The notes beneath the pieces are model-generated. The model ran no database searches. It worked only from the letters and a program-made list of their open reading frames with translations, and was not told where the DNA came from. Shown here piece by piece: positions 1-64,000 of a DNA stretch of 64,000 nucleotides. The stretch spans positions 1,178,001-1,242,000 of the forward strand of contig NZ_AP018448.1 of the NCBI RefSeq assembly GCF_030294945.1, given 5' to 3'. The position numbers were made by a program, and so were the translations under genes. Position 1 is the stretch's first letter, and each line of letters opens with the position of its first letter. The stretch is from Streptomyces graminofaciens (GTDB taxonomy: Bacteria > Actinomycetota > Actinomycetes > Streptomycetales > Streptomycetaceae).

Positions 1-1616
1 CCACGGACACGTACAACAAGATGCTGTACGCGACCACCCGTGACTTCCGCACCTTCACCGAACCCCAGGTCTGGAACGACCCCGGGCACTCGGTCATCGA
101 CTCGACCGTCATCCACCACGACGGCACCTACCACCGCTTCACCAAGGACGAGCGGAACGCGTCCCCGGACGTGCCCGGCGGCAAGTTCGTCACCGCGGAG
201 AGGTCGACCGAGCTGCGGGCGACCTCGTACGCGTTCGTGGCCGACCGCATCGGTCACGGCTCGATCGAGCAGGGCGAGGGCCCGACGGTCTTCCGGTCGA
301 ACACCGAGGACAAGTGGTACCTGTTCATCGACGAGTTCAGCGGACGCGGCTACGTCCCCTTCGAGACGAGCGATCTCGACTCCGGGAAGTGGACGATGTG
401 CGAGGACTTCGAGCTGCCGCCCGGCGCCCGGCACGGTTCGGTGCTGCCGGTGACGGGGGCGGAGTACGAGCGGCTGCGCGTCGCGTACGCCCCGCAGGCT
501 TCCGTGGTCGACGCGACCGTCCCTGACCACGGTCTCAAGGCCTACGCGATGGTCGACCACACCTCGTCGAAGGTCGTGCTGCCGTTGCGTCCCGAGGCCG
601 AACTCGACACCCTGGCACCGGAGTTCACGGTGGCGGCTGGCGCCCGCATCAGCCCGCCCTCGGGCACGCCACGCGACTTCCGCACCCCGCTGCCGTACAC
701 CGTCACGGCCACCGACGGGACTAGCCGCACATGGACGGTCGAGGCGGCGCACATGCGCGGCCCGCTGCTGCCGGGTCTGCACGCCGACCCCAACATCCAG
801 GAGTTCGGGGGTCGTTACTACGTCTATCCGACCACGGACGGCGTGGAGCACTGGGGCAGCACGACGTTCAAGGTGTACTCCTCGGACGATCTGGTCAGCT
901 GGCAGGACCACGGTGTCGTGCTCGACCTGGAGACCGACGTGGACTGGGCGGACGGCTACGCCTGGGCCCCGGCCGCCGGGGAACGCGACGGACGCTACTA
1001 CTTCTACTTCTGTGCCGACCAGCAGATCGGTGTCGCGGTCGCGGACAGCCCGACCGGCCCCTTCCGGGACGCCCTCGGCCGGCCGCTCATCGCCCGCGAC
1101 GACTACGACGGCCAGATGATCGACCCGGCCGTGTTCAAGGACGACGACGGCACGGCCTATCTGTACTGGGGCAACGGCGACGCGTACGGCGTCCCGCTGA
1201 ACGAGGACATGGTGTCCTTCGACCCCGCGCTGGTGCGGCAGTTCACGCCGGCGGACTTCCGTGAGGGCGCGTTCGTCATCAAGCGACGGGGCGTCTACTA
1301 CTTCATGTGGTCGGAGGACGACACCCGCAGCGAGAACTACCGCGTGGCCTACGCGACCGGCCCGTCCCCGCTCGGCCCATGGACCGAACGGGGCGTGATC
1401 CTGCGCAAACGCCCCGAGTACGGGATCCTCGGCACCGGCCACCACTCGGTGGTCAATGTCCCCGGCACCGACGACTGGTACATCGTCTATCACCGTTTCG
1501 CGATCCCGGGCCCGGGCGGCCGACCGCGCGGTGACGGCATGCACCGGGAAGCGGCGCTGGACCGGCTGGAGTTCGGGCCGGGCGGGTCGATCGTGCCGGT
1601 GGTTCCGACGCTATAG
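1..1616 (+). CDS. Glycoside hydrolase family 43 protein, 5' end outside window
   Basis: The reading frame is open from the window edge, so the N-terminus is probably missing; the first ATG inside is at 21. From that ATG it runs 531 residues and holds two beta-propeller-like segments. The first (about 1-180) contains an IDSTVIHHDGTYHRF segment typical of GH43-like propellers. The second (about 250-531) shows the GH43 triad: base Asp in GLHADPN, Asp in MIDPAVF and acid Glu in REGAF. GH43 enzymes are arabinan- or xylan-active; substrate cannot be chosen here. It is probably secreted, but the signal region is not visible. Confidence 0.85.
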   Translation, partial: TDTYNKMLYATTRDFRTFTEPQVWNDPGHSVIDSTVIHHDGTYHRFTKDERNASPDVPGGKFVTAERSTELRATSYAFVADRIGHGSIEQGEGPTVFRSNTEDKWYLFIDEFSGRGYVPFETSDLDSGKWTMCEDFELPPGARHGSVLPVTGAEYERLRVAYAPQASVVDATVPDHGLKAYAMVDHTSSKVVLPLRPEAELDTLAPEFTVAAGARISPPSGTPRDFRTPLPYTVTATDGTSRTWTVEAAHMRGPLLPGLHADPNIQEFGGRYYVYPTTDGVEHWGSTTFKVYSSDDLVSWQDHGVVLDLETDVDWADGYAWAPAAGERDGRYYFYFCADQQIGVAVADSPTGPFRDALGRPLIARDDYDGQMIDPAVFKDDDGTAYLYWGNGDAYGVPLNEDMVSFDPALVRQFTPADFREGAFVIKRRGVYYFMWSEDDTRSENYRVAYATGPSPLGPWTERGVILRKRPEYGILGTGHHSVVNVPGTDDWYIVYHRFAIPGPGGRPRGDGMHREAALDRLEFGPGGSIVPVVPTL

Positions 1617-1646
1617 CTCAACCGAGCCCCGGTGTGGGGATTTCGG

Positions 1647-2372
1647 CTACGGCATGGGCGACGGCGACGCCTGTACGTCGCTGCCCGCCGCGATCAGTTT
1701 GCCGGCGATGTACTTCCAGACGCTGTCCGCCTCGCCCGTCGGGCAGCAGTTGGCGTCCGCCGAGCCGTAGAAGGTCTCGGTGGCCGTGATCGTGCCCCGG
1801 GTGATCTTCTCGACGTGGACGAAGTTGGGCGGCTCACCGAGTCGTGGCTGCTGGCTCACCAGGGTGCCGATGAGCTGGAGCCGGCCGTCGGAGCCGTCGA
1901 ACACCATGACACCGAGGGCTCGTTGGCCCGCCGCGGTCGAGTTGTGGTTGGCGCAGATCACCGGCAGGGCGGCCTCCAAGCGGCCGTCTCCGGTGAGGTC
2001 GCCGTAGACGACCTCGTCCGTGAACGCGGACACGTCCTGGGGGAAGTTCGGCTCCGGCCCGTCGAACGAGGACGACACGTTGGTCGCAGAACCGTCCCGC
2101 AGGCGGATGGAGCCCTGGTGTCGGCAGAGCTCGCCGGGGATGGTCGCATTGCGCCAGTCGAGGACGTCCAGGTCGAGGGGGGCGACGTCCGGCCTCGCAT
2201 CGGACGTCGCGTCGGACTTCGTGTCCGATACGGCGGAGTCCTTCCCGTCCCTCGTCAACGGGCCGAGATCACCGCCGGACCACCACCAGGCACCGCCCGC
2301 GAGCAGGACGATCACCACTCCGGCCGTCAGGCCGAGCAGGACACCACGCGCCACGTCCCGGCGCCGCGTCAC
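1647..2372 (-). CDS. Membrane-anchored hypothetical protein
   Basis: 241 residues. An MTRRR basic start is followed by one hydrophobic segment (about 10-30, GVLLGLTAGVVIVLLAGGAW), then a polar extracytoplasmic region. The DLTGDGRLEAALPV segment (about 130-143) resembles the Asp/Gly-rich calcium-binding loop of FG-GAP/VCBS repeats, and a vicinal Cys pair lies in NCCPTG. It is convergent with the GH43 gene and divergent from the 2518 gene. I do not recognise a named family; a surface or secreted sensor-like role is only inference. Confidence 0.65.
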   Translation of the reverse strand: MTRRRDVARGVLLGLTAGVVIVLLAGGAWWWSGGDLGPLTRDGKDSAVSDTKSDATSDARPDVAPLDLDVLDWRNATIPGELCRHQGSIRLRDGSATNVSSSFDGPEPNFPQDVSAFTDEVVYGDLTGDGRLEAALPVICANHNSTAAGQRALGVMVFDGSDGRLQLIGTLVSQQPRLGEPPNFVHVEKITRGTITATETFYGSADANCCPTGEADSVWKYIAGKLIAAGSDVQASPSPMP

Positions 2373-2517
2373 GTGGGCACACCCATGCGAGTGTTCAGCG
2401 GTCCCACCGACACAGACTCCATGCGAACACCCCTCGAATAGACTCGGTCACCACGAGTAGACAGCGTAGGACGCGCTCTGGTTCCATCGAGGCGGAACGG
2501 TGCAACGGGGGCGAACG

Positions 2518-3372
2518 ATGGCGCATCAGACGAACGGTCACGACAGCACGCGCAACACCGCACAGGACGTGGAAGTACATGGATCCCTCCTCCAGATCGG
2601 CCGCGTCTTCGTCACTCTCAAGGGGTTACGTCCGGCTCATGTCCTGGTCGGAGCAGGGCTGTTCACAGCCGCCTCGGTCGCCCTCGCACTGCTGGTGTCG
2701 AACCTTCTCCACGGCCGCGCCACGGCTGACGATACGAAGTCCGTGACGGGCAGGCCGAGGGCCATCGCGGACGCGCAGGACTGGAACTGCGGGCAGTCGG
2801 CGGTCGTACCGAAGCTGAAGGTGGGACCGGACGGCAGAAAGTCGTTCCACAAGTTCCCGAGCGGCGGGATCCTGGTCTCCGGAAGCAGCATCAGCATCGT
2901 CCTGCAGGGCAACAACGACGAGGAACTGATCCTCACCGGCGCACGGGCAGAGATCGTCGCCCGGCATCGACCGGCACAGGGCACGCACGTGGCCGCCGAG
3001 TGCGGCTCGGACGTCCCCGCACGCAACTTCACCGTCGACCTCGACCGGGAACGGCCGCCGCTCAAGATCGTGCCGGACACCAAAGCCGAGTCGACGTCAC
3101 GCGAACTCACCAACTGGTCCTACGCCGTCAAGGTGGGCGACGCCGAGAAATTCGTCGTCACCCCTCAAAGCACCGAGTACGACACGGAGTTCCGCATCCT
3201 CATCCCTTGGAACAGCGGCGGGCACAGCGGCACACTGGTCGTGGACGACGGTGGCAAACCCTTCCGTGTCACAGCAACCACCGCGGCCGCCCCAACGTGC
3301 TTCGGCAGATACAACGGGCGCGACTACTGGATGCTGCCCGCTGACTCCTCCGCCTGCTACGCGGAGGACTGA
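2518..3372 (+). CDS. Single-pass membrane protein of unknown function
   Basis: 284 residues from ATG 2518, preceded by a GGGGG ribosome-binding run; an in-frame GTG at 2500 is less well placed. A polar N-terminus is followed by one membrane helix (about residues 43-63, LVGAGLFTAASVALALLVSN) and an extracytoplasmic domain with several Cys residues (NCGQ, ECGS, TCFG, ACYAED) that could form disulfides. It carries a TTA leucine codon at 2626-2628, so translation may depend on bldA tRNA. The next gene starts 3 bp after the stop, so the two are probably co-transcribed. No family recognised. Confidence 0.7.
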   Translation: MAHQTNGHDSTRNTAQDVEVHGSLLQIGRVFVTLKGLRPAHVLVGAGLFTAASVALALLVSNLLHGRATADDTKSVTGRPRAIADAQDWNCGQSAVVPKLKVGPDGRKSFHKFPSGGILVSGSSISIVLQGNNDEELILTGARAEIVARHRPAQGTHVAAECGSDVPARNFTVDLDRERPPLKIVPDTKAESTSRELTNWSYAVKVGDAEKFVVTPQSTEYDTEFRILIPWNSGGHSGTLVVDDGGKPFRVTATTAAAPTCFGRYNGRDYWMLPADSSACYAED

Positions 3373-3375
3373 CCG

Positions 3376-5043
3376 ATGCGCCAGCCCTCCCTTTCGCTTC
3401 CGCGCCCGCCTCGCAGCCGGTGGATCACCGCCGCGCTGACCGCCCTGCTCCTCGTCTGCGCCCCGGCCTGTGACACGTCCTCGAGTGACGGCCCCGACGA
3501 CGGTCGTCCGCCATCGGCGGTCCAGTGGCGCAGTGTGCCGAAGACCCGACTCCCGGCCGCCTTCCTCGACTTCCTGCCCGGCCAAGTCCTCTCCACGGAG
3601 CGCGAGTTCGTGGTTTCCGGGCAGTCGGAGGAGGGCGCGGTGAGTGTGTACGGGTCCAAGGACGGCATGTCCTGGTACCGGGCACAGCCCGACGAGGGCA
3701 TCCCCGCGTATCTGGCCTCGTACGACGGCCGGTTGACCCTGGTGGGCCAGATGAGCAACGGCGGCAGTCTCGTACCGGCGGTGTGGCGGACGCGGGACGC
3801 CCGGCGCTGGAAGCAGCCCGAGATCCTGCCCGGTGGTGTTCCGTCGGACCAGGTCCTGGCCGTGGTCGAGGGGCCACGCGGCACGATCGTCGTCGCGCAC
3901 GACGGCGGCCCCTTCTCCGAGTCGAGCGACGACACGGACGACCTCACGGCCTATCGGGGTGAGTCGCTGCGGCTGTGGACGGCACACGACGACGGCACCT
4001 TCGGGCAGCCTCGCCAGGTCTCTTGTCCGGCCCACCCGCACTTCGAGCCCCATGTGTCCACGGTGGCCGACGACGCGGGCTTCGTTGTGACCGCCGACTG
4101 CACCAACGGCTCCAACTACACCAAACGGCTCGTCGTCACCTCGCGCGACGGTGGCCGTTGGGCGAGCGGGCCGGATCAGTTCAAGAAGCAGTCGACGGTT
4201 GCCGGAGTCTCCGGCGACCAGGGCAGTGTCCTGGTGACCCGCACGAAGGACAGCGACGACAGCCCCGACGAGTACGTGTCCACGGCGTGGAGCCGTACGT
4301 CGGGGGGCGACAGCGACTGGACGCGTGGGCGTCCGCTCGACGTGGGGCAGATTCCCGATACCGGTGTCGCGCCCCGTAAGCAACAGAGCGTCAACGCCGT
4401 CAGTGCCGTGCCCGGTGGATTCATCGCCTCGGGCCGCTCGATGGATCTGCGGCTGGGGCACGTAGGGGCGCTGTGGACCTCGCCGGACGGCAGTCGCTGG
4501 GCCAAGCAGGCCACGAAGAAGAACAAGTTCGACGAGGTCTTCGATCTGTACGGCGCGGCGGAACTCGACGGTCGGTACATCCTGCTCGGCCGGGGCAGCT
4601 CCAAGGAGCCCGACGATCCCGGCTCCCATCTCTGGCTCGGCGACCAGGGCAGCGCGCCCGAGGTCGAGTACAAGGGCGGCGGACCGGCGGCCTTCGTGGG
4701 CACGTGGACATGGGGCCACGGTTCCCTGGTCATCGACCGCGAAGGCCACTTCACATATCGCTGGCGTCTCTTCCGCCCCTGCGAGACCGAACCGGCTCCC
4801 TGCGACAAGGACACCGTGTGGGGCGGCAAGGCGACCGGCACGCTCACGGGCGACGGCGGCACCCTTCGCGGCAAGCTGAGCACCACCAACCGGCCCGACG
4901 ATCCGAACTACCGTCAGGGCGCGACCATCGAGGTGAAGCGGATGCCGTACAGCGCCGTCTTCGTACGGGTGGACGGCGATGAGCACGGTTACTTCTGCGC
5001 GGCGGGTACGGAAGACCTCCGCTGCCTGGCACCGCACGAATAG
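3376..5043 (+). CDS. Secreted lipoprotein with beta-propeller-like repeats
   Basis: 555 residues. The basic N-terminus, hydrophobic segment and lipobox LVCAPAC (Cys about residue 36) mark a lipoprotein. The body repeats propeller-blade-like units such as VYGSKDGMSWYR, TSRDGGRWAS and WTSPDGSRWAK, resembling sialidase/BNR-type Asp-box repeats. The C-terminal ~100 residues form a separate domain (FVGTWTWGHGSLVIDREGHFTYRW). It follows the 2518 gene after 3 bp. Its last 55 bp overlap the 3' end of the convergent histidine kinase gene. An extracellular binding role is inferred; no enzyme motif was found. Confidence 0.75.
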   Translation: MRQPSLSLPRPPRSRWITAALTALLLVCAPACDTSSSDGPDDGRPPSAVQWRSVPKTRLPAAFLDFLPGQVLSTEREFVVSGQSEEGAVSVYGSKDGMSWYRAQPDEGIPAYLASYDGRLTLVGQMSNGGSLVPAVWRTRDARRWKQPEILPGGVPSDQVLAVVEGPRGTIVVAHDGGPFSESSDDTDDLTAYRGESLRLWTAHDDGTFGQPRQVSCPAHPHFEPHVSTVADDAGFVVTADCTNGSNYTKRLVVTSRDGGRWASGPDQFKKQSTVAGVSGDQGSVLVTRTKDSDDSPDEYVSTAWSRTSGGDSDWTRGRPLDVGQIPDTGVAPRKQQSVNAVSAVPGGFIASGRSMDLRLGHVGALWTSPDGSRWAKQATKKNKFDEVFDLYGAAELDGRYILLGRGSSKEPDDPGSHLWLGDQGSAPEVEYKGGGPAAFVGTWTWGHGSLVIDREGHFTYRWRLFRPCETEPAPCDKDTVWGGKATGTLTGDGGTLRGKLSTTNRPDDPNYRQGATIEVKRMPYSAVFVRVDGDEHGYFCAAGTEDLRCLAPHE

Positions 5044-6614
5044 TGGGGTAGCAGGATCTGGAACGTGGTGCCCTGGCCAGGGATGGAGTGGACCTCGACG
5101 CGGCCCGCGTGGGCGGTGACCAGGGAGTCGACGATGGCGAGGCCGAGGCCGGCGCCGCCGGTGGTGCGGGCGCGGGAGGTGTCGGCGCGGTAGAAGCGTT
5201 CGAAGATGCGGCGGGTCTGCTCCTCGGTGAGGCCCGGGCCCTGGTCGGCGACCTCCAGCACGGTGTGGTCGTCGAGGGTGCCGACGCCGATACGGATGGC
5301 AGTACCGGAAGGTGTGTGCGTGACGGCGTTGCCGACCAGGTTGGTGACGACCTGGCGGAGGCGGGCCTCGTCGGCGAGGGCGGGCGCCGAGGCGGGTGGG
5401 CCGTCTCCGTGCGGGCCGGTGAGGGTGACCGGGCGGCTCGCGTCGAGGGCGCGTACGTCGTGCAGGGCGTCGGCGGCGAGGGTGCGCAGGTCGGCGGGGG
5501 CCAGGTCCAGGGCGAGGGGAAAGCCGGTCGCGGGGTGGTCGGCGCCTTTCCCAGCGGCCTGGAGGGAGCGTCCGTCGAGGCGGGCGAGCAGGAGCATGTC
5601 CTCGACGAGCCGGGTGAGGCGTTCGGACTCGCGTGCTATGCGGGCCATCGTGTCGTCGATGTCCTGGCGTTCGGGCAGGGCGCCCATGCGGTGCAGATCG
5701 GTCAAACCCTTGATGCCGGCGAGCGGGGTGCGCAGTTCATGGCTGGCGTCGGCGACGAAGCGGCTCATCCTCGCCTCGGACTCGGCGCGGGCGGCGAAGG
5801 CCGTCTCGATCTGGCCGAGCATGCCGTTGAGGGCGGCGGCCAGACGGCCGATCTCCGTCCCCGGACCGGCCAGTTCGGGGACCCGGCGGGACAGATCGCC
5901 GCCCGCGATCTCGGCGGCGGTCTGCTCGATCCTGGTGAGCGGGCTCAGCCCGGAGCGGACCGCGAACCAGCCCGCCGCCACCAGCAGGACGAGCAGACAC
6001 AGCCCGGCGGTCTGATGGATCCGCCACATGCGGTCCGCCGTGCCGTCCACCTGAGCCATGGAGATGGACACGACCATGCTGCCGGTGGCACCGTCGGCCG
6101 AGGCCGTCCCCGAGACACCCGTCAGTGCCGAACGGTCGACCCTGGGCACGGCGATCACCCGCCAGCGCGTGTCGCCCCCGGAGCTGTCGGCGGTGAACGG
6201 GCGGCCGTCACGCGCGGTGACCACCGCCTTGTCCAGCTTCGGCAGTACCGGGCCCTGTGCGTCGCTCGAACGGTTCTCGCCGGCGAGCGACGAGATGCTG
6301 CTCTCCACCGTGCCGTCGTCGGCGACGTACGTGATGACGGGGTTGCCGAGTACGTCCGTGCTGAAGTCGGCGAGGCCGGACGGCGGGGTCCGTTCGGCCC
6401 CGGTCCGCGCGATGGTGGGCGGCAGCAGAGCGAACACCTGGGCGGAGGAGCGGAGTTGGGTGTCGAGCCGGTCCTCCATACAGGCGCGCAGGGCGGTTCC
6501 GCTGACGACGCTGAAGGCCGCGATTCCGGTGGTGAGCAGGGCGACGGCCAGGAGCAGGACCCGGCCGCGCAGCGATGCCCGCGCCCACAGACCGCGGATC
6601 CGCCGCATGCTCAT
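4989..6614 (-). CDS. Two-component sensor histidine kinase, HAMP/HisKA type
   Basis: 541 residues starting MSMRRIRGLW at ATG 6614, which overlaps the regulator stop by 4 bp (ATGA). Order: membrane segment (about 15-37), extracytoplasmic sensor domain, second membrane segment (LCLLVLLVAAGWFAV), HAMP linker (LSPLTRIEQTAAEIAGGDLS), HisKA with phosphoacceptor His in ADASHELRTPLAG, and HATPase_c with N box, ADQGPGL, RFYRAD and GGAGLGLAIV. It should autophosphorylate and signal to the co-transcribed regulator. The stop at 4989 gives a short tail after ILLPHYS and a 55-bp convergent overlap with the lipoprotein gene. Confidence 0.92.
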   Translation of the reverse strand: MSMRRIRGLWARASLRGRVLLLAVALLTTGIAAFSVVSGTALRACMEDRLDTQLRSSAQVFALLPPTIARTGAERTPPSGLADFSTDVLGNPVITYVADDGTVESSISSLAGENRSSDAQGPVLPKLDKAVVTARDGRPFTADSSGGDTRWRVIAVPRVDRSALTGVSGTASADGATGSMVVSISMAQVDGTADRMWRIHQTAGLCLLVLLVAAGWFAVRSGLSPLTRIEQTAAEIAGGDLSRRVPELAGPGTEIGRLAAALNGMLGQIETAFAARAESEARMSRFVADASHELRTPLAGIKGLTDLHRMGALPERQDIDDTMARIARESERLTRLVEDMLLLARLDGRSLQAAGKGADHPATGFPLALDLAPADLRTLAADALHDVRALDASRPVTLTGPHGDGPPASAPALADEARLRQVVTNLVGNAVTHTPSGTAIRIGVGTLDDHTVLEVADQGPGLTEEQTRRIFERFYRADTSRARTTGGAGLGLAIVDSLVTAHAGRVEVHSIPGQGTTFQILLPHYSCGARQRRSSVPAAQK

Positions 6615-7385
6615 GCCTTGGGTCCGCGAAGTACGTAGCCGACGCCGTGCACGGTGTGGATCAGTTTCGGGCCGCCGTTGTCGATCTTCCGGCGGAGATA
6701 GCTGATGTACGTGTCGACGATGCCGGTGTCGCCGTCGAAGTCGTAGTCCCATACGCGGTGCAGGATCTGTGGCTTGGTGACCGTGCGACCGGCGTTGCTC
6801 ATCAGGTAGTGCAGGAGCCGGAATTCGGTGGGTGTCAGGCGTATCGGTTCGCCCGCCCTCGTCGTCTGCACGCCTCCGAAGTCGAGTTCCAGGTCGGCGA
6901 CGCGCAGCAGCGCGGTGGGGTCTCCGCTGGTGCGCCGCAGTACGGCGTGGATGCGGGCGATCAACTCCTGGAGGTCGAAGGGTTTGGTGACGTAGTCGTC
7001 GCCGCCCAGGACCAGGCCCTCGATCTTGTCCTGGGTGGCGTCGCGGGCGGTGAGGAACACGACCGGGATGTGACCCGTGCGGGCCGAGGGCCGAGGCCGG
7101 TGCTGTGCGCGCAGCCGCCTGATCACCTCGAAGCCGTCCAGGTCCGGGGAGCATCACGTCCAGCAGGACCAGGTCGGGCGAGTTGTCCCGGGCGCCTTCC
7201 AGGGCCTCCTGGCCGGTGCTCGCGGCGGCCACGGTGAACCCGGCGTGCCGCAGGGCCGCGCAGAGCAGTTCCCGCACGGTGGGCTCGTCGTCCACGACGA
7301 GCAGGTTGACGCCCGTGATGGCGGACCGGGCCGGTTCGTGCCCGGCCCGGTCGGTGCGCAGGGTGGACCGCTCAACTGCTGCCAA
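6611..7385 (-). pseudogene. OmpR/PhoB-family response regulator, frameshifted
   Basis: A TTG start at 7385 has GGAGG six bases upstream and overlaps the end of the membrane-protein gene. The receiver domain begins NLLVVDDEPTVRELL and reaches the phospho-acceptor in LLDVMLP. The frame then shifts at the GGGG run 7146-7149: removing one base restores PDLDGFEVIRRLRAQ and continues through TARD, VTKPF and a winged-helix domain (LTPTEFRLLHYL, GVGYVLRG). Both halves are well conserved, so this is either a very recent mutation or a homopolymer sequencing error. It partners the kinase downstream. Confidence 0.85.
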
Positions 7386-9171
7386 CGGGTGCCTCCATCG
7401 GGCCGGAATCCGCACCCTGCTCCGCCGTTGCCGAGGCACTGCTGCCCGTGGCGGCCGAGGTCCTGCGCGGGAGGATACGGAAGGGGAACGTCTTCGCCGC
7501 GTAAAGCCCCCCGAGCCGTCCGCGCCCACCGGACTCGCCCTGCCCACCGGACTCGCCCTGCCCGCCGGCTCCCCCGACCCCAGTCGCGGGCTTCCTCTGC
7601 GTCCGCCGCTCGCGCAACCCGCGCAGCAGGCTCCCCCCGAGCCCAGCCGCAGTGCCGACGACCAGCCCGGACACCACCGTCCACAGCACACTGCCGCTGA
7701 GTTCCGCCTCCATGCCGCCCATTTCGCTGCCGAACACGCTGATCCCGAAGTGACCGGACACGCCTGCGAGATGGGCGGCCAGGCCGAGGACGACGGCCGT
7801 GACGATGCCGAAGCGCTCGGCGAAACCGAGGTGCGGGCCGAAAGGGCCGCGGTAGCGGTGCAGCGGCGGTGTGTGGGCCGGGTCCGTGGCGCGGGTCGCG
7901 GCGTAGGCGCAGGCCAGCAGGATGACACCGGTCACCGTGAGGGCTGCGAGCCACAGCGGCCAGCCGCCGGCCGACAACTCCCTGAGCTGCTCGGTGCGGT
8001 CGGGCCGACTCGTGGGTTGCTCGCCGCCACCCAGGCCGCCCATGCCACCCATGCCGCCCATCAGGGAGGCGAGCGGGTTGCCGCCCTCGGACTGCACCTG
8101 CTGGGTCCCGGCCGTCCACGGGGAACCCAGGCCCAGGGTCAGGAACACCGCCAGCGCGTTCGGCAGCAGAAGCAGGGCCGCGCCCGCCGCCGTCCCGGCC
8201 CGGCCGCCGACCGCCATCCCGACGAACGTCACCAGCGCCAAGGGGACGACCGCCAGGAGGAGGAGGGTCCGTACGACGGCCGAGAGGCCCGGCGCCCACG
8301 CGGGCCGCATCCGGTCCACCACCCCGCCCAGGGGCAGCCGGACCCTCCTGGCGACCACACATCCCAGAGCGAGCACCACGGCCGCCCACACCAGCGCACC
8401 CAGCATCGCCGAGCCCACGTGCACCTGATAGGTCATCGCCGACTCGGACGCCGTACCGGCACCGCCGCCGAGACCGCCGAGCCCGCCACCGAACAGGCCG
8501 CCCAGCGGATCGTCGGTGCCGCCCATGCCCTCGGGCAGCGCGCCGCCGAAGCCCCCGAAGCCGCCCGCGCCACCGGAACCCGTGTCCTGGCCGCCGCCGA
8601 GACCGCCCATCGCCGACATCGGCATGGTGAACGTCCCGCGCCCGAGTCGCGCCACGGTCGCGAAGGCGAGCAGGGCCGCAGCCCCGGCTCCGGCGGCGCG
8701 CACGGCCAGTTCACGCATGTCGGGCCGCCTGTGCCGCAGCCGCCGGGAGAACGCCGGCCACAGCACGACGGCGCCCGCCAGCGTCACACCGAGCGGCACC
8801 ACATCGGCCGCGCCGCTCATCGAGGGGCTCATCCCGCCCCCGCCGCCGAACAGGCCGGCCAGCGCGTCCAGCCCCGAGCCCGTCGTTCCCGGCTCTCCCG
8901 ACCCGCCCGGGCCCGCGCTCACCGAGCCCCCGACGGCCATGGCGGTCACGGCCGCCGTCAGCCGCCACAACGACCCGGCCTCCCCCGCATCCATCAGCGA
9001 CAGTGCCAGCGCGGACACCCCCGCCATCACGACCACCGCGCACAGCACGGCCGCAGCCCCTTCGAGGGCGTTGCGCAACGGACCGTCCGGCTGCCCTGCC
9101 ACAGCGGTTCTGGCGGGGCCACCGGTACGGGGTCGGGTATGGGCGTGGGCGTGGGACGTGACGGCCGACAT
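7372..9171 (-). CDS. Large glycine-rich polytopic membrane protein (possible streptophobe-type)
   Basis: 599 residues from ATG 9171 (MSAVTSHAHAHTRPR). There are about ten hydrophobic segments, separated by Gly/Met-rich loops such as GGLGGGQDTGSGGAGG and MGGMGGMGGLGGGEQP. The layout suits the Streptomyces family I recall as 'streptophobe', named from memory. It is the first gene of an operon; the regulator starts inside its last codons, implying translational coupling to the two-component system. It may be the sensed or controlled membrane component. Biochemical function unknown. Confidence 0.75.
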   Translation of the reverse strand: MSAVTSHAHAHTRPRTGGPARTAVAGQPDGPLRNALEGAAAVLCAVVVMAGVSALALSLMDAGEAGSLWRLTAAVTAMAVGGSVSAGPGGSGEPGTTGSGLDALAGLFGGGGGMSPSMSGAADVVPLGVTLAGAVVLWPAFSRRLRHRRPDMRELAVRAAGAGAAALLAFATVARLGRGTFTMPMSAMGGLGGGQDTGSGGAGGFGGFGGALPEGMGGTDDPLGGLFGGGLGGLGGGAGTASESAMTYQVHVGSAMLGALVWAAVVLALGCVVARRVRLPLGGVVDRMRPAWAPGLSAVVRTLLLLAVVPLALVTFVGMAVGGRAGTAAGAALLLLPNALAVFLTLGLGSPWTAGTQQVQSEGGNPLASLMGGMGGMGGLGGGEQPTSRPDRTEQLRELSAGGWPLWLAALTVTGVILLACAYAATRATDPAHTPPLHRYRGPFGPHLGFAERFGIVTAVVLGLAAHLAGVSGHFGISVFGSEMGGMEAELSGSVLWTVVSGLVVGTAAGLGGSLLRGLRERRTQRKPATGVGGAGGQGESGGQGESGGRGRLGGLYAAKTFPFRILPRRTSAATGSSASATAEQGADSGPMEAPVGSS

Positions 9172-9302
9172 GTCAGAAGCACTCCGCTCGCTTCGAGGAA
9201 GGGGGGAACACGCGGCGCCGTACAGGGGAATCGGGGGAGATACGGCGCCACGTACCCCGGGGGGCTCGCACAGACTGTCGGCCTCGAATGCCATGTTCCG
9301 GA

Positions 9303-9402
9303 GAGGTTCTGGGAGGTTTCTGAGAGCCTGTGGAAGACACCGCACGTCATGTGCCGTGCGGGGGCGGACAGTCGCCGCGTTTCCCAGGAACTTCCCAGAA
9401 AC
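9303..9402. promoter_or_regulatory. Oppositely oriented direct-repeat pairs, candidate response-regulator sites
   Basis: Upstream of the membrane-protein/regulator/kinase operon lie GAGGTTCTGG (9303-9312) followed directly by GAGGTTTCTG (9313-9322). Further on is a pair with 11-bp period, TTCCCAGGAAC (9381-9391) and TTCCCAGAAAC (9392-9402). The second pair read on the minus strand gives GTTTCTGGGAA and GTTCCTGGGAA, resembling the first. Direct repeats with 10-11 bp period are typical OmpR-type regulator sites, so autoregulation is plausible. Confidence 0.4.
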
Positions 9403-9610
9403 CCTGTCGGTGAGACCGGGCAACGGCAGGGACGGTGACCGTCACGGTCAGGCCTCCGCCCTCAGGTCAGCCGACCACCCGGCTAGCGCTACCCGATCGC
9501 TTTCTCTTGCGCGTCCCCTTCCTACGGCTCCGTCCCGAGGGCTGCCGGATCGCCGGCACTCCTAGGATGGCTCCCCTGCCATCCCTTCCAGCCGACCACC
9601 ACGGGGACCG

Positions 9611-10501
9611 ATGTCACGGCCGAACCTGACCACTTCCCTCGCCACCCGGCTGGTGGAGCTCTTCCGCCGCAGTGGCCTCGAGCAGGGCTCGCACGTCACC
9701 GAGCAGTGGGCGGCCGACACTCTGGAGGTCTCCCGTACGCCCGTGCGCAAGGCCATGGTCTTCCTGGCCGAGGTCGGCATCCTGGATCGGGTCCCCAACC
9801 GCGGCTTCTTCCTCGCCCAGGACGTCGGCGCCCTCACCCGGCCCGACCTGAGCGGGGACGCGGACGTGGAACAGACGGCGTACTTCAAGATCGCGGACGA
9901 CCATGTGGGCGGACGCTTCACCGGCTCCTTCACCTCGGCCGACATCGGCCGTCGCTACCGTCTCACCGCGCGCCAGGCGGACCGGGTACTGGCCCGGATG
10001 GAGAGCGAGGACCTCGTACGGCGCAAGGCCGGCGGCCGGGGCTGGGAGTTCCAGCACGTCATGGCCACCGTCGAGGCGCACGCCCAGAGTTACCGCTTCC
10101 GGATGATCGTCGAGCCGGCCGCGCTGCTGGAGCCGGACTTCACCGTGGACGCCGACGCCTTCGCGCAGCACCGGCAGCAGCAGGAGGCCCTGTTGCACGG
10201 GGACATCCTGCTGCTTCCGCGCGCCGAGCTGTTCCAGGTCAACGCCTCGTTCCACGAGATGCTGGTCGGCTGCTCCGGCAATCAGTTCCTGCTTGACGCC
10301 GTACGCCGCCAGAACCGGCTGCGGCGGCTGATCGAGTACCGCCACCAGGTCGACCGCTCCCGCCTGGCCCAGCAGGCACGCGAGCATCTGCGGCTGCTGG
10401 ACCTGGTCGAGAACGGTGACCTGAAGGAGGCCTCGGCCTTTCTGCACGAACACCTCGACAAGGTGCGGTCGATCAAGACCGGTGCAGGACCGGAGGCGTA
10501 G
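9611..10501 (+). CDS. GntR-family transcriptional regulator
   Basis: 296 residues from ATG 9611. The N-terminal winged helix (about 1-70) contains GSHVTEQWAADTLEVSRTPVRKA followed by LAEVGILDRVPNRGFF, the GntR recognition helix and wing. A second DNA-binding-like stretch (about 105-150, LTARQADRVLARMESEDLVRRK) precedes an FCD-like all-helical effector domain with FHEMLVGCSGNQFLLDAVRRQNRLRRLIEY and a final EHLRLLDLVENGDLKEA. FadR/FCD regulators usually bind small organic acids. It is convergent with the EamA gene, 15 bp apart, so its target is not obvious. Confidence 0.88.
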   Translation: MSRPNLTTSLATRLVELFRRSGLEQGSHVTEQWAADTLEVSRTPVRKAMVFLAEVGILDRVPNRGFFLAQDVGALTRPDLSGDADVEQTAYFKIADDHVGGRFTGSFTSADIGRRYRLTARQADRVLARMESEDLVRRKAGGRGWEFQHVMATVEAHAQSYRFRMIVEPAALLEPDFTVDADAFAQHRQQQEALLHGDILLLPRAELFQVNASFHEMLVGCSGNQFLLDAVRRQNRLRRLIEYRHQVDRSRLAQQAREHLRLLDLVENGDLKEASAFLHEHLDKVRSIKTGAGPEA

Positions 10502-10516
10502 TCGGCCGCCCGGTGG

Positions 10517-11479
10517 CTACCGCCTGCTGCGCCTGCCGACCCCGATCGGGGCAGTCAGCAGGATCAGCCCCAGGCCGAGGACGGCCAGGCCGCACCAGGA
10601 CACGGCCGGGAGGCGTTCGCCGAAAACGGTGACGCCCAGGACAGCCGCGACGGCGGGCTCGCCCAGGGTCAGTGACGTGGCCAGCGACGCGTGGGTGCGG
10701 CGCAGTCCCCGCCCGAAGAGCCGGTAGGCCAGGCAGACGGTGAACAGGGCGAGGTACCCGGCCACCGCCGCACCGCGCGCGGTGGCGAGCCAGTGCGTGT
10801 CGACCAGCAGCACGAGCGGCAGGACGAGCAGCCCGGCCGCGCCGAACAGCACACCGATCACCGCGTCGGACGGGTGTCCGCGCGTGATGAGCCTGCCGCT
10901 GATCAAGGCGTAGACGGCGTACGAGAGCCCGCCGCAGACGGCGAGCGCCACGCCCGTCAGATCCGTCGGCGTGGTGTGTCCGGCGAGCCCGGGGCCGAGC
11001 ACCAGCAGGGTGCAGCCCAGGACAGTGGCCGCGGTGGCGCATGTCCAGCGTGCGGTCGGCCTGGCCTGTCCGGTGCTCCAGGCCAGCAGTCCGGCGAAGA
11101 CCGGCGCGCTGCCCAGCGCGATCACGGTGGTCACGGCGACGCCGGTCCGGGCGACGGCGGGGTAGAAGGTGACCGGGTATCCGGCCACCGCCAACGCGCC
11201 GAGGGCCAGCAGCCACAACTCCCCGCGAGTGCAGGCGGCGGGCAGCGAACGGGCGCCTCGGGAGGTGAGGAACAGCAGAAGGCCGCCGAGGCTGAGACCG
11301 GCGCAGCCGATGGCCGCCGCCGGTGCGTCGGTCGGGGCCAGGGAGCCGGCGGCGCCGGTCGTGCCCCACAGCAGGGCTGCGGTGAGGATGGGCGCGGGAC
11401 CGCCGAGGAATCCGGTGCGCGAGGGGCGCCGGCCGGCGGTCGGGCGCGTGAAGGACAAGGGGGAAGTGCGGTTCGGCAC
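10517..11479 (-). CDS. EamA/DMT-family transporter
   Basis: 320 residues from GTG 11479, chosen because GGAAG lies nine bases upstream; a TTG at 11539 would add 20 basic residues. About ten hydrophobic helices in two repeats are visible, beginning APILTAALLWGTTGAAGS and, in the second half, ALAVCGGLSYAVYALISG and SLTLGEPAVAAVLGVTVFGERL. These are the typical EamA repeat signatures of drug/metabolite exporters. Substrate unknown. A small TetR-like remnant with operator-like dyads lies upstream at 11715-11866. Confidence 0.88.
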   Translation of the reverse strand: MPNRTSPLSFTRPTAGRRPSRTGFLGGPAPILTAALLWGTTGAAGSLAPTDAPAAAIGCAGLSLGGLLLFLTSRGARSLPAACTRGELWLLALGALAVAGYPVTFYPAVARTGVAVTTVIALGSAPVFAGLLAWSTGQARPTARWTCATAATVLGCTLLVLGPGLAGHTTPTDLTGVALAVCGGLSYAVYALISGRLITRGHPSDAVIGVLFGAAGLLVLPLVLLVDTHWLATARGAAVAGYLALFTVCLAYRLFGRGLRRTHASLATSLTLGEPAVAAVLGVTVFGERLPAVSWCGLAVLGLGLILLTAPIGVGRRSRR

Positions 11480-11714
11480 AGTCGTGAACTTCCGTCGTCG
11501 AATGCGTCTGGGACTCGGTCCGAAACGGGCGCACGACAACAGCCCCTGACCGCCCTGCGGGTCGGTCGGGGCCGGGGAATCAAGCCGTCAGTGTCTGCGC
11601 CCGGTCAGGCGCAGAGGGGCGGCAGAACGACGTGCCAGTAGGTGTTCACGCCGCGATGCTATCCGGCCGGGACGCGACCGTCGGCGCCGGACCTCACCGA
11701 GGTCGGCGGCCCCT

Positions 11715-11829
11715 TCACTCCCTCCGCCCGGGAGCTCCCGCCCGCAGGCCGTCCATGATGAGGTCCAGGAGGCGGGTGGTCCGGGGCTGCCAGTCCCCTG
11801 CGCGGTCGATCTGCCAGAGGCCGGGGACA
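11715..11829 (-). pseudogene. Possible C-terminal remnant of a TetR-type regulator
   Basis: The minus strand encodes LWQIDRAGDWQPRTTRLL followed by DLIMDGLRAG and a stop at 11715, resembling the last helix of TetR-family regulators. No helix-turn-helix precedes it; the upstream sequence is low-complexity and Arg/Pro-rich. It abuts paired GGACA-N2-TGTCC dyads, as if a deletion had fused operator to gene end. The assignment rests on about 37 residues, so confidence is low. Confidence 0.35.
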
Positions 11830-11866
11830 CCTGTCCGTCGCGTTTCCCGACAGCGGACAGGTGTCC
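11825..11866. promoter_or_regulatory. Paired inverted repeats, operator-like
   Basis: GGACACCTGTCCG at 11825-11837 and CGGACAGGTGTCC at 11854-11866 are exact reverse complements with a 16-nt spacer. Each contains a GGACA-N2-TGTCC dyad, with dyad centres 30 bp (about three helical turns) apart. This looks like a double operator for a TetR-type repressor rather than a terminator. Confidence 0.45.
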
Positions 11867-12350
11867 GCTTGCATTCACGATAGCGGGGCCTGCGGCCGAT
11901 ACGACCGGCCGGTGGAGTGCGCCGCGCCCCATGACGGGCGCCCTGTGGGTACGCCTCGTTCCCCCACGTCTCCTGAGGGAGCCGCCCGATGGCGACCATC
12001 GCCGACGCCGTCGGGCACGCGACCGCCCTACGCCACCGCTCCTTCTCCGACCGCCCCTCCCCGACCGCGCCCCCACGCCGGGCGCTCGTCACGCTTGGCC
12101 TCGGCGCGGGGTCGACCCACCGGGCCGAAGAGGGCCGTGGCCTGCACCGTCGCGGCCGTGAGCGGCAGTGCCCCCTCCCGCCCCTGGCACCGCCCTCGCC
12201 GCCGACCTCGACAGCAGCTGAACCTGGCCGCCCGGGCAGGGCCGGGTGTTCGCCTCGGGCCGGGGGCACTGCGGCGATCGGCATCGCCCTCGACGGGTAC
12301 GGTCGCCTTCCGTGGCGGGTGGCGAGAGGGGCCGAGGGACGCGCGTGTCG
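11867..12350. other. Stretch without a convincing gene
   Basis: Open frames here on both strands are Arg/Pro-rich and lack recognisable domains. A frame beginning MATIADAVGHATALRH at ATG 11989 has a GAGGGAG ribosome-binding candidate but becomes low-complexity after about 20 residues. I read this as non-coding or decayed sequence. Confidence 0.5.
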
Positions 12351-13109
12351 TCAGAGGCCCGCGGATCGGCTCGGTCGGCTCTGGGCACCGCCGGGCACGG
12401 CCGCCACCTGGTCCAGGAACGCGTCCACCAGGTCATGCGCCCGCTGCCGGGAGTCGTCCCGGAGGGCGATGGTGTCGGAAAGGAGCCGGTCGGGGTCGAC
12501 CCCGTTCTCCTCGGCCTGGCGTCGGCCGCCGAGGTCGAGCCACAGGTTCAGGGTCTCCTCGGTGATCTCCGGGTGGAACTGCACGCCCAGCGCCCGGCCG
12601 GTCCGGTACGCCTGTGGCCCGACGGCGCTCCGGGCCAGTTCGACGGCTCCCGGCGGCGTTTCGAAACGGTCGAAGTGCCACTGGAACCACGGGCCGGCCG
12701 GGATGAGTTCCGGTACGTCGGACTCGACCTTCGTCCAGCCGATCTCCGGGCTCGGCGCCCGCTCGACCCGCCCACCGAGGGCGGTCGCCAAGGCCTGGGA
12801 GCCGAAGCAGATGCCGAGGACGGGGATGTCCAGGGTGTGCGCGGTGCGCAGCAGGTCCAGTTCGCCGTCGATCCAGGGGGCGACCGAGCCGCGGTCGTAC
12901 ACGGACCAGGGGGCTCCGAAGGCGACCACGAGGTCGTAGTCGGTGGGGTCCGGGAAGGTGAAGTCGACGGTGGGTGTGCGGTGGCGCTCGGCGGGGACGA
13001 CCGTCAACTCGTCGATCGAGTAGCCGAGTCGGGCGATCCTGTCGCCGATGGGGCCGGACAGGGAGGCGTGGTCGTGCCGGATGAGGAGAGCGCGCGGCGA
13101 AGTCGTCAC
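12351..13109 (-). CDS. Class I glutamine amidotransferase-like protein
   Basis: 252 residues. The triad of class I (GuaA C26-like) amidotransferases is visible: nucleophile Cys in GICFGSQAL, then His and Glu in GVQFHPEIT. DLVVAFGAPWSVYD near the N-terminus matches the usual P-loop-like region. Free-standing members often serve as gamma-glutamyl hydrolases or as GMP-synthase-like proteins of unknown substrate. It starts at ATG 13109, overlapping the LLM gene stop by 4 bp, so the two are translated together. Confidence 0.88.
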   Translation of the reverse strand: MTTSPRALLIRHDHASLSGPIGDRIARLGYSIDELTVVPAERHRTPTVDFTFPDPTDYDLVVAFGAPWSVYDRGSVAPWIDGELDLLRTAHTLDIPVLGICFGSQALATALGGRVERAPSPEIGWTKVESDVPELIPAGPWFQWHFDRFETPPGAVELARSAVGPQAYRTGRALGVQFHPEITEETLNLWLDLGGRRQAEENGVDPDRLLSDTIALRDDSRQRAHDLVDAFLDQVAAVPGGAQSRPSRSAGL

Positions 13110-14044
13110 GCCAGGGCCTCCACTCGTCGTACGACCTCACGGCAGAACGCGCCCACCCCGTGCTGGTCGTCGATGAACTGCGAGGGCTTCACGCAGAAGG
13201 TGGTGAAGCCCTCCGCCAGCTGTTCCGGGATCGACTCCAGCGCCTGGGCGAGGTCCGCGCACGAGGTGTCGTCGGGGAAGACCGCCCGGGTGCCGCCGAT
13301 CATCTCCAGGTCGGCTATGTCCCGCCCGGCGGCCGCCATCGCGTCCGCCAATTTCCGCATCTCATCCGGCGTGGGGCGGCCGAGCGGGTTGAAGGCATGG
13401 CCGTGGCGCACGATGCGGCGGACCATCGCGTCGTGCATGCCCGCCCCGCCGATGCACAGGCGCGGGCCGTCGGGGTGGTACGCCTTGGGCTCGAAGTACA
13501 CGTCCTCGAAGGCGTAGTTCTCGCTCTTGTGCGACACGGGCGAGGGGCCCCACAGCTTCGCCCAGATCTCCAGGTGCTCGTCGAGCAGCTTGCCGCGCTT
13601 GGCGAAGGGGACGCCGAGGGCCGCGTACTCGTCGCGGCTCCAGCTCACATTGGGCAGCACCATCAGCCGGCCCTCGCTCAACAGGTCGAGGGTGCCCAGC
13701 TCGCGGGCGAGCAGCAGGGGGTGGCGCAGTGGCGCGATCACGGCCGAGGCCGCCAGTCGTACGCGTGAGGTGACCGCGGCGATGGAAGCGAGCAGGAGGA
13801 GGGAGTTGGGCCAGGGGGTGTAGGGGTCCTGGTTGCCCGGGAGGGCGTAGTCGCGGGGGTTGCCCATCACGCCGTTGGCGCCCGCGTCGGGGCCGAGCAC
13901 GATGTGCTCGCTGATCATCACGGAGTCGAAGCCGGCGTCCTCGGCCTCACGGGCCCAGCGCACCAGGGCCGGCAGGTCGGCGCGGCCGCCGGTCATCGTC
14001 CAGTTCTCGCTGAGCACGAGTTGCATACGGGGGGCGTTGGTCAT
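13106..14044 (-). CDS. LLM-class flavin/F420-dependent oxidoreductase
   Basis: 312 residues from ATG 14044 (MTNAPRMQLVLSENW); an in-frame ATG at 14068 would add eight residues. The luciferase-like TIM barrel is recognisable from WAREAEDAGFDSVMISEHI, TSRVRLAASAVIAPLRHPLLLARELGTLDLLSEGR and RLCIGGAG. Members use FMN or F420 and oxidise or reduce small organic substrates. It is the first gene of a two-gene operon with the amidotransferase. A 5-4-5 dyad GTTTG-N4-CAAAC lies just upstream at 14072-14085 and could be an operator. Confidence 0.88.
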   Translation of the reverse strand: MTNAPRMQLVLSENWTMTGGRADLPALVRWAREAEDAGFDSVMISEHIVLGPDAGANGVMGNPRDYALPGNQDPYTPWPNSLLLLASIAAVTSRVRLAASAVIAPLRHPLLLARELGTLDLLSEGRLMVLPNVSWSRDEYAALGVPFAKRGKLLDEHLEIWAKLWGPSPVSHKSENYAFEDVYFEPKAYHPDGPRLCIGGAGMHDAMVRRIVRHGHAFNPLGRPTPDEMRKLADAMAAAGRDIADLEMIGGTRAVFPDDTSCADLAQALESIPEQLAEGFTTFCVKPSQFIDDQHGVGAFCREVVRRVEALA

Positions 14045-14330
14045 CGCTGGGCGTACTCCGTTCGCCATCTCGTTTGAGCCCAAACCATAGGTCGGGGGAT
14101 GCCGAACCGGCAAGGCCGAACGGGAACACCGGCGCGCCGGCGTCCGGGCGCCGCTTTGCCGAGTCGAGACGTCGGGGTGGTTGCCGCCACCGGGCGCCTC
14201 GCATAACGTACGGGCCCAAACGAATGACCTCGCACTGCTCGGCGGTGCTCTCCGGAGCCGGCTTCCCCGCAACCGACCGCCCCTCCCCGTTCACTCGCCG
14301 CCCCGCGGCTCCTCCCGGATGGAGCGATCC

Positions 14331-15767
14331 ATGTCGCGCCAGACCGCACCACCCAGCACGGCACCGACCACGCGCGTCTCCGGCACCCTCTCGCTCACCG
14401 ATGTGGTGGCCCAGTCCGTGGGCTTCATGGGCCCGGTCTTCTCGGTCTCCATACTTCTGCCGCAGCTGGTCGGCATCACCACCGCCACCGGCAACGGCGC
14501 GGGCGCCGCCGCCCCGCTCGCCGTGCTCATCGGCACGATCGGCATGCTGGCCATCGGCTGGATCGTCGCCGCCTACGCCCGCCGCATCCACGCCGCCGGA
14601 TCGCTCTACAACTACGTCACCGACGGCTTCGGCGCCCGCCTCGGCGCGGCCGCCGGTTACGTCTACTACCTGGGCGTCCTCGTCCTCGGCGCGGGCATCG
14701 CCGTACTGATCGGCGGCACGCTGTACGACAACCTCAAGGCCGAGTTCGGCTTCGACGCCGTGCCCGTGTGGGCCTGGCAGCTGATCGTCCTGGCGGTTCT
14801 CGTCGCCATCGTGCACATCGGCGTCCAGGTCTCGGTGAAAGTGCAGCTTGCGCTCGCGCTGGTCTCCATGGTGGTCCTGGCCGTCTTCTTCGTGTACATG
14901 ATCATCAAGGTGGGCGGTGACAACAGCCTGACCCCCTTCAAGCCCTCCAGCTCCGCGCAGGGCCTCAGCGGTATCGCCTTCTCGGTGATCTACGGCGTGC
15001 TGCTGTTCACCGGGTTCGAGGCCGCCGCCAACCTGGCCGAGGAGACGGCCGACTCCAAACACTCCATCCCCCGGGCCGTCCTCATCTCCCTCCTCGTCTC
15101 CGCCGCGTTCTTCCTGCTCGGCTGCTACGCCCAGATCGCCGGTTTCCACTTCGACGTGTCCGCGGTCGCGGAGAACGCGGGCGCCCCGCTCGTCGCCCTC
15201 GCCTCGCCGGGCGCGTACGGCGCCACCTGGCTGGCCCGGCTCGTCGAACTGGTCATCCTCCTCGACATGCTGGCCGTCTACATCGGCGTCTCCGTCTCCG
15301 TGACCCGAGGCGTCCTGACGATGGCCCGCGACGGCTGGCTGCCCCGCCCGCTCGCCCGCGTCAGCGCGCGCCGGGGTACACCGATCGGGGGCACGATGGT
15401 GGTCGGCGGCGCGTATCTGCTGATCGTCCTGGTCAGCCAGGCCTTCCCGAAAGCCGTCTCCGTGCCGGGTCTGCCGGACTACTTCAGCTGGTACGCGTGG
15501 CTGTCGGCGTTCGGCATCATCTGTCTGGCCGCGATCTACTTGACCCTGTGTCTGGGCGCCCCGCGCGGGCTGCGCGGCCAGGTCGCCCCCGCCAAGGTGT
15601 GGGCGGCAGCGACCATCGGCGTGGTGATCACCGGCGGGGCCCTCTTCGGAGCCGTCTACCACGTGCCCGCCCCCACCATCTGGGCCGCGTGGGCGGCGAT
15701 CGGCTGGGCGGTGCTCGCGCTGGCGGCCGGGTTCCTGGTCAAGTCGCGTACGGCGGTGGCACGTTGA
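14331..15767 (+). CDS. APC-family amino acid/amine permease
   Basis: 478 residues from ATG 14331, with GGAG eight bases upstream. About twelve hydrophobic helices are visible. The APC superfamily signature is present: LTDVVAQSVGFMGPVFSVS in helix 1, AAGSLYNYVTDGFGARLGAAAGYVYYL, and GFEAAANLAEETADSKHSIPRA in the middle. Such carriers import amino acids or amines by proton symport or exchange. The SDR gene downstream starts on TTG inside its stop (TTGA), so transport and oxidation of a shared substrate is plausible. It is divergent from the LLM operon. Confidence 0.9.
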   Translation: MSRQTAPPSTAPTTRVSGTLSLTDVVAQSVGFMGPVFSVSILLPQLVGITTATGNGAGAAAPLAVLIGTIGMLAIGWIVAAYARRIHAAGSLYNYVTDGFGARLGAAAGYVYYLGVLVLGAGIAVLIGGTLYDNLKAEFGFDAVPVWAWQLIVLAVLVAIVHIGVQVSVKVQLALALVSMVVLAVFFVYMIIKVGGDNSLTPFKPSSSAQGLSGIAFSVIYGVLLFTGFEAAANLAEETADSKHSIPRAVLISLLVSAAFFLLGCYAQIAGFHFDVSAVAENAGAPLVALASPGAYGATWLARLVELVILLDMLAVYIGVSVSVTRGVLTMARDGWLPRPLARVSARRGTPIGGTMVVGGAYLLIVLVSQAFPKAVSVPGLPDYFSWYAWLSAFGIICLAAIYLTLCLGAPRGLRGQVAPAKVWAAATIGVVITGGALFGAVYHVPAPTIWAAWAAIGWAVLALAAGFLVKSRTAVAR

Positions 15768-16561
15768 AGCCCGTCTATCTGGTGGCCGGGGCCAGCAGCG
15801 GCATCGGCGCGGCCGTCGCCGTCCGGGCAGCCGAGGCCGGGGCCCGGGTCGCCGTCTGCGGCCGTCGCCGCGAGGCCCTGACGGCGGTCGCCGACCGCTG
15901 CGGCGCCACCGCGCACGTCGCCGACGTCACCCGGCGCGAGGACGTGGAGCAGCTGATCGACGCGGTCGTACGCGAACACGGCCGCCTCGACGGGGTCGTG
16001 GCGAACGCCGGTGTCATGCGCCCCGGCGGGGTCCTCGACCTGACGCACGACGACTGGGACGCCACCCTGCGCACCAACCTCACCTCCGTCTTCCTGCTCG
16101 CCCGCGCCTCCATCGGCCAACTGATCGCCGCCCGGGGCTCGTTCGTCACGGTCGGCTCGATCGCCGGGCTGCGCGCCCCCACGGGCATGTCCGCCTACGC
16201 CGCCTCCAAGGCGGGCGCGGCGATGCTGACCAGCACCATCGCCGCCGAGTTCGGGCCGCTCGGGGTGCGCGCCAACACCGTCTCCCCCGGCTGGACCCGC
16301 ACCGAGATGGCCGACGAGGAGATGCGCGAGTTCGGCGGCCCGCTCGGCATGGGCGTCGACGAGTCGTACGAGGCGGTCACCGCGCTCGTCCCGCAGCGCC
16401 GGCCGGCCACGGCGGAGGAGATCGCCGACGCGGTGCTGTGGCTGCTGGGCCCGAACTCCTCGTACGTCAACGGCACTACCCTCGTGGTCGACGGGGGAAC
16501 GACGATCGTCGACCCGGGCGCGCTGCCGTTCGACTTCCGCATCACCCCCCGTAAGGACTGA
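15764..16561 (+). CDS. Short-chain dehydrogenase/reductase
   Basis: 265 residues from TTG 15764, overlapping the permease stop by 4 bp. Classical SDR: cofactor motif GASSGIGAA near the N-terminus, NAG in VVANAGVM, catalytic Ser in VGSIAGL, and YAASK (Tyr/Lys). SPGWTRTEM and the DGGTT tail are typical. The basic residues after the first strand (CGRRREAL) suggest NADP(H) preference. Third and fourth genes of this unit are both SDRs, so they may act in sequence on a compound imported by the permease. Confidence 0.9.
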   Translation: MKPVYLVAGASSGIGAAVAVRAAEAGARVAVCGRRREALTAVADRCGATAHVADVTRREDVEQLIDAVVREHGRLDGVVANAGVMRPGGVLDLTHDDWDATLRTNLTSVFLLARASIGQLIAARGSFVTVGSIAGLRAPTGMSAYAASKAGAAMLTSTIAAEFGPLGVRANTVSPGWTRTEMADEEMREFGGPLGMGVDESYEAVTALVPQRRPATAEEIADAVLWLLGPNSSYVNGTTLVVDGGTTIVDPGALPFDFRITPRKD

Positions 16562-16563
16562 GG

Positions 16564-17292
16564 ATGGAACTGAACCTGGCGGGCCGTACGGCCCTGATCA
16601 CCGGCGGCGCGAGCGGTATCGGCCGCGCCGTCGTCACCGCGCTGCTCGACGAGGGCGTACGGGTCGTCGTGCTCGACCGCGCCGAGCGGCCGGCGGACGT
16701 GCCCGAGTCCGTGCGCTGGCACTCGGGGGACGTCACGGACGAGGAGGCGGTCGCGGCGGCCGTGCGGGACAGCGGCGACCTCTCCATCGCCGTGGGCTGC
16801 GCGGGCATCTCCGGGCCCGTGGGCAAGGCGCCCACCGAGATCGGCCGCGACGACTTCGCCCGCACCCTCGACGTGAACCTGACCGGCCAGTTCCTGCTGG
16901 CGAAGCACGCGGCGGCGGCCATGCGGGAGCGCGGCGGGGGCGCGATCGTCTTCCTCGCCTCCGACTCCGGTTTCGTCGCCGCGCCCGGCATGGTCGCGTA
17001 CTGCGCCTCGAAGGGCGGCCTGCTGATGCTGGCCAAGGCCCTGGCGACCGACCTCGCCGACGACGGCATCCGGGTCAACTGCGTGGCCCCGAGCGTCGTC
17101 GACACCCCCATGTCCCGCGCCGACCTCGGCCTGACCGAACAGGGCTTCGACGGCCAGCCCTTCCCCGTGCACCAGCCGGAGGAGGTCGCCGCGGCCGTCT
17201 GCTACCTCGCCTCGGACCTGGCGCGCGGCGTCAACGGCACCACACACGTACTGGACTTCGGGGGCCTGGCGAGGTCGACCTTCCCGGCGTGA
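16564..17292 (+). CDS. Short-chain dehydrogenase/reductase
   Basis: 242 residues, starting 2 bp after the previous stop and preceded by GGACTGAGG. Classical SDR with GGASGIGRA (about 13-21), cofactor-selecting Asp in VVVLDRAE (suggesting NAD), CAGISGP, SDSGF with the catalytic Ser, and YCASK. The C-terminal VNGTTHVLDFGG is the usual 'VNG..l.vDGG' element. It ends convergently with the TetR gene. Confidence 0.9.
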   Translation: MELNLAGRTALITGGASGIGRAVVTALLDEGVRVVVLDRAERPADVPESVRWHSGDVTDEEAVAAAVRDSGDLSIAVGCAGISGPVGKAPTEIGRDDFARTLDVNLTGQFLLAKHAAAAMRERGGGAIVFLASDSGFVAAPGMVAYCASKGGLLMLAKALATDLADDGIRVNCVAPSVVDTPMSRADLGLTEQGFDGQPFPVHQPEEVAAAVCYLASDLARGVNGTTHVLDFGGLARSTFPA

Positions 17293-17406
17293 ACGAGAAG
17301 TCGGGCGCCAGGGGCCGCTGATCACCCGCGAAGGCCGTGTCGAGCTGGTGGTGGAGCGAGTCCAGCCGACCAGGGCCTGCCTCGCGCCCGCCCACGAACC
17401 CGGTCG

Positions 17407-18012
17407 TCAGCCGCCCGGACCCCCGCTGCCCAGCACCAACCGCAGCGTGTCGGTCAGTACCGCCGTGGGCACGGCCGGATCGGCGATCCGCTGGATGCCG
17501 ATCCCGATGCCCAGGCTGAGCAGGGCCAGCGCGGCGGCCTCGGCCGGCATGGCCGGTGAGGTGCCCAACTCGCGGGCCAGGGAGTCGAGGAGCTGGGCCA
17601 GCGCCTCCCGGATCACTCCGACGCGTGCCGTGATCTCGCGTCGGAGCTCCTCGTCATGCCGTGCGGCGGTGAGGAACTCGACCTCCAGCGTCGTCCAGGC
17701 CTCGTCGCCGATGTGGGCCTCGCCCCAGGCCGCGAAGGCCGCGAGGCGGTCGTCGATCCCGGCGTCGCGCAGCACGGCGTCCGCGAGCAGCGTCAACTGT
17801 TCGGCGCGGATGTCGTCGAGGACGGCCAGACACAGATGGCCCTTGCCGCGGAAGTTGGAGTAGACGGCGCCCTTGGAGTAGCCGGCCGCCTCCGCGACCT
17901 GGCTGAGGGACGTGGCGCCGTAACCGTCCCGCAGGAAGAGCTCCCGCGCGGTGGCCACGAGCCGCTCGCGCGTACGTTCCTGGCTCTCGGCCCGGCTGAG
18001 GCGGGCGGCCAT
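17407..18012 (-). CDS. TetR-family transcriptional regulator
   Basis: 201 residues. N-terminal TetR helix-turn-helix is clear: RTRERLVATARELFLRDGYGATSLSQ and VAEAAGYSKGAVYSNFRGK (about 12-55). The C-terminal domain (EVEFLTAARHDEELRREITARVG, AALALLSLGIGIGIQR) resembles the TetR_C_6 type. It is divergent from the patatin/monooxygenase operon, and a GGATAC-N5-GTATCC dyad lies in the shared intergenic region, so it is the likely repressor of that operon and of itself. Confidence 0.92.
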   Translation of the reverse strand: MAARLSRAESQERTRERLVATARELFLRDGYGATSLSQVAEAAGYSKGAVYSNFRGKGHLCLAVLDDIRAEQLTLLADAVLRDAGIDDRLAAFAAWGEAHIGDEAWTTLEVEFLTAARHDEELRREITARVGVIREALAQLLDSLARELGTSPAMPAEAAALALLSLGIGIGIQRIADPAVPTAVLTDTLRLVLGSGGPGG

Positions 18013-18160
18013 GTCCCGCTCCCTTCCCTGTTCCCTGCGCGGCTTCCCCGAGAAGTCTTCGTTCCACGTGACTTGCCCGAGGGAGCTTCGCTCTCCGTGA
18101 CCGGCTGCCCCGGGGAAGTCCTTCGGATCTTATCTCCGTCGCGGGCTGCCACCTACATTC

Positions 18161-18194
18161 GGATACCGCTAGTATCCCGATTCCATTGGTATCC
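18161..18194. promoter_or_regulatory. Probable TetR operator
   Basis: GGATAC (18161-18166), a 5-nt spacer and GTATCC (18172-18177) form a perfect dyad. A further GTATCC half-site sits 17 bp downstream (18189-18194). It lies between the divergent TetR gene (start 18012) and the patatin gene (start 18214). Confidence 0.6.
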
Positions 18195-18213
18195 CGAGCA
18201 GCCGGAGAACTCC

Positions 18214-19221
18214 GTGACCCCACTTGGCGCGCCAACACCCCCTTCCCGCGGACTCGTACTGGGCTGCGGCGGAACCCTCGGCGCGGCCTGGACGGTCGGC
18301 GCCCTGCACTCGCTCCAGGAAGCCCTCGGGTGGGACCCCCGTGACGCCGAGGTCCTGCTGGGCACCTCGGCGGGGGCGGAGCTGGTGTCCCTGCTGGGCG
18401 GCGGGATCGGGGTGGCAGACCTGCTGTCGGCGCAGCTCGCCGACGAGGACGCCCGCCCCGAACTGGTCCGGCACTTCGCCACTCCGCCCCGGGCACTCCC
18501 ACCCCGGCCGGCGCTCTTCCCCGGGTCACCGCCCTTGGCACGCCGAGCCCTGCGGCGCGACGCCCCCACACTGGCGGGCCTCTCCGGGTTGCTGCCCCAA
18601 GGGCGTGGCGAGGCGCACTGGCTGGCGGCCCTCGCCGACTTCCTGACGCCGCCCGGGCAGTGGGTCCGGCATCCGGCGACCTGGCTGGTGGCGGCCGACT
18701 TCGACACGGGACGGCGTACGGTCTTCGGGCACCCCGACGCCCGACCGGTCGCGCTGCGCGACGCGCTCCGCGCCTCCTGGGCCGTCCCGGGCTGGTTCCC
18801 GCCCGTACGCATCGACGGCCTGCGCTACGCGGACGGCGGCATCCTCTCCACCGCCTCCGCCGACGTCCTGGCCCCCCTGGGGCTCGACGAGGTGTACGTG
18901 ATCGCTCCGATGAGTTCGGCGACTCCCGTGCCCCGACGGGGGCTTGGCCGTGCGGAGGCCCTGCTGCGCCGCGCCATGACCCGCACCCTGGACGCCGAGT
19001 GCGCCGCGCTGCGGGCGGTGGGCACCAGGGTCGTCCGTATCGAGCCCACGGCCGCCGATCTGCGGGTGATGGGCGGCAACTTCATGGACCCGAGGCGTCG
19101 TCCGACGGTCCTGGAGACCGCGCTGCGCACCACCCGGGCCGTGGTCCGCGACAGCCTCGCCGCCTCGTCCGCCGGACGACAGGCGCCCGGCCACCGCCCG
19201 AACGCCCGGACAGGAGCCTGA
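18214..19221 (+). CDS. Patatin-like phospholipase/esterase
   Basis: 335 residues from GTG 18214, with GGAG eight bases upstream. The patatin fold is marked by the oxyanion motif LGCGGTLGAAWTVGAL (about 16-31), the nucleophile in LLGTSAGAEL (G-T-S-A-G), and the catalytic Asp in YADGGILS (D-G-G). Such enzymes hydrolyse acyl esters or lactones. It lies 1 bp before the Baeyer-Villiger monooxygenase gene, which makes esters or lactones from ketones, so stepwise ketone oxidation and ester cleavage is an attractive inference. Confidence 0.88.
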   Translation: MTPLGAPTPPSRGLVLGCGGTLGAAWTVGALHSLQEALGWDPRDAEVLLGTSAGAELVSLLGGGIGVADLLSAQLADEDARPELVRHFATPPRALPPRPALFPGSPPLARRALRRDAPTLAGLSGLLPQGRGEAHWLAALADFLTPPGQWVRHPATWLVAADFDTGRRTVFGHPDARPVALRDALRASWAVPGWFPPVRIDGLRYADGGILSTASADVLAPLGLDEVYVIAPMSSATPVPRRGLGRAEALLRRAMTRTLDAECAALRAVGTRVVRIEPTAADLRVMGGNFMDPRRRPTVLETALRTTRAVVRDSLAASSAGRQAPGHRPNARTGA

Positions 19222-19222
19222 C

Positions 19223-20737
19223 ATGCCGCACCAGGACGAGCCCACCACGTCCGTCGTCCGCGAGACCCACCACGTCGAGGCGCTGATCATCGGCAGCGGC
19301 CTGTCCGGCATCGGCGCGGCCGTCACCCTGCGCAACGCCGGCGTGCGGGACCTGGCCGTCATCGAGAAGGCCGACGACCTCGGCGGCACCTGGCGGGACA
19401 ACACCTACCCGGGCTGCGCCTGCGATGTCCCGTCCGCCCTGTACTCGTACTCGTTCGCCCCCAACCCCGAGTGGACGCGCGCCTTCGCCGGCCAGCCGGA
19501 GATCCGCGCCTACCTACGCGACACGGCGGCCAGGTACGGCATCACGCCCCTCATCCGCTTCGGCACCGAAGCGATACGCGCGCAATGGGACCCGGGGGCC
19601 GCCCGCTGGCGCGTCGAGACGAACCGCGACCACTACACCGCCCGCTTCCTGATCGCGGCGGCGGGCCCCTGGCACGAGCCCCGACTCCCGGACATCCCCG
19701 GCCTGGCCGACTTCCCCGGCGAGGTCTTCCACTCCTCCCGCTGGCGCCACGACCACGACCTCACCGGCGCGCGTGTCGCCGTCATCGGCACCGGCGCCTC
19801 GGCCGTGCAGTTCGTACCGGCGATCCAGCCGCGCGTCGGCCGACTGCATCTGTTCCAGCGGACCGCCCAGTGGGTACTGCCGAAGCCCGACCACTATGTG
19901 CCGCACGCCGAGCGACGGCTGTTGCGGCGCTTCCCCGCCGCCCAACGGGCCCTGCGGAACGCGGAGTACGGGGCGCTGGAGACCCTGGGCCTGGGTTTCC
20001 GCCACCCGTCCCTCCTGCGCGCGGTCCAGAAGCTGGGCTCGTTGCACCTCAGGGCCACCGTGAAGGACCCACGGCTGCGCCGGGCGCTGACCCCCGACTA
20101 CACACTGGGCTGCAAGCGGCTCCTGCTCTCCAACTCGTACTATCCCGCCCTCACCCGGCCCAACGTCAGCGTCCACGCGACGGCGGTCGAGGCGGTCCGG
20201 GGCAGCCGCGTCGTCGGCGCCGACGGCAGCGGCGCGGACGTCGACACGATCATCCTGGGCACCGGTTTCCACATCCTCGACATGCCCATCGCGGGGCGGG
20301 TCCTCGACTCCGACGGTGCCAGTCTCGACGACCACTGGAAGGGCAGCCCGGACGCCTATCTCGGCACCACCGTCAGCGGCTTCCCCAACGCGTTCGTCCT
20401 CCTCGGACCGCACCTCGGCACCGGGCACTCCTCCGCCTACATGGTCCTGGAAGCCCAACTCGACTATCTGGCGGGCGCGGTACGCCACTTCCGCGCCGCG
20501 GGCTGGACCAGCATGGACGTACGCCCCGAGGTCCAGGCCGCATTCAGTGCCGAGGTGCGGCAGGCCCTCTCGACGACCGTGTACAACACCGGCGGCTGCT
20601 CCAGCTACTACCTCGACGTCAACGGGCGCAACAGCTTCAGCTGGCCCTGGTCGACGGGCCGGATGCGCCGACGGCTCGCCGAGTTCGATCCGGAGGCGTA
20701 CACGGCCACCTCAGAGAACAGTAATCGTTTGCTCTAG
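19223..20737 (+). CDS. Flavin-containing Baeyer-Villiger-type monooxygenase
   Basis: 504 residues. FAD-binding GSGLSGIGAA (about 25-34) and GGTWRDNTYPGCACD are followed by the Baeyer-Villiger fingerprint FPGEVFHSSRWRHD (F-x-G-x-x-x-H-x-x-x-W) and the NADPH motif VIGTGASAVQ. Length and order fit class B monooxygenases that oxidise ketones to esters or lactones with O2 and NADPH. It is co-transcribed with the upstream esterase and presumably controlled by the divergent TetR regulator. Confidence 0.92.
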   Translation: MPHQDEPTTSVVRETHHVEALIIGSGLSGIGAAVTLRNAGVRDLAVIEKADDLGGTWRDNTYPGCACDVPSALYSYSFAPNPEWTRAFAGQPEIRAYLRDTAARYGITPLIRFGTEAIRAQWDPGAARWRVETNRDHYTARFLIAAAGPWHEPRLPDIPGLADFPGEVFHSSRWRHDHDLTGARVAVIGTGASAVQFVPAIQPRVGRLHLFQRTAQWVLPKPDHYVPHAERRLLRRFPAAQRALRNAEYGALETLGLGFRHPSLLRAVQKLGSLHLRATVKDPRLRRALTPDYTLGCKRLLLSNSYYPALTRPNVSVHATAVEAVRGSRVVGADGSGADVDTIILGTGFHILDMPIAGRVLDSDGASLDDHWKGSPDAYLGTTVSGFPNAFVLLGPHLGTGHSSAYMVLEAQLDYLAGAVRHFRAAGWTSMDVRPEVQAAFSAEVRQALSTTVYNTGGCSSYYLDVNGRNSFSWPWSTGRMRRRLAEFDPEAYTATSENSNRLL

Positions 20738-20893
20738 AACACTCCGGACGATCGGCTCAACGGGTACTCAATAGGCCCGCCCGTAGCAACTCCCGTAGCT
20801 GGGCGGCCATTGACCGAACTCGCGTCCCCTCATAGCGTGGAATACGTTTACTCCCCAGAGCCGGGGACAGTTCCGCCGAAAGGACGCTCGGCC

Positions 20894-23776
20894 ATGTCAG
20901 AGACCATCCACCGCAGATCCCTCCTGAAGGCCGCCGCAGGCGCGGCGGCCACCGGATGGCTCTGGCAGGGCGGCGGCCACGCCCGGGCGGCCGAGTCCGC
21001 CGACGAGACCGTGTCGGCCGGTACCGGAGCGACCGGCTCCCGACCGGTCGGCACCGGTCCCCTCGACACCCTCGTCCTCGGCGACGGCGCGTCCGAAAGA
21101 GCGCACGGGCTGACCAGCACGCTCTCCGACGTGGTCACCGGCGGGCTGGACCAAGCGGCACGAGTGCTCAACGCGCCCGAGACCCCGGGGTTCTGGGGCG
21201 GCACGCTCGCCGCGACGATGGCGTGCAGCCCCAAGGGCGCCACCTACGTCACCGTCAAGTTGTGGGGCTCGGAGGGCGGCGCGGACCTGGGCCGGCTCCA
21301 GTTGTTCGCCGAGGGCAAGCAGGTCGGCCACTACCACCTGGGCGCCGTCGACCCCCTCGACATCGCGAGTGACGACCCGCGCAGCCCGGGACGGTTCTTC
21401 TTCCACACGCTGCCCCTGCCAACCGACCTCACCAAGGGCAAGAAGTCGATCGCGCTGGAGGTCCGCGCCATGGGCCGGATCGCCGGGTACGCGGCCACGG
21501 CGGAGGCCTACTACAAGAACGTCGAGGGCCCGAGCCGCACGATCTACCGCCTCTACACCCACCACGAGCCCCACTTCGACCCCGCCGACGACGACCTCAC
21601 CGGCACCCTGCCGACCGCGACCACCCGCCCCTCCCCCGGCAGCGAGATCGTCGACACGATCAACGCGCGCGTCCTGGCCAGGGCCGCGTCCGAGGCCTCC
21701 CGCACCAGCCCCCAACTCGACCTGTGGTACCTGGACTTCCTGGCTCGCGCCTCCACCATGCCGTCGACGGCCGCGTACCGGAACATCGCCGTGCCGCCAC
21801 AGATCGCGCGCAGCCTCGACGGCGTCTACTGGAGGTACCTCGCCGACTCCACGGTGATGACCGGCTCCAGCCAGCAGTGGATGGGCCTGGGACGGGCGGG
21901 CCTGGTCCTGCTGGCCCTCGGCGACGCCTTGGAGCCGCTGCTGGACGAGCCGGTCCTCGGCTCGCCGTACGGTCTGAGCAACCCGGGCTTCGAGTTCGGT
22001 ATGACCGGCTGGAAGTCCGCCACCTGGTCCGGCAGCGGTACGGCCTCGCGCGACACCAGCGTGTACCGCACCGGCCACGCCTCCGCGAAGGTGACGATCC
22101 CCGTCTCGGGCACGGTCGGCTACAGCACCTCGGCGAAGCTTCCGGTGGACCAGGGGACGTACACGTACGGCGCCTGGATCAAGACGGACGGGGTGGGCAC
22201 CAGCGGCGCCTGCCTCGACGTCCTGTTCCACGACGCGAACGGCACGCTCGTAGGCACGGACAACAAGGTCCACGCCGCTGCCGGCACCCACGACTGGGAG
22301 CACGTGACGGCCACGCTCGTCACACCCGCCACGGCCACGCAGGTCACCCTCGGTGTCCGTCTGTCGGGCGCGGGCACCGCCTGGTTCGACGATCTGACCA
22401 TGACGGCGCCCAGCGGCTCGGCGTACGCGCCGGTCGTCCGCCGGGCCGCCTGGGCGAAGATGCTCCTCGACAGCCGCGAGTACTGGCGGCAGAACTTCCC
22501 GCAGTACACCAACCAGGCCATCATCTGCGCCATCGGCCTCTGCCTCGCCGACCGCGGACTGTCCCGGCTCGGCTCCGACGCCGCCTGGGGCGAGAAGAAG
22601 GCCCGCGACTATGTCTACCAGTCCGTCGGCCTGGTCCCCTGGCTCGGCCCGGAGAAGGCGGACGGCACCCCGACCAAGCCGCTCGGCGGCTCGTACCACC
22701 AGGTCACCAAGAAGGGCATCTCCAAGGAACTCGGTTACGCGGGCAGCTACGGCGAGCTCCAGGAGTGGCTGTCGCTGGTGTACGACGCGGTGACGGGCAT
22801 CGGCGGCGTGGAGGACGGCACCTTGCGCGACCACCTGGTCAAGATGGCCAAGGCGCGCATGGTCTTCCGCCACCCGGCCCTGGACCGCGACGGCTACCGG
22901 GCGATGCGGCTGGAGACCGTGGTCGGCTGGCGTGACAGCGAGTACCCGGGCAAGGTCGCCTACGACGAGGACACCAAGTGGGACGGCCACGCCCTGAAGA
23001 TGGCCGCGCTGGTCAAGGACCCCGACCTCACCTCGTACGCGCGGCAGTCCGTCGCCGACGGCCAGGCGTTCCAGTCCCTGAAGGACTCCCACGGGATGAC
23101 GGTCTCCGCCCGCACCAACCTCAATCTGCTGAGCACCGCCGACGACTACGCGTACATCAGCGGGGCCACCGGCAGCGGCGCGCGGCTCCCCATGACGCCC
23201 GGGTCGCCGGACTTCGTGTTCTCCGACGAGGAGAACGGCCTGGTCGCTGTCAAACACGGCGAGGAGATCCTGTACGCGTCCCTGTACTGGCGGGCCCGCT
23301 GGGGCGTCAACCGGCTCGCGCGCGTCCATCACATCGGCGCCGGGGGCGTCGAGCGGTCGGCCACGGTCTGGCAGGACGTGCGGTTCGTCGCGGACGGGCG
23401 GACGTTCACCGAGCCCGACTGGGTCAACTGGGAGTTCACCGTGGACGACCTGGACATCCCGGACGGCGGTTTCGCCCCTCCCGGCGACGCCCTGCACCAG
23501 GCGTTCGCCGGGCAGGTGCTGCCGCTGGCCGAGGCGCCCGCCGACGTCCCGGAGCGGGCGGCCGGGGTGGAGAGTCCGTACGCCGGGCGGGCCTCCTTCT
23601 ACCGGTGCGTGTACGGCCCGTATCTGATCGCGATGAACACCACCGTGGACCGCGTCCACACCTTCACCACGAAGGGTTTCGGCGCGTCGACGAACCTGGT
23701 GACCGGCGCGAGGGTGAGCGAGAACGCCCAGCTTCGGTTGAGGCCGGGTACGACGGTGGTGCTGCGCAGGCGCTGA
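20894..23776 (+). CDS. Large Tat-exported protein with carbohydrate-binding-like domain
   Basis: 960 residues from ATG 20894, preceded by AAAGGA. The N-terminus [19 protein letters not shown] is a twin-arginine signal (RRSLLK) with cleavage probably after ARA. The central part contains [16 protein letters not shown] with [20 protein letters not shown], typical of a CBM4/9-like jelly roll. Helical regions on both sides ([31 protein letters not shown]) could form an alpha/alpha barrel, and the C-terminal third is beta-rich. The layout resembles polysaccharide lyases or alpha/alpha-toroid glycosidases, but I see no diagnostic catalytic motif. Confidence 0.75.
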
Positions 23777-23821
23777 GCCGCCGGAGGGGGCGGGGGCCGG
23801 CCCCGGTACTGGTGGGCTCGT

Positions 23822-24303
23822 GAGCAGGTCGATCGTGGACTCGGCGGTCGAAGGGAGCTCGACCTTCGCCCTCTGCGCGGCCTCGCGCGGGCGCCGAAGC
23901 GCTTTCCTGTCCTCGGCGAGATCGACGCCGTGGTCGTCGGCGCATCGCTTGACCAGATGGTCGACTATGCGATGGTCCCAGTCGTCACCGCCGAGTTCGT
24001 TGTCGCCGCCGGTGGCCTTCACCTCCACCACGCCGTCGCCGATCTCCAGCAGCGACACGCCGAAGGTACCGCCGCCGAAGTGGATGACCACGACTGTCTC
24101 ATCGTCCCGGTCCATGCCGTAGGCGAGGGCGGCGGAGGTCGGCTCGCTGATGATGCGCAGGACGTTCAGCCCCGCGATCTGGCCGGCCTCCTTGGTGGCC
24201 TGCCGCTCGGAGTGGCCGAAGTACGCCGGGACGGTGATCACCGCATCGGTGACCTGCTCGCCCAGGTACGACTCGGCGTCCCGCTTCAGCTTCTGCAGGA
24301 ACC
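23822..24303 (-). pseudogene. Internal fragment of a DnaK/Hsp70 gene
   Basis: The minus strand encodes about 160 residues of the Hsp70 ATPase domain, from [20 protein letters not shown] through [41 protein letters not shown] and [19 protein letters not shown], to [12 protein letters not shown]. The N-terminal phosphate-1 motif and the whole substrate-binding domain are missing, and there is no start. FGGGTF replaces the usual DLGGGTF (His-Phe before GGG). It joins the SUKH-like fragment within a few bases near 24303. Confidence 0.85.
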
Positions 24304-24568
24304 CGGCACAGGGCCGGTCTTCTACGTCCTTCCTCAAGGCGAGGCATGGTTCGCCAACTCCTCCATCGACCTGTGGCTGCGGACCCTGCACCACTACGGC
24401 CTGCACGTCGGCGTGTCCGAGACCCTCAGCGATCCGGATGACCGCGAGGACGAAGCCCTGGCCGAACTCAGCATGCTCGCCGACGAACTCAAGAAGATCG
24501 ATTCACGTGCCTTCGACGGCTACAACGGGTTCATCTGGGCCGAGTTCCTCGACCGCCGGCTCTGGTAG
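24304..24568 (+). pseudogene. C-terminal fragment of a SUKH-like immunity protein
   Basis: An open frame reads [33 protein letters not shown] and later [20 protein letters not shown] before a TAG-type stop at 24568. The combination of a 'written/ANSS' strand followed by LWLRTL and a final acidic helix resembles SUKH-4 immunity proteins of polymorphic-toxin systems. The N-terminal half is replaced by the inverted dnaK fragment, so no start is present. Family assignment is by eye and uncertain; that it is a truncated gene end is fairly secure. Confidence 0.5.
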
Positions 24569-24783
24569 GTGCCCGCAGCTGCCACGACGCCCAAGCGATC
24601 ACTCACCGTGTCCGGCGTGCCAAGTGGCTCGCGAATACGCGACACCTCAACATGCGAGCCCACCGGTCCCGGGGCCGGGGGCCTGTCGTCGCCTCGGTCA
24701 CGTCGCCCCGGTCACGTTGCCTCGTAGTGGGGCGAGAGCCGACACTTCCTGTGATCACCGGTCCGCACAGTGAAGGGATGCCC

Positions 24784-25554
24784 ATGGCGCGTATCACCGG
24801 CCGGACGGTTCTGATCGTCGGCGCCTCGTCGGGCATCGGCGCCGACGTGGCACGCCTGCTCGCCCACGACGGCAACCGGCTGGTCGTCACGGCCCGGCGC
24901 GCCCCCGAACTGGCCGCGCTGGCGAAGGAGATACGGGCCTCGGGCGGCGACTGTCTGGACGTCGCCGCCGACGCCCTGGAACCACAGGCGGCGGCCGATG
25001 TGGTGGCGGCCGCGGTCGCGGAGTACGGCGGTGTCGACATCGCGCTGCTCAACGCGGGCCAGGGTCCGGACATGTCCATGGACCAGGTCACGGTGGCCGA
25101 CGTCTCGCGGATCATGGCGCTGAACTACGACGTCGTCGTCAACTACCTCGTCCCGCTGATCGCGCAGATGGGCGGCCAGCGGGACGGGGGCCTGATCGCC
25201 CACACCAACTCGCTGGCCGGGCTCATGGGTATCCCCCGCCAGGGGCCGTACTCGGCGGCGAAGGCTGCCGCGCGCACCCTCATCGACGCGGCCCGGATCG
25301 AACTGGCGCCCAACGGCATCCGGTTCACCTCCATCCACCCGGGCTTCGTCGCCACGGAGCGCATCAGCGAGGACGGCCTGCCCAAGCCGTTCCAGATCAG
25401 CCAGGAGCAGGCGGCCCGTCATGTCGTGCGCGCCTTGGAGAGGGAACCGGCGCAGGCGTACTTCCCGTGGCCCACGGCGGCCCTGGTCCGCACGCTGCGT
25501 GCCCTGCCGACACCGCTCTCCGCGTTCGTGCTGCGGCGTCTCGCCGCGCGCTAG
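24784..25554 (+). CDS. Short-chain dehydrogenase/reductase
   Basis: 256 residues from ATG 24784; GAAGGG lies six to eight bases upstream, and another ATG at 24778 is possible. Classical SDR: VGASSGIGADVARLL, NAGQG, Ser in HTNSLAGL, YSAAK, and IHPGFVATE. The C-terminus AAALVRTLRALPTPLSAFVLRRLAAR-like tail is hydrophobic/basic, suggesting membrane association. It precedes the convergent IclR gene and has no obvious operon partner. Confidence 0.88.
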   Translation: MARITGRTVLIVGASSGIGADVARLLAHDGNRLVVTARRAPELAALAKEIRASGGDCLDVAADALEPQAAADVVAAAVAEYGGVDIALLNAGQGPDMSMDQVTVADVSRIMALNYDVVVNYLVPLIAQMGGQRDGGLIAHTNSLAGLMGIPRQGPYSAAKAAARTLIDAARIELAPNGIRFTSIHPGFVATERISEDGLPKPFQISQEQAARHVVRALEREPAQAYFPWPTAALVRTLRALPTPLSAFVLRRLAAR

Positions 25555-25646
25555 GTGTATTGATCACGAGCGTTGTCGGCACTCGCCGGTGCTTGATCTG
25601 GCGAAGACCTCCGGTGTGGTGGAGCTGTCCAGGGATGCACGCACAG

Positions 25647-26378
25647 TCAGCCGCCGCGCAGGACCCGGGACAGCCCCAGTGCCGCCGTCCGTACGGCGGG
25701 GGCCAGCTGGGCGGGGCTGAAGCGGGCACGGGGTACGGCCACCGAGAGGGCGGCGACCGTGGTGCCGCCCGAGAAGACGGGCGCCGCGATGCAGCTCACG
25801 CCCGGGGCGGCCTCCTGCTCCTCGTAGGCGAGGCCGGAGACCTGGATCTTCTCCAGGGTCATGCGCAGCCGGGCCGGGTCGGTGATCGAGTGGGGCGTCA
25901 GGCTCGGCAGTGGCCTCGACAGCACCTCCTCCGTCAGCTCGGCGCCCGAGAAGGCGAGCAGGGCCTTGCCGACGCCGGTGCAGCTCAGCGGCAGGCTGCC
26001 GCCGATGCGGGACGGCAGCTGGAGCGCCTCGTGGCCGTGGATGCGTTCGAGGTAGACCACGTCCAGGCCCTCACGCACTCCGAGGTGGACGGTCTCCCGG
26101 GTCGCCTCGAACAGGTCCTGCAGGAAGGGCAGGGCCGCCTCGCGCAGATCGAGCCGGTGCGGGACCAGCGAGCCGAGTTCGAAGAGTTTCGAGCCGAGCC
26201 GGTACTGCGGGCCCGTCCGTTCCAGCCAGCCCAGCCGGACGAGGTCCGCGGCCAGCCGGTGCACCGTGGGCTTGGGCAGGCCGGCGAGCTCCGCAAGTTC
26301 CGCGAGACGGAACGGCCCGCCGCTCGGACTGAAGCAGTCGAGGATGACGGCGGCCTTTTCCAGCATGCTTCCGCCCAC
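25647..26378 (-). CDS. IclR-family transcriptional regulator
   Basis: 243 residues from GTG 26378; ATG 26366 is the alternative. An upstream frame start at 26423 is unlikely because it would place the operator inside the gene. The winged helix shows LAELAELAGLPKPTVHRLAADLVRLGWLER (about 25-55), and the effector domain carries SCTGVGKALLAF and EEQEAAPGVSCIAAPVF, typical IclR signatures. It is divergent from the meta-cleavage operon, with a perfect palindrome between them, so it very likely controls that operon and itself in response to an aromatic-derived ligand. Confidence 0.92.
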   Translation of the reverse strand: MGGSMLEKAAVILDCFSPSGGPFRLAELAELAGLPKPTVHRLAADLVRLGWLERTGPQYRLGSKLFELGSLVPHRLDLREAALPFLQDLFEATRETVHLGVREGLDVVYLERIHGHEALQLPSRIGGSLPLSCTGVGKALLAFSGAELTEEVLSRPLPSLTPHSITDPARLRMTLEKIQVSGLAYEEQEAAPGVSCIAAPVFSGGTTVAALSVAVPRARFSPAQLAPAVRTAALGLSRVLRGG

Positions 26379-26380
26379 GT

Positions 26381-26399
26381 TGTTCCGTGTCACGGAACA
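26381..26399. promoter_or_regulatory. Perfect 19-bp palindrome, probable IclR operator
   Basis: TGTTCCGTG (26381-26389), a central T and CACGGAACA (26391-26399) are exact reverse complements. It lies between the IclR start and the divergent hydratase start at 26493. IclR-family operators are short palindromes of this kind. Confidence 0.65.
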
Positions 26400-26492
26400 A
26401 TGTTTGGCCCTTCGAGGGCGCACTGTCTATACCGGTAGGCACAGCCGGGTTCGTCGAAACCCAGCCTCGCCGCCCCCCTCTGGAGGAAATCC

Positions 26493-27338
26493 GTGTCGAC
26501 CGTGCTCGACGGCGTCCGTCCGGACGCCGTGCCACCGGCCGCCGTCAAGGCCGCCGATCTGCTGGCGGAGGCCGCCCGCACCGGGTCCGCCTGTCCCCCC
26601 GTCCGCGATCTGCTCGCCGACGGCGACCTGGAGACCGCCTACGCCGTGCAGCAGCTGAACGTGCGGCGCGGCCTCGACGCCGGCCGTCGGATCGTCGGCC
26701 GCAAGATCGGTCTGACCTCCGTGGCCGTGCAGCGGCAACTGGGCGTGGACCAGCCGGACTTCGGCGCGTTGTTCGCGGACATGGCGGTACCGGACGGCGG
26801 AGAGGTGTCCGCCGGGCGGCTCATCCAGCCCAAGGTGGAGGCCGAGGTCGCGCTCGTCCTGGGCCGTGACCTCCCGCACCGCGCGTGCACGGTCGTCGAC
26901 GTCCTGCGCGCGGTCGACTTCGCGCTCCCCGCGCTGGAGATCGTCGACAGCCGGGTACGCGGCTGGGACATCTCCCTCGTGGACACCGTCGCCGACAACG
27001 CCTCCTGCGGCCTCTACGTCCTGGGCGCCACGCCCGTCCCCCTCACGGCCGTCGATCTACGGACCGTCGCGATGACCATGACCCGGGGCGGCGAGACCGT
27101 GTCCGAGGGCACCGGCGCCGACTGCCTCGGCAGCCCCATCAACGCGGCCGTCTGGCTGGCCTCCGCGCTCGCCGAGCGGGGCGATCCGCTGCGCGCGGGC
27201 GATCTCGTCCTCACCGGCGCCCTGGGCCCGATGGCCCCCGCCGTCCCCGGCGACTCCTTCGAGGCCCGCATCTCCGGCCTGGGCTCCGTCCGGGTCGTCT
27301 TCGCCGAAGAACTCTCCGAGGAGGGGGACGCACAGTGA
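26493..27338 (+). CDS. 2-keto-4-pentenoate hydratase family protein
   Basis: 281 residues. [23 protein letters not shown] near the N-terminus and [17 protein letters not shown] with ALEIVDSR in the middle are hallmarks of the MhpD/XylJ/HsaE family, which hydrates 2-hydroxypenta-2,4-dienoate to 4-hydroxy-2-oxovalerate with a divalent metal. It is the first gene of a three-gene operon; GGAGG lies before the start, and the stop overlaps the dehydrogenase start (GTGA). This order matches the lower meta-cleavage pathway. Confidence 0.92.
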
Positions 27339-28273
27339 GCACCACCAAGGTCGCCGTCATCGGCTCCGGCAACATCGGCACCGACCTGATGATCAAGGTC
27401 CTGCGGCTGTCGGAGAGCCTGGAGATCGTCGCCATGGCGGGGATAGACCCGGACTCCGACGGCCTGGCCCGCGCCCGCCGCCTGAAGGTCGCCACCACCC
27501 ACGAGGGCGTCGAGGGGCTGGTCGCGATGGACGAGTTCGCCGACGTCGACCTCGTCTTCGACGCGACCTCCGCCGGCGCCCACCGCCACCACGACGAGGT
27601 ACTGCGCCCGCTGGGCCGTACCCTCGTCGACCTGACCCCGGCCGCGCTCGGCCCGTATGTCGTCCCGCCGGTCAACGGCGACGCCCACCTCGACGCGCCG
27701 AACGTCAACATGGTCACCTGCGGCGGCCAGGCCACCATCCCGATCGTCGCCGCCGTCGACGCGGTCGCCCCGGTGCACTACGGCGAGATCGTCGCCTCCA
27801 TCTCCTCCCGCTCCGCCGGGCCGGGCACTCGCGCCAACATCGACGAGTTCACCGAGACCACGTCCTCGGCGATCGAACGGGTCGGCGGGGCCGCGAAGGG
27901 CAAGGCGATCATCATCCTCAACCCGGCCGAGCCCCCGCTGATCATGCGGGACACCGTGCACTGTCTGGTGGCCGACTGCGCCACCGAGGCCGTGACGGCG
28001 GCGGTCGAGGAGATGGTCGGCCAGGTCCAGGCGTATGTGCCCGGATACCGCCTCAAGCAGAAGGTGCAGTACGACCGGGTTCGGGCGGGCGACCCCCTGC
28101 ACGCCCTCGTCGCCGGCGCGGGCGAGGCCCTGAAGGTCTCCGTCTTCCTCGAGGTGGAGGGCGCCGCCCACTACCTCCCGGCCTACGCCGGAAACCTCGA
28201 CATCATGACCTCGGCCGCGCTGCGCACCGCGGAGCGCATGGCCGCCCAGCGTGGCCGGGAGGCAGCCAAGTGA
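27335..28273 (+). CDS. mhpF: Acetaldehyde dehydrogenase (acylating)
   Basis: 312 residues from GTG 27335 (4-bp overlap). The NAD-binding start [19 protein letters not shown], the catalytic Cys in [13 protein letters not shown] (about residue 128) and [22 protein letters not shown] identify the MhpF/DmpF/HsaG family, which converts the acetaldehyde or propanal released by the aldolase to acyl-CoA using NAD and CoA. These enzymes form a channelling complex with the aldolase encoded next (4-bp overlap). Length is normal. Confidence 0.95.
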
Positions 28274-29289
28274 CCGCTCTGTACGTCCAGGACGTGACCC
28301 TGCGGGACGGTATGCACGCCGTCCGCCACCGCTACACCGTCGACCAGGCCCGAGCCATCGCGGCCGCCCTGGACGCCGCCGGTGTGGCCGCCATCGAGAT
28401 CGCCCACGGCGACGGTCTGTCGGGCTCCAGCATCAACTACGGTGTCGGCGCCCACACCGACTGGGAGTGGATCGAGGCGGTCGTGGGCGCCACGCGCACC
28501 GCGATCCCCACCACCCTTCTGCTGCCCGGCATCGGCACGGTCCACGACCTCAAGCAGGCGCACGCCCTCGGAGTCCGTTCGGTGCGTGTCGCCACGCACT
28601 GCACGGAGGCCGACATCTCCGCCCAGCACATCGCCGCCGCGCGGGAGCTGGGCATGGACGTCGCCGGGTTCCTGATGATGTCCCACATGGCGGAGCCCGC
28701 CGAACTCGCCCGCCAGGCCAAGCTGATGGAGTCGTACGGCGCGCACTGTGTGTATGTCACGGACTCCGGCGGCCGTCTCACCATGGACGGCGTACGCGAC
28801 CGCTTCCGCGCCTACCGCGATGTCCTCGACCCTGCGACCGAGCTGGGCATCCACGCCCACCACAACCTCGCGCTCGGTGTCGCCAACACCGTCGTCGCCG
28901 TCGAGAGCGGGGCCGTACGCGTCGATGCCTCGCTCGCCGGGCAGGGCGCCGGGGCGGGCAACTGCCCCCTGGAGGCGTTCGTCGCGGTCGCCGACCTCAT
29001 GGGCTGGGAGCACGCCTGCGACCTGTTCCCGCTGATGGACGCCGCCGACGATCTCGTACGACCGCTCCAGGACCGGGAGGTCCGAGTGGACCGAGAGACG
29101 CTCAGCCTCGGCTACGCGGGGGTGTACTCCAGCTTCCTGCGCCACGCGGAGTCGGCCGCCGCCCGCTACGGCCTCGACACCCGCACCATCCTGGTGGAGG
29201 TCGGGCGGCGGGGCATGGTCGGCGGCCAGGAGGACATGATCACCGACATCGCGCTGGACCTGGCCGCCCGCGCGGAGAGCACGTCCTGA
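28270..29289 (+). CDS. mhpE: 4-hydroxy-2-oxovalerate aldolase
   Basis: 339 residues from GTG 28270. The HMGL-like TIM barrel shows [15 protein letters not shown] (metal and substrate binding Arg-Asp), [20 protein letters not shown] and [15 protein letters not shown] (metal-binding His-x-His), followed by the C-terminal communication domain. It cleaves 4-hydroxy-2-oxoacids to pyruvate and an aldehyde. Operon order hydratase-dehydrogenase-aldolase is the standard lower pathway for catechol or sterol-ring breakdown. No ring-cleavage dioxygenase is found in this window. Confidence 0.95.
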
Positions 29290-29308
29290 TCCGGGGCGGT
29301 GGAGAGGC

Positions 29309-29349
29309 GGCCGGGGCCCGGTGCGTAGGGGTCGCACCGGGCCCCGGCC
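29309..29349 (+). terminator. Strong hairpin after the meta-cleavage operon
   Basis: A 17-bp perfect stem (29309-29325 with 29333-29349, core GGGGCCCGGTGCG/CGCACCGGGCCCC) and a 7-nt loop lie 20 bp after the aldolase stop. There is no T-run, as is common in Streptomyces. Confidence 0.8.
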
Positions 29350-29431
29350 TTCGGCGGCACAACGAGTGTGCGTGGCTCAGCAGGTCGCCGCAGTCGCGCG
29401 GCGGACCGTACGGCCGTCGCCCGCCAGGGCC

Positions 29432-29477
29432 TGTCCGGCGATTCCCGTCGGCGTCCGCGGACGGGAATCGTCGGACA
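29432..29477 (-). terminator. Hairpin at the end of the LuxR-type gene
   Basis: TGTCCGGCGATTCCCGT (29432-29448) pairs with ACGGGAATCGTCGGACA (29461-29477), with one mismatch/wobble and a 12-nt loop. It lies just past the stop of the minus-strand regulator at 29482. Confidence 0.6.
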
Positions 29478-29481
29478 CCCC

Positions 29482-30249
29482 CTAGGCGCAGCGTCGTACG
29501 GCGGTGCCCGTCGTGCTCGGGGTGAAGCCGCGGCCCCGTCTCGTCGCCGTCGGCGTGGGGTGGGGGGCGGCGGGCGGCGGTGCGGCGTCCAGCCAGTGGA
29601 GCACCGCCTGGGTGCGGCCGGAGACGCCGAGCTTGGTGTAGATGCCGCTGAGATAGTTGCGGACGGTCTTCACCGTGAGGCACATCCGCTGCCCTATCTC
29701 CGAGACCCCGAGTCCGCTGGCGATCAGGTCCATGACCTGTCGTTCGCGCGGTGACAGGGTTCCGCGCAGCCGTTCCTGCCGAGCGGCCGGAGCGGCGGGG
29801 TGTGCGGCGGCGGGGGCGAGGTCCCGGCAGAGCGCCCTGACGGTCGGGGAGACCAGGGTGTGGCGCTGGGCGGTGCTCCACAGGGCGTGCATGAGGGTCC
29901 AGCCGTCGTAGTCCCCCTCGACCAGGCAGCTGGTCACGCCGAGGCGGAACACGTCACCGATCTCCCTGAGGCCGTCCACGGAGCAGACGAGGAGAAGCGG
30001 GGGCGCGTCCGTGCCCAGCGGTGCCAGATACCGGGAGACGTCACGGGCCGCCTCCGCGCCGCGCACCAGCACGAGATGGCACGGTCCGTCGAGGAGTTCG
30101 CCGTACGGGGAGGAGACGTGGCGCAGCCGTATCCCGTCGTCCCGGCTCAGAAGGTCCCCGTGCGGCCAGTCCCCCTCGTCACCGACCACGGCCACGTCGA
30201 GGGTGAAGGACGGCCCAAGGGCCGGAACCGGAACCGCAGCCGTGACCAT
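29482..30249 (-). CDS. LuxR-type regulator with degenerate receiver-like domain
   Basis: 255 residues from ATG 30249 (MVTAAVPVP); AAGG lies about 12 bases upstream. The N-terminal ~140 residues have the length of a receiver but lack its phospho-acceptor pattern (LVLVRGAEAARDVSRYLAPLG, LLLVCSVDGLREIGDVFRLGV). The C-terminal helix-turn-helix is clear: LSPRERQVMDLIASGLGVSE, IGQRMCLTVKTVRNYLSGIYTKLGVSGR. A Pro/Thr-rich tail follows. It is divergent from the response regulator gene and shares a twin-dyad intergenic region, suggesting phosphorylation-independent control near the RiPP-like cluster. Confidence 0.8.
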   Translation of the reverse strand: MVTAAVPVPALGPSFTLDVAVVGDEGDWPHGDLLSRDDGIRLRHVSSPYGELLDGPCHLVLVRGAEAARDVSRYLAPLGTDAPPLLLVCSVDGLREIGDVFRLGVTSCLVEGDYDGWTLMHALWSTAQRHTLVSPTVRALCRDLAPAAAHPAAPAARQERLRGTLSPRERQVMDLIASGLGVSEIGQRMCLTVKTVRNYLSGIYTKLGVSGRTQAVLHWLDAAPPPAAPHPTPTATRRGRGFTPSTTGTAVRRCA

Positions 30250-30392
30250 CGAGCACCGCACCTTGCATTCCTTCCGCCGGGAACGAGGACGACCGGGCGC
30301 GCTCCCGCTGGGGTTGGCGCCCTGCCCGTCCGAACCGCTGCGGACGGACGGGCTGTCGTCTTGGACTGTCCTCCGGCGCAGCTCAGGCGACC

Positions 30393-30439
30393 ATCGGCCG
30401 TTCGGCCGATTTCCCGGAGCCGGCGTCGGCCGAACGGCC
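30393..30439. promoter_or_regulatory. Twin dyads between divergent LuxR-type genes
   Basis: ATCGGCCGTTCGGCCGAT (30393-30410) is a perfect 18-bp palindrome. A second dyad, GGCCG-AA-CGGCC (30428-30439), has its centre 32 bp away. Both share GGCCG-N2-CGGCC and lie between the starts at 30249 (minus) and 30536 (plus). Confidence 0.5.
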
Positions 30440-30535
30440 ATGCCGTCCGCTCCGGGACCGACGATTGATCACGGATACCACGGACTTGGCGGTATTCGAC
30501 CAGGAGTTCGGCCCTTCTATGGAAGGATCAGCGGC

Positions 30536-31210
30536 GTGAGCAGCACCCGTATCCGTGTCCTCATCGCCGACGACCAGGACCTGGTCCGCGTCGGTTTCCG
30601 GCTCATCCTCGACGCCCAGGAGGGCATCGATGTGATCGGCGAGGCCGCCGACGGGCTCACCTGCCTGGACATGGTCCGGCAACTGCGGCCGGATGTCTGT
30701 CTGGTGGACATCCGGATGCCGGGACTGGACGGCCTGGAGGTGACCCGGCGCCTGGCCGGGCCCGGGGTCGTCGACCCGGTGCAGGTGGTGGTGATCACGA
30801 GCTTCGACCACGACGACTACATCAACACCGCCCTGCGCAACGGGGCTTGCGGCTTCCTGCTCAAGGACGCCACCCCGGCCCTGCTGGTCGAGGCGGTACG
30901 GGCCGCGGCGCGTGGTGACGCGCTGGTCTCGCCCGCGGTGACCGTCCGGCTGCTGAAGCGCCTGGAGGAGCAGACGTCCTCGTCGCGGTCCGGCTCGGAC
31001 CCGTCCGGGTCGCCGCTCAGTGCCCGGGAGCTGGAGGTCGTCCAGCGCGTGGCGGTGGGCCGCACCAACCAGGAGATCTGCGACGAGCTGTTCCTGTCCC
31101 TCTCGACGGTCAAGACCCACCTGGGCAAGATCCACGGCAAGCTCGGCGTACGCAACCGCGTCGAGGTGGCCGCCTGGGCCTGGGCGAACGGCGCCGTCCG
31201 AGCGGGATGA
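30536..31210 (+). CDS. NarL/LuxR-family response regulator
   Basis: 224 residues from GTG 30536, preceded by GGAAGGA. Receiver domain: RVLIADDQDLVRVGF, phospho-acceptor Asp in VCLVDIRMPG, Ser/Thr switch in VVITSFDHDD and Lys in FLLKDATP. C-terminal helix-turn-helix: LSARELEVVQRVAVGRTNQE, ICDELFLSLSTVKTHLGKIH. It pairs with the HisKA_3 kinase at 31453, 242 bp downstream on the same strand, and is well placed to control the downstream RiPP-like cluster. Confidence 0.93.
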   Translation: MSSTRIRVLIADDQDLVRVGFRLILDAQEGIDVIGEAADGLTCLDMVRQLRPDVCLVDIRMPGLDGLEVTRRLAGPGVVDPVQVVVITSFDHDDYINTALRNGACGFLLKDATPALLVEAVRAAARGDALVSPAVTVRLLKRLEEQTSSSRSGSDPSGSPLSARELEVVQRVAVGRTNQEICDELFLSLSTVKTHLGKIHGKLGVRNRVEVAAWAWANGAVRAG

Positions 31211-31298
31211 CCCCAACTGCCGTACACCGCCGCACTGTTGTGTGGCGCGGACACACTCGGGACGGGCGGACGGCCGTACGAACGTGACGGCCCTACTC

Positions 31299-31362
31299 AC
31301 ATGACGGCAGTGCGGACATGACGGCAGTGCGGACATGACGGCCGTGCGTACATGACGGTCAG
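31299..31362. repeat. 17-bp tandem repeats upstream of the kinase gene
   Basis: Two identical copies of ACATGACGGCAGTGCGG (31299-31315 and 31316-31332) are followed by a variant ending GGCCGTGCGT (31333-31349) and a partial fourth copy (from 31350). A degenerate copy precedes them. They lie between the regulator and kinase genes and could be iterated binding sites or a slippage product. Confidence 0.85.
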
Positions 31363-31452
31363 ACGGGAAGAAGTCCGGCAACCGGTCGTGTCCATGCCCA
31401 CAGATCCGGCGAACGGCCCGCGCGGCGACAGAGGCTTACATACGCTCGCCCC

Positions 31453-32727
31453 ATGACCCACTCGGCACCCTCGCACCTCCCACGGCGCGCCCTTCGTGTC
31501 GGCCTCGGTGCGTTGTACGCGGCGCTCGGTCTGTTGTGGCTGCTCGACGTCGAGTTGGTCTGGCTCCAGCAGCAGCACCTCAGTGATTGGCTGCCCACAC
31601 TGACCGGTCCGATCGCGGTGGCGTTGCTCCTCATGCCGCAGCGATGGCTCACCACGGAGTGGCGGGCGGGGGTGGCCGCGGTCGGCTCGTCGGTGCTGAC
31701 GGTGGCCACCATCGTGGTCGGGCGGTCGATGCCCGACTGGGGGCTGGTGGAGACGGCGTGTTTACTCATCCTGCTGGCCCGCACCTGCCGCACCGTCAGG
31801 CAGCCCGGTATCGCCCTCGTCCTGTCGGCGGGGCTCGGTGCCGCCGTGATAGACGAACCGCTGCGGTCCGAGGGGACCGGGATCACCCTGACGTATCCGT
31901 TCCTGCTGACGTTCGCCGTCGGGGCCGCGATCGGCACAGGGTGCTACCAACGCTCCATGGACGCCCGGCGGGCACGTTCGGTGGCCGCGGCACGGCTCGC
32001 CGAGCGGCTCCAACTCGCCCGCGAACTACACGACTTCGTCGCCCATCACGTCACCGGCATCGTCGCGCAGGCGCACGCGGCCGGCGTCATCCACCAGAGC
32101 GCGCCCCAGCAGATCGGGCCCATCCTGCAGAACATCGCGGAGGCCGGCCAGCAGACGCTGGACTCGATGCGCCGTCTGGTCCGGGTGCTGCGCGAGGACA
32201 AGGAGTCCCCGGCCGAGGCCGTCGTACGCCGGGGCGGGCGCGGTCGCGGTCGCTCCGACGAACCGAAGCCGGTCCTCACCGAGTTGGCCCCGCTCCTCAC
32301 CGATCTGGTCGCGTCGTTCAGCGAGCCGGGCGACGGGACGGTGGCGCGGCTGGAGATCTCCGCCGTCGCCCGCCGCAGTCTCGTCGCGCCCGAGGTGGAA
32401 TCGGCGGTGCATCGTGTGGTGCAGGAGGCCCTGACCAATGTGCGCCGGCACGCCCCGGGCACCCAGGCCACCGTACGCGTCCACCGGACCGACGACGGGC
32501 TGCTCCGGGTCGACGTCCACAACACCGAGGCCCGGGTGCCGGTGGGCGTCCCGACCGGGGGCCACGGCGGCTTCGGCCTCACCGGTCTGCGGGAGCGGGC
32601 GTACGCCGTGGGCGGCACCTTCACGGCGGGCCCTGGTGACGACGGCGGCTGGTGGGTCATCGCCCACTTCCCGACCGCCCAGGACCCGGCCATGCCCCGG
32701 GCCCGCCATGCGAGCGGTGCCCGTTAG
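31453..32727 (+). CDS. Sensor histidine kinase, NarX/DesK (HisKA_3) type
   Basis: 424 residues. About five or six hydrophobic helices occupy residues 12-165, then a cytoplasmic kinase: phosphoacceptor His in LARELHDFVAHHVTGIVAQAH, and HATPase_c with EALTNVRRHAPG and GGFGLTGLRERAYAVGG. It is the obvious partner of the response regulator upstream. A TTA leucine codon at 31762-31764 (residue 104) suggests dependence on the bldA tRNA, tying the system to late growth. It ends at a 16-bp bidirectional hairpin. Confidence 0.92.
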   Translation: MTHSAPSHLPRRALRVGLGALYAALGLLWLLDVELVWLQQQHLSDWLPTLTGPIAVALLLMPQRWLTTEWRAGVAAVGSSVLTVATIVVGRSMPDWGLVETACLLILLARTCRTVRQPGIALVLSAGLGAAVIDEPLRSEGTGITLTYPFLLTFAVGAAIGTGCYQRSMDARRARSVAAARLAERLQLARELHDFVAHHVTGIVAQAHAAGVIHQSAPQQIGPILQNIAEAGQQTLDSMRRLVRVLREDKESPAEAVVRRGGRGRGRSDEPKPVLTELAPLLTDLVASFSEPGDGTVARLEISAVARRSLVAPEVESAVHRVVQEALTNVRRHAPGTQATVRVHRTDDGLLRVDVHNTEARVPVGVPTGGHGGFGLTGLRERAYAVGGTFTAGPGDDGGWWVIAHFPTAQDPAMPRARHASGAR

Positions 32728-32761
32728 GGCCAAGGGGCCCGTACTTTCTCCGCGTCAGCAG

Positions 32762-32799
32762 CCGTGCCGCTCACCGGTGGAACCCGGTGAGCGGCACGG
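32762..32799. terminator. Bidirectional terminator hairpin
   Basis: CCGTGCCGCTCACCGG (32762-32777) pairs perfectly with CCGGTGAGCGGCACGG (32784-32799) around a 6-nt loop. It separates the convergent kinase and small LuxR genes. Confidence 0.8.
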
Positions 32800-32841
32800 A
32801 AGCGGTCGGATGTGGTTGTCGCGGAGACGGGGCTCGGGCCA

Positions 32842-33189
32842 TCACCGTCCAGGACCTTCGCCGCGCACCTTCGTCGGGCAGGTGAGGCGAAACGTCTCTT
32901 CGGGGTCGCCGCCGCTCGGTCGCGCGGAGGACCACTCCGTACGGATGGCGAGCACACCGGCGCGCAGTGCCCGCACCACCAGATGGGTGCGGTTCTTGGC
33001 GCTCAGCTTGTCCCTGATGCTGGACAGGTGCGCGCCCACCGTGCGGGGCGAAATCGACAGGGAGGCGGAGATCTCCGAATCCGACATGCCGTGTGCCGCC
33101 AGGAGTAATATCTCGCGTTCCCGGGGGCTGAGCTGTTCGGAACGATTTCCTGCCGCTCCCGCCTCGGGCAATGAACTGTCCAGGCTCAT
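32842..33189 (-). CDS. Small LuxR-type DNA-binding protein
   Basis: 115 residues from ATG 33189, preceded by GGGAG. Nearly the whole protein is a LuxR helix-turn-helix: LSPREREILLLAAHGMSDSE, ISASLSISPRTVGAHLSSIRDKLSAKNR (about 20-70), with short tails and no receiver or ligand domain. Stand-alone LuxR domains often act as cluster-situated activators. It lies next to the RiPP-like cluster and reads away from it, leaving a 554-bp region before the oxidoreductase gene. Confidence 0.85.
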   Translation of the reverse strand: MSLDSSLPEAGAAGNRSEQLSPREREILLLAAHGMSDSEISASLSISPRTVGAHLSSIRDKLSAKNRTHLVVRALRAGVLAIRTEWSSARPSGGDPEETFRLTCPTKVRGEGPGR

Positions 33190-33743
33190 GTCGCTCCCTG
33201 AAGAGGTGCGCCGCACGGATGGACGGGCGCTGATTCTCTCCGGAATGCCGACCGGGAGCGGTACACAGCTCGGGGCACGATCGATGTCAAATCCATGTGG
33301 GTGGATTTCCCTTCCGTGGAACCGTTTCCGTGGCGCGGTGACGACGAAGGACAGGTGTTCTCGGTCATGTCCTCGTACCGGCGCTCGACACGGACCGCAC
33401 TCGCCGAATTCACCGTTTCGCGGAGGCGGTGAGCAGATGCTGACACAACTCTGAGAAATTTCACAGAAACGTCCCGCCCAATGAAAGAGCGGCTCTCCGG
33501 AACCCCTCCCCCCGGAAGCCTCGCCCCGCCCTCGCCCGGTGATGAATCGGCCGCGACATCCGCCCAGGTAAGGCGGCGAATCGGAGGAGAGCAGTTCCGC
33601 TTCGATGGAGGCGCCGGGGAGCCGGATCAGCCGCCACTAGGTAATTTTGCGAATCGCACGGAACACACGCACCGTCTAACCTCGCAACCCACCCGAACAA
33701 CGCCCGGCCGGCGACGCTTCGGCCCTCATCGAGAGGAGCCCAC
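33190..33743. promoter_or_regulatory. Divergent regulatory region before the RiPP-like cluster
   Basis: No supported gene lies here. It contains a near-palindrome TGAGAAA/TTTCACA at 33452-33465 and the first of three TAGGTA elements (33638-33643, followed by ATTTTGCGAAT). An open frame at 33481-33747 has no ribosome-binding site and unlikely composition. Confidence 0.5.
33638..33655 (+). promoter_or_regulatory. TAGGTA element, copy 1
   Basis: TAGGTAATTTTGCGAATC lies 106 nt before the oxidoreductase start at 33744. It shares TAGGTA(A/T)TTT and a downstream AAT with copies at 35305 and 40805, each 102-111 nt before the first gene of a transcription unit. Confidence 0.5.
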
Positions 33744-35180
33744 ATGAGCACGGCCATCGTGGTCGGCAGCGGCCCCAACGGTCTGGCGGCGGCGGTCGCA
33801 CTCGCCCGGGAGGGTGTGGAGGTCACCGTGCTGGAGGCCGCCCCCACCATCGGCGGCGGTACGCGTACCAGCGAACTGACCCCGGGCCTTCTCCACGACC
33901 ACTGCTCGGCGACCCATCCCATGACCGTCGGATCCCCCTTTCTGCGCACCCTGGACCTGGAGCGTCACGGGTTGCGGTGGCGCCTCCCGGAGATCGACTG
34001 CGTCCATCCGCTGGACTCGGGCGACGCCGGGGTGCTCCACCGGTCGGTGACGGGCACGGCGGACGGCCTGGAGGAACGGGACGGACGGATGTGGCAGCGG
34101 TTGTTCGGCCCGGTCGCGGGTCATTACGACGCGCTCGCCGAGGACCTCATGCGCCCCCTCCTCCACCTGCCGAAACACCCCCTGCCCATGGCCGCGTTCG
34201 GCGCGTCGGCGCTGCTGCCGGCCGGTGTGGTGGCCCGGCTGTGGCGCTCCGAGCGCGCCCGCGCCCTGTTCGCGGGGGTCGCGGCGCACGCGTTCCGCCC
34301 GTTCCACCGCCCCATGACGGCCGCCGTCGGACTGATGATCATCGGCGCCGGGCACCGGCACGGCTGGCCCGTGGCCGCGGGCGGCTCCCGGGCGATCAGC
34401 GACGCGCTCGCCGCCCTGCTGGCCGACCTCGGTGGCCGGATCGAGACCGGTGTGCCGGTGCGGTCCATGGCGCAGCTACCGCCGGCCGACGTGGTCCTCT
34501 TCGATCTCGCCCCGCGTGCGGTCGCCGAGATCGTGGGGGACCGGCTGCCGGGACGGGTCGCACGCGCGTACCGCCGGTTCCGGCACGGTCCCGGTGCCTT
34601 CAAGGTCGATTTCGCGGTCGATGGCGGTGTCCCATGGCGCAACGAAGCGGCGCGTCGGGCCGGCACGGTGCACCTCGGCGGCCCCTACGACGAGGTCGCC
34701 CACACCGAACGGATGATCCACGCCGGCCGGATGCCCACGCGGCCCTTCGTGCTGGTCGGCCAGCAGTATCTGGCCGATCCCCAGCGGTCCGACGGCGACG
34801 TCCACCCCGTGTGGACGTACGCCCACGTGCCCCATGGCTACGACGGCGACGCCACGGAGGCCATCGTCGGTCAGATCGAACGGTTCGCCCCCGGCTTCCG
34901 CGAGCGGGTCCTCGCCATGTCCGTCCGCCCGCCGTCCGGCTTCGAGGAGTACAACCCGAACTACGTCGGCGGAGACATCGTCACGGGAGCGAACACCGCG
35001 CTCCAGCTCGTGATGCGGCCCCGTATAGCCCTGGATCCCTACAGCACCGGAGTTCCGGGCCTTTTCATCTGCTCCGCCGCGACGCCGCCCGGGGCCGGCG
35101 CCCACGGCATGTGCGGGGCGGGAGCGGCGGCCTCGGCCCTGCGCCATCTGCGCGCGACAAAACAGACCGTGAACAGCTGA
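33744..35180 (+). CDS. Phytoene-desaturase-like NAD(P)/FAD oxidoreductase of the RiPP-like cluster
   Basis: 478 residues; GAGAGGAG lies before the ATG. FAD Rossmann start IVVGSGPNGLAAAVALAREG, VLEAAPTIGGGTRT, and the C-terminal GVPGLFICSAATPPGAGAHGMCGAGAA are typical of CrtI-like flavoproteins. I recall a phytoene-dehydrogenase-like enzyme in some linaridin clusters, so it may modify the peptide redox state, but a carotenoid role is not excluded; no prenyl-chain genes are nearby. It has its own TAGGTA element and T-run terminator, so it is transcribed separately from the precursor. Confidence 0.85.
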   Translation: MSTAIVVGSGPNGLAAAVALAREGVEVTVLEAAPTIGGGTRTSELTPGLLHDHCSATHPMTVGSPFLRTLDLERHGLRWRLPEIDCVHPLDSGDAGVLHRSVTGTADGLEERDGRMWQRLFGPVAGHYDALAEDLMRPLLHLPKHPLPMAAFGASALLPAGVVARLWRSERARALFAGVAAHAFRPFHRPMTAAVGLMIIGAGHRHGWPVAAGGSRAISDALAALLADLGGRIETGVPVRSMAQLPPADVVLFDLAPRAVAEIVGDRLPGRVARAYRRFRHGPGAFKVDFAVDGGVPWRNEAARRAGTVHLGGPYDEVAHTERMIHAGRMPTRPFVLVGQQYLADPQRSDGDVHPVWTYAHVPHGYDGDATEAIVGQIERFAPGFRERVLAMSVRPPSGFEEYNPNYVGGDIVTGANTALQLVMRPRIALDPYSTGVPGLFICSAATPPGAGAHGMCGAGAAASALRHLRATKQTVNS

Positions 35181-35197
35181 TCGCATTCCACCCGATG

Positions 35198-35230
35198 TCA
35201 CTCCCGGCCACTGCCGGGAGTGATTTTTTT
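35198..35230 (+). terminator. Canonical intrinsic terminator
   Basis: TCACTCCCGGC (35198-35208) pairs with GCCGGGAGTGA (35213-35223) around CACT and is followed by seven T residues (35224-35230). It ends the oxidoreductase transcript before the precursor promoter region. Confidence 0.9.
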
Positions 35231-35415
35231 GTGCGCGATTACGCGCAAAGAACCTGTACGTAAAAAACAGGGCCAGCGTTCATGTGAACTGCGCCACCCG
35301 GGATTAGGTATTTTCCACAATGTGCGACCGGACGCCGCTGGGGCATTGTTTCTTTCACGAAAGCGGCACCGGAGAAACAAGACTCCGGGTAATCAGTTCC
35401 GAAAGGAAAAAGGAA
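35231..35415 (+). promoter_or_regulatory. AT-rich leader region of the precursor gene
   Basis: This region is clearly more AT-rich than its surroundings. It holds dyads TGCGCG-ATTA-CGCGCA (35232-35247) and GTTCA-TG-TGAAC (35278-35289), then TAGGTA copy 2 at 35305-35322 (TAGGTATTTTCCACAATG), 111 nt before the start codon. The ribosome-binding site AAAAAGGAA directly precedes ATG 35416. Confidence 0.6.
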
Positions 35416-35724
35416 ATGAGCCACATCGCGAAGGCAGTGGACAGCCTGAACCTCCCCGTGGAGGGGATCATCCTGGGGGCCGCCCGCCCCACCCTGGGCA
35501 CTCCGCGTATCGGTCGGGCCGGGCGTGGCGCCGGTGGCGGTGCCGGTCGCGGCCTCGCCGCACTGGGTGCGATCGCGGACCTCGCCGGTGTCGCCGGCGG
35601 TGTCGGCGCGACGGTCGGTGCCGCGTCCACCGTGGAGGCGGCCAACGCCTCCGTGGCAGCGGACCAGGCCGTGGCCCAGGCCGCGGCGGACGTCGCCGCG
35701 GGCGCTGGTGCTCCGCCGGCCTGA
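35416..35724 (+). CDS. Candidate linaridin-like RiPP precursor peptide
   Basis: 102 residues with a strong AAAAAGGAA ribosome-binding site. The N-terminus MSHIAKAVDSLNLPVEGIIL looks like a leader. It is followed by PTLGTP (residues 25-30), matching the PxxxTP motif I recall from linaridin precursors, which in cypemycin spans the leader/core cleavage. The rest is extremely Gly/Ala-rich (GRAGRGAGGGAGRG, ADVAAGAGAPPA), with no Cys and only four Thr and four Ser overall. That is few for a linaridin, whose Thr residues become dehydrobutyrine. It is followed by a hairpin and then the modification genes. Small-ORF status is secure; class is inference. Confidence 0.7.
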   Translation: MSHIAKAVDSLNLPVEGIILGAARPTLGTPRIGRAGRGAGGGAGRGLAALGAIADLAGVAGGVGATVGAASTVEAANASVAADQAVAQAAADVAAGAGAPPA

Positions 35725-35830
35725 TCACATTGCCCCGATCCGGGGTCTGTCAGCTCGTAAGAAAGCAGAGGCCGCCCGAATCAAGCGGTGCGACAAGTCT
35801 GTAGGAGCTGACGCGAGAAGTGCTTGAAGA

Positions 35831-35863
35831 CTGCCGGGCCAGAGGCCTGTTCTGGCCCGGCAG
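35831..35863 (+). terminator. Hairpin between precursor and modification genes
   Basis: CTGCCGGGCCAGA (35831-35843) pairs perfectly with TCTGGCCCGGCAG (35851-35863) around a 7-nt loop. Partial readthrough would give excess precursor transcript over enzyme transcript, a common arrangement in RiPP operons. Confidence 0.7.
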
Positions 35864-35917
35864 CGCACTGCAAAGGGAAAGATTCCTCCGGCGGAGGCTA
35901 TCACGATTGGGGTTCCA

Positions 35918-37840
35918 GTGAAATTCACCGGAAAAATACCTTCCAGCATTCCCGGAAGGATCAATTCGGCGGTGTTCGCCCCGGCTCCGGTCGGCCGGGA
36001 CCGCGCCATCGCCATGTCCGAGCGGCTGGCCGCCATGTCCTCTCTCACCTCGTCACTGGAGTACCTGACCCAGCGCAAGGACATCGAGAAGGGAGGCATG
36101 AGCGACTGGGAGGTCGGCAAGGGGTACCTGGCGGGCTCCGGCCCGCTCACGCGCCGACTGGTCGACAGCGTCAGCGGAGTGCGGACCACGACCGCCCTGC
36201 ACATCGCGCGCTCCGCGGTGTCCGCCGCCATGCTACTGCCGGGCAACTCCCGCTGGCGGGGCGCGGGCAGCCTCTTCCTCGGCACCACCTCGGCCCTGCT
36301 CTCCCCGCGCCACCACTACGGCGCCGACGGTTCCGACCAGGTGGCGTCGCTGGTGCAGCTGGCCACCGGCGCCGCCCGCCTCGTACCGTCGCCGGCGGCC
36401 AAGGACGCGCTGCTGTGGTACACAGCCCTCCAGGGCAACCTCGCCTACGCGGTGTCCGGTTGGGTCAAGCTCTTCGGCAAGAGCTGGCGCGACGCCTCCG
36501 CTCTGGGCGGTGTCATGCGCACCCGGACCTACGGTCATGAGGGCATGTACCGGTGGACGCAGGAACACCCCCAGGTCACCAAGGTGCTCACCCACAGCGT
36601 GCTGGCGCTGGAGTGCCTCTTCCCGCTCGCCTACGCGCGAGGCGGCAAACTGACCCGTTCCATGATCGCCAGTGCCGCCGCGTTCCACCTGGCCAACGGC
36701 TATTTCCTCGGTCTGGGCAGGTTCGCGACCGCCTTCCCCGCGTTCCATCCGCTGATCGCCTACACCTCCGCTCCACGTTCCCACCCCACGGTCGCCGGAC
36801 GGGACGACCGTGCCGTGCAGACCGCGCTCGCCGCGCTCGCCGCGGGTGTGGCCGCGGCGGCTGTAACCGCCGTGCAGCGGCGCCTGCGCACCACGGAGGG
36901 CTGGCACAGCTCACGGGTGCTGACCACGCGGCACGGCAACCTGCTGCAGTACGAGGAGTACTCGCCGGGCGCTCCGGAGAAGCCGGTCGTCGTGCTCGCC
37001 AGCGGGCTGTTGTCCACCAGCGAGCACTACGCCTGGATCTCCGAGCGCCTTGCCCACGACACCGGGTACGGGGTCATCACCTACGCCCGCGCCGGGTACG
37101 CCGGCAGCCACCGCAAGGCCACCGGTCCCTTCCGTCTGGTGGAGTCCGTCCACGACCTGGTGGACCTGGTGAACGGTGCCGTCGCCCCGCACCGCAAGGT
37201 GATCCTGGTCGGCCACTCGATCGGTGGGGAACTCGCCCGCCGCGCAGCCCTGCACCTGGGCGACCGCGTCGAGGGCGTCGTCTATCTCGACGCCTCCCAC
37301 CCGGGCCAGTTCAACAGTGGGCAGAGTCTGGTCGACATCGGTCTGGGCGGGAGTTTCACCGCCGTGAGCCGGGCGCTGCGCCTGGGGACCGGAATCCTCC
37401 TCAACCGGCCGACTTGGCTCGACGAACTGCCCCATGCCTACCGGAAGAAGGTCCACGCCCAGTACGCGGACTCTCGCATGTGGGAGGCGGCGCGCCGCGA
37501 ATGGAAGGCGGTGCAGGCCGACTTCCGGTCCTTCCCCGGGACGCTCAGCAGGATCGAGGGGGTGCCCGCCCTGGTGGTCTCCGCACAGCGGACCGTGGAC
37601 AGCAACCCCGCACAGCTGCTGCTCCACAGGGAACTCGCCGAGGCCCACACCGGCACGCGTACCAAGACGGTGGTCGTAGAGAACGCCACACACGAGAGCA
37701 TGCTGATCAACAGCCGTCACGCCCATCAGGTGTCGGATCTCATCATCGCCTTCTTCGGCGACGACGGTCGCGCCCCGGTCGCCGAGCCCGTCCGCTCCCC
37801 CGGCAGGAAGCCCCAGCACACGAAGGAGACCGTCCGGTGA
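35918..37840 (+). CDS. Fused HTTM-like membrane domain and alpha/beta hydrolase (LinH-like)
   Basis: 640 residues from GTG 35918. The N-terminal ~320 residues are polytopic and HTTM-like: GADGSDQVASLVQLATG, GNLAYAVSGWVKLFGKSWRD, then FHLANGYFLGLGRF. The C-terminal half is an alpha/beta hydrolase with oxyanion region VVVLASGLLSTSEHY, nucleophile elbow GHSIGG (about 431-436), acid near YLDASH and His in ENATHES. I recall this exact fusion as CypH/LinH of linaridin clusters, needed with a partner for dehydrobutyrine formation. It overlaps the next start by 4 bp. Enzymatic chemistry is not proven for this family. Confidence 0.82.
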   Translation: MKFTGKIPSSIPGRINSAVFAPAPVGRDRAIAMSERLAAMSSLTSSLEYLTQRKDIEKGGMSDWEVGKGYLAGSGPLTRRLVDSVSGVRTTTALHIARSAVSAAMLLPGNSRWRGAGSLFLGTTSALLSPRHHYGADGSDQVASLVQLATGAARLVPSPAAKDALLWYTALQGNLAYAVSGWVKLFGKSWRDASALGGVMRTRTYGHEGMYRWTQEHPQVTKVLTHSVLALECLFPLAYARGGKLTRSMIASAAAFHLANGYFLGLGRFATAFPAFHPLIAYTSAPRSHPTVAGRDDRAVQTALAALAAGVAAAAVTAVQRRLRTTEGWHSSRVLTTRHGNLLQYEEYSPGAPEKPVVVLASGLLSTSEHYAWISERLAHDTGYGVITYARAGYAGSHRKATGPFRLVESVHDLVDLVNGAVAPHRKVILVGHSIGGELARRAALHLGDRVEGVVYLDASHPGQFNSGQSLVDIGLGGSFTAVSRALRLGTGILLNRPTWLDELPHAYRKKVHAQYADSRMWEAARREWKAVQADFRSFPGTLSRIEGVPALVVSAQRTVDSNPAQLLLHRELAEAHTGTRTKTVVVENATHESMLINSRHAHQVSDLIIAFFGDDGRAPVAEPVRSPGRKPQHTKETVR

Positions 37841-38547
37841 GTGCCTTGTCGCATCCGAGCTCGAAGAACCCGTTCGCCGGCGAGGGAGCCCCCTGGCGGA
37901 TCGCCGGAGCCGCCGCACTGCTGCTGACCCTCGCGGCCCAGCACCCCAACCACGAGTTCAACCGGGTCCGCACCAGGGACATCTTCTCCATGCTGCCGAA
38001 CTGGCGGTTCTTCGCGCCAAATCCGGCCATGTACGACTACCACTTCCTGTACCGCACCGTGCACGCGGACGGTTCGGCCTCGACGTGGCACGACATCAGC
38101 GGCATCGAGGACCGCAAGCCCATGCACCTCATCTGGTTCCCGACCCGCCGCGCTGACAAGTCCGTCTTCGACGCCTGCCAGGAGATGCTGCAGCGACTCG
38201 ACCACGGCTTCCCGGCTGTCGTTCGCACTCCTGGGTACCGGCTGGTCGTAGAGCGCGTACGGGCTCGGATCACGGCCGGGGACGAAACGGTCGGGGAGGC
38301 GGCTCCGGGCGGAACGGCCGAGGCCCGGGGTTTCCAGTTCGCGCTTGCCTCCGGCACGGGATACGACCTGCGGCACAAACCCCAACTCCTGTTCGTCTCC
38401 CCCTTCGTCCCACTCGCCCCTCACGCGCCGAGCAGTCCGCTGACTCCGATCACCCTCGCCAAGTCGTCCGACTGGACCGGCGACGTGGCGCCTGACAAAG
38501 CACCCGCCAAGGCACCCGGCAAGACACCTGAGAGGACAGGCTCATGA
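37837..38547 (+). CDS. WRFFAPNP-motif protein, HTTM partner in the RiPP-like cluster
   Basis: 236 residues from GTG 37837 (GTGA overlap), with AAGGAG upstream. One hydrophobic segment (about 20-35, IAGAAALLLTLAAQ) is followed by FSMLPNWRFFAPNP, a pattern seen downstream of HTTM membrane domains, then a soluble alpha/beta region (HDISGIEDRKPMHLIWFPTRR) and a Pro/Lys-rich tail. Together with the upstream fusion it probably forms the membrane modification complex. It overlaps the 41-residue membrane peptide gene by 4 bp. Comparable accessory proteins occur in type-B linaridin clusters as I remember them. Confidence 0.7.
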   Translation: MSALSHPSSKNPFAGEGAPWRIAGAAALLLTLAAQHPNHEFNRVRTRDIFSMLPNWRFFAPNPAMYDYHFLYRTVHADGSASTWHDISGIEDRKPMHLIWFPTRRADKSVFDACQEMLQRLDHGFPAVVRTPGYRLVVERVRARITAGDETVGEAAPGGTAEARGFQFALASGTGYDLRHKPQLLFVSPFVPLAPHAPSSPLTPITLAKSSDWTGDVAPDKAPAKAPGKTPERTGS

Positions 38548-38669
38548 GCCTCGACAACCCCTTCTTGATCGCCGGTGGCGCGATCTTCCTGCTCGGCCTG
38601 GTCAAGGCGGGCGCCCTCTACTTCCAAGGGACGCGGGAACCGAACCAGGAAGAGAGGGAGACCGAGTGA
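38544..38669 (+). CDS. 41-residue single-pass membrane peptide
   Basis: Starts on ATGA overlap at 38544 and encodes MSLDNPFLIAGGAIFLLGLV followed by KAGALYFQGT and an acidic tail REPNQEERETE. One membrane helix covers about residues 7-24. Three consecutive coupled genes suggest it belongs to the modification complex. It is too short for standard gene finders and is probably unannotated. A second core peptide is unlikely because of the membrane-helix pattern and charged tail. Confidence 0.6.
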   Translation: MSLDNPFLIAGGAIFLLGLVKAGALYFQGTREPNQEERETE

Positions 38670-38698
38670 CCTTGGCCGGCACGATCGCCACGAGTGCC

Positions 38699-38737
38699 CC
38701 CGCCGCCCGCCCGGTTCGACTCCGGGCGGGCGGCGGG
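38699..38737 (+). terminator. Hairpin before the ABC exporter gene
   Basis: CCCGCCGCCCGCCCGG (38699-38714) pairs perfectly with CCGGGCGGGCGGCGGG (38722-38737) around TTCGACT. This 16-bp all-GC stem lies 29 bp after the 41-residue ORF and 41 bp before the exporter start. Confidence 0.75.
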
Positions 38738-38778
38738 TGGTTCCGGCCCCAGGTCCCTGGCCCCGCCGAGGACGCGAC

Positions 38779-40770
38779 ATGAGCGACCGGACCACCGACG
38801 AGGGCGGGCACCGGCGTCCGCGGGAACAGCGGACGGACCTGACGAAGGCCTCGGAGAGCGCCTCGCAGCAGGGCCCGGAACAGGGCCGGAGAGCGACCCG
38901 AGAGAAGCGGGGACACGGGCAGGGCATGAGCAAGGATCAGCAGCAGATGGAGGACGGGACCGCTCGGCGTCGCGCCGGGCACCGGGCGGTTCCCCAGCTT
39001 CACCTGCATCTGCTGTGGGGCAAGGGCGCCAAACCCTGGCAGGCCCTCGGCCGGCACCGCAGGCTGATCGTCCTCGGCATCCTGCTCGGTCTGACGGGCG
39101 CGGCGACGTCCCTGGCGCAGCCCGCGGTGATCGGCCAACTGGTGGGCGCCGCGGAGAAGGGACGGCCGGTGACCGAGCCGATCCTCATCGCCGCGGCACT
39201 GTTCACCGCCGACGCCGTCCTCGGCGCGCTGCACTCGTACACCATCGGGCTGGCCGGGGAGAACATCGTCTACGACATCCGCTCCACCTTGACGTCACGT
39301 CTGCTGCGCTCCCGGTTCCGGGCGTACAGCGACTGGCAACAGGGCGATGTGTTCTCCCGGATGGTCAGCGACACCCTGCTCGCCCGGTCCACCATGACGC
39401 ACGCGATCGACAGCATCCTCAACAACGGTTTCCTGGTCATCGGCGGCATCGTGCTGATGGCCTGGATCGACATGGTGCTGCTCGCCGCGACGCTCGTGTG
39501 TCTCGGTGTCACCAGCGTCGTCTCCCTGTGGCTCGCTCGGGGGGTCCACCGGGTGTCGGTGCGCAACCAGACCGACACCGGCAACTTCGGCTCCGCGCTG
39601 CTGCGGGTGCTGGGCGCGATGCCCACGGTGAAGGCGTCGCGTGCCGAGAGCCGGGAGGCGGAGGGCATCGCGGTCATCGCCAAGGAAGCCCGTAAGTCCG
39701 GGATCAAGGTGACGGTCATGTCGTCGCTGCTGGATCCGACCATGAGCATCGGTACCCAGCTCGCTCTGACCGTGGTCATCGGTCTGGGCGCGGCCCGCAG
39801 TGCGACGGGCGCGATGCCCGCGGCGGATCTCACGGCGTTCATCCTGTACCTCTTCTACCTGGTGGCACCGCTGCTGCAACTGTTCGAGTCCATTGCCCAG
39901 TTCCAGGTCGGCAGGGCATCAGTGGACCGGCTGGCGGAACTCGGCAGGATCGAGGTCGAGACCGACCAACGGTACGACCCGGCGACGGCCCGTACTCGTA
40001 GTGGCCGCTCCCGTAGCCGCGGATACGAGGCAGGGCTCGTCTTCGACGAGGTCCGCTTCTCCTATCCGAACAGCCAGCAGGTGATTCTGGGCGGGGTCTC
40101 CTTCACCGTTCCGGACCGCGGGCTCACCGCGATCGTGGGGCCGTCCGGCGCCGGCAAGTCCACCGTGTTCCAGCTGATCGAGCGGCTCTTCGACCCGGTG
40201 TCCGGGGTGATCAGGATCGACGGCACGGACATCACCGACATGCCGCTGAACCAGCTCCGGTCCGTCGTCGGTTATGTGGACCAGGACCACACGCTGCTGC
40301 GCGGCTCCGTGCGGGACAACCTCACGTACTCCGCTCCGAACGCCGGCGACAAGGACATCGCCGAGGCATTACGCATGGCCAACCTCACCGAGGTCATCGC
40401 GGCCCTGCCGAACGGACTCGACACCGGACTCGGCGACCGCGGCGCCGGGCTGTCCGGCGGTCAGCGGCAGCGCCTGGCCATCGCCCGCACCCTTTTGCAG
40501 ACTCCCAGATTTCTGCTTCTGGACGAGGCGACCGCGAATCTGGACAGCGAATCGGAAGGCGCCCTGCGGGACAGCATCGCCATGATCTCGGAATTCTGCG
40601 CGGTCATCGCCATCGCACACCGGCTGTCCACGGTCACCCAGGCACAGCAGATCATCGTCATGGACAAGGGCACGGTACAGGCGACCGGTACGCATGCCGA
40701 TCTGAACCGGACCAATGCCCTCTACAGCAGGCTGTCGAAGCTGCAGGAACTCAGCGACATCGCATCCTGA
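38779..40770 (+). CDS. ABC exporter, fused membrane and ATPase domains (RiPP-like cluster)
   Basis: 663 residues from ATG 38779 with GAGGA six bases upstream; the first ~80 residues are a charged, Gln/Arg-rich extension. The type IV exporter membrane domain spans about 90-370 (six helices), then the ATPase: Walker A GPSGAGKST (about 453), Q-loop YVDQD, signature LSGGQRQR (about 557), Walker B FLLLDEAT (about 578) and H-loop AHRLST. No C39 peptidase domain is present, so leader removal must be elsewhere. It fits LinT/CypT. A TTA codon at 40369-40371 suggests bldA control. Confidence 0.9.
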   Translation: MSDRTTDEGGHRRPREQRTDLTKASESASQQGPEQGRRATREKRGHGQGMSKDQQQMEDGTARRRAGHRAVPQLHLHLLWGKGAKPWQALGRHRRLIVLGILLGLTGAATSLAQPAVIGQLVGAAEKGRPVTEPILIAAALFTADAVLGALHSYTIGLAGENIVYDIRSTLTSRLLRSRFRAYSDWQQGDVFSRMVSDTLLARSTMTHAIDSILNNGFLVIGGIVLMAWIDMVLLAATLVCLGVTSVVSLWLARGVHRVSVRNQTDTGNFGSALLRVLGAMPTVKASRAESREAEGIAVIAKEARKSGIKVTVMSSLLDPTMSIGTQLALTVVIGLGAARSATGAMPAADLTAFILYLFYLVAPLLQLFESIAQFQVGRASVDRLAELGRIEVETDQRYDPATARTRSGRSRSRGYEAGLVFDEVRFSYPNSQQVILGGVSFTVPDRGLTAIVGPSGAGKSTVFQLIERLFDPVSGVIRIDGTDITDMPLNQLRSVVGYVDQDHTLLRGSVRDNLTYSAPNAGDKDIAEALRMANLTEVIAALPNGLDTGLGDRGAGLSGGQRQRLAIARTLLQTPRFLLLDEATANLDSESEGALRDSIAMISEFCAVIAIAHRLSTVTQAQQIIVMDKGTVQATGTHADLNRTNALYSRLSKLQELSDIAS

Positions 40771-40804
40771 TCTCGAATTCGACTTTCCGATCCCGTGCCA
40801 TGAA

Positions 40805-40822
40805 TAGGTATTTCTCTCAATG
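40805..40822 (+). promoter_or_regulatory. TAGGTA element, copy 3
   Basis: TAGGTATTTCTCTCAATG lies 102 nt before the 52-residue ORF. It matches copy 2 (35305-35322) at TAGGTATTT-N5-CAATG with identical spacing (N5 counted so that both end in CAATG). Confidence 0.5.
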
Positions 40823-40906
40823 GTTCGGAATCCCGCAGGGACCTAACGTCGAATCAGAAAAGGCCCTCGCACATACCGTCCACCCGAGACGGAGAAGGGA
40901 AACACG

Positions 40907-41065
40907 ATGAGTCATCTTCTGCTCTGTCCGGCCGTCGTGGTCATCGGAATATTCGGGTTTCTGATCGCCAATCAGGCGGTCGCCCTCCCGGCCCTCATCG
41001 GCGCCGCACTGCTCGTGCCGACCGGCGTCGCCGCCCAGCTCAGGAAGAAGAGGCAGCACTCATGA
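40907..41065 (+). CDS. 52-residue two-helix membrane peptide
   Basis: ATG 40907 is preceded by GGAGAAGGGA. It encodes MSHLLLCPAVVVIGIFGFLI, a short ANQAVALP turn, a second hydrophobic stretch ALIGAALLVPTGVAA and a basic tail QLRKKRQHS. Two membrane helices are predicted. It overlaps the methyltransferase start by 4 bp. The first two residues, MSH, echo the precursor start, but composition argues against a core peptide. It may be an immunity or scaffold peptide; function unknown. Confidence 0.6.
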   Translation: MSHLLLCPAVVVIGIFGFLIANQAVALPALIGAALLVPTGVAAQLRKKRQHS

Positions 41066-41865
41066 AAACAGCCGACACGACCGACGTCGTCGACGACATC
41101 GGCTACGGACTGCAGTTCGCCGGTTGGTACGACCGTCTGTTCCCCAGCGACGACTCCGTCGACGTCGAGGTGGAGCGTCTCGTCTCGCTCCATCCGGACC
41201 CGGGCTCCGGCACCGTCGAGTTCGGCGTGGGCAACGGCCGGCTGGCGCTGCCGCTCTCCCGGCGGGTGGGACCCGTCGTCGGCGTCGACTCCTCGGCCGA
41301 GATGCTCGACGTCCTGCGCGCGAACCTCCGCCCCGACACCCCCGTCGAAGCCGTCCACGCCGACATCCGTACCTACACCGCCGCCCGCACCGTGGGACTC
41401 GTCTACTGCGTGTGCGCCACCCTGTCGATGCTCCTCACCCCCGAGGACCAGCGGCAGGCCGTACGGCGGGCCGCCGACCTGCTCGCCCCCGGCGGCCGGC
41501 TCGTCGTGGAGACCCACAACAAGTCGGCGATCGTCGACCTCCACGAAGGCCGCCGCCGGGCCACGTTCTTCACCCCGTACCCGACCGCCGGCACCGGTCT
41601 GCAGAGCCACTCCGTACTCGAGCCCGAGGATTCCCTGTGGCATCTCTCCCACATCTGGTACGAGGCCGACGGCAGCACCCGGGTCGGCACCGAGGTCTCC
41701 CGGCTGACCGGTGCCGACGAACTGGACGCGTACGCCCGCGCCGCAGGTCTGTGGCCGGAGAGCCGCCTCGGCGACTGGGACCCGGAAGCGGACACGCACG
41801 ACGAACTCTCGCCCCTGACCATCTGCACCTACGTCAAACCGTCCCGCCCCGCGTCGGCGGCGTGA
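41062..41865 (+). CDS. SAM-dependent methyltransferase, probable RiPP N-methyltransferase
   Basis: 267 residues, ATGA-coupled to the upstream 52-residue ORF. Class I Rossmann methyltransferase: motif I VEFGVGNGRLALPLS (about 51-65), acidic end of strand 2 VGVDSSAEML, VHADIRTY, and LAPGGRLVVETHN. This size and type fits CypM/LinM, which dimethylates the N-terminal amine of linaridins. It is the last gene before a 14-bp-stem terminator and so probably the end of the cluster. Confidence 0.87.
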   Translation: MKTADTTDVVDDIGYGLQFAGWYDRLFPSDDSVDVEVERLVSLHPDPGSGTVEFGVGNGRLALPLSRRVGPVVGVDSSAEMLDVLRANLRPDTPVEAVHADIRTYTAARTVGLVYCVCATLSMLLTPEDQRQAVRRAADLLAPGGRLVVETHNKSAIVDLHEGRRRATFFTPYPTAGTGLQSHSVLEPEDSLWHLSHIWYEADGSTRVGTEVSRLTGADELDAYARAAGLWPESRLGDWDPEADTHDELSPLTICTYVKPSRPASAA

Positions 41866-41937
41866 GTGATTGACGGTCCGCTCACCCCCGGCACTCCCCG
41901 CTGTCCCGCCGATCCTCCGGCCTCACCCCATGAAGGT

Positions 41938-41971
41938 CTCGCCCGGACGCGCACGCACGCGTCCGGGCGAG
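41938..41971 (+). terminator. Terminator at the end of the RiPP-like cluster
   Basis: CTCGCCCGGACGCG (41938-41951) pairs perfectly with CGCGTCCGGGCGAG (41958-41971) around a 6-nt loop, 72 bp after the methyltransferase stop. Confidence 0.8.
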
Positions 41972-42154
41972 GTCGTGTCCGGAAGAGATCCGGAACACGC
42001 CCCGGCGGCTCCGGCAACACTCGCCGGTAGGGGCATCTGACTCTGGTCGAGTCGGTGGCGCTCTGCCGAGAATGGCTGCCCGTGCCGATGATCCGCCCCG
42101 GTCCCAGGCAGGACCGGCACGGCTCAACTGCCGGTTCCTGTCCCCAGGAGAGCG

Positions 42155-43603
42155 ATGTCGCAGCCAGAGCCCCCCGCACGCCTGGCCGTGCCACGGGAGT
42201 CCAAGCTCGTACGCGGTCTGAATCTGTTGAACTGCTTCGGCCCCGACGACGACGTGCTGAGACTCTCGCAGTTGGCGGCCCGGGCCCAGGTACCCCTGCC
42301 GACCGCGCACCGGCTCGTCCAGGAACTGGAGCTGTGCGGCATGCTGGAGCGCGTTGGCGGCCATCTGCGGCTGGGCCGGTCACTGGCGCTGCTGGCGACA
42401 CGCGCGCAAGGCCATCTGCACACGCTCCTGGACGACTCGCTGCCGTTGCTGACCCGGTTGCACGACGCGACCGGCCTCGCTGTGGTGCTCTCCGCGCGCT
42501 ACGGCTCGCAGACACTGCCGATCGGCCACCTCAGCCGGCTGGGCGGCACCACGGTGGTCTCGTACGCGCCGCCGGACAGCATGATCAACTCCACGCTGGT
42601 GGCGGGAGCCCTGCGGCGCCACGACCGCGGCGTCGTGACCCCGGAGGTGATCAGCCATGGCGAGGTGACCGGGGTCAGCGCCGCGATCAGCCCACCGGGC
42701 ACGGCCATCAGGGCCGCGGTCACCCTGATCGGCCGGGGCGACAGGGACGCCGTGGCAGCCGCCGTACCCCATGTGTACGCCGTGGCGCAGGGGCTCAGCG
42801 GCCAGCTGGCGGACGCTGCGGTGGTCCCGCTGCCGCCGAGTCCTCCCCCGCCTGACCCGTGCCCGGACACCCCCTCGATGCTCTTCCGGGGTATCAGTCT
42901 GCTGAACAGTGTGCGCGCGGGCGAGACCCGGGTGAGCCTCTCGGAGCTGGCCAACCGCACCGGGCTGCCCAAGTCCACGGCGCATCGGCTGATCTCGGTG
43001 CTGATCGACTACCAGTTCCTGCAGGAGGGTGGCGCCGGTGTCATGTTCGGCCCCCGGGTCTTCGCCCTCAGTGCTCAGGTGCCGTCCCGGCGACTGCTGC
43101 GGGCCACCGCCCTGCCGTGGCAGCGGTCGCTGTGCGAACAGAGCGCCGGGATCTCCTGTCTGTTGGTGCCGAACGCGCCGGTGATGGACCCTCTGACGCG
43201 TGTCTACTTCGGCGGGCCGATGGTCTCCGCCTTCGATCGCAGTGTCACCGGCGCCGTCGGGAGGCTGTGCACGGCCGCCGCTCGGGCCACTGTGCGGACG
43301 GCCGATCCGAACGGCCCGTTCGCGATGCTCTCCGAGTGCCCCGAGTATGCGTCGCCGCCGCCGTCCGTGGTGGCGTCCGAACACGGCTACGCCGTGGCAA
43401 CGGCCTCCGGAGGTCTCACCGCCCTCGCGGTCCCCGTCCTCACCTGCGGGGGGATACCGGACGCCGTACTGACCCTGGTGTCACAGGCTCCCGGGCTCGA
43501 CACCCTGCGGACACGGATCCGCGCCGCGCGCAACGCGGCCGCGGACATCTCGCGTTCGTGCGCGAACATCCCCACGGAGACAGCCGCCGGCCTCGCCCAC
43601 TGA
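42155..43603 (+). CDS. Tandem-duplicated IclR-type regulator
   Basis: 482 residues, about twice the family length; GGAGAG precedes the ATG. Two IclR-like winged helices occur: one at about 18-70 (LSQLAARAQVPLPTAHRLVQELELCGMLER) and another at about 245-295 (LSELANRTGLPKSTAHRLISVLIDYQFLQ). Each is followed by an effector-domain-like half (LLTRLHDATGLAVVLSARYG; SLCEQSAGISCLLV). A Pro-rich linker PLPPSPPPPDP joins them. It looks like an intact gene duplication and fusion, giving two DNA-binding domains per chain. Targets unknown; nearby genes are remnants or unrelated. Confidence 0.85.
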   Translation: MSQPEPPARLAVPRESKLVRGLNLLNCFGPDDDVLRLSQLAARAQVPLPTAHRLVQELELCGMLERVGGHLRLGRSLALLATRAQGHLHTLLDDSLPLLTRLHDATGLAVVLSARYGSQTLPIGHLSRLGGTTVVSYAPPDSMINSTLVAGALRRHDRGVVTPEVISHGEVTGVSAAISPPGTAIRAAVTLIGRGDRDAVAAAVPHVYAVAQGLSGQLADAAVVPLPPSPPPPDPCPDTPSMLFRGISLLNSVRAGETRVSLSELANRTGLPKSTAHRLISVLIDYQFLQEGGAGVMFGPRVFALSAQVPSRRLLRATALPWQRSLCEQSAGISCLLVPNAPVMDPLTRVYFGGPMVSAFDRSVTGAVGRLCTAAARATVRTADPNGPFAMLSECPEYASPPPSVVASEHGYAVATASGGLTALAVPVLTCGGIPDAVLTLVSQAPGLDTLRTRIRAARNAAADISRSCANIPTETAAGLAH

Positions 43604-43677
43604 CCGCGTCGCGGGTGCCCGTCCGCCCGTCCCGGCAGATCCGTGCCGGTCACCTCGGACGGACACCGCCGTACGTG

Positions 43678-44325
43678 TCAGGCGGGCTCCGCCGTCGTCC
43701 CGCGGAGGACCAGGCGGGGGGTGAGGACGACCTCGCGCGGTTCGGTGCGATCGTGGTCGCGGCATTGCACGGCGCCGGTCACCGCGTATCGGGCCTGCTC
43801 CTCGGCGCTCTGGCTGACGGTGGTCAGGTTGAAGCAGCTCAGCCGGGAGAGGGTGTCGTCGTCGTAGCCGACAAAGGAGACCTCGCCCGGGACGGAGACC
43901 CCGGCGCTGGCGAGGGCGGCCAGGACCCCGATGGCGCACTGGTCGTTGAAGGCGCGGACGGCGGTGGGCACGTCGCCGCTGTCAAGAAGCTCGCGGGCGG
44001 CGCGCTCGCCTGCGGCCTCGGTGTGGTCGCCGCGCAGCACACGGATGTGGTCGTCAAGGCCGTGGCGGCGCATGGCGGTGCGGTATCCGCGGCGCCGGTC
44101 GGTGGCGATCACGCCCCTTGCCGCCGTCGACGTAGGTGATCGCCCGGTGGCCGAACTCGACGAGGTGGTCGACGATCTGCCCGACCCCGTCGTCGTCGGC
44201 GGTCCGTACGACGTCCAGGTCGGCGTCGGCGATCCGCCGGCCGACGGCGATGACCGATGACCGATGACTTACGGTCGAGGGCGGCGAGCGCGGCGGTGGG
44301 GGCGGTCGGGCCCAGCAGGATCGCC
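43678..44325 (-). pseudogene. LacI-family regulator remnant, frameshifted and 5'-truncated
   Basis: The effector domain is recognisable in three frames: LTAILLGPTAPTAALAALDR (about 44260-44330), then VIAVGRRIADADLDVVRTAD with DHLVEFGHRAITYVDGGKG, then VIATDRRRGYRTAMRRHGL to FVGYDDDTLSRLSCFNLTTV and the end at 43678. One frameshift comes from three tandem copies of a 7-bp GATGACC unit (44249-44268); the other is a single-base change near 44110. The DNA-binding domain is missing. It once controlled a divergent sugar gene, whose remnant follows. Confidence 0.8.
44249..44268. repeat. 7-bp tandem repeat causing a frameshift
   Basis: GATGACC occurs as three near-complete tandem copies. Removing one copy restores the LacI frame (DRK-SSVIAVGRR), so the extra unit is a slippage mutation. 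Confidence 0.75.
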
Positions 44326-44649
44326 GTCAAGGACGCCGCCCTCTGCCCCGGCGCCGACATCCGCGGCGTCCTGGACACCTCCTTCACCCGCGTGCCCGCC
44401 GACGCCCCCGGCAAGGTCCCCACCGGCTACGGCTTCTGGTGCAACGCCTGGCCCGAAGACCCCGCCTGGAAGTTCGTCGCCGTCGGCCTCGGCAACGACG
44501 TCCCCTTCTGGACCCGGTTCCTCAAAGCCCTCGCCGACATCAACCCCGACATGGCCGTCAACATCGAACACGAGGACGCCGCCTACTCCCGGACCGAAGG
44601 CCTAGCCCTCGCAGCCAAGGACCTCCACAACGCCACAGCGGCCGTGTAG
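44320..44649 (+). pseudogene. C-terminal remnant of a sugar phosphate isomerase/epimerase
   Basis: The plus strand encodes AVKDAALCPGADIRGVLDTS, then VPTGYGFWCNAWPEDPAWKF, WTRFLKALADINPDMAVNIEHEDAAYSRTEGLALAA and a stop at 44649. This is the C-terminal part of a xylose-isomerase-like TIM barrel (metal ligand in NIEHED). The N-terminal two-thirds are missing. Back-to-back with the LacI remnant, it suggests one deletion removed both 5' halves and the shared promoter. Confidence 0.7.
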
Positions 44650-44664
44650 CCCTCCCCCCTCTTA

Positions 44665-45549
44665 GAGGTCCTAACAGAAGTTGTTGATCAAGTGACTTTC
44701 GACTTGGGTGGTCGTTGGTCTAGTCGTGGGGAAACGTCAGTCGCGGCCGTGGATCGTGTCGGACGAACTGTGGTCGCTCATCGAGCCGTTACTGCCCGAG
44801 CCGGGGCCGAAGCTGGTGGCGGGCCGGCCGCGGGTGCCGGACCGACAAGCCCTGTGCGGGATCCTGTTCGTGCTGCACACGGGCATCCAGTGGGAGTACC
44901 TGCCCCAGGAACTGGGCTTCGGCTCGGGCATGACCTGCTGGCGGCGCCTGGCCGCATGGAACGAGGCCGGTGTGTGGGAGAAGCTGCACCTGGTGCTGCT
45001 GAAGAAGCTGCGGTCGGCGAAGCAGCTGGACTGGTCGAGGGCGGTGATCGACTCCTCCCACGTGCGGGCGGCCCGACGGGGCCCAAAAGCGGTCCCAGCC
45101 CGGTCGACCGCGCACGGCCGGGCAGCAAGCACCACGTCCTTGTCGACGGGCAGGGCATCCCGCTCGCGGTGTCGCTGACCGGCGGCAATCGCAATGACGT
45201 CACTCAGCTGATCCCGCTGCTGGACAAGATTCCACCCGTGGCCGGCGCGGTCGGGAGGCCGCGGAGACGGCCGGACATGCTCTTCGCGGACCGCGGCTAC
45301 GACCACGACAAGTACCGGCGACTGCTGCGGAAACGCGGCATCCGGCCCGCGATCGCCGAACGGGGCCAGCCACATGGCTCCGGCCTGGGCATCTTCCGCT
45401 GGGTCGTCGAGCGCACCATCTCCTGGCTCCACGGCTTCCGTCGCCTGCGCATCCGCTGGGAACGACGCGACGACATCCATGAAGCCTTCCTCGGCCTCGC
45501 CACCTGTCTCATCACCCACCGACACGTCCAACGCCTTTGTTAGGACCTC
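44665..45549 (+). mobile_element. IS5-family insertion sequence (IS427-like), complete
   Basis: 885 bp. Left end GAGGTCCTAACAGAAG and right end CTTTGTTAGGACCTC are imperfect inverted repeats (12 of the outer 12 match). The element is flanked by TTA on both sides (44662-44664 and 45550-45552), a TNA target duplication typical of the IS427 group. It carries one transposase in two overlapping frames. It sits between the isomerase remnant and a terminator hairpin at 45559. Confidence 0.9.
44726..45543 (+). CDS. IS5-family transposase made by -1 ribosomal frameshift
   Basis: The first frame (start GTG 44726 or 44708, stop 45178) has the IS5 helix region WIVSDELWSLIEPLLPEPGP with TGIQWEYLPQELGFGSG, and the first catalytic Asp in VIDSSHVRA. 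The second frame carries HHVLVDGQGIPLAVSLTGGN, the second Asp in FADRGYDHD and Glu in WVVERTISWLHGFRRL, ending at 45543. They overlap at slippery heptamer CCCAAAA (45082-45088), read C-CCA-AAA in the first frame; a -1 slip joins GPKA to GPKSGPS. No other lesion is visible, so the element may be active. Confidence 0.9.
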
Positions 45550-45558
45550 TTACTCCGC

Positions 45559-45593
45559 GTGGCCCCGTTCCTGTCGACCAGGAACGGGGCCAC
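45559..45593. terminator. Hairpin next to the insertion sequence
   Basis: GTGGCCCCGTTCCTG (45559-45573) pairs perfectly with CAGGAACGGGGCCAC (45579-45593) around a 5-nt loop. It probably terminated the isomerase transcript before the IS separated them. Confidence 0.75.
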
Positions 45594-45916
45594 ATCCATT
45601 GGAAACAGAGCGTGACCATGTCAAACTCCGCGCGGGCGCCTACGTCGACTGGCCGGTAATACGTATTCCCGTTACGTAGGTCTACGGATGCGGCGGGTGA
45701 TCTCCGTTGGATTGACTTGCCGGACGCCGGAGGGATCGCCTCGCGTGTCCGCTCGTCGCCGGGTTTCCGGCGCATCGGGCGGGACCCGTCGGGAGGCGTC
45801 CCGGACCGATTGTCAGTGGCTGCCGCTAGCGTTCCGCACATGGTCGCACTTGGGCCGGGATTCCCCGGCTGAACTGTGCTTTCTTCTTGTGCAATTGACG
45901 CGGAGGGCTGGGGTAC
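45594..45916. promoter_or_regulatory. Upstream region of the MoxR-type locus, no gene seen
   Basis: The 323-bp stretch has no credible ORF. It contains a local AT-rich patch around 45656-45680 (GGTAATACGTATTCC, GTTACGTAGG), a plausible promoter position, but I cannot fix -35/-10 boxes. Confidence 0.4.
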
Positions 45917-46783
45917 GTGGGTTGGCTGTCGGCAGGTGACGGGTATGAAGTCGCCCTTGTGGAGGGACGGGTGGCGGCACGGGCCACCTCGGGACGGGCG
46001 GCGGGGCGGCAGTTGAAGTCGCTGCCGAAGGCGATCAAGGAGCATCCGGAGGTGGACCGGCTGCGGCGGTTCGCCGAGTGGCTGGATCGGCATGCCGCGT
46101 CGTGCGTCACGCAGGTGGACGCCTGGATGGTGTCGTCACTGCCCGTGCCCACCGGCCTGCTGGCCCGTGTGTGGCCGGACGAGGCCTGGCAGTCCGCGCT
46201 GCGCGACCTGGCGGTCGTGGGCGACGACCCGGACGAGGTGGGTTTTCTGCGGGGCGCCACCGAATCGGGCGAACTACAGATCGTGAACCTGGACGGCGAG
46301 ACCGTCCGGCTGTCCCCTCGCACGGTGACGCTGCCCCACCCGGTGTTGTTGCCGGACCTCGACGACCTGCGGGAGTTCGCGGCGGAGCTGGGCATCGTCC
46401 AGCGCGTCGAGCAGATACACCGGGCGACCTGGCGGCGGCCGGAAGGCCTCGCCGCCAAGGCCACTCAGGTGCGGGACTTCACCGGGGGCCAGTTCCGCTC
46501 CCGCTTCGCCCTCGCCGCGCGCGCCACCTCGCTGGGGTACCGCGTGTCCGGCGGTTACGCCACCGCCCGCGTCCGGGACGGCGAGCGCACGGTCGAGGCC
46601 TCCGTGTGGATCGGCGAACCGTACTGGGACGACCAGGTCGAGACCGGCAGCCTCACCTGGCAGGACCAGGACGGCCACGCCCTGCCGCTCGGCGAAGTGG
46701 GCCCGGTGGCCTGGTCGGAGGGGATGCGGATGGCTGCGGCGCTGTACGCCGGGCGCGTGATCGAGGAGGGCAAGGACGCATGA
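45917..46783 (+). CDS. DUF4132-like protein of the MoxR-type locus
   Basis: 288 residues from GTG 45917 (MGWLSAGDGYEVALVEGR). ATSGRAAGRQLKSLPKAIKEHPEVDRLRRFAEWLDRHAA and the C-terminal VRDFTGGQFRSRFALAARATSLGYRVSGGYA with VWIGEPYWDDQ resemble the C-terminal region of DUF4132 proteins (E. coli YehI type). It is ATGA-coupled to the 1636-residue gene. E. coli yeh genes also combine a DUF4132 protein with a MoxR ATPase, vWA and SWIM proteins, supporting a shared system. Biochemical activity unknown. Confidence 0.75.
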   Translation: MGWLSAGDGYEVALVEGRVAARATSGRAAGRQLKSLPKAIKEHPEVDRLRRFAEWLDRHAASCVTQVDAWMVSSLPVPTGLLARVWPDEAWQSALRDLAVVGDDPDEVGFLRGATESGELQIVNLDGETVRLSPRTVTLPHPVLLPDLDDLREFAAELGIVQRVEQIHRATWRRPEGLAAKATQVRDFTGGQFRSRFALAARATSLGYRVSGGYATARVRDGERTVEASVWIGEPYWDDQVETGSLTWQDQDGHALPLGEVGPVAWSEGMRMAAALYAGRVIEEGKDA

Positions 46784-49700
46784 GCGGGGGGACTGACGTG
46801 TCGTACGAAGAGCTGCTGACGGCGGGCGGTGTGCTGCCGCCGGACACCGAGGGGGCCGGTGAGCGGGCGGTGCCGCTGACGGTGCGGACGTACCGTCATC
46901 CGGGCCTGGACGACCGGGTGGTGGTGCGCCTGGTCGCCGGGGAGCTGGGCGCGGCGGAGGATCTGGCCGCCGGGTTCCTCGGTCTGGAGCAGGAAGCGGA
47001 GCCGGAGGTCGTGGGGCTGGGGCTGCGCCAGTCGCTGGGGTTCCCCGAGTGGGTGCTGGTGCACCACCCGGCGGACGGGCACCACGCGCTGGGTGTCGTA
47101 CCCGACCTGGAGCGGGCGGCCCGGCAGGCGAAGTCCAAGCCGAAGGCGGCCCTGGAGGCCTACCTGGAGCTCGGCGAGCGGCTGGCGGCGTCGGTGCCGC
47201 ACTTCCTGCCGACCTTCTACGAGCAGGCCGGGCGGGTGTTCCTCGCCGAGGAGAACGCCACGTACGCGGCGCAGTTGTTCACCCGCGCCCGGAAGGCCGA
47301 GGCGGAGCACGGGCTGACGGTCGAGGAGGAGCGGCTCGACGCCGTGTTCCTGGAGTTCGCGCTGGCCGGTGCGCTCCCGGTGAAGGTGCTGTCGGCGTAC
47401 GCGAAGGAGCTGGCCGCGCGGGTCCCGGCCGAGGAGGCACTGCGGCGCTTCACCAAGCTGTGCCTGCGCCGCACGGCGGGCGGTCTGCCGCCGTCGGCAC
47501 AGATGGCCAACGACCTGCGAAGGCTGGCGCGAGCCGCAGGCCGGGACGCGGACCTGACCGAACAGGACTATCTGGCCGAGCTGCTCGTCCTGCCGTCCAC
47601 CCTGCGCGCCGCGGCGGGCTGGTGGAAGGGCCACCGTACGGCGCTGGTGGCGCTGGCGGCGCGCGAGCCGAAGGTGCGCGGCACCCTGCTGGACACCCTC
47701 CCTTCGTCCTACGACGACGAGATGCCCGCGATGTGGCTGGAGATGCTGGAGGCCTCCGGTGCCACGGCGGGGCTGTGGGACGCCTCTCTGCCCGAGGAGC
47801 AGCGGCCGCACGACGGTACGGCGGGCTGGCTGGAGCGGTTCCTGACGTTCCGGGAGCGGGCGCGGTCCTGGCACGGTTCCACCCGGATGCCCGAGCTGTA
47901 CCCGCTGGTGGAGCGGGCCGCTGACCGACTTCGTGCCGAACTGGCGCCCACCGGGCGCGAGTTGAAGGTCACGCACGACATCGATCTGATGGATCTGCTA
48001 CTGCTTCTGGGGGTGCCCGTGGCCGCCCCGGGGAAGGGCGACTCGCTGCCGCTGGAGCAGTGGGCCTCGGGTGACGGGCACCGCGAGTTGCTGTCGCTGA
48101 CCGCCGACTCCCGTTTCCACGAGGCGTTCCGGCACGGCGCGGACCGGTTCAGCGACAACGACTCCGGGCTGCGGGCGATCCGTGTGCTCGCCACGTCGCC
48201 GGGCGGGCGCCCGCTGCTGGCGGAGTGGGTGCGCGGGGTCGTCCGGCGGTTCGCCGCCGTGGGTCTGCCGCAGCTGCCCGACGCGCTCACCCGGCTGAAG
48301 TGGCTGCCCGCCGAGGCGCTGGCGCTCGCCGAGGACGAGGTGCGCGCGGCCGTCGCCACCGACCTGGCACCGGTGCTGTCGCGGACCCTGCGCGCCGGGC
48401 TCTTCGACGAACTGGGCTGGCCCGCCTGGGAGGACGCGACCGCCGGCCTCGTCCCCAAGGACGACGTCGAGGACATCATCGTCGCCGACGCCTGGCCCCA
48501 CCTCATCGTGGCGGGCGCCGCCCAGGCCCGCGTGATCGGCCCCGAGGGCACCCTTCTCACCCACGACCTGCGCATCCCGGCGGACGACAAGTGGGGCGAC
48601 CCGGGCTTCCACCACGTGGACGGCGAGCTGCTCGTCTACTGGCGTTCCCGCAGCGGCGGTCTGCGCGGCTACTGGCACACCCGCGCCGACCGTCCCCAGA
48701 CCATGGAGGGCCCAGGCGGCACCCGGGGCACGGAGATGGACTGGTACAAGGGCGATTTGAGGCTCACCCTGCCCCTGCCGGGTGGCGGCCGCACCACCGG
48801 CGCGGGCGTGCTGCACGTCGGGGACACCACGATCCCCGAGGAGCCGTGGCTGGCCTTCGACGGCGCCTCGTACTGGGTCTGGCACGCGGAGGGCGAGCCG
48901 GACACGCACGGCTGGTACGAGTACGACCCGGCCACGAACAAGCGCGGGCGCATGAGCATGCCCGCGTTCCTGGCCGACGCGCTGCGCGACGCCCCCGAGG
49001 GCAGCGTCTTCGACAGCGGTTGGCTCGGCCCCTCGCCGACCGTCGGCCACGCGCCGGCCTCCGCGCCCGTGGACGGCGTGGTCGGCATCCGCACGGTTCA
49101 GCTGCCCGACGGCTCCTGGCGGACCCAGGACCTCGCCGGACACACCGTCACCCTGCCCGCCGACAGGGGCAGGCCGTCCGCGCTCGTCGTGTTCCCGGGC
49201 GACGACCGGGCCCGTGCCGTCGTCCGCAACGGCTGGCAGCTCGAGATCGTCGACACGGACGGCGTCGTCACCTCCGTCGCGAAGACGGACCGCACCCCGG
49301 GCGTCTTCGGAGAGGGCACACTGCTGCTGCCGCCGGTGCAGTTCTGGGAGTGCATGACACCCCGCGACCCGGCGGGCTCCGAGGCGCTGCGCCGCATCGA
49401 CCAGGGCACCTCGTCGGCCCTGCTGGCGGCCGCCGCCCAGGACGACAAGGCCGCGCTGCCCGACGCGATCCGTACGCTCCTGCCGGTCACGGATGACGCG
49501 CTCGTCGCGGGCATCGCCGGAGTCGTGCGCCACGCCGCCGGTCAGCAGGCCGTCCTCGACGGCGCGGCGGCGCGGCTCACCCGGGCCCTCGACGGGGGCC
49601 TGGAGGAGTCGGACGGGCCCGCCGGGCCGGCAGATACCGTGCTCCAGCAGGCCCTGAGCGGTGTCGGCGGGTCGGCCGGCTACTGGTGGAACCGTGACGA

Positions 49701-51690
49701 CCAGGCCGACACCGTCTTCCGTGCCCTGCGCACCCTGACCAGGGCCGCCGGGCACGCCGAGACCGCCGTGCCGCAGGAGCGCACCGTACGCCTCCACCTC
49801 GACGGGACCGGGCTGCCGACCGGGCGCCCCGAGTTGCCGACGCTGATCGACCGGGTGTGCGCCCTGGCGTTCCGGGCCGCGGCCCTCACCACCACGGAGG
49901 AGCACCGCGAGGTACTGAGGACGCTGCTCGAACGGCTCGACACCCTCGGGCTGGGGAACGACGGCGCGTCCACCCGCTGGCGCGAGGTGACCCTGAGGCT
50001 GGGGGCCGACCAGCTGCGCACCCCGTCGGGCGCATGGCACGAGGGCTCCTGGGACGGGCTCCTGCCGCTGGGCGGCGGCGCGTTCCTGGCGATCGTGGAG
50101 CACGGCTCACCGGACAACGACGGCTGCACCTTCCGGGGGTACTTCCACGACCCGGCGGAGCGGTTCGAGACCCCGGAGCCCTACACACTCCGAAAGTTCA
50201 CCCCGCTGGGCGTCGCGGGGGACGCCCCTTGGATCGGCGGCTTCCTGGCGGAGCTCGCCGCGCGCGGACCGGCACCCTGGTTCCCGGAGGCGGCCGAGGA
50301 GTTCGCCCGCCTGACCGGCGTCACCGAGACGGTGGCCCGGCTGATCGTGGCCGGTCTTCCGGGGGTCGACGTCCACCAGCGCACGTTCCTGACCACGGAG
50401 GCACGCCAGGCCCTCGGGGTCAAGGCAGCCCCCGCGGCCGTCGCCAAGGACGAGCTCCAGGGCATCGACAGCGCGGTCCGCGCGGCCGTGGTCGGCGCGC
50501 TGCTACCCGACGACCCCGCCGGCCTCTGGACCGACGGGCCGAACGTGGCCGCCGCGGTCGAGCTGTGGAACAGCGAGGTCGGCAGGCGGACGGCCGTGCC
50601 CGAGGACGTGCTCGCCGACGCCCTGCGCGCGGTCAAGCACGCGCGATGGAACGTACGCGAGGCCCTGCCCGCCCTGGTGCACCCGGCAGGTGAGCCCCGG
50701 CTCACCCAGGACCTGGAGTGGGCCGTCAAGGGCGACCGGGTCAGGCCGGTGACGGACGACGCCGTCGGGTTCACGGCGGACACGCTGGTCGGCTCGGTCG
50801 GGCTGGCCGCCTGGCTCGCCCACCGCCTGCCCGCCGGCGACCCGCTCCGGGCCGCGCTGCCCGCCGCGCTCACCGCCGTACGAGAGCGGCTCGCCCACCC
50901 CGGGCTGGTGCTCGACCTCGGGCAGTACATCAGCATCACCCAGTTCCGGAAGACGGCGGGCACCCCGACCGAGACCGGCCAGGGCTTCGAGCGGTACGGC
51001 GCCGTCGTCCTCGCCACCCACGACGACCAGCCGGCGCCGGGCATCCGGGTCGCGCTGCTCGACGAGGCCGGCCAGGACCCGTACCTGCCCGCGCTGCGGG
51101 TCGACAACCAGCGGCCCTACGCGGCCGAGGTGGCGCTGCGCCTGGCCCGTTCCGCCCCGTACGCGGCCCTGATGGCCGACCCGGGGGACCCGGTCGCGGG
51201 CGAGCGCGCCCAGGACGGCACCTGGTGGCCGCAGGACCCGAGCCGTTCGGTGCCCGAGCTGGTGACCGAGGTGGCGAAGGAGTACGGCCTTGGTGAGGAC
51301 GCCGCCACGCTGTATCTGATGCTGCTGGCCATGCCCGACCCGACCGACCGTACGACGGCCCGCTGGACGGGCTGGAAGCCGGCCCGGCTCAGGGCGGCCC
51401 GTGCCGAACTGGCCGGGGGCGAGCTGGTGGTGGAGGCGAGCCGCAGCAGGGCGGGGCGGTCGCTGTTCCTGCCCGGCGCCTGGGTCGACCCGAAGGCGCC
51501 GCGCCTGCCGCTGGAGCGGTGGAAGCTGCCGCTGTTCGGCGACCTGATGAGCGACGACCACGCGACGTTCGGCGTGATCGTGCCGACCGAACCGGCCGCC
51601 GAGCTGTACCGCAGGGCCTGGCAGCGGGTCCAGGACGGCGACGCGCCCCGGTTCGAGGAGCTGAAGGTGCGGCGGGGCCGCCGCCGCTGA
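46780..51690 (+). CDS. Giant 1636-residue protein of the MoxR-type locus
   Basis: Starts ATG 46780 (4-bp overlap). No catalytic motif is recognised. The N-terminal half is helical and repeat-like (RAARQAKSKPKAALEAYLELGERLA, FTRARKAEAEHGLTVEEERLDAVFLEFAL), suggesting HEAT/TPR-type solenoids. The middle (about 575-800) has Trp/Gly-rich propeller-like repeats (WRSRSGGLRGYWHTR, WVWHAEGEPDTHGWYEYDP). The C-terminal part is again helical, ending FEELKVRRGRRR. It is likely a scaffold or target-recognition subunit. It ends in a hairpin before the AAA+ gene. Confidence 0.75.
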   Translation: MSGGTDVSYEELLTAGGVLPPDTEGAGERAVPLTVRTYRHPGLDDRVVVRLVAGELGAAEDLAAGFLGLEQEAEPEVVGLGLRQSLGFPEWVLVHHPADGHHALGVVPDLERAARQAKSKPKAALEAYLELGERLAASVPHFLPTFYEQAGRVFLAEENATYAAQLFTRARKAEAEHGLTVEEERLDAVFLEFALAGALPVKVLSAYAKELAARVPAEEALRRFTKLCLRRTAGGLPPSAQMANDLRRLARAAGRDADLTEQDYLAELLVLPSTLRAAAGWWKGHRTALVALAAREPKVRGTLLDTLPSSYDDEMPAMWLEMLEASGATAGLWDASLPEEQRPHDGTAGWLERFLTFRERARSWHGSTRMPELYPLVERAADRLRAELAPTGRELKVTHDIDLMDLLLLLGVPVAAPGKGDSLPLEQWASGDGHRELLSLTADSRFHEAFRHGADRFSDNDSGLRAIRVLATSPGGRPLLAEWVRGVVRRFAAVGLPQLPDALTRLKWLPAEALALAEDEVRAAVATDLAPVLSRTLRAGLFDELGWPAWEDATAGLVPKDDVEDIIVADAWPHLIVAGAAQARVIGPEGTLLTHDLRIPADDKWGDPGFHHVDGELLVYWRSRSGGLRGYWHTRADRPQTMEGPGGTRGTEMDWYKGDLRLTLPLPGGGRTTGAGVLHVGDTTIPEEPWLAFDGASYWVWHAEGEPDTHGWYEYDPATNKRGRMSMPAFLADALRDAPEGSVFDSGWLGPSPTVGHAPASAPVDGVVGIRTVQLPDGSWRTQDLAGHTVTLPADRGRPSALVVFPGDDRARAVVRNGWQLEIVDTDGVVTSVAKTDRTPGVFGEGTLLLPPVQFWECMTPRDPAGSEALRRIDQGTSSALLAAAAQDDKAALPDAIRTLLPVTDDALVAGIAGVVRHAAGQQAVLDGAAARLTRALDGGLEESDGPAGPADTVLQQALSGVGGSAGYWWNRDDQADTVFRALRTLTRAAGHAETAVPQERTVRLHLDGTGLPTGRPELPTLIDRVCALAFRAAALTTTEEHREVLRTLLERLDTLGLGNDGASTRWREVTLRLGADQLRTPSGAWHEGSWDGLLPLGGGAFLAIVEHGSPDNDGCTFRGYFHDPAERFETPEPYTLRKFTPLGVAGDAPWIGGFLAELAARGPAPWFPEAAEEFARLTGVTETVARLIVAGLPGVDVHQRTFLTTEARQALGVKAAPAAVAKDELQGIDSAVRAAVVGALLPDDPAGLWTDGPNVAAAVELWNSEVGRRTAVPEDVLADALRAVKHARWNVREALPALVHPAGEPRLTQDLEWAVKGDRVRPVTDDAVGFTADTLVGSVGLAAWLAHRLPAGDPLRAALPAALTAVRERLAHPGLVLDLGQYISITQFRKTAGTPTETGQGFERYGAVVLATHDDQPAPGIRVALLDEAGQDPYLPALRVDNQRPYAAEVALRLARSAPYAALMADPGDPVAGERAQDGTWWPQDPSRSVPELVTEVAKEYGLGEDAATLYLMLLAMPDPTDRTTARWTGWKPARLRAARAELAGGELVVEASRSRAGRSLFLPGAWVDPKAPRLPLERWKLPLFGDLMSDDHATFGVIVPTEPAAELYRRAWQRVQDGDAPRFEELKVRRGRRR

Positions 51691-51695
51691 GGAGA

Positions 51696-51723
51696 CGGGG
51701 GCGCCCGGCCACGGGCGCCCCCG
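51696..51723 (+). terminator. Hairpin between the giant gene and the AAA+ gene
   Basis: CGGGGGCGCCCG (51696-51707) pairs perfectly with CGGGCGCCCCCG (51712-51723) around a 4-nt loop, starting 5 bp after the stop. It may attenuate transcription into the MoxR gene. Confidence 0.65.
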
Positions 51724-51739
51724 CGACGACAGACAGACC

Positions 51740-51777
51740 CACCGACTCACCGACTCACCGACTCACCGACTCACCGA
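51740..51777. repeat. 8-bp tandem repeat CACCGACT
   Basis: Four complete and one partial copy of CACCGACT lie between the hairpin and the ribosome-binding site of the AAA+ gene (AAGGA at 51780). The unit length is not a multiple of three and it is non-coding, so copy-number change would alter only leader spacing. Confidence 0.85.
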
Positions 51778-51789
51778 GCAAGGACATCC

Positions 51790-52950
51790 ATGACCTCGAC
51801 CGACACGGCGACGGCCCTTCCGGCCCGGCAGGTCCTGCCCGCCGAAGAGCGCCACGCCACCGAACTCGCCTTCCTCGCCGCCCACGACGAGGGACCCCGC
51901 CCGCCGGGCTGGCGCCTGACCCCGCGTGCCGCGGTCACGTTCGTCTGCGGCAGTGGCGGCGAGAGCCTGAAGCTCGCCAAGCCGCACGAGACGCTGCCCG
52001 ACCGGCTCGTGATAGCCCCCAAGTTCGTCGGGGAGCGCGCCCTGGTGGAGCGGTGCGTGGTCACCCTCGCCGGTGAGCGCGGCCTGCTGCTCGTCGGCGA
52101 GCCCGGTACGGCCAAGTCGATGCTCTCCGAACTGCTGTCGGCCGCCGTGTCCGGCACCAGCGCGCTCACCGTGCAGGGCACGGCGGGCACCACCGAGGAC
52201 GCCTTCCGCTACGGCTGGAACTACGCCCTGCTGCTCGCCCAGGGCCCGACCCCGCAGGCACTGGTCGACTCGCCGGTGCTCGGCGCCATGCGCTCCGGGC
52301 GGGTGGCGCGGGTCGAGGAGATCACCCGCTGTCTGCCGGAGGTGCAGGACGCCCTGGTGTCGATCCTGTCCGACCGGCGGGTGAGCGTGCCCGAGCTGTC
52401 CGGCACGGACGACGCCCAGGTCGCCGCGGCTCCCGGGTTCACCGTCATCGCGACCGCCAACCTGCGCGACCGCGGTGTCTCGGAGATGTCCGCCGCGCTC
52501 AAGCGGCGCTTCAACTTCGAGACCGTGCACCCGATCGCGGACGTGGACGCCGAGACGGCGCTGGTCCGGCGGCAGGCGCAGGCGGCGGTCGAGCGGGCGG
52601 GCGCGGCCTTCGGTGTCGACGACGCCGTGCTCGACGTACTGGTCACCGTCTTCCGCGATCTGCGCGAAGGGCGCTCCGTCGAGGGCTGGGACGTGGAGCG
52701 GCCCGGGACGGTGATGTCCACCGCCGAGGCCGTGCAGGTCGCCGCCTCGCTGGGGGTGGCCGCCGCCTATCTGCCCGGCGGGGACGCCCTGGACCTAGTC
52801 CCCGGTCACCTCCTCGGCGTGGTCCGCAAGGACGACCCGGCCGACCACGCCCGGCTGCTCGGCTACTGGGACGGCCCGGTTCGCCGCCGCGCCGAGGACG
52901 GTTCGGCGATGTGGCGCCGCCTCTGGGACCTGCGGGAGAACCTTCGGTGA
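51790..52950 (+). CDS. MoxR-family AAA+ ATPase
   Basis: 386 residues from ATG 51790. Walker A GEPGTAKS (103-110), then a degenerate Walker B in GRVARVEEITRCLPEVQDALVSILSDRR, sensor 1 FTVIATANLRDRGVSEMSAALKRRFNF and the lid region follow in MoxR order. This subgroup ('GRxxRxEEl') accompanies DUF5682/vWA/SWIM proteins. MoxR ATPases act as chaperone-like remodelers through a vWA partner using the MIDAS metal site; here the partner is encoded next (GTGA overlap). Confidence 0.92.
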   Translation: MTSTDTATALPARQVLPAEERHATELAFLAAHDEGPRPPGWRLTPRAAVTFVCGSGGESLKLAKPHETLPDRLVIAPKFVGERALVERCVVTLAGERGLLLVGEPGTAKSMLSELLSAAVSGTSALTVQGTAGTTEDAFRYGWNYALLLAQGPTPQALVDSPVLGAMRSGRVARVEEITRCLPEVQDALVSILSDRRVSVPELSGTDDAQVAAAPGFTVIATANLRDRGVSEMSAALKRRFNFETVHPIADVDAETALVRRQAQAAVERAGAAFGVDDAVLDVLVTVFRDLREGRSVEGWDVERPGTVMSTAEAVQVAASLGVAAAYLPGGDALDLVPGHLLGVVRKDDPADHARLLGYWDGPVRRRAEDGSAMWRRLWDLRENLR

Positions 52951-55900
52951 CGATCGCTCAGGACCCCCGGGCGGTCATCCCGGCCCTCGCCGACTCCGCG
53001 ATGCCGTATCTGCTGGGCGTACGGCACCACAGCCCTGCCCTCGCCGCGGCCGTGCCCGCCCTGCTGGACGCCTCAGGCGCCGAGGTCGTGTGCGTGGAAC
53101 TGCCCGCCGACTTCCAGCCCTGGCTCGTCCATCTCTCCGCCCCGGGCACCCTGGCGCCGGTGGCGCTGGCCGGGGCCGGTGAGGGCGGGCGGCTCGGCTT
53201 CTACCCGTTCGCCGACTTCTCCCCCGAGCTCGCCGCGGTCCGCTGGGCCCGGGAGCGGGGGGTGGACGTCGTGTGCTGTGATCTGCCGATGTCCGATCCG
53301 ACGTGGAGCGCGGACGGCGCGGGGCGGGACGCGGATGTTCCCGCCCCGGCGGGCGACACGCGGAACGCGGTCGCGGAAGCCACCGTCGCCCCGCCCACCG
53401 CCTTCGCGGTCGCCCTCACAGCCGCCGGCACCGGCCGCGACGGCGACGACCTCTGGGACCGCTGCGTGGAGGTACTCGCCCCCGGCTGCGCCCCCGAGGC
53501 GATCCGCCGGGCCGCTCTCGGCGTGGGGTGGGCGCTGCGCCGCGACGCCGAGTCGGCGGGCGGTGTACCGCCGGTGGACCTGGCCCGCGAGGCCCATATG
53601 CGCGACACGATCGCCCGCGCGGCTGCGGGCGGGCGCCGCGTCGCGGCGGTCGTCGGGGCGTTCCACGCCCCGGCGCTCACGGACGTGGGCACGGGCGCGG
53701 AGGAGACCGTGGCGGACGGCCCGCTTCCGGCCCCGCGTACCGCGGCCGGTTCGGCGTCCGGGGCACGGGGAGCGGGCCTCGTCGGGGAGCGGCCGCCCGT
53801 GGTCACCTCCCTCGTCCCGTACGCCTTCGATCTGCTGGACTCCCGTTCCGGTTACCCGGCGGGCATCCGGGACCCGCGTTGGCAGCAGGCGGTGTTCATG
53901 GCCGGGGGCGACCCCGAGCTGCTGCACGGCGCGGCGGCGCGGGCGATCACCGATGTGTGCCGGGAGCTGCGCGCGGCCGGGCACACGGCGGGGACGGGTG
54001 AGGCCGCCGAGACTCTGCGGATGGCGTGCGACCTGGCCAGTCTGCGGGGGCTCGCGGCCCCGGGGCGGGGCGAGGTGCTGGAGGCGCTGACGGCCGTGCT
54101 GGGCCAGGGCGAGCCGCTCGGCCGCGGCCGGGCCCTCGCGCGGGCGCTCGAAGTGGTCCTGGTCGGTACCGACCGGGGCAGGATCGCGCCGGGCACACCA
54201 CGGTCGGGGCTGGGCCCGTCCGTGGAATCGGAGCTGGCCGCGCTGCGGCTGCCCGGCCCGGACGACCCCGCCTCGCGCGAGCTGCGGCTCGACCCGTTCC
54301 GCTCGGCCCTCGACGGCCGCCGCGAAATCCTGCTCCAGCGCCTCGCGGTGTGCGGCGCGGGCTACGGCGAGTCCGTGGAGGTGGCCGGCACGGGCGACGG
54401 TACGGCGCTCACCACAAAGTGGCGGCTGTCGTGGACCCCGGCCGTTCCCGTACGGCTGGACCTGGCCGGGATACGGGGCGTGACCGCGGCCCTGGCCGCC
54501 GAGGGCACCCTGCGGGAGACCTTCCGCCGGGAGTCGGCGGACGGCGGGCCGACCTGTGCTCTTGTTCTCTCCGGGCTTCGCGCGGCCGCCCGATGCGACC
54601 TGCCCGCGCTGGTCGCGGACCGCCTGGCCGACGCCGCGGTCGTACTCCCCGCGGCGGCGACGCTTCCCGAACTCCTCGAAGCGCTGGACCTGTTGGAGGC
54701 GCTGCGCCGGGGTCATCTGCCCGGTACCACGCCCGAGGCTCGGCAGGAGGCCGCCGAGCTGGCGGCCACCCTGATGGAGGCGGCGGTCCGTGCGTTGCCC
54801 GGCCTGGCGGGCAGCGACCAGCCGGAGGACGCGGCCGCGCTCATCGCGCTCGCGTCGCGGGCCGGTGAACACCTCCTCGGTCTGCGTATGGACGACGCCC
54901 TGGGTACCCTCGCGCGCACCGGCTCACCGCTCGTGCAGGGGGCCGCCCTGGCGGCCCGGGTCCTGCTCGACCTGGACGACGCCGGCACACTCGGCGCGCG
55001 GGCCGCCGGCTGGATCGACACGGCCACGGCGCCGGACGCGCGCCTTGGGCTGGCCCGCCGCCTCACCGGGCTGCTCAGCGGCGCGGCTCCGCTCCTCCAG
55101 GCGGCGCCGACCGCCCTCGACCCGTTGCTCGGCCGGATCGAGACGCTCCCGGATCAGGGGTTTCTGGACCGGCTGCCCGCGCTGCGCGGCGGCTTCGACA
55201 CGCTCACTCCGGCCGGCCGCGACCGGTTGCTCAGCACGGTGACCGAGCGGCTCGGCGACCGCCTCGACCTGTCGCTCACCGTATCCCCGGAGCTCCTCGC
55301 GCTGTGGACGGCGGCGGACAGGGTGGGCCTCGCGGCGGTCAACTCCCTGCGGTTGCCGGTGCGGACGGACGACACGAACGACACCGGCGCGACGGGCGTG
55401 CCCGAGAGCGTCAGCGTCCCTGCGGGCCCCTTTGCCGCTGAGACTCCCGTGACCACCTCGGCCGCCACGGCCGCCGAGGTGACTGTGGCCGCTCCGCCGG
55501 AGGCACCCGCCGCCACAACCTCGACCGTCCTCCGGCTCACCCCCACCGACCGCTGGCGACTCCTCCTCGGCAGGGAGACCGAGAAACTGCCGCAGGGCGC
55601 CCGCCGTTACGCGCACGCGCTCGACGAGCTGTACGGCACCGGCCGGGGTGAGGGCTCCTCGGATCTCGGCCGGGAGCACGACCAGGCCCAGGGCGGCGGC
55701 CAGGACGCGTCCTTCCCCACGGCCCGCGAATGGGCCGAGGAACTGGACGCGTTGTTCGGCGCGGAGGTCCGCGAGGAGGTGCTGGCGCGGGCCGCCGACC
55801 AGGGCCGTACGGACGTACTGGCCGAGCTGGACCCCAAGTCGGTCCGCCCGTCGGTCGATCTGCTGACGTCCGTGCTGTCCCTGGCCGGAGGGATGCCCGA

Positions 55901-56657
55901 GCAGCAACTGGCCAAGCTGCGCCCGCTCGTACGCCGTCTGGTCGACGAGCTGGCCAAGGAGCTGGCCACCCGGATGCGCCCGGCCCTGACCGGGCTGGCC
56001 ACACCGCGCCCGACCCGCCGCCCCGGCGGACGGCTCGACCTCCCGCGTACGCTGCGCGCCAACCTGGCGCACACGCGCCGGACGGCCGACGGCCGGACGG
56101 TGATCGTGCCGGAGAAGCCGGTGTTCAGCACCCGCTCCCGCAAGGAGTCGGACTGGCGGCTGATCCTCGTGGTGGACGTGTCCGGGTCGATGGAGGCGTC
56201 CGTCATCTGGTCGGCGCTGACCGCGGCCGTCCTGGGCGGGGTACCCACCCTGTCCACCCACTTCCTCACGTTCTCGACCGAGGTGATCGACCTGACGGAC
56301 CGGGTGGACGACCCGCTGTCGCTGCTCCTGGAGGTACGGGTCGGCGGCGGCACCCACATCGCGGCCGGGCTCGCGCACGCCCGTTCCCTGGTGACCGTGC
56401 CCAGCCGGACCCTCGTGGTGGTGGTGAGCGACTTCGAGGAGGGCTATCCGCTGGGCGGCCTCCTCGGCGAGGTACGGGCCCTCGCCGGTTCCGGGGTGCA
56501 CCTGATGGGCTGCGCCGCCCTGGACGACACCGGCACCCCGCGTTACTCGGTGCCCGTCGCCCAGCAGCTCGTCGCGGCCGGTATGCCCGTCGCCGCCCTC
56601 AGTCCCCTCGCCCTCGCCCGCTGGGTGGGCGACCGCCTCCGCGGAGAGACCCGATGA
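52947..56657 (+). CDS. DUF5682-vWA fusion protein
   Basis: 1236 residues from GTG 52947. The N-terminal part (MPYLLGVRHHSPALAAAVPALL, VCVELPADFQPWL, VVGAFHAPAL) is DUF5682-like, with conserved His motifs. A long helical middle follows. The C-terminal von Willebrand A domain (about 1070-1236) has a complete MIDAS: DVSGSM, the Thr in GGGTH, and Asp in VVSDFEEGY. In many genomes DUF5682 and vWA are separate genes (E. coli YehM and YehP); here they are fused. It is coupled to the ATPase before and the SWIM protein after (4-bp overlaps). Confidence 0.88.
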   Translation: MTIAQDPRAVIPALADSAMPYLLGVRHHSPALAAAVPALLDASGAEVVCVELPADFQPWLVHLSAPGTLAPVALAGAGEGGRLGFYPFADFSPELAAVRWARERGVDVVCCDLPMSDPTWSADGAGRDADVPAPAGDTRNAVAEATVAPPTAFAVALTAAGTGRDGDDLWDRCVEVLAPGCAPEAIRRAALGVGWALRRDAESAGGVPPVDLAREAHMRDTIARAAAGGRRVAAVVGAFHAPALTDVGTGAEETVADGPLPAPRTAAGSASGARGAGLVGERPPVVTSLVPYAFDLLDSRSGYPAGIRDPRWQQAVFMAGGDPELLHGAAARAITDVCRELRAAGHTAGTGEAAETLRMACDLASLRGLAAPGRGEVLEALTAVLGQGEPLGRGRALARALEVVLVGTDRGRIAPGTPRSGLGPSVESELAALRLPGPDDPASRELRLDPFRSALDGRREILLQRLAVCGAGYGESVEVAGTGDGTALTTKWRLSWTPAVPVRLDLAGIRGVTAALAAEGTLRETFRRESADGGPTCALVLSGLRAAARCDLPALVADRLADAAVVLPAAATLPELLEALDLLEALRRGHLPGTTPEARQEAAELAATLMEAAVRALPGLAGSDQPEDAAALIALASRAGEHLLGLRMDDALGTLARTGSPLVQGAALAARVLLDLDDAGTLGARAAGWIDTATAPDARLGLARRLTGLLSGAAPLLQAAPTALDPLLGRIETLPDQGFLDRLPALRGGFDTLTPAGRDRLLSTVTERLGDRLDLSLTVSPELLALWTAADRVGLAAVNSLRLPVRTDDTNDTGATGVPESVSVPAGPFAAETPVTTSAATAAEVTVAAPPEAPAATTSTVLRLTPTDRWRLLLGRETEKLPQGARRYAHALDELYGTGRGEGSSDLGREHDQAQGGGQDASFPTAREWAEELDALFGAEVREEVLARAADQGRTDVLAELDPKSVRPSVDLLTSVLSLAGGMPEQQLAKLRPLVRRLVDELAKELATRMRPALTGLATPRPTRRPGGRLDLPRTLRANLAHTRRTADGRTVIVPEKPVFSTRSRKESDWRLILVVDVSGSMEASVIWSALTAAVLGGVPTLSTHFLTFSTEVIDLTDRVDDPLSLLLEVRVGGGTHIAAGLAHARSLVTVPSRTLVVVVSDFEEGYPLGGLLGEVRALAGSGVHLMGCAALDDTGTPRYSVPVAQQLVAAGMPVAALSPLALARWVGDRLRGETR

Positions 56658-58594
56658 ACGCCGAACTGCCCCCGGTGGCGCCCGACGTGGTCGCCGCCGC
56701 CGTCGAGAGCCTGACCTCGCGGCTGCGCAAGAAGCTGGACGCCGCGATCGAGTCGTACGCGGCCGTTCCCGTCACCACGGAAGACGGTGTCCTGCGCGTC
56801 CGGTGCGGTGAGGACGCCGAAGTCACCCTCACGCCTGGTCCCTCCGGCGCCGTCACGGACGCCGGGCAGGCGGTGTGCAGCTGTCTGCTCGCGCCCCGGT
56901 GCCTGCACCGCGCGGCCGTACTGGGCGCCTGCCCCGTGGCCGACGCGGACGCGGTCGCCGACGCGGACACGGCTGTCGAGCAGGCGACCGCCGTAGCGGG
57001 CGGCGCCGGTGATGCCGTGTCAGCGGAAGGAGCCACCGCCGCCGGGGCCACCGCCGCTCAGGTGCCCACCTCGGAGACCTCCGAGCCTCCGCAAGTGACC
57101 GAACCGACCGGGCCGACAGGCCCCACTGCCGCTCAAGTGGCCGCCGCCACCGGCCTCTGGGCGGCCACCGCCGCCGTCCTCGCCTCCGGAGTCCCCGCGG
57201 CGGGCGCGGTGCCGCAGGCGGAGTTGCTGCGGGCCGCCCACACGGCGCGGCTGGCCGGGTTGCACCGCGCGGAGGCGGCGGCCCTGCGGGTCGTACGCGG
57301 GTTGCGCGGTGCCCGTGCCCGCCACGACGGCCATCGGCTGGCGGACCTGGTCGCCAACGTGCGCGAGCTGCTGCTCACCACCGGCCTGTTGGCAGCGGCG
57401 GACCCGGATCCGGCGCTGGTCGGCACTGCCCGCCGCAGCTACCGGCCGGGCGGCGCACTGCGGGTGCACGGGGTGTGCCGGGAGCCGGTGATCGCGGCCA
57501 CCGGGTACGGCGGGGTCGTCACCCACCTGGTCTCGGACGACGGGCGCTGGTTCTCCATCGCCGATGTCAAGCCAGGTGGCCCGGCGCGCGCCCGTGGTGC
57601 GGGCACAGCCAGCGTGGCGCTCGGTTCGGGCGCGCTCGACCACGCCCGGCTGGCCCGTGGCGGGCTGCTGATCTCCGGTGCCACGCTCTCTCCGGACGGC
57701 CGCCTCGGCTCCGGCAAGGGTGTGCGGGCCACCCCGGTCGCCGGTCTGTCCTGGACATCGGGCCCGCTCGCCGCCCTGTTCGCCCGCCCCCTGGCCGAAG
57801 CCGTCGCCGAGCGGCTCACGGGCAGCCCCGGAGCCGACCCCGAGCAGGCCGAGCAGACGGCGCGCCAGTTGATCGGCTGCGACCTGGTCCTCGTCGGCGC
57901 GGCGGGCGACCAGTTGCTCGCTCACGCACTGGACCCCGCCGGGCACCCGGCGGCGGACGGCCTCCTGATCAGGCTGACACCGGCCAACGGCCACCCGGAC
58001 CTCGCCCACACGGCCAATTTCCGTCAGCTGGCGTCCCGGCCCGGTCTGCGGCTGCGCGTGATCGGCCGCCTGGACGCCGAGCGCGCCGCCACGCTGCGCC
58101 CCCTCGCGGTGGGCCCGGTGCCGGACACCGAGGCGACGCTGCGGCTCCCCGCCGACTGGCAGGGCCACGCCGACCTGGGTTACGACCGTCTCCAGGGCGC
58201 GCACTTCCCGCCATCGGATGCCCTTCCCACCGTGGACGGCCTCGGCGGCGTCCCGGCGGACCCGCTCGCGGAGGCCCCGCTGTGGCGGTTGCGCAGGCTG
58301 GTCGAGGTCGCGGTGTCCGGGGGCCGCCGGGCCGTGGCCGAACCGGCGCGCGACGGAGATCGGAGCGAGGGCGGGGCGGCCCTGCGGCGCAGCGGTTTCC
58401 GCTCGGCCGCCGATCTGGCGGCCGCCCTCACCTCGGAAGCCGACCGCCGCACCCGCGACGTCTTCGGCCGCATCACCGAGCCCGACCCGGACCGCTACGC
58501 CCGGGCATGGCTCGCCACAGCCGTGTACCTGGCCGGCACCGAACGGGCCCTGATCCAGGCCACCTGGCAGCCGTCGGCCTCCGATGCGACCTGA
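56654..58594 (+). CDS. SWIM zinc-finger protein of the MoxR-type locus
   Basis: 646 residues, ATGA-coupled. A SWIM motif, Cys75-x-Cys77-x5-Cys83-x-His85 (VCSCLLAPRCLHR), lies near the N-terminus and should bind zinc and nucleic acid or protein. An Ala/Asp-rich low-complexity linker (about 92-150) and a long C-terminal region (GALRVHGVCREPVIAATGYG, GRLDAERAATLRPLAVGPV) of unknown fold follow. It corresponds to E. coli YehQ-type proteins and closes the operon. Role in substrate recognition is inferred. Confidence 0.88.
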   Translation: MNAELPPVAPDVVAAAVESLTSRLRKKLDAAIESYAAVPVTTEDGVLRVRCGEDAEVTLTPGPSGAVTDAGQAVCSCLLAPRCLHRAAVLGACPVADADAVADADTAVEQATAVAGGAGDAVSAEGATAAGATAAQVPTSETSEPPQVTEPTGPTGPTAAQVAAATGLWAATAAVLASGVPAAGAVPQAELLRAAHTARLAGLHRAEAAALRVVRGLRGARARHDGHRLADLVANVRELLLTTGLLAAADPDPALVGTARRSYRPGGALRVHGVCREPVIAATGYGGVVTHLVSDDGRWFSIADVKPGGPARARGAGTASVALGSGALDHARLARGGLLISGATLSPDGRLGSGKGVRATPVAGLSWTSGPLAALFARPLAEAVAERLTGSPGADPEQAEQTARQLIGCDLVLVGAAGDQLLAHALDPAGHPAADGLLIRLTPANGHPDLAHTANFRQLASRPGLRLRVIGRLDAERAATLRPLAVGPVPDTEATLRLPADWQGHADLGYDRLQGAHFPPSDALPTVDGLGGVPADPLAEAPLWRLRRLVEVAVSGGRRAVAEPARDGDRSEGGAALRRSGFRSAADLAAALTSEADRRTRDVFGRITEPDPDRYARAWLATAVYLAGTERALIQATWQPSASDAT

Positions 58595-58639
58595 CGCTGT
58601 GCTGCGCGCCAAGGCTGCACCAGGTGAGTATCAGCGGAT

Positions 58640-58811
58640 GGAGGAACCGATTCCGATCCGTCCGTTGCTGGAGAGGTGCAGGACGCGTCCGCGGCCGCGG
58701 CGTCGTATGACGGGGGGATGGCCCGCACGCCGCAGAAGGAGCCGGTGACATTGCCGCGCAGCAGCGGGATGGGCAGGTCGAGGTCGGCCAGGGCGGCTCC
58801 GCGCCGGTGTC
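58640..58811. other. Degenerate stretch beyond the SWIM gene
   Basis: Minus-strand reading gives ALADLDLPIPLLRGNVTGSF with CGVR, which looks like protein sequence but has no intact frame. I cannot assign it. It directly follows the citryl-CoA lyase remnant. Confidence 0.35.
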
Positions 58812-59135
58812 CTAGGTGACGCCGAGGAAGCGGGAGCCGCCGCCGAGCAGCCCGGTGGCGAGCGCGCCCTGCACCGAATGATCGGGCGCCGACAGGTGGG
58901 TGAGGCGGGTGACGGTGGTGGTCGGGGTGAAGCCGTGGTCGGCGAGCGCGGCGGGTACGGCCTCGGAGACGCGTACTTGGCCGGGGTGGGGCGGCGTTGG
59001 GTGGCGTTGGCGACCCAGTAGGTGAGTTCGCCGAAGCCCACCTCGCCCACCTCGCCCATGACGTCACGGGCGAGGTCGTGGCCGAGCAGGGTGATCGCGG
59101 TGCGGCTGGAGGCGCCGGGTGCGGTGGGCACCCTG
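58812..59135 (-). pseudogene. Citryl-CoA lyase-like gene remnant
   Basis: Minus strand: TAITLLGHDLARDVMGEVGE, VGFGELTYWVANATQRRPTP, then after a frameshift near 58985 GQVRVSEAVPAALADHGFTP, LTHLSAPDHSVQGALATGLL and GGGSRFLGVT with a premature TAG at 58812-58814. The order matches the N-terminal part of citryl-CoA lyase/citrate-synthase-fold enzymes. Start, active-site half and C-terminus are missing, so this is a decayed copy. Confidence 0.7.
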
Positions 59136-59296
59136 GCTGTGCCCCGGCATCCACGAGAGCGACGCCGAACGCCGCCGCACCGCCCGCACCGGCCTCGCCT
59201 CCTGGCTGTCGGGCGACCACTCCGGCAACAACACATACCGCTGACCAGCCCCGGCGCCCGACTCCGGGCCACCGGGGCTGAGCCGCCGCCAGGAGC
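59136..59296. other. Short remnant of unknown origin
   Basis: The plus strand reads WLCPGIHESDAERRRTARTG and LASWLSGDHSGNNTYR before a TGA at 59243. It looks like a true protein C-terminus with no start; family not recognised. Confidence 0.3.
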
Positions 59297-60193
59297 TCAG
59301 CGCAGGGTGAGCGGAGTCGCGGATGCCACGCGGGACAGTTTCTCCGGGTTGCGGACGTAGTAGAGGCCGGTGATACAGGCGTCCTCGACACGGACCGCCA
59401 TGATGCCGTCGATCTCGCCGTCCAGGTGTACGACGAGTGCCGGGCTGCCGTTGACCACGGTGGGGGCGACGGTGACCCGGCCTTCGTTCTTGCCGAGAAC
59501 ACCCATCAGGAAGCGGGCCACCTTGCCGGCGCCGGTGATGGGCCGCGGCGCGGCCTGCTTGATGCCGCCGCCGTCGTTCACCATGACGACCTCGGGGGCG
59601 AGCACGTCGAGGAAGCCCTGCGGATCCCCGGTCTCGAGCACGCGCCGGAACGACTCCAGCGCCGCCCGGGTCTCGCTCGGGGAGACCACCTGGCGAGGCC
59701 GGCGGGCATCGACGTGCTTGCGGGCGCGGTGGGCGATCTGTCGGACGGCCGCGGGGCTCTTGTCGACAGCGGCCGCGATCTCGTCGTAGCCGACGTCGAA
59801 GACCTCGCGCAGCACGAAGACGGCTCGTTCGGTCGGCGCCAGCGTTTCGAGGACGAGCATCAGCGCCATCGACACACTCTCGGCGAGCATGGCGTCCTCC
59901 GCCACGTCGGGCGCGGTGAGCAGCGGCTCCGGCAGCCAGGGGCCGACGTACGCCTCCCTGCGGCGCTGCATGGTGCGCAGCCGGTTGAGCGACTGCCGGG
60001 TGGTGATCCGGACCAGGTAGGCGCGCTGATCGCGCACCTGCTCCAAGTCGACCTCGACCCACCGCAGCCACGTCTCCTGGAGGACGTCCTCGGCGTCGGC
60101 CGCCGATCCGAGCATCTCGTAGGCGACGGTGAAGAGCAGGTTGCGATGGGCGACGAAGGTCTCGGTCGCCGGGTCGGTGGCGGGGTCGCTCAT
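59297..60193 (-). CDS. ECF41-type RNA polymerase sigma factor (SigJ-like), copy 1
   Basis: 298 residues. Sigma-2 (FTVAYEMLGSAADAEDVLQETWLRW, about 20-44) and sigma-4 (LAPTERAVFVLREVFDVGYDEIAAAVDKSPAAVRQIAHRARKHV, about 115-160) are joined by a linker with WLPEP. A SnoaL-like C-terminal domain carries NDGGGI and NPEKL. WLPEP, DGGG and NP(D/E)KL are the signatures I know for ECF41, where the extension tunes activity. It lies 121 bp downstream of the oxidoreductase gene on the same strand and probably activates that promoter. Confidence 0.93.
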   Translation of the reverse strand: MSDPATDPATETFVAHRNLLFTVAYEMLGSAADAEDVLQETWLRWVEVDLEQVRDQRAYLVRITTRQSLNRLRTMQRRREAYVGPWLPEPLLTAPDVAEDAMLAESVSMALMLVLETLAPTERAVFVLREVFDVGYDEIAAAVDKSPAAVRQIAHRARKHVDARRPRQVVSPSETRAALESFRRVLETGDPQGFLDVLAPEVVMVNDGGGIKQAAPRPITGAGKVARFLMGVLGKNEGRVTVAPTVVNGSPALVVHLDGEIDGIMAVRVEDACITGLYYVRNPEKLSRVASATPLTLR

Positions 60194-60314
60194 GTCCCGG
60201 CTCCTCTCCCGTGCGACCGGACCTGATTACCGAAGGCCTTCAGACGTGCGTGCACAGCAAGGTCCTTTTCATTGGCAGTCGTTCGTTCCGATCCACCTGA
60301 TCACACTTGCCTGG

Positions 60315-61514
60315 TCAAGACACCGGTTCTACGGTGCTCGGCACCTCGCCCCGCTTGGCCAGCAGCAACTCCTGACGCTTGTCGTCCTTGGCCCACCAGG
60401 TGTGCGCACCGGGCTTGCGTGCCTCGTACCGCAGCTGCCAGACGGTGCTCCTGCAGATGAACTCCTTGAGCTTTCCGCCCGTCCGGCCGCCGAGGTAGTA
60501 CCTGTTGGCGGTGTCGTCCTTCTGTGAGACCTGGAAGACGCCGAAACGACGCCCCAGGCTGATGCACTGGCCGGCGAACCCCACGCTGACGGGCACGGGC
60601 TCCTCACCCTCGAGCCGGCGAAGGACGGTCTCCGCGGCCTGCGGGCCCAGCTGGACCGCGGACTGGCAGCCCATCCGGAAGGGCAGGTCGGACGGCGCGG
60701 CCGAGTCCCCGGCCGCGACGACGCGCTCGTCGTCCACGCTGGTCAGCGTCTCGTCCGTGAGCAGTCGGCCCAAGGCGTCGGTCGTCAGTCCGCTGCGCGC
60801 GGCCAGGTCCGGCACGCCGAACCCGGCGGTCCAGATGGTCACCTCGCTCGGCAACTCTCGGCCGTCGGCGAGCCGCACGACATCGCGTGTCACAGCCGTC
60901 ACCTTCGTGTCGGGGCCTTCGAGCACGGTCACACCGAGTTCGCCCAGCCGCCCGGCGACCGAGCGACGGCCCCGAGGGTGCAGGTAGGGGCCGAGCACCC
61001 CGCCGCAGACCAGCGTCACGGCACGGCCCGCCTCCGCCAGTTCGGCGGCGGTCTCGATACCGCTCGGACCGGCTCCGACCACGGTCACCGCGGCCGTGGC
61101 AGGCGCGGCGTCGAGGACCGGCCGCAGCCTCTGCGCCTCCTCCAGGCTCGCGATCGGGTGGGCGAACTCGGCCGCTCCGGGCACGCTCGGGTCGGCGCTG
61201 CCGCTTCCCACCGCGTAGATCAGATAGTCGTAGTCGACCGTGCCGCCCGTCGCCAGCGTCACCCTGCGCTCGGCCGTGTCGATCCGGATCACGGTGTCGA
61301 CGACCAGGCCGACGCGCTCGCCCAGGACCTTTCGGTAGTCGACCATCGCGTCGTGGGATCCGCCCAAGAGTTGGTGCAGGCGGATCCGCTCGACGAAGTT
61401 CGGGCGCGGGTTGATCAGGGTCACGGTCACGTCGTCGCGCTGTGTCAGACGGTTGGCCGCCATGACGCCGGCGTATCCGCCGCCGATCACGACCACATCG
61501 GTGTTCCCGGTCAT
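60315..61514 (-). CDS. NAD(P)/FAD-dependent oxidoreductase, NDH-2/AIF-like
   Basis: 399 residues. Two dinucleotide folds: VVVIGGGYAGVMAANRL (about 7-23) and VTVVGAGPSGIETAAELAEAG (about 147-167), plus FAD-binding GDSAAPSDLPFRMG near residue 275. Pyridine nucleotide-disulfide oxidoreductase family, resembling type II NADH dehydrogenase or AIF-like proteins. ECF41 sigma genes are usually beside such oxidoreductases (or decarboxylases/epimerases) and drive them. An ECF41-type promoter, TGTCACA-N16-TGTC, lies upstream. Confidence 0.92.
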   Translation of the reverse strand: MTGNTDVVVIGGGYAGVMAANRLTQRDDVTVTLINPRPNFVERIRLHQLLGGSHDAMVDYRKVLGERVGLVVDTVIRIDTAERRVTLATGGTVDYDYLIYAVGSGSADPSVPGAAEFAHPIASLEEAQRLRPVLDAAPATAAVTVVGAGPSGIETAAELAEAGRAVTLVCGGVLGPYLHPRGRRSVAGRLGELGVTVLEGPDTKVTAVTRDVVRLADGRELPSEVTIWTAGFGVPDLAARSGLTTDALGRLLTDETLTSVDDERVVAAGDSAAPSDLPFRMGCQSAVQLGPQAAETVLRRLEGEEPVPVSVGFAGQCISLGRRFGVFQVSQKDDTANRYYLGGRTGGKLKEFICRSTVWQLRYEARKPGAHTWWAKDDKRQELLLAKRGEVPSTVEPVS

Positions 61515-61549
61515 GGTGTCTCCTCCGTATGAAAGGGGTTCGGCCTCAA

Positions 61550-61576
61550 GACACCGCCGGGTCGATGGTTGTGACA
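61550..61576 (-). promoter_or_regulatory. ECF41-type promoter of the oxidoreductase gene
   Basis: On the minus strand, TGTCACA (61570-61576) is followed by 16 bases and TGTC (61550-61553). This matches the ECF41 consensus TGTCACA-N16-CGTC except one -10 base. It lies about 36 bp before the start codon, with GGAGGAG as ribosome-binding site. Confidence 0.75.
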
Positions 61577-61641
61577 GGGACGCGTGCGAATTTTTTTCGG
61601 GGCCCTCTTCAGCGGCCCTCGGCGCGGAGAGACGGGCCGAC

Positions 61642-62420
61642 TCAGGTGACCGTCAGCCTGCCTCGGCAGCGGGCACCGGCGGTGTCCGGCTGTCCGGCGT
61701 TCCCGGTCCGGTGATCGGCGGGACCGGCGCGTCCACGGTCCGCGCGAGCCGGGCGCCCTCGGGGCCGTACGCCGCCCGGGAGCTCCGGGAAGATCCGCAG
61801 CAGCGCGAGGAACAGCACCGCGGCCGCGGCGAGCGACAGGGGCAGGCTGATGTCGACGCCGTTCGCCAGATCGCCCAGCGGGCCGACGAATTGGCCGGGG
61901 ATGTTGGTGAACGGCACGCCGAGCACCGCGGACACCCACCACGCGGTCGTGCCGCGCCAGGTCCAGCCGTGGCTGAACCAGTAACGGCCGCCCCCCTGAG
62001 GGCGGTTGAAGACCTGCAGGGCGTCCGGGTCGTACCAGCCGCGGCGGGTGTGGAAGCCGAGCGTCATCATCACCATCCAGAACGTGGCGCAGGTGATGAT
62101 CATCGTGGCGAAAGTCGAGATGGACTGGACGAGGTTCAGGCCGAAACGGCAGACGAAGATGACTCCGATGGACAGCACGCCGACCAGCAGCGTCGCCTGA
62201 ACGCGGCGACAGCCGCGGGAACACGGACGAGAAGTCGAGCCCCGTGCCGTACAGCGATTGTGGTGCCGTGGGCATGCCTCCCATCAGGGCGAGCAGGCAG
62301 ACCGGCAGGAAGAACCAGCCCGGTGAGATGGCGAGCGGCCCGCCCACGAAGTCGAGGGCAACCGGATCGACGTACTCCGGGGCCGGCCATAGTCGGCACC
62401 CACACTGGATGATTCGGCCA
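61642..62420 (-). pseudogene. NCS1-family permease remnant
   Basis: Minus strand: PEYVDPVALDFVGGPLAISP, GWFFLPVCLLALMGGMPTAP, then after a one-base shift near 62205 VLSIGVIFVCRFGLNLVQSI, ATFWMVMMTLGFHTRRGWYD, WTWRGTTAWWVSAVLGVPFT and the end at 61642. This is the last ~250 residues of a nucleobase-cation-symport-1-type transporter. The N-terminal half is absent and the frame is broken, so it cannot be functional. Confidence 0.8.
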
Positions 62421-62500
62421 CCATCCTGGCGCAGGCCCCCCTACGCCTGCCCGCCCCTGGTCGCCCATCCATGAGGTCTGGATCACATTTCAGAAGCGGA

Positions 62501-62528
62501 TGTCACACTCCCGGCGCCTGGATCCCTC
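62501..62528 (+). promoter_or_regulatory. Probable ECF41 autoregulatory promoter
   Basis: TGTCACA at 62501-62507 is followed by 17 bases and CCTC (62525-62528), close to TGTCACA-N16-CGTC. It lies 37 bp before the second sigma gene; GGGAGG precedes that start. Confidence 0.55.
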
Positions 62529-62564
62529 TCAGTTCGGAACGTATCCGCGACGGGAGGCCCCACG

Positions 62565-63467
62565 ATGTCCGACACGGCGACACAGGTGTTCCACGACCAC
62601 CGTGAGCTGCTCTTCTCCATCGTCTACAACATGCTCGGCAGCGTCTCCGACACCGAGGACGTACTGCAGGAGACGTGGCTGGCGTGGACGGGCAGGAGCC
62701 AGGTGCCGGGCGCGGAGCGGATCGACAATCCGCGCGCCTACCTCGTACGGATCGCGGTGAACGGCGCCCTCGCCCACCGGACCGCCGTCAGCCGCCGCCG
62801 TGAGACCTACGTCGGGCCGTGGCTGCCCGAGCCGCTCGTCAGCCCCCTCTGCGGCATCCCGGCCCCCGACGACGCCGCGGACGCGGCGGTGCGCGCGGAG
62901 TCGGTGTCGATGGCGCTGCTGGTGGTCCTGGAAACCCTCACTCCGCTGGAGCGCGGGGTGTTCGTCCTGCACGAGGTGTTCGGGTACGCCCACACCGAGA
63001 TCGCGGAGATCCTCGGCCGCAGTCCCTCGGCGATCCGCCAGCTCGCCCATCGCGCCCGCGAGCACGTCCACGCCCGGCGCCCCCGCTACGAACCCGACCC
63101 GCACGTCCGGCAGCAGGTGACCGAACGGTTCCTGGTCGCCGCGCTCGGCGGTGATCTGGACGCCCTCCTGCGGATCCTCGCGCCGGAGGTGACGTTGTGG
63201 AGTGACGGCGGAGGCAAGACCCGGGCGGCGGGCCTGCGTCCGGTCCACGGCCGGGACAAGGTCGCCCGCCTCTTCGCCGGCCTCGCCCCCCGCTCCGGCA
63301 AGGGCCTCGACGTGGTCTACCGCAGAGTCAACGGCGACCCGTCGGCACTGCTGTTCGCCGGCGACACCCCCTACGCCGTCATGGTCCTCGACCTCACTCC
63401 GGACGGCGATCAGGTGTGCGGGATCTACACCGTCGCCAACCCCGACAAGCTCGCCCACGTCAACTGA
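62565..63467 (+). CDS. ECF41-type RNA polymerase sigma factor (SigJ-like), copy 2
   Basis: 300 residues from ATG 62565. Sigma-2 LFSIVYNMLGSVSDTEDVLQETWLAW, linker WLPEPLV, sigma-4 LTPLERGVFVLHEVFGYAHTEIAEILGRSPSAIRQLAHRA, and a SnoaL-like extension with DGGGK and NPDKL, the standard ECF41 marks. It differs clearly from copy 1, so the two are not a recent duplication. The MMPL gene starts 17 bp after its stop, indicating co-transcription with a transporter, a less usual ECF41 partner. Confidence 0.93.
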   Translation: MSDTATQVFHDHRELLFSIVYNMLGSVSDTEDVLQETWLAWTGRSQVPGAERIDNPRAYLVRIAVNGALAHRTAVSRRRETYVGPWLPEPLVSPLCGIPAPDDAADAAVRAESVSMALLVVLETLTPLERGVFVLHEVFGYAHTEIAEILGRSPSAIRQLAHRAREHVHARRPRYEPDPHVRQQVTERFLVAALGGDLDALLRILAPEVTLWSDGGGKTRAAGLRPVHGRDKVARLFAGLAPRSGKGLDVVYRRVNGDPSALLFAGDTPYAVMVLDLTPDGDQVCGIYTVANPDKLAHVN

Positions 63468-63484
63468 GGACCGAGGAAATCCAC

Positions 63485-64000
63485 ATGGTGCGGAAAATAG
63501 CGTCTTTGCCCAGTGGCAGAGTGGCGAAGTGGGTCGTCCTCGCCCTTTGGACGGCCCTGCTGGTCCCGGCCCTCTTGCTGGCCGGCGGGCTCGGCGAGGT
63601 CGAGGAGAACGACAACTCGGCCTGGTTGCCCGGCAACGCGGAGTCCACCGAGGTCGTCGAGCGGGCCGAGAGGTTCCAGCCCGCCGACACCCTGCCCGCG
63701 ATCGTGGTCTACGACCGGCCCGAGGGCGTCACCTCGGCCGACCTGGCCAAGGCCCGAGCCGATGCCGAGGCGTTCCAGGACATCGACAACGTGGTGGGGC
63801 AGCCGCAGGGCCCCTCGAAGGCCGAAGACGGCAAGGCCATCCAGACCGTGGTGCAGGTCCGCAAGGACAGGACGGGCTGGGAGGGGATCGGCGAGGTCGT
63901 CGACGCGATGACCGACGTCGGTGAGAAGAACGCGGACGGTCTCGGCTTCCATGTAACCGGTTTGGCCGGTTACGCGTCCGACTCGATCAAGGCCTTCAGC
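63485..64000 (+). CDS. MMPL-family transporter, N-terminal part only
   Basis: ATG 63485 begins MVRKIASLPSGRVAKWVVLA followed by a first membrane helix (ALWTALLVPALLLAGGL) and the extracytoplasmic porter domain (ENDNSAWLPGNAESTEVVER, LPAIVVYDRPEG, IQTVVQVRKDRTGWEGIGE, GLGFHVTGLAGYASDSIKAF). This is the start of an RND-type MMPL exporter such as those moving lipids or hydrophobic compounds. The frame is still open at the window end. It is co-transcribed with the ECF41 sigma gene upstream. Confidence 0.85.
   Translation, partial: MVRKIASLPSGRVAKWVVLALWTALLVPALLLAGGLGEVEENDNSAWLPGNAESTEVVERAERFQPADTLPAIVVYDRPEGVTSADLAKARADAEAFQDIDNVVGQPQGPSKAEDGKAIQTVVQVRKDRTGWEGIGEVVDAMTDVGEKNADGLGFHVTGLAGYASDSIKAFS

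What the first reader, a model, noticed from the sequence alone, without database searches (positions are those of the whole stretch)
33744..41865. Linaridin-like RiPP biosynthetic cluster
Seen: a small Gly/Ala-rich ORF with a PxxxTP motif, a membrane-domain/alpha-beta-hydrolase fusion, a WRFFAPNP protein, a phytoene-desaturase-like flavoprotein, an ABC exporter and a SAM methyltransferase, all co-oriented and mostly 4-bp coupled. Known (from memory): linaridin clusters such as cypemycin carry precursor, LinH (hydrolase fused to membrane domain), LinM, LinT and accessory membrane proteins. Inference: this makes a linaridin-like or new linear dehydrated peptide. No LanD-like decarboxylase is present, so C-terminal AviCys is not expected.
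Basis: partly seen in the sequence, partly recalled or inferred. Interest (0 to 1): 0.92.

Follow-up and report, generated by a model that had tools for sequence, protein, structure and literature searches.

The report
Linaridin-type cluster with unusual precursor peptide
This stretch of a Streptomyces-type genome is a gene cluster of a known antibiotic-peptide family (linaridins), but of a subtype whose precursor peptide is long, rich in alanine and glycine, and almost without the threonines and serines that the family usually dehydrates.

Summary
In detail: a co-oriented cluster with a small PxxxTP peptide lies at 33744-41865. It is linaridin-type. The 640-aa protein aligns with LinH of two cypemycin-type clusters (tblastn E 3e-36, 8e-32). 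The methyltransferase is a close relative of YunM (PDB 7wzf, E 3e-100). In three clusters with a curated linaridin precursor, the flavoprotein has a homologue in 3, the exporter a strong one in 2, the methyltransferase in 1.

New: nine clusters (one LinL clade) share a long precursor; all eight readable ones match no NCBIfam linaridin model. Cores are 59-75 residues, over half Ala+Gly; in seven, Thr+Ser is 2.9% past GTP, against 10-20% in three curated-type cores. Nine of nine encode an unlisted ~40-aa membrane peptide after LinL; the seven with a methyltransferase a second before it. The host also has an orphan, Thr-richer paralogous precursor 1.4 Mb away, behind a similar upstream element.

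Best reading (inferred): LinH/LinL mainly epimerise this core; cleavage at PTL|GTP; N-methylation of Gly1. New variant of a known kind; product chemistry unproven.

The parts
30536..31210 (+). NarL-type response regulator (GTG start), probable cluster regulator
   Evidence: coordinates; 75-78% identical syntenic homologue in 6 of 8 related clusters
31453..32727 (+). sensor histidine kinase
   Evidence: Pfam HisKA_3/HATPase_c; syntenic in 6 of 8 related clusters, 59-65%
32842..33216 (-). small LuxR-type HTH regulator
   Evidence: 52-66% homologue in 8 of 8 related clusters fetched, incl. the two without the two-component pair, where it lies downstream
33744..35180 (+). phytoene-desaturase/CrtO-like flavoprotein; possibly the 'LinC' oxidoreductase of linaridin clusters (not shown)
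   Evidence: NAD_binding_8, Amino_oxidase, CrtO/crtI_fam far below cut-off; 45-46% homologue in 3 of 3 NF033402-type linaridin clusters
35305..35322 (+). upstream element TAGGTATTTTCCACAATG before the precursor
   Evidence: at 1 mismatch or fewer it precedes the cluster precursor in 5 of 9 genomes; reversed-pattern control 0 in 9 genomes
35416..35724 (+). precursor peptide, 102 aa; leader + PTLGTP + 75-residue Ala/Gly-rich core (core taken from GTP on)
35918..37840 (+). LinH: N-terminal HTTM-like membrane part fused to alpha/beta hydrolase (640 aa, GHSIGG)
37837..38547 (+). LinL (DUF5819-like, LPNWRFFAPNP), 236 aa
38544..38669 (+). small peptide with one hydrophobic stretch, 41 aa, overlaps LinL stop by 4 bases; accessory/immunity candidate
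   Evidence: a 40-43-aa counterpart at the same position in 9 of 9 clusters of the subtype
38926..40770 (+). ABC exporter, TM and ATPase fused
   Evidence: 79-82% in the 8 related clusters
40805..40822 (+). second copy of the upstream element (1 mismatch), before the small ORF-methyltransferase pair
40907..41065 (+). small protein, 52 aa, two hydrophobic stretches and basic tail, 4-base overlap with methyltransferase; immunity candidate
   Evidence: a 63-aa counterpart in the 6 other methyltransferase-bearing clusters of the subtype (7 of 7 with the window)
41062..41865 (+). SAM methyltransferase, YunM-like, predicted alpha-N-methyltransferase
   Evidence: PDB 7wzf YunM 338 bits, 7wzg cypemycin N-terminal methyltransferase 27 bits

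Best explanation
A linaridin-family biosynthetic cluster of a distinct subtype. The 102-aa precursor is bound through its conserved leader (SLNLPVEGIILGAARP). The membrane pair LinH (HTTM-like part + alpha/beta hydrolase) and LinL modify the core; because it has almost no Ser/Thr and no Cys, the main change is inferred to be epimerisation of Ala/Val/Leu/Ile residues, with dehydration of the Thr of GTP and of at most a few others. The leader is cut inside PTL|GTP, the new N-terminal Gly is methylated by the YunM-like enzyme, a CrtI-like flavoprotein adds an unknown oxidation, and the ABC protein exports the product. Two tiny membrane proteins probably give immunity or help modification, and a two-component system may drive transcription through an element before the precursor and before the small ORF-methyltransferase pair. 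Shown here: gene homologies, subtype clade, precursor conservation, small ORFs, repeated element. Inferred: every chemical step, cleavage place, immunity, regulation.
For: LinH homology to two type-A clusters, one of whose precursors (L071, the one scanned) matches NCBIfam linaridin_CypA at 89 bits; LinL homology with the near-invariant P.WRFFAP.P core; YunM-like methyltransferase; among three clusters holding an NF033402 precursor, CrtI-like in 3, ABC strong in 2, YunM-like MT strong in 1; leader conservation and variable core; Ser/Thr-poor core; nine-row LinL clade with SH-aLRT 100 in a quick tree. [quoted passage not shown] grmL said to be indispensable and potentially a peptide epimerase gene (passage, PMC10373908); salinipeptins contain D-residues (passage, PMC7641383); corynaridin is cut at PxxxTP (passages, PMC9927463).
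Against: No product is known. A 75-residue core is two to four times longer than the two cypemycin-type and three NF033402-type cores seen here (19-37). The eight readable precursors of the subtype match none of the NCBIfam linaridin precursor models at E<=1. L032, one of the two methyltransferase-less sister clusters, has no TP, and none is seen after the N gap in the other, L088, so TP is not strictly needed. Two of the three NF033402 clusters lack a close YunM-like enzyme. The cut inside PxxxTP of cypemycin is recalled by me, not read. The flavoprotein's role is unknown. Hydropathy periodicity of seven cores is not significant at 100 or 180 degrees.
Confidence: 0.72

Rival explanations
1. 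An ordinary type-B linaridin: the few Thr/Ser (Thr of GTP, GATVG, ASTVE, NAS) are dehydrated, the rest is unmodified, and the subtype differs only in sequence.
For: Window core has 3 Thr and 2 Ser; flavoprotein, exporter and methyltransferase kinds recur in NF033402-type clusters (3, 2 and 1 of 3); corynaridin is dehydrated at all seven Thr and its Ser (passages).
Against: These Thr/Ser are few among the seven GTP-bearing cores: 13 Thr+Ser in 447 positions past GTP; L031 and L083 have one Ser and no Thr there.
Confidence: 0.3
2. The mature peptide is only the first 30-45 core residues; the Ala/Asn/Gln-rich C-terminal half is a spacer or follower that is removed.
For: By eye the core has two parts: a Gly-rich hydrophobic stretch and an Ala-rich polar tail of variable length (alignment); cypemycin-type and NF033402-type cores seen here are 19-37 residues.
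Against: A tail is present in all eight readable precursors; I noticed no second cleavage motif or peptidase gene, but made no dedicated search for either.
Confidence: 0.2
3. A daptide-like peptide whose C-terminus is changed into a methylated amine.
For: The methyltransferase hits NF041820 daptide_MTase at 71 bits.
Against: That score is far below the model's cut-off of 175; YunM fits far better (338 bits); the core does not end in Thr; no aminotransferase or alcohol dehydrogenase is among the cluster genes identified (daptide features as named in PMC10036551 passages; no dedicated search was made for them or for an RRE).
Confidence: 0.02

Closest known systems
Type-A linaridins (cypemycin, grisemycin, salinipeptins)
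   Same: LinH and LinL homologues, PxxxTP precursor, an ABC gene, a methyltransferase
   Different: No LanD-like gene, no Cys in the core, methyltransferase of another branch (7wzg only 27 bits; no significant match to the L071 enzyme), core 75 instead of 19-22 residues
NF033402 'linaridin family RiPP' clusters (which I take to be the type-B, legonaridin group), corynaridin
   Same: LinL, HTTM-like part and hydrolase; CrtI-like flavoprotein in 3 of 3, same ABC kind strong in 2 of 3, YunM-like MT strong in 1 of 3
   Different: There the hydrolase and HTTM parts are separate genes and the core has 10-20% Thr+Ser past TP
Yunnanaridin clusters of Streptomyces yunnanensis (link to YunM inferred from its name)
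   Same: Methyltransferase 7wzf YunM aligns over 254 of 267 residues
   Different: Precursors could not be compared; the paper is seen as a reference title only
Two-precursor, short-core linaridin-type clusters in Streptomyces (e.g. L037-L048)
   Same: Fused LinH, LinL, MT, ABC, flavoprotein; neighbours in the LinL tree
   Different: Gene order mostly H-L-MT-ABC-flavoprotein and two precursors with aliphatic cores (34 precursors of short type tallied: median core 34 residues); window subtype has one long precursor with the flavoprotein gene upstream of it

Membership tests
Linaridin | LinL homologue (used to find linaridin clusters per PMC9927463, passage) | tested here: met
   tblastn E 9.5e-13 and 7.3e-12 to L071/L072 LinL; WRFFAP conserved
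Linaridin | LinH / HTTM + alpha-beta hydrolase | tested here: met
   E 2.6e-36 and 7.7e-32; HTTM profile in 3 of 29 family members at E<=1, not in the window protein itself
Linaridin | PxxxTP in precursor | tested here: met
   PTLGTP in window and 6 other clusters plus orphan; absent in L032, not readable across the N gap in L088
Linaridin | Match to a curated linaridin precursor model | tested here: not met
   NF033402, NF033403, NF033752: no match at E<=1 for the window, the 7 other readable precursors or the orphan; so filed as a variant
Linaridin | Dehydrated Thr/Ser in the product | not testable with these tools
   needs mass spectrometry; few candidate residues
Linaridin | D-amino acids (shown for type A, passages) | not testable with these tools
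   needs chiral analysis
Type-A linaridin | LanD-like decarboxylase and C-terminal Cys | tested here: not met
   no Cys in core; tblastn of two LinD proteins finds none in the window (best E 0.33)
Type-B linaridin | No decarboxylase, an oxidoreductase present | tested here: inconclusive
   flavoprotein shared with 3 of 3 NF033402 clusters, but PMC9927463 calls the type-B oxidoreductase a short-chain enzyme
Daptide | C-terminal Thr with aminotransferase and alcohol dehydrogenase | tested here: not met
   core ends APPA; such genes not among those identified, without a dedicated search

The most novel reading that the evidence does not exclude
The subtype makes long peptides patterned with D-Ala/D-Val/D-Asn by LinH/LinL acting as a stand-alone ribosomal-peptide epimerase pair, with little or no dehydration, so that a 60-75-residue Ala/Gly-rich chain folds into a membrane-active structure that L-residues alone would not form; and the host diversifies it with an unlinked, Thr-richer precursor processed by the same single LinH/LinL pair.
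Probability: 0.22. Interest if true: 0.8.

Novelty: new variant of a known kind. Interest (0 to 1): 0.5.

Why it matters
In the best-known linaridins (type A) dehydration and epimerisation occur together, which makes it hard to say what each of LinH and LinL does. A natural substrate family poor in Ser and Thr and mostly free of Cys would let the epimerase activity be studied nearly alone, and would take ribosomal D-amino-acid peptides of this pathway to lengths near or above 60 residues. The two conserved tiny membrane genes and the unlinked paralogous precursor give concrete targets for immunity and in-trans processing.

Tried and rejected
Precursor search in the 5.8-billion-protein set: 911 candidates, none at E<=0.01, perhaps because such ORFs are not predicted and the composition is biased; replaced by a leader search in genomes. 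The last place (G678, L089) was dropped: the frame starts with Trp and no LinH/LinL was found there. G366 was dropped as a hit inside a 672-aa frame.

Daptide reading rejected (see rivals). Polytheonamide-like D/L alternation was considered only from recalled composition; a hydropathy periodicity test gave nothing significant at 100 or 180 degrees (7 cores, lowest p 0.079). A link 'TP lost when the methyltransferase is lost' holds in the two sister clusters as far as readable (one event at most on the tree) but not in general: L055, L056 and L063 keep TP without a methyltransferase match nearby.

The upstream element is not cluster-specific and not universal: at one mismatch or fewer it is found in 5 of 9 genomes of the subtype, not in G256, G591, G570 and G478 (where one search shows looser versions); one-mismatch copies occur at two other places of G000 and an exact one elsewhere in G477, beside genes without visible relation.

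PADLOC: no match for LinH or LinL. LinL profile against solved structures: nothing better than E 0.048; flavoprotein: none at E<=1e-6. NF033402 in the nine genomes: 0 of 9, with no ringing control. No absence-from-print claim is made: literature searches were made; Claesen and Bibb 2010 and 2011 and Georgiou 2020 were asked for and are not held; Guo 2023, Xue 2023 and Xiao 2022 were seen as reference titles (Xiao 2022 also through a review passage).
Full report
OBSERVATION. Starts of the exporter (38926) and the response regulator (30536) come.

IDENTITY OF THE CORE GENES. Two cypemycin-type clusters came back, Streptomyces poriferorum (L071) and Herbiconiux ginsengi (L072); the L071 precursor passes NCBIfam's 'cypemycin family RiPP' model at 89 bits, cut-off 35 (L072's was not scanned). 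Against them the window's 640-aa fusion scores E 7.7e-32 and 2.6e-36, and the 236-aa WRFFAPNP protein E 9.5e-13 and 7.3e-12. The alignments keep the hydrolase HSIG region and YGxDGxDQ in LinH (29 members) and P.WRFFAP.P in LinL (11 members, nearly so in 33). The Pfam HTTM profile touches 3 of 29 LinH members at E<=1 (best 0.0022), not the window's own, in line with the separate HTTM and hydrolase genes of corynaridin (PMC9927463, passages). That paper also treats LinL as the gene used to find linaridin clusters. LinD of L071 and L072 has no counterpart in the window (best E 0.33 over 22 residues, outside the cluster).

METHYLTRANSFERASE, FLAVOPROTEIN, EXPORTER. The methyltransferase matches PDB 7wzf 'YunM' at 338 bits and 7wzg 'Cypemycin N-terminal methyltransferase' at 27 bits. 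That YunM belongs to the yunnanaridin linaridins of S. yunnanensis is my inference from the name; a review passage states that two clusters of that species gave yunnanaridins A-C (PMC12299652, passages), citing Guo 2023, whose title speaks of linaridins and 'widely distributed LinC oxidoreductases'. A search of 295 genus genomes with NF033402 gave 4 with a match, 3 above cut-off. In the three fetched (L102-L104), the window's flavoprotein has a 45-46% homologue in 3 of 3, the exporter a strong one (E<=1e-160) in 2 of 3 and a weak partial one in the third, and the methyltransferase a strong one in 1 of 3 (61%), a weak one in another (25%) and none in the third. The flavoprotein may be LinC; this is not shown, and PMC9927463 describes the corresponding corynaridin gene as a short-chain oxidoreductase.

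RELATIVES. LinH at E<=1e-20 occurs in 55 of 394 genomes of the family sample, own genome included. I fetched 40 regions from among them (not all hits). LinL is found in 40 of 40, LinH in 39 (the miss, L058, had a hit but not under my tblastn setting), the exporter in 31, the flavoprotein in 31, the methyltransferase in 28, all five in 27 of 40. By my reading, 33 of 41 loci (window included) carry one to three plausible PxxxTP small ORFs, mostly within 1 kb upstream of LinH; in 8 my filter found none (L032, L054, L057, L058, L059, L064, L065, L070), and only L032 was followed up. In 34 precursors of short type that I picked so as to leave out near-duplicates, the core has median length 34 and 7.4% Thr+Ser past TP.

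THE WINDOW'S SUBTYPE. A search with the 35-residue leader in 392 genus genomes gave matches in 8, of which 7 are real clusters including the window's; with L031 and L032 from the first sample there are nine clusters: window, L031, L032, L082, L083, L084, L085, L086, L088. Gene order is flavoprotein, precursor, LinH, LinL, exporter, methyltransferase; no methyltransferase match was found in the fetched stretches of L032 and L088. Their LinL proteins form one clade of nine rows, SH-aLRT 100, nested among the short-precursor clusters (quick tree of 49 rows). In the leader dN is below dS in 28 of 28 pairs; the core varies. Cores with GTP (7) are 61-75 residues, 51-59% Ala+Gly, 0 Cys, and 13 Thr+Ser in 447 positions past GTP (2.9%); the L032 core is 59 residues with one Cys and no TP. 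The three NF033402-type cores have 18, 20 and 10%. No precursor of the subtype (8 readable), nor the orphan, matches any NCBIfam model at E<=1; of 11 short-type precursors scanned, 4 touch a linaridin model at 13-15 bits, none near its cut-off of 35-40.

SMALL GENES. Directly after LinL 9 of 9 clusters encode a 40-43-residue peptide with one hydrophobic stretch (window 38544-38669; the scan asked for such a stretch). Between exporter and methyltransferase the 7 of 7 methyltransferase-bearing clusters encode a 52-63-residue protein with two hydrophobic stretches and a basic tail, overlapping the methyltransferase start by four bases (window 40907-41065). Both are candidates for immunity or accessory subunits; no test of function was possible.

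REGULATION. A response regulator (75-78%) and kinase (59-65%) lie upstream in 6 of the 8 relatives, and the small LuxR-type gene is near in all 8. The element TASGYATTTTYYNCRATG occurs before the precursor (35305), with one mismatch before the small ORF-methyltransferase pair (40805), and before the orphan. In nine genomes there were 10 matches at one mismatch or fewer, in 5 of the 9, and none with the reversed pattern; in those 5 it precedes the cluster precursor. It also occurs at three other places (two in G000, one in G477), so it may be a general promoter type.

ORPHAN PRECURSOR. The own genome has a second leader match 1.44 Mb away: a 71-aa ORF with RPTLGTPRI and a 44-residue core with 6 Thr, counting that of GTP, no LinH or LinL in the fetched 19 kb at E<=1e-3, next to a gene that looks to me like an IS transposase (judged by eye). 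The own genome has one LinH place at E<=1e-20 (3 of 46 candidates scored) and one LinL place at E<=0.01 (33 of 33 candidates scored), both in the window. In the 394-genome sample the orphan matches only cluster precursors of the subtype besides itself, apart from one hit that I dropped.

MECHANISM. From others' work, as far as I saw it: two titles say that a linaridin cluster contains an epimerase gene and that two membrane-associated proteins have the family-determining activity in cypemycin formation; grmL is said to be indispensable and potentially an epimerase gene (passage); salinipeptins contain D-residues (passage); N-terminal dimethylation is done by a locally encoded methyltransferase (passage), though corynaridin lacks it (passage); corynaridin is cut at PxxxTP (passage). 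Applied here, a core nearly without Ser/Thr leaves epimerisation as the main possible LinH/LinL product. This is inference. The exact cut (PTL|GTP) is by analogy with cypemycin, recalled.

VERDICT. A real linaridin-type cluster, a new variant of a known kind. A LinL model (mean pLDDT 75) was made but could not be compared with known folds.

Noticed in passing
G000:C1:2656183-2656398 (L087:9184-9399): Orphan 71-aa precursor paralogue with a similar leader and upstream element but a Thr-richer core, beside a transposase-like gene; the only LinH/LinL pair found in this genome is in the window.
   Followed up: partly
window 44708-45543: Transposase-like ORFs (IS5-type by eye) just downstream of the cluster, in overlapping frames.
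   Followed up: no
L032:7915-8175 and L088 (precursor): The two sister clusters without a methyltransferase match share a precursor core with a single Cys (NVCAVQAN) and no TP seen at the usual place; one of them is interrupted by a run of N.
   Followed up: partly
L035: Two LinH-LinL pairs in one locus, each with its own PxxxTP precursor.
   Followed up: no
G000:C1:742827 and 11599856 (L090, L091): Two near-identical chromosome stretches, one under 3 kb from the right end, share the promoter-like element: perhaps a terminal repeat or duplication.
   Followed up: no
window 29482-33216: Group of NarL/LuxR-type regulators (response regulator and kinase, and two LuxR-type genes on the other strand) upstream of the biosynthetic genes.
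   Followed up: partly
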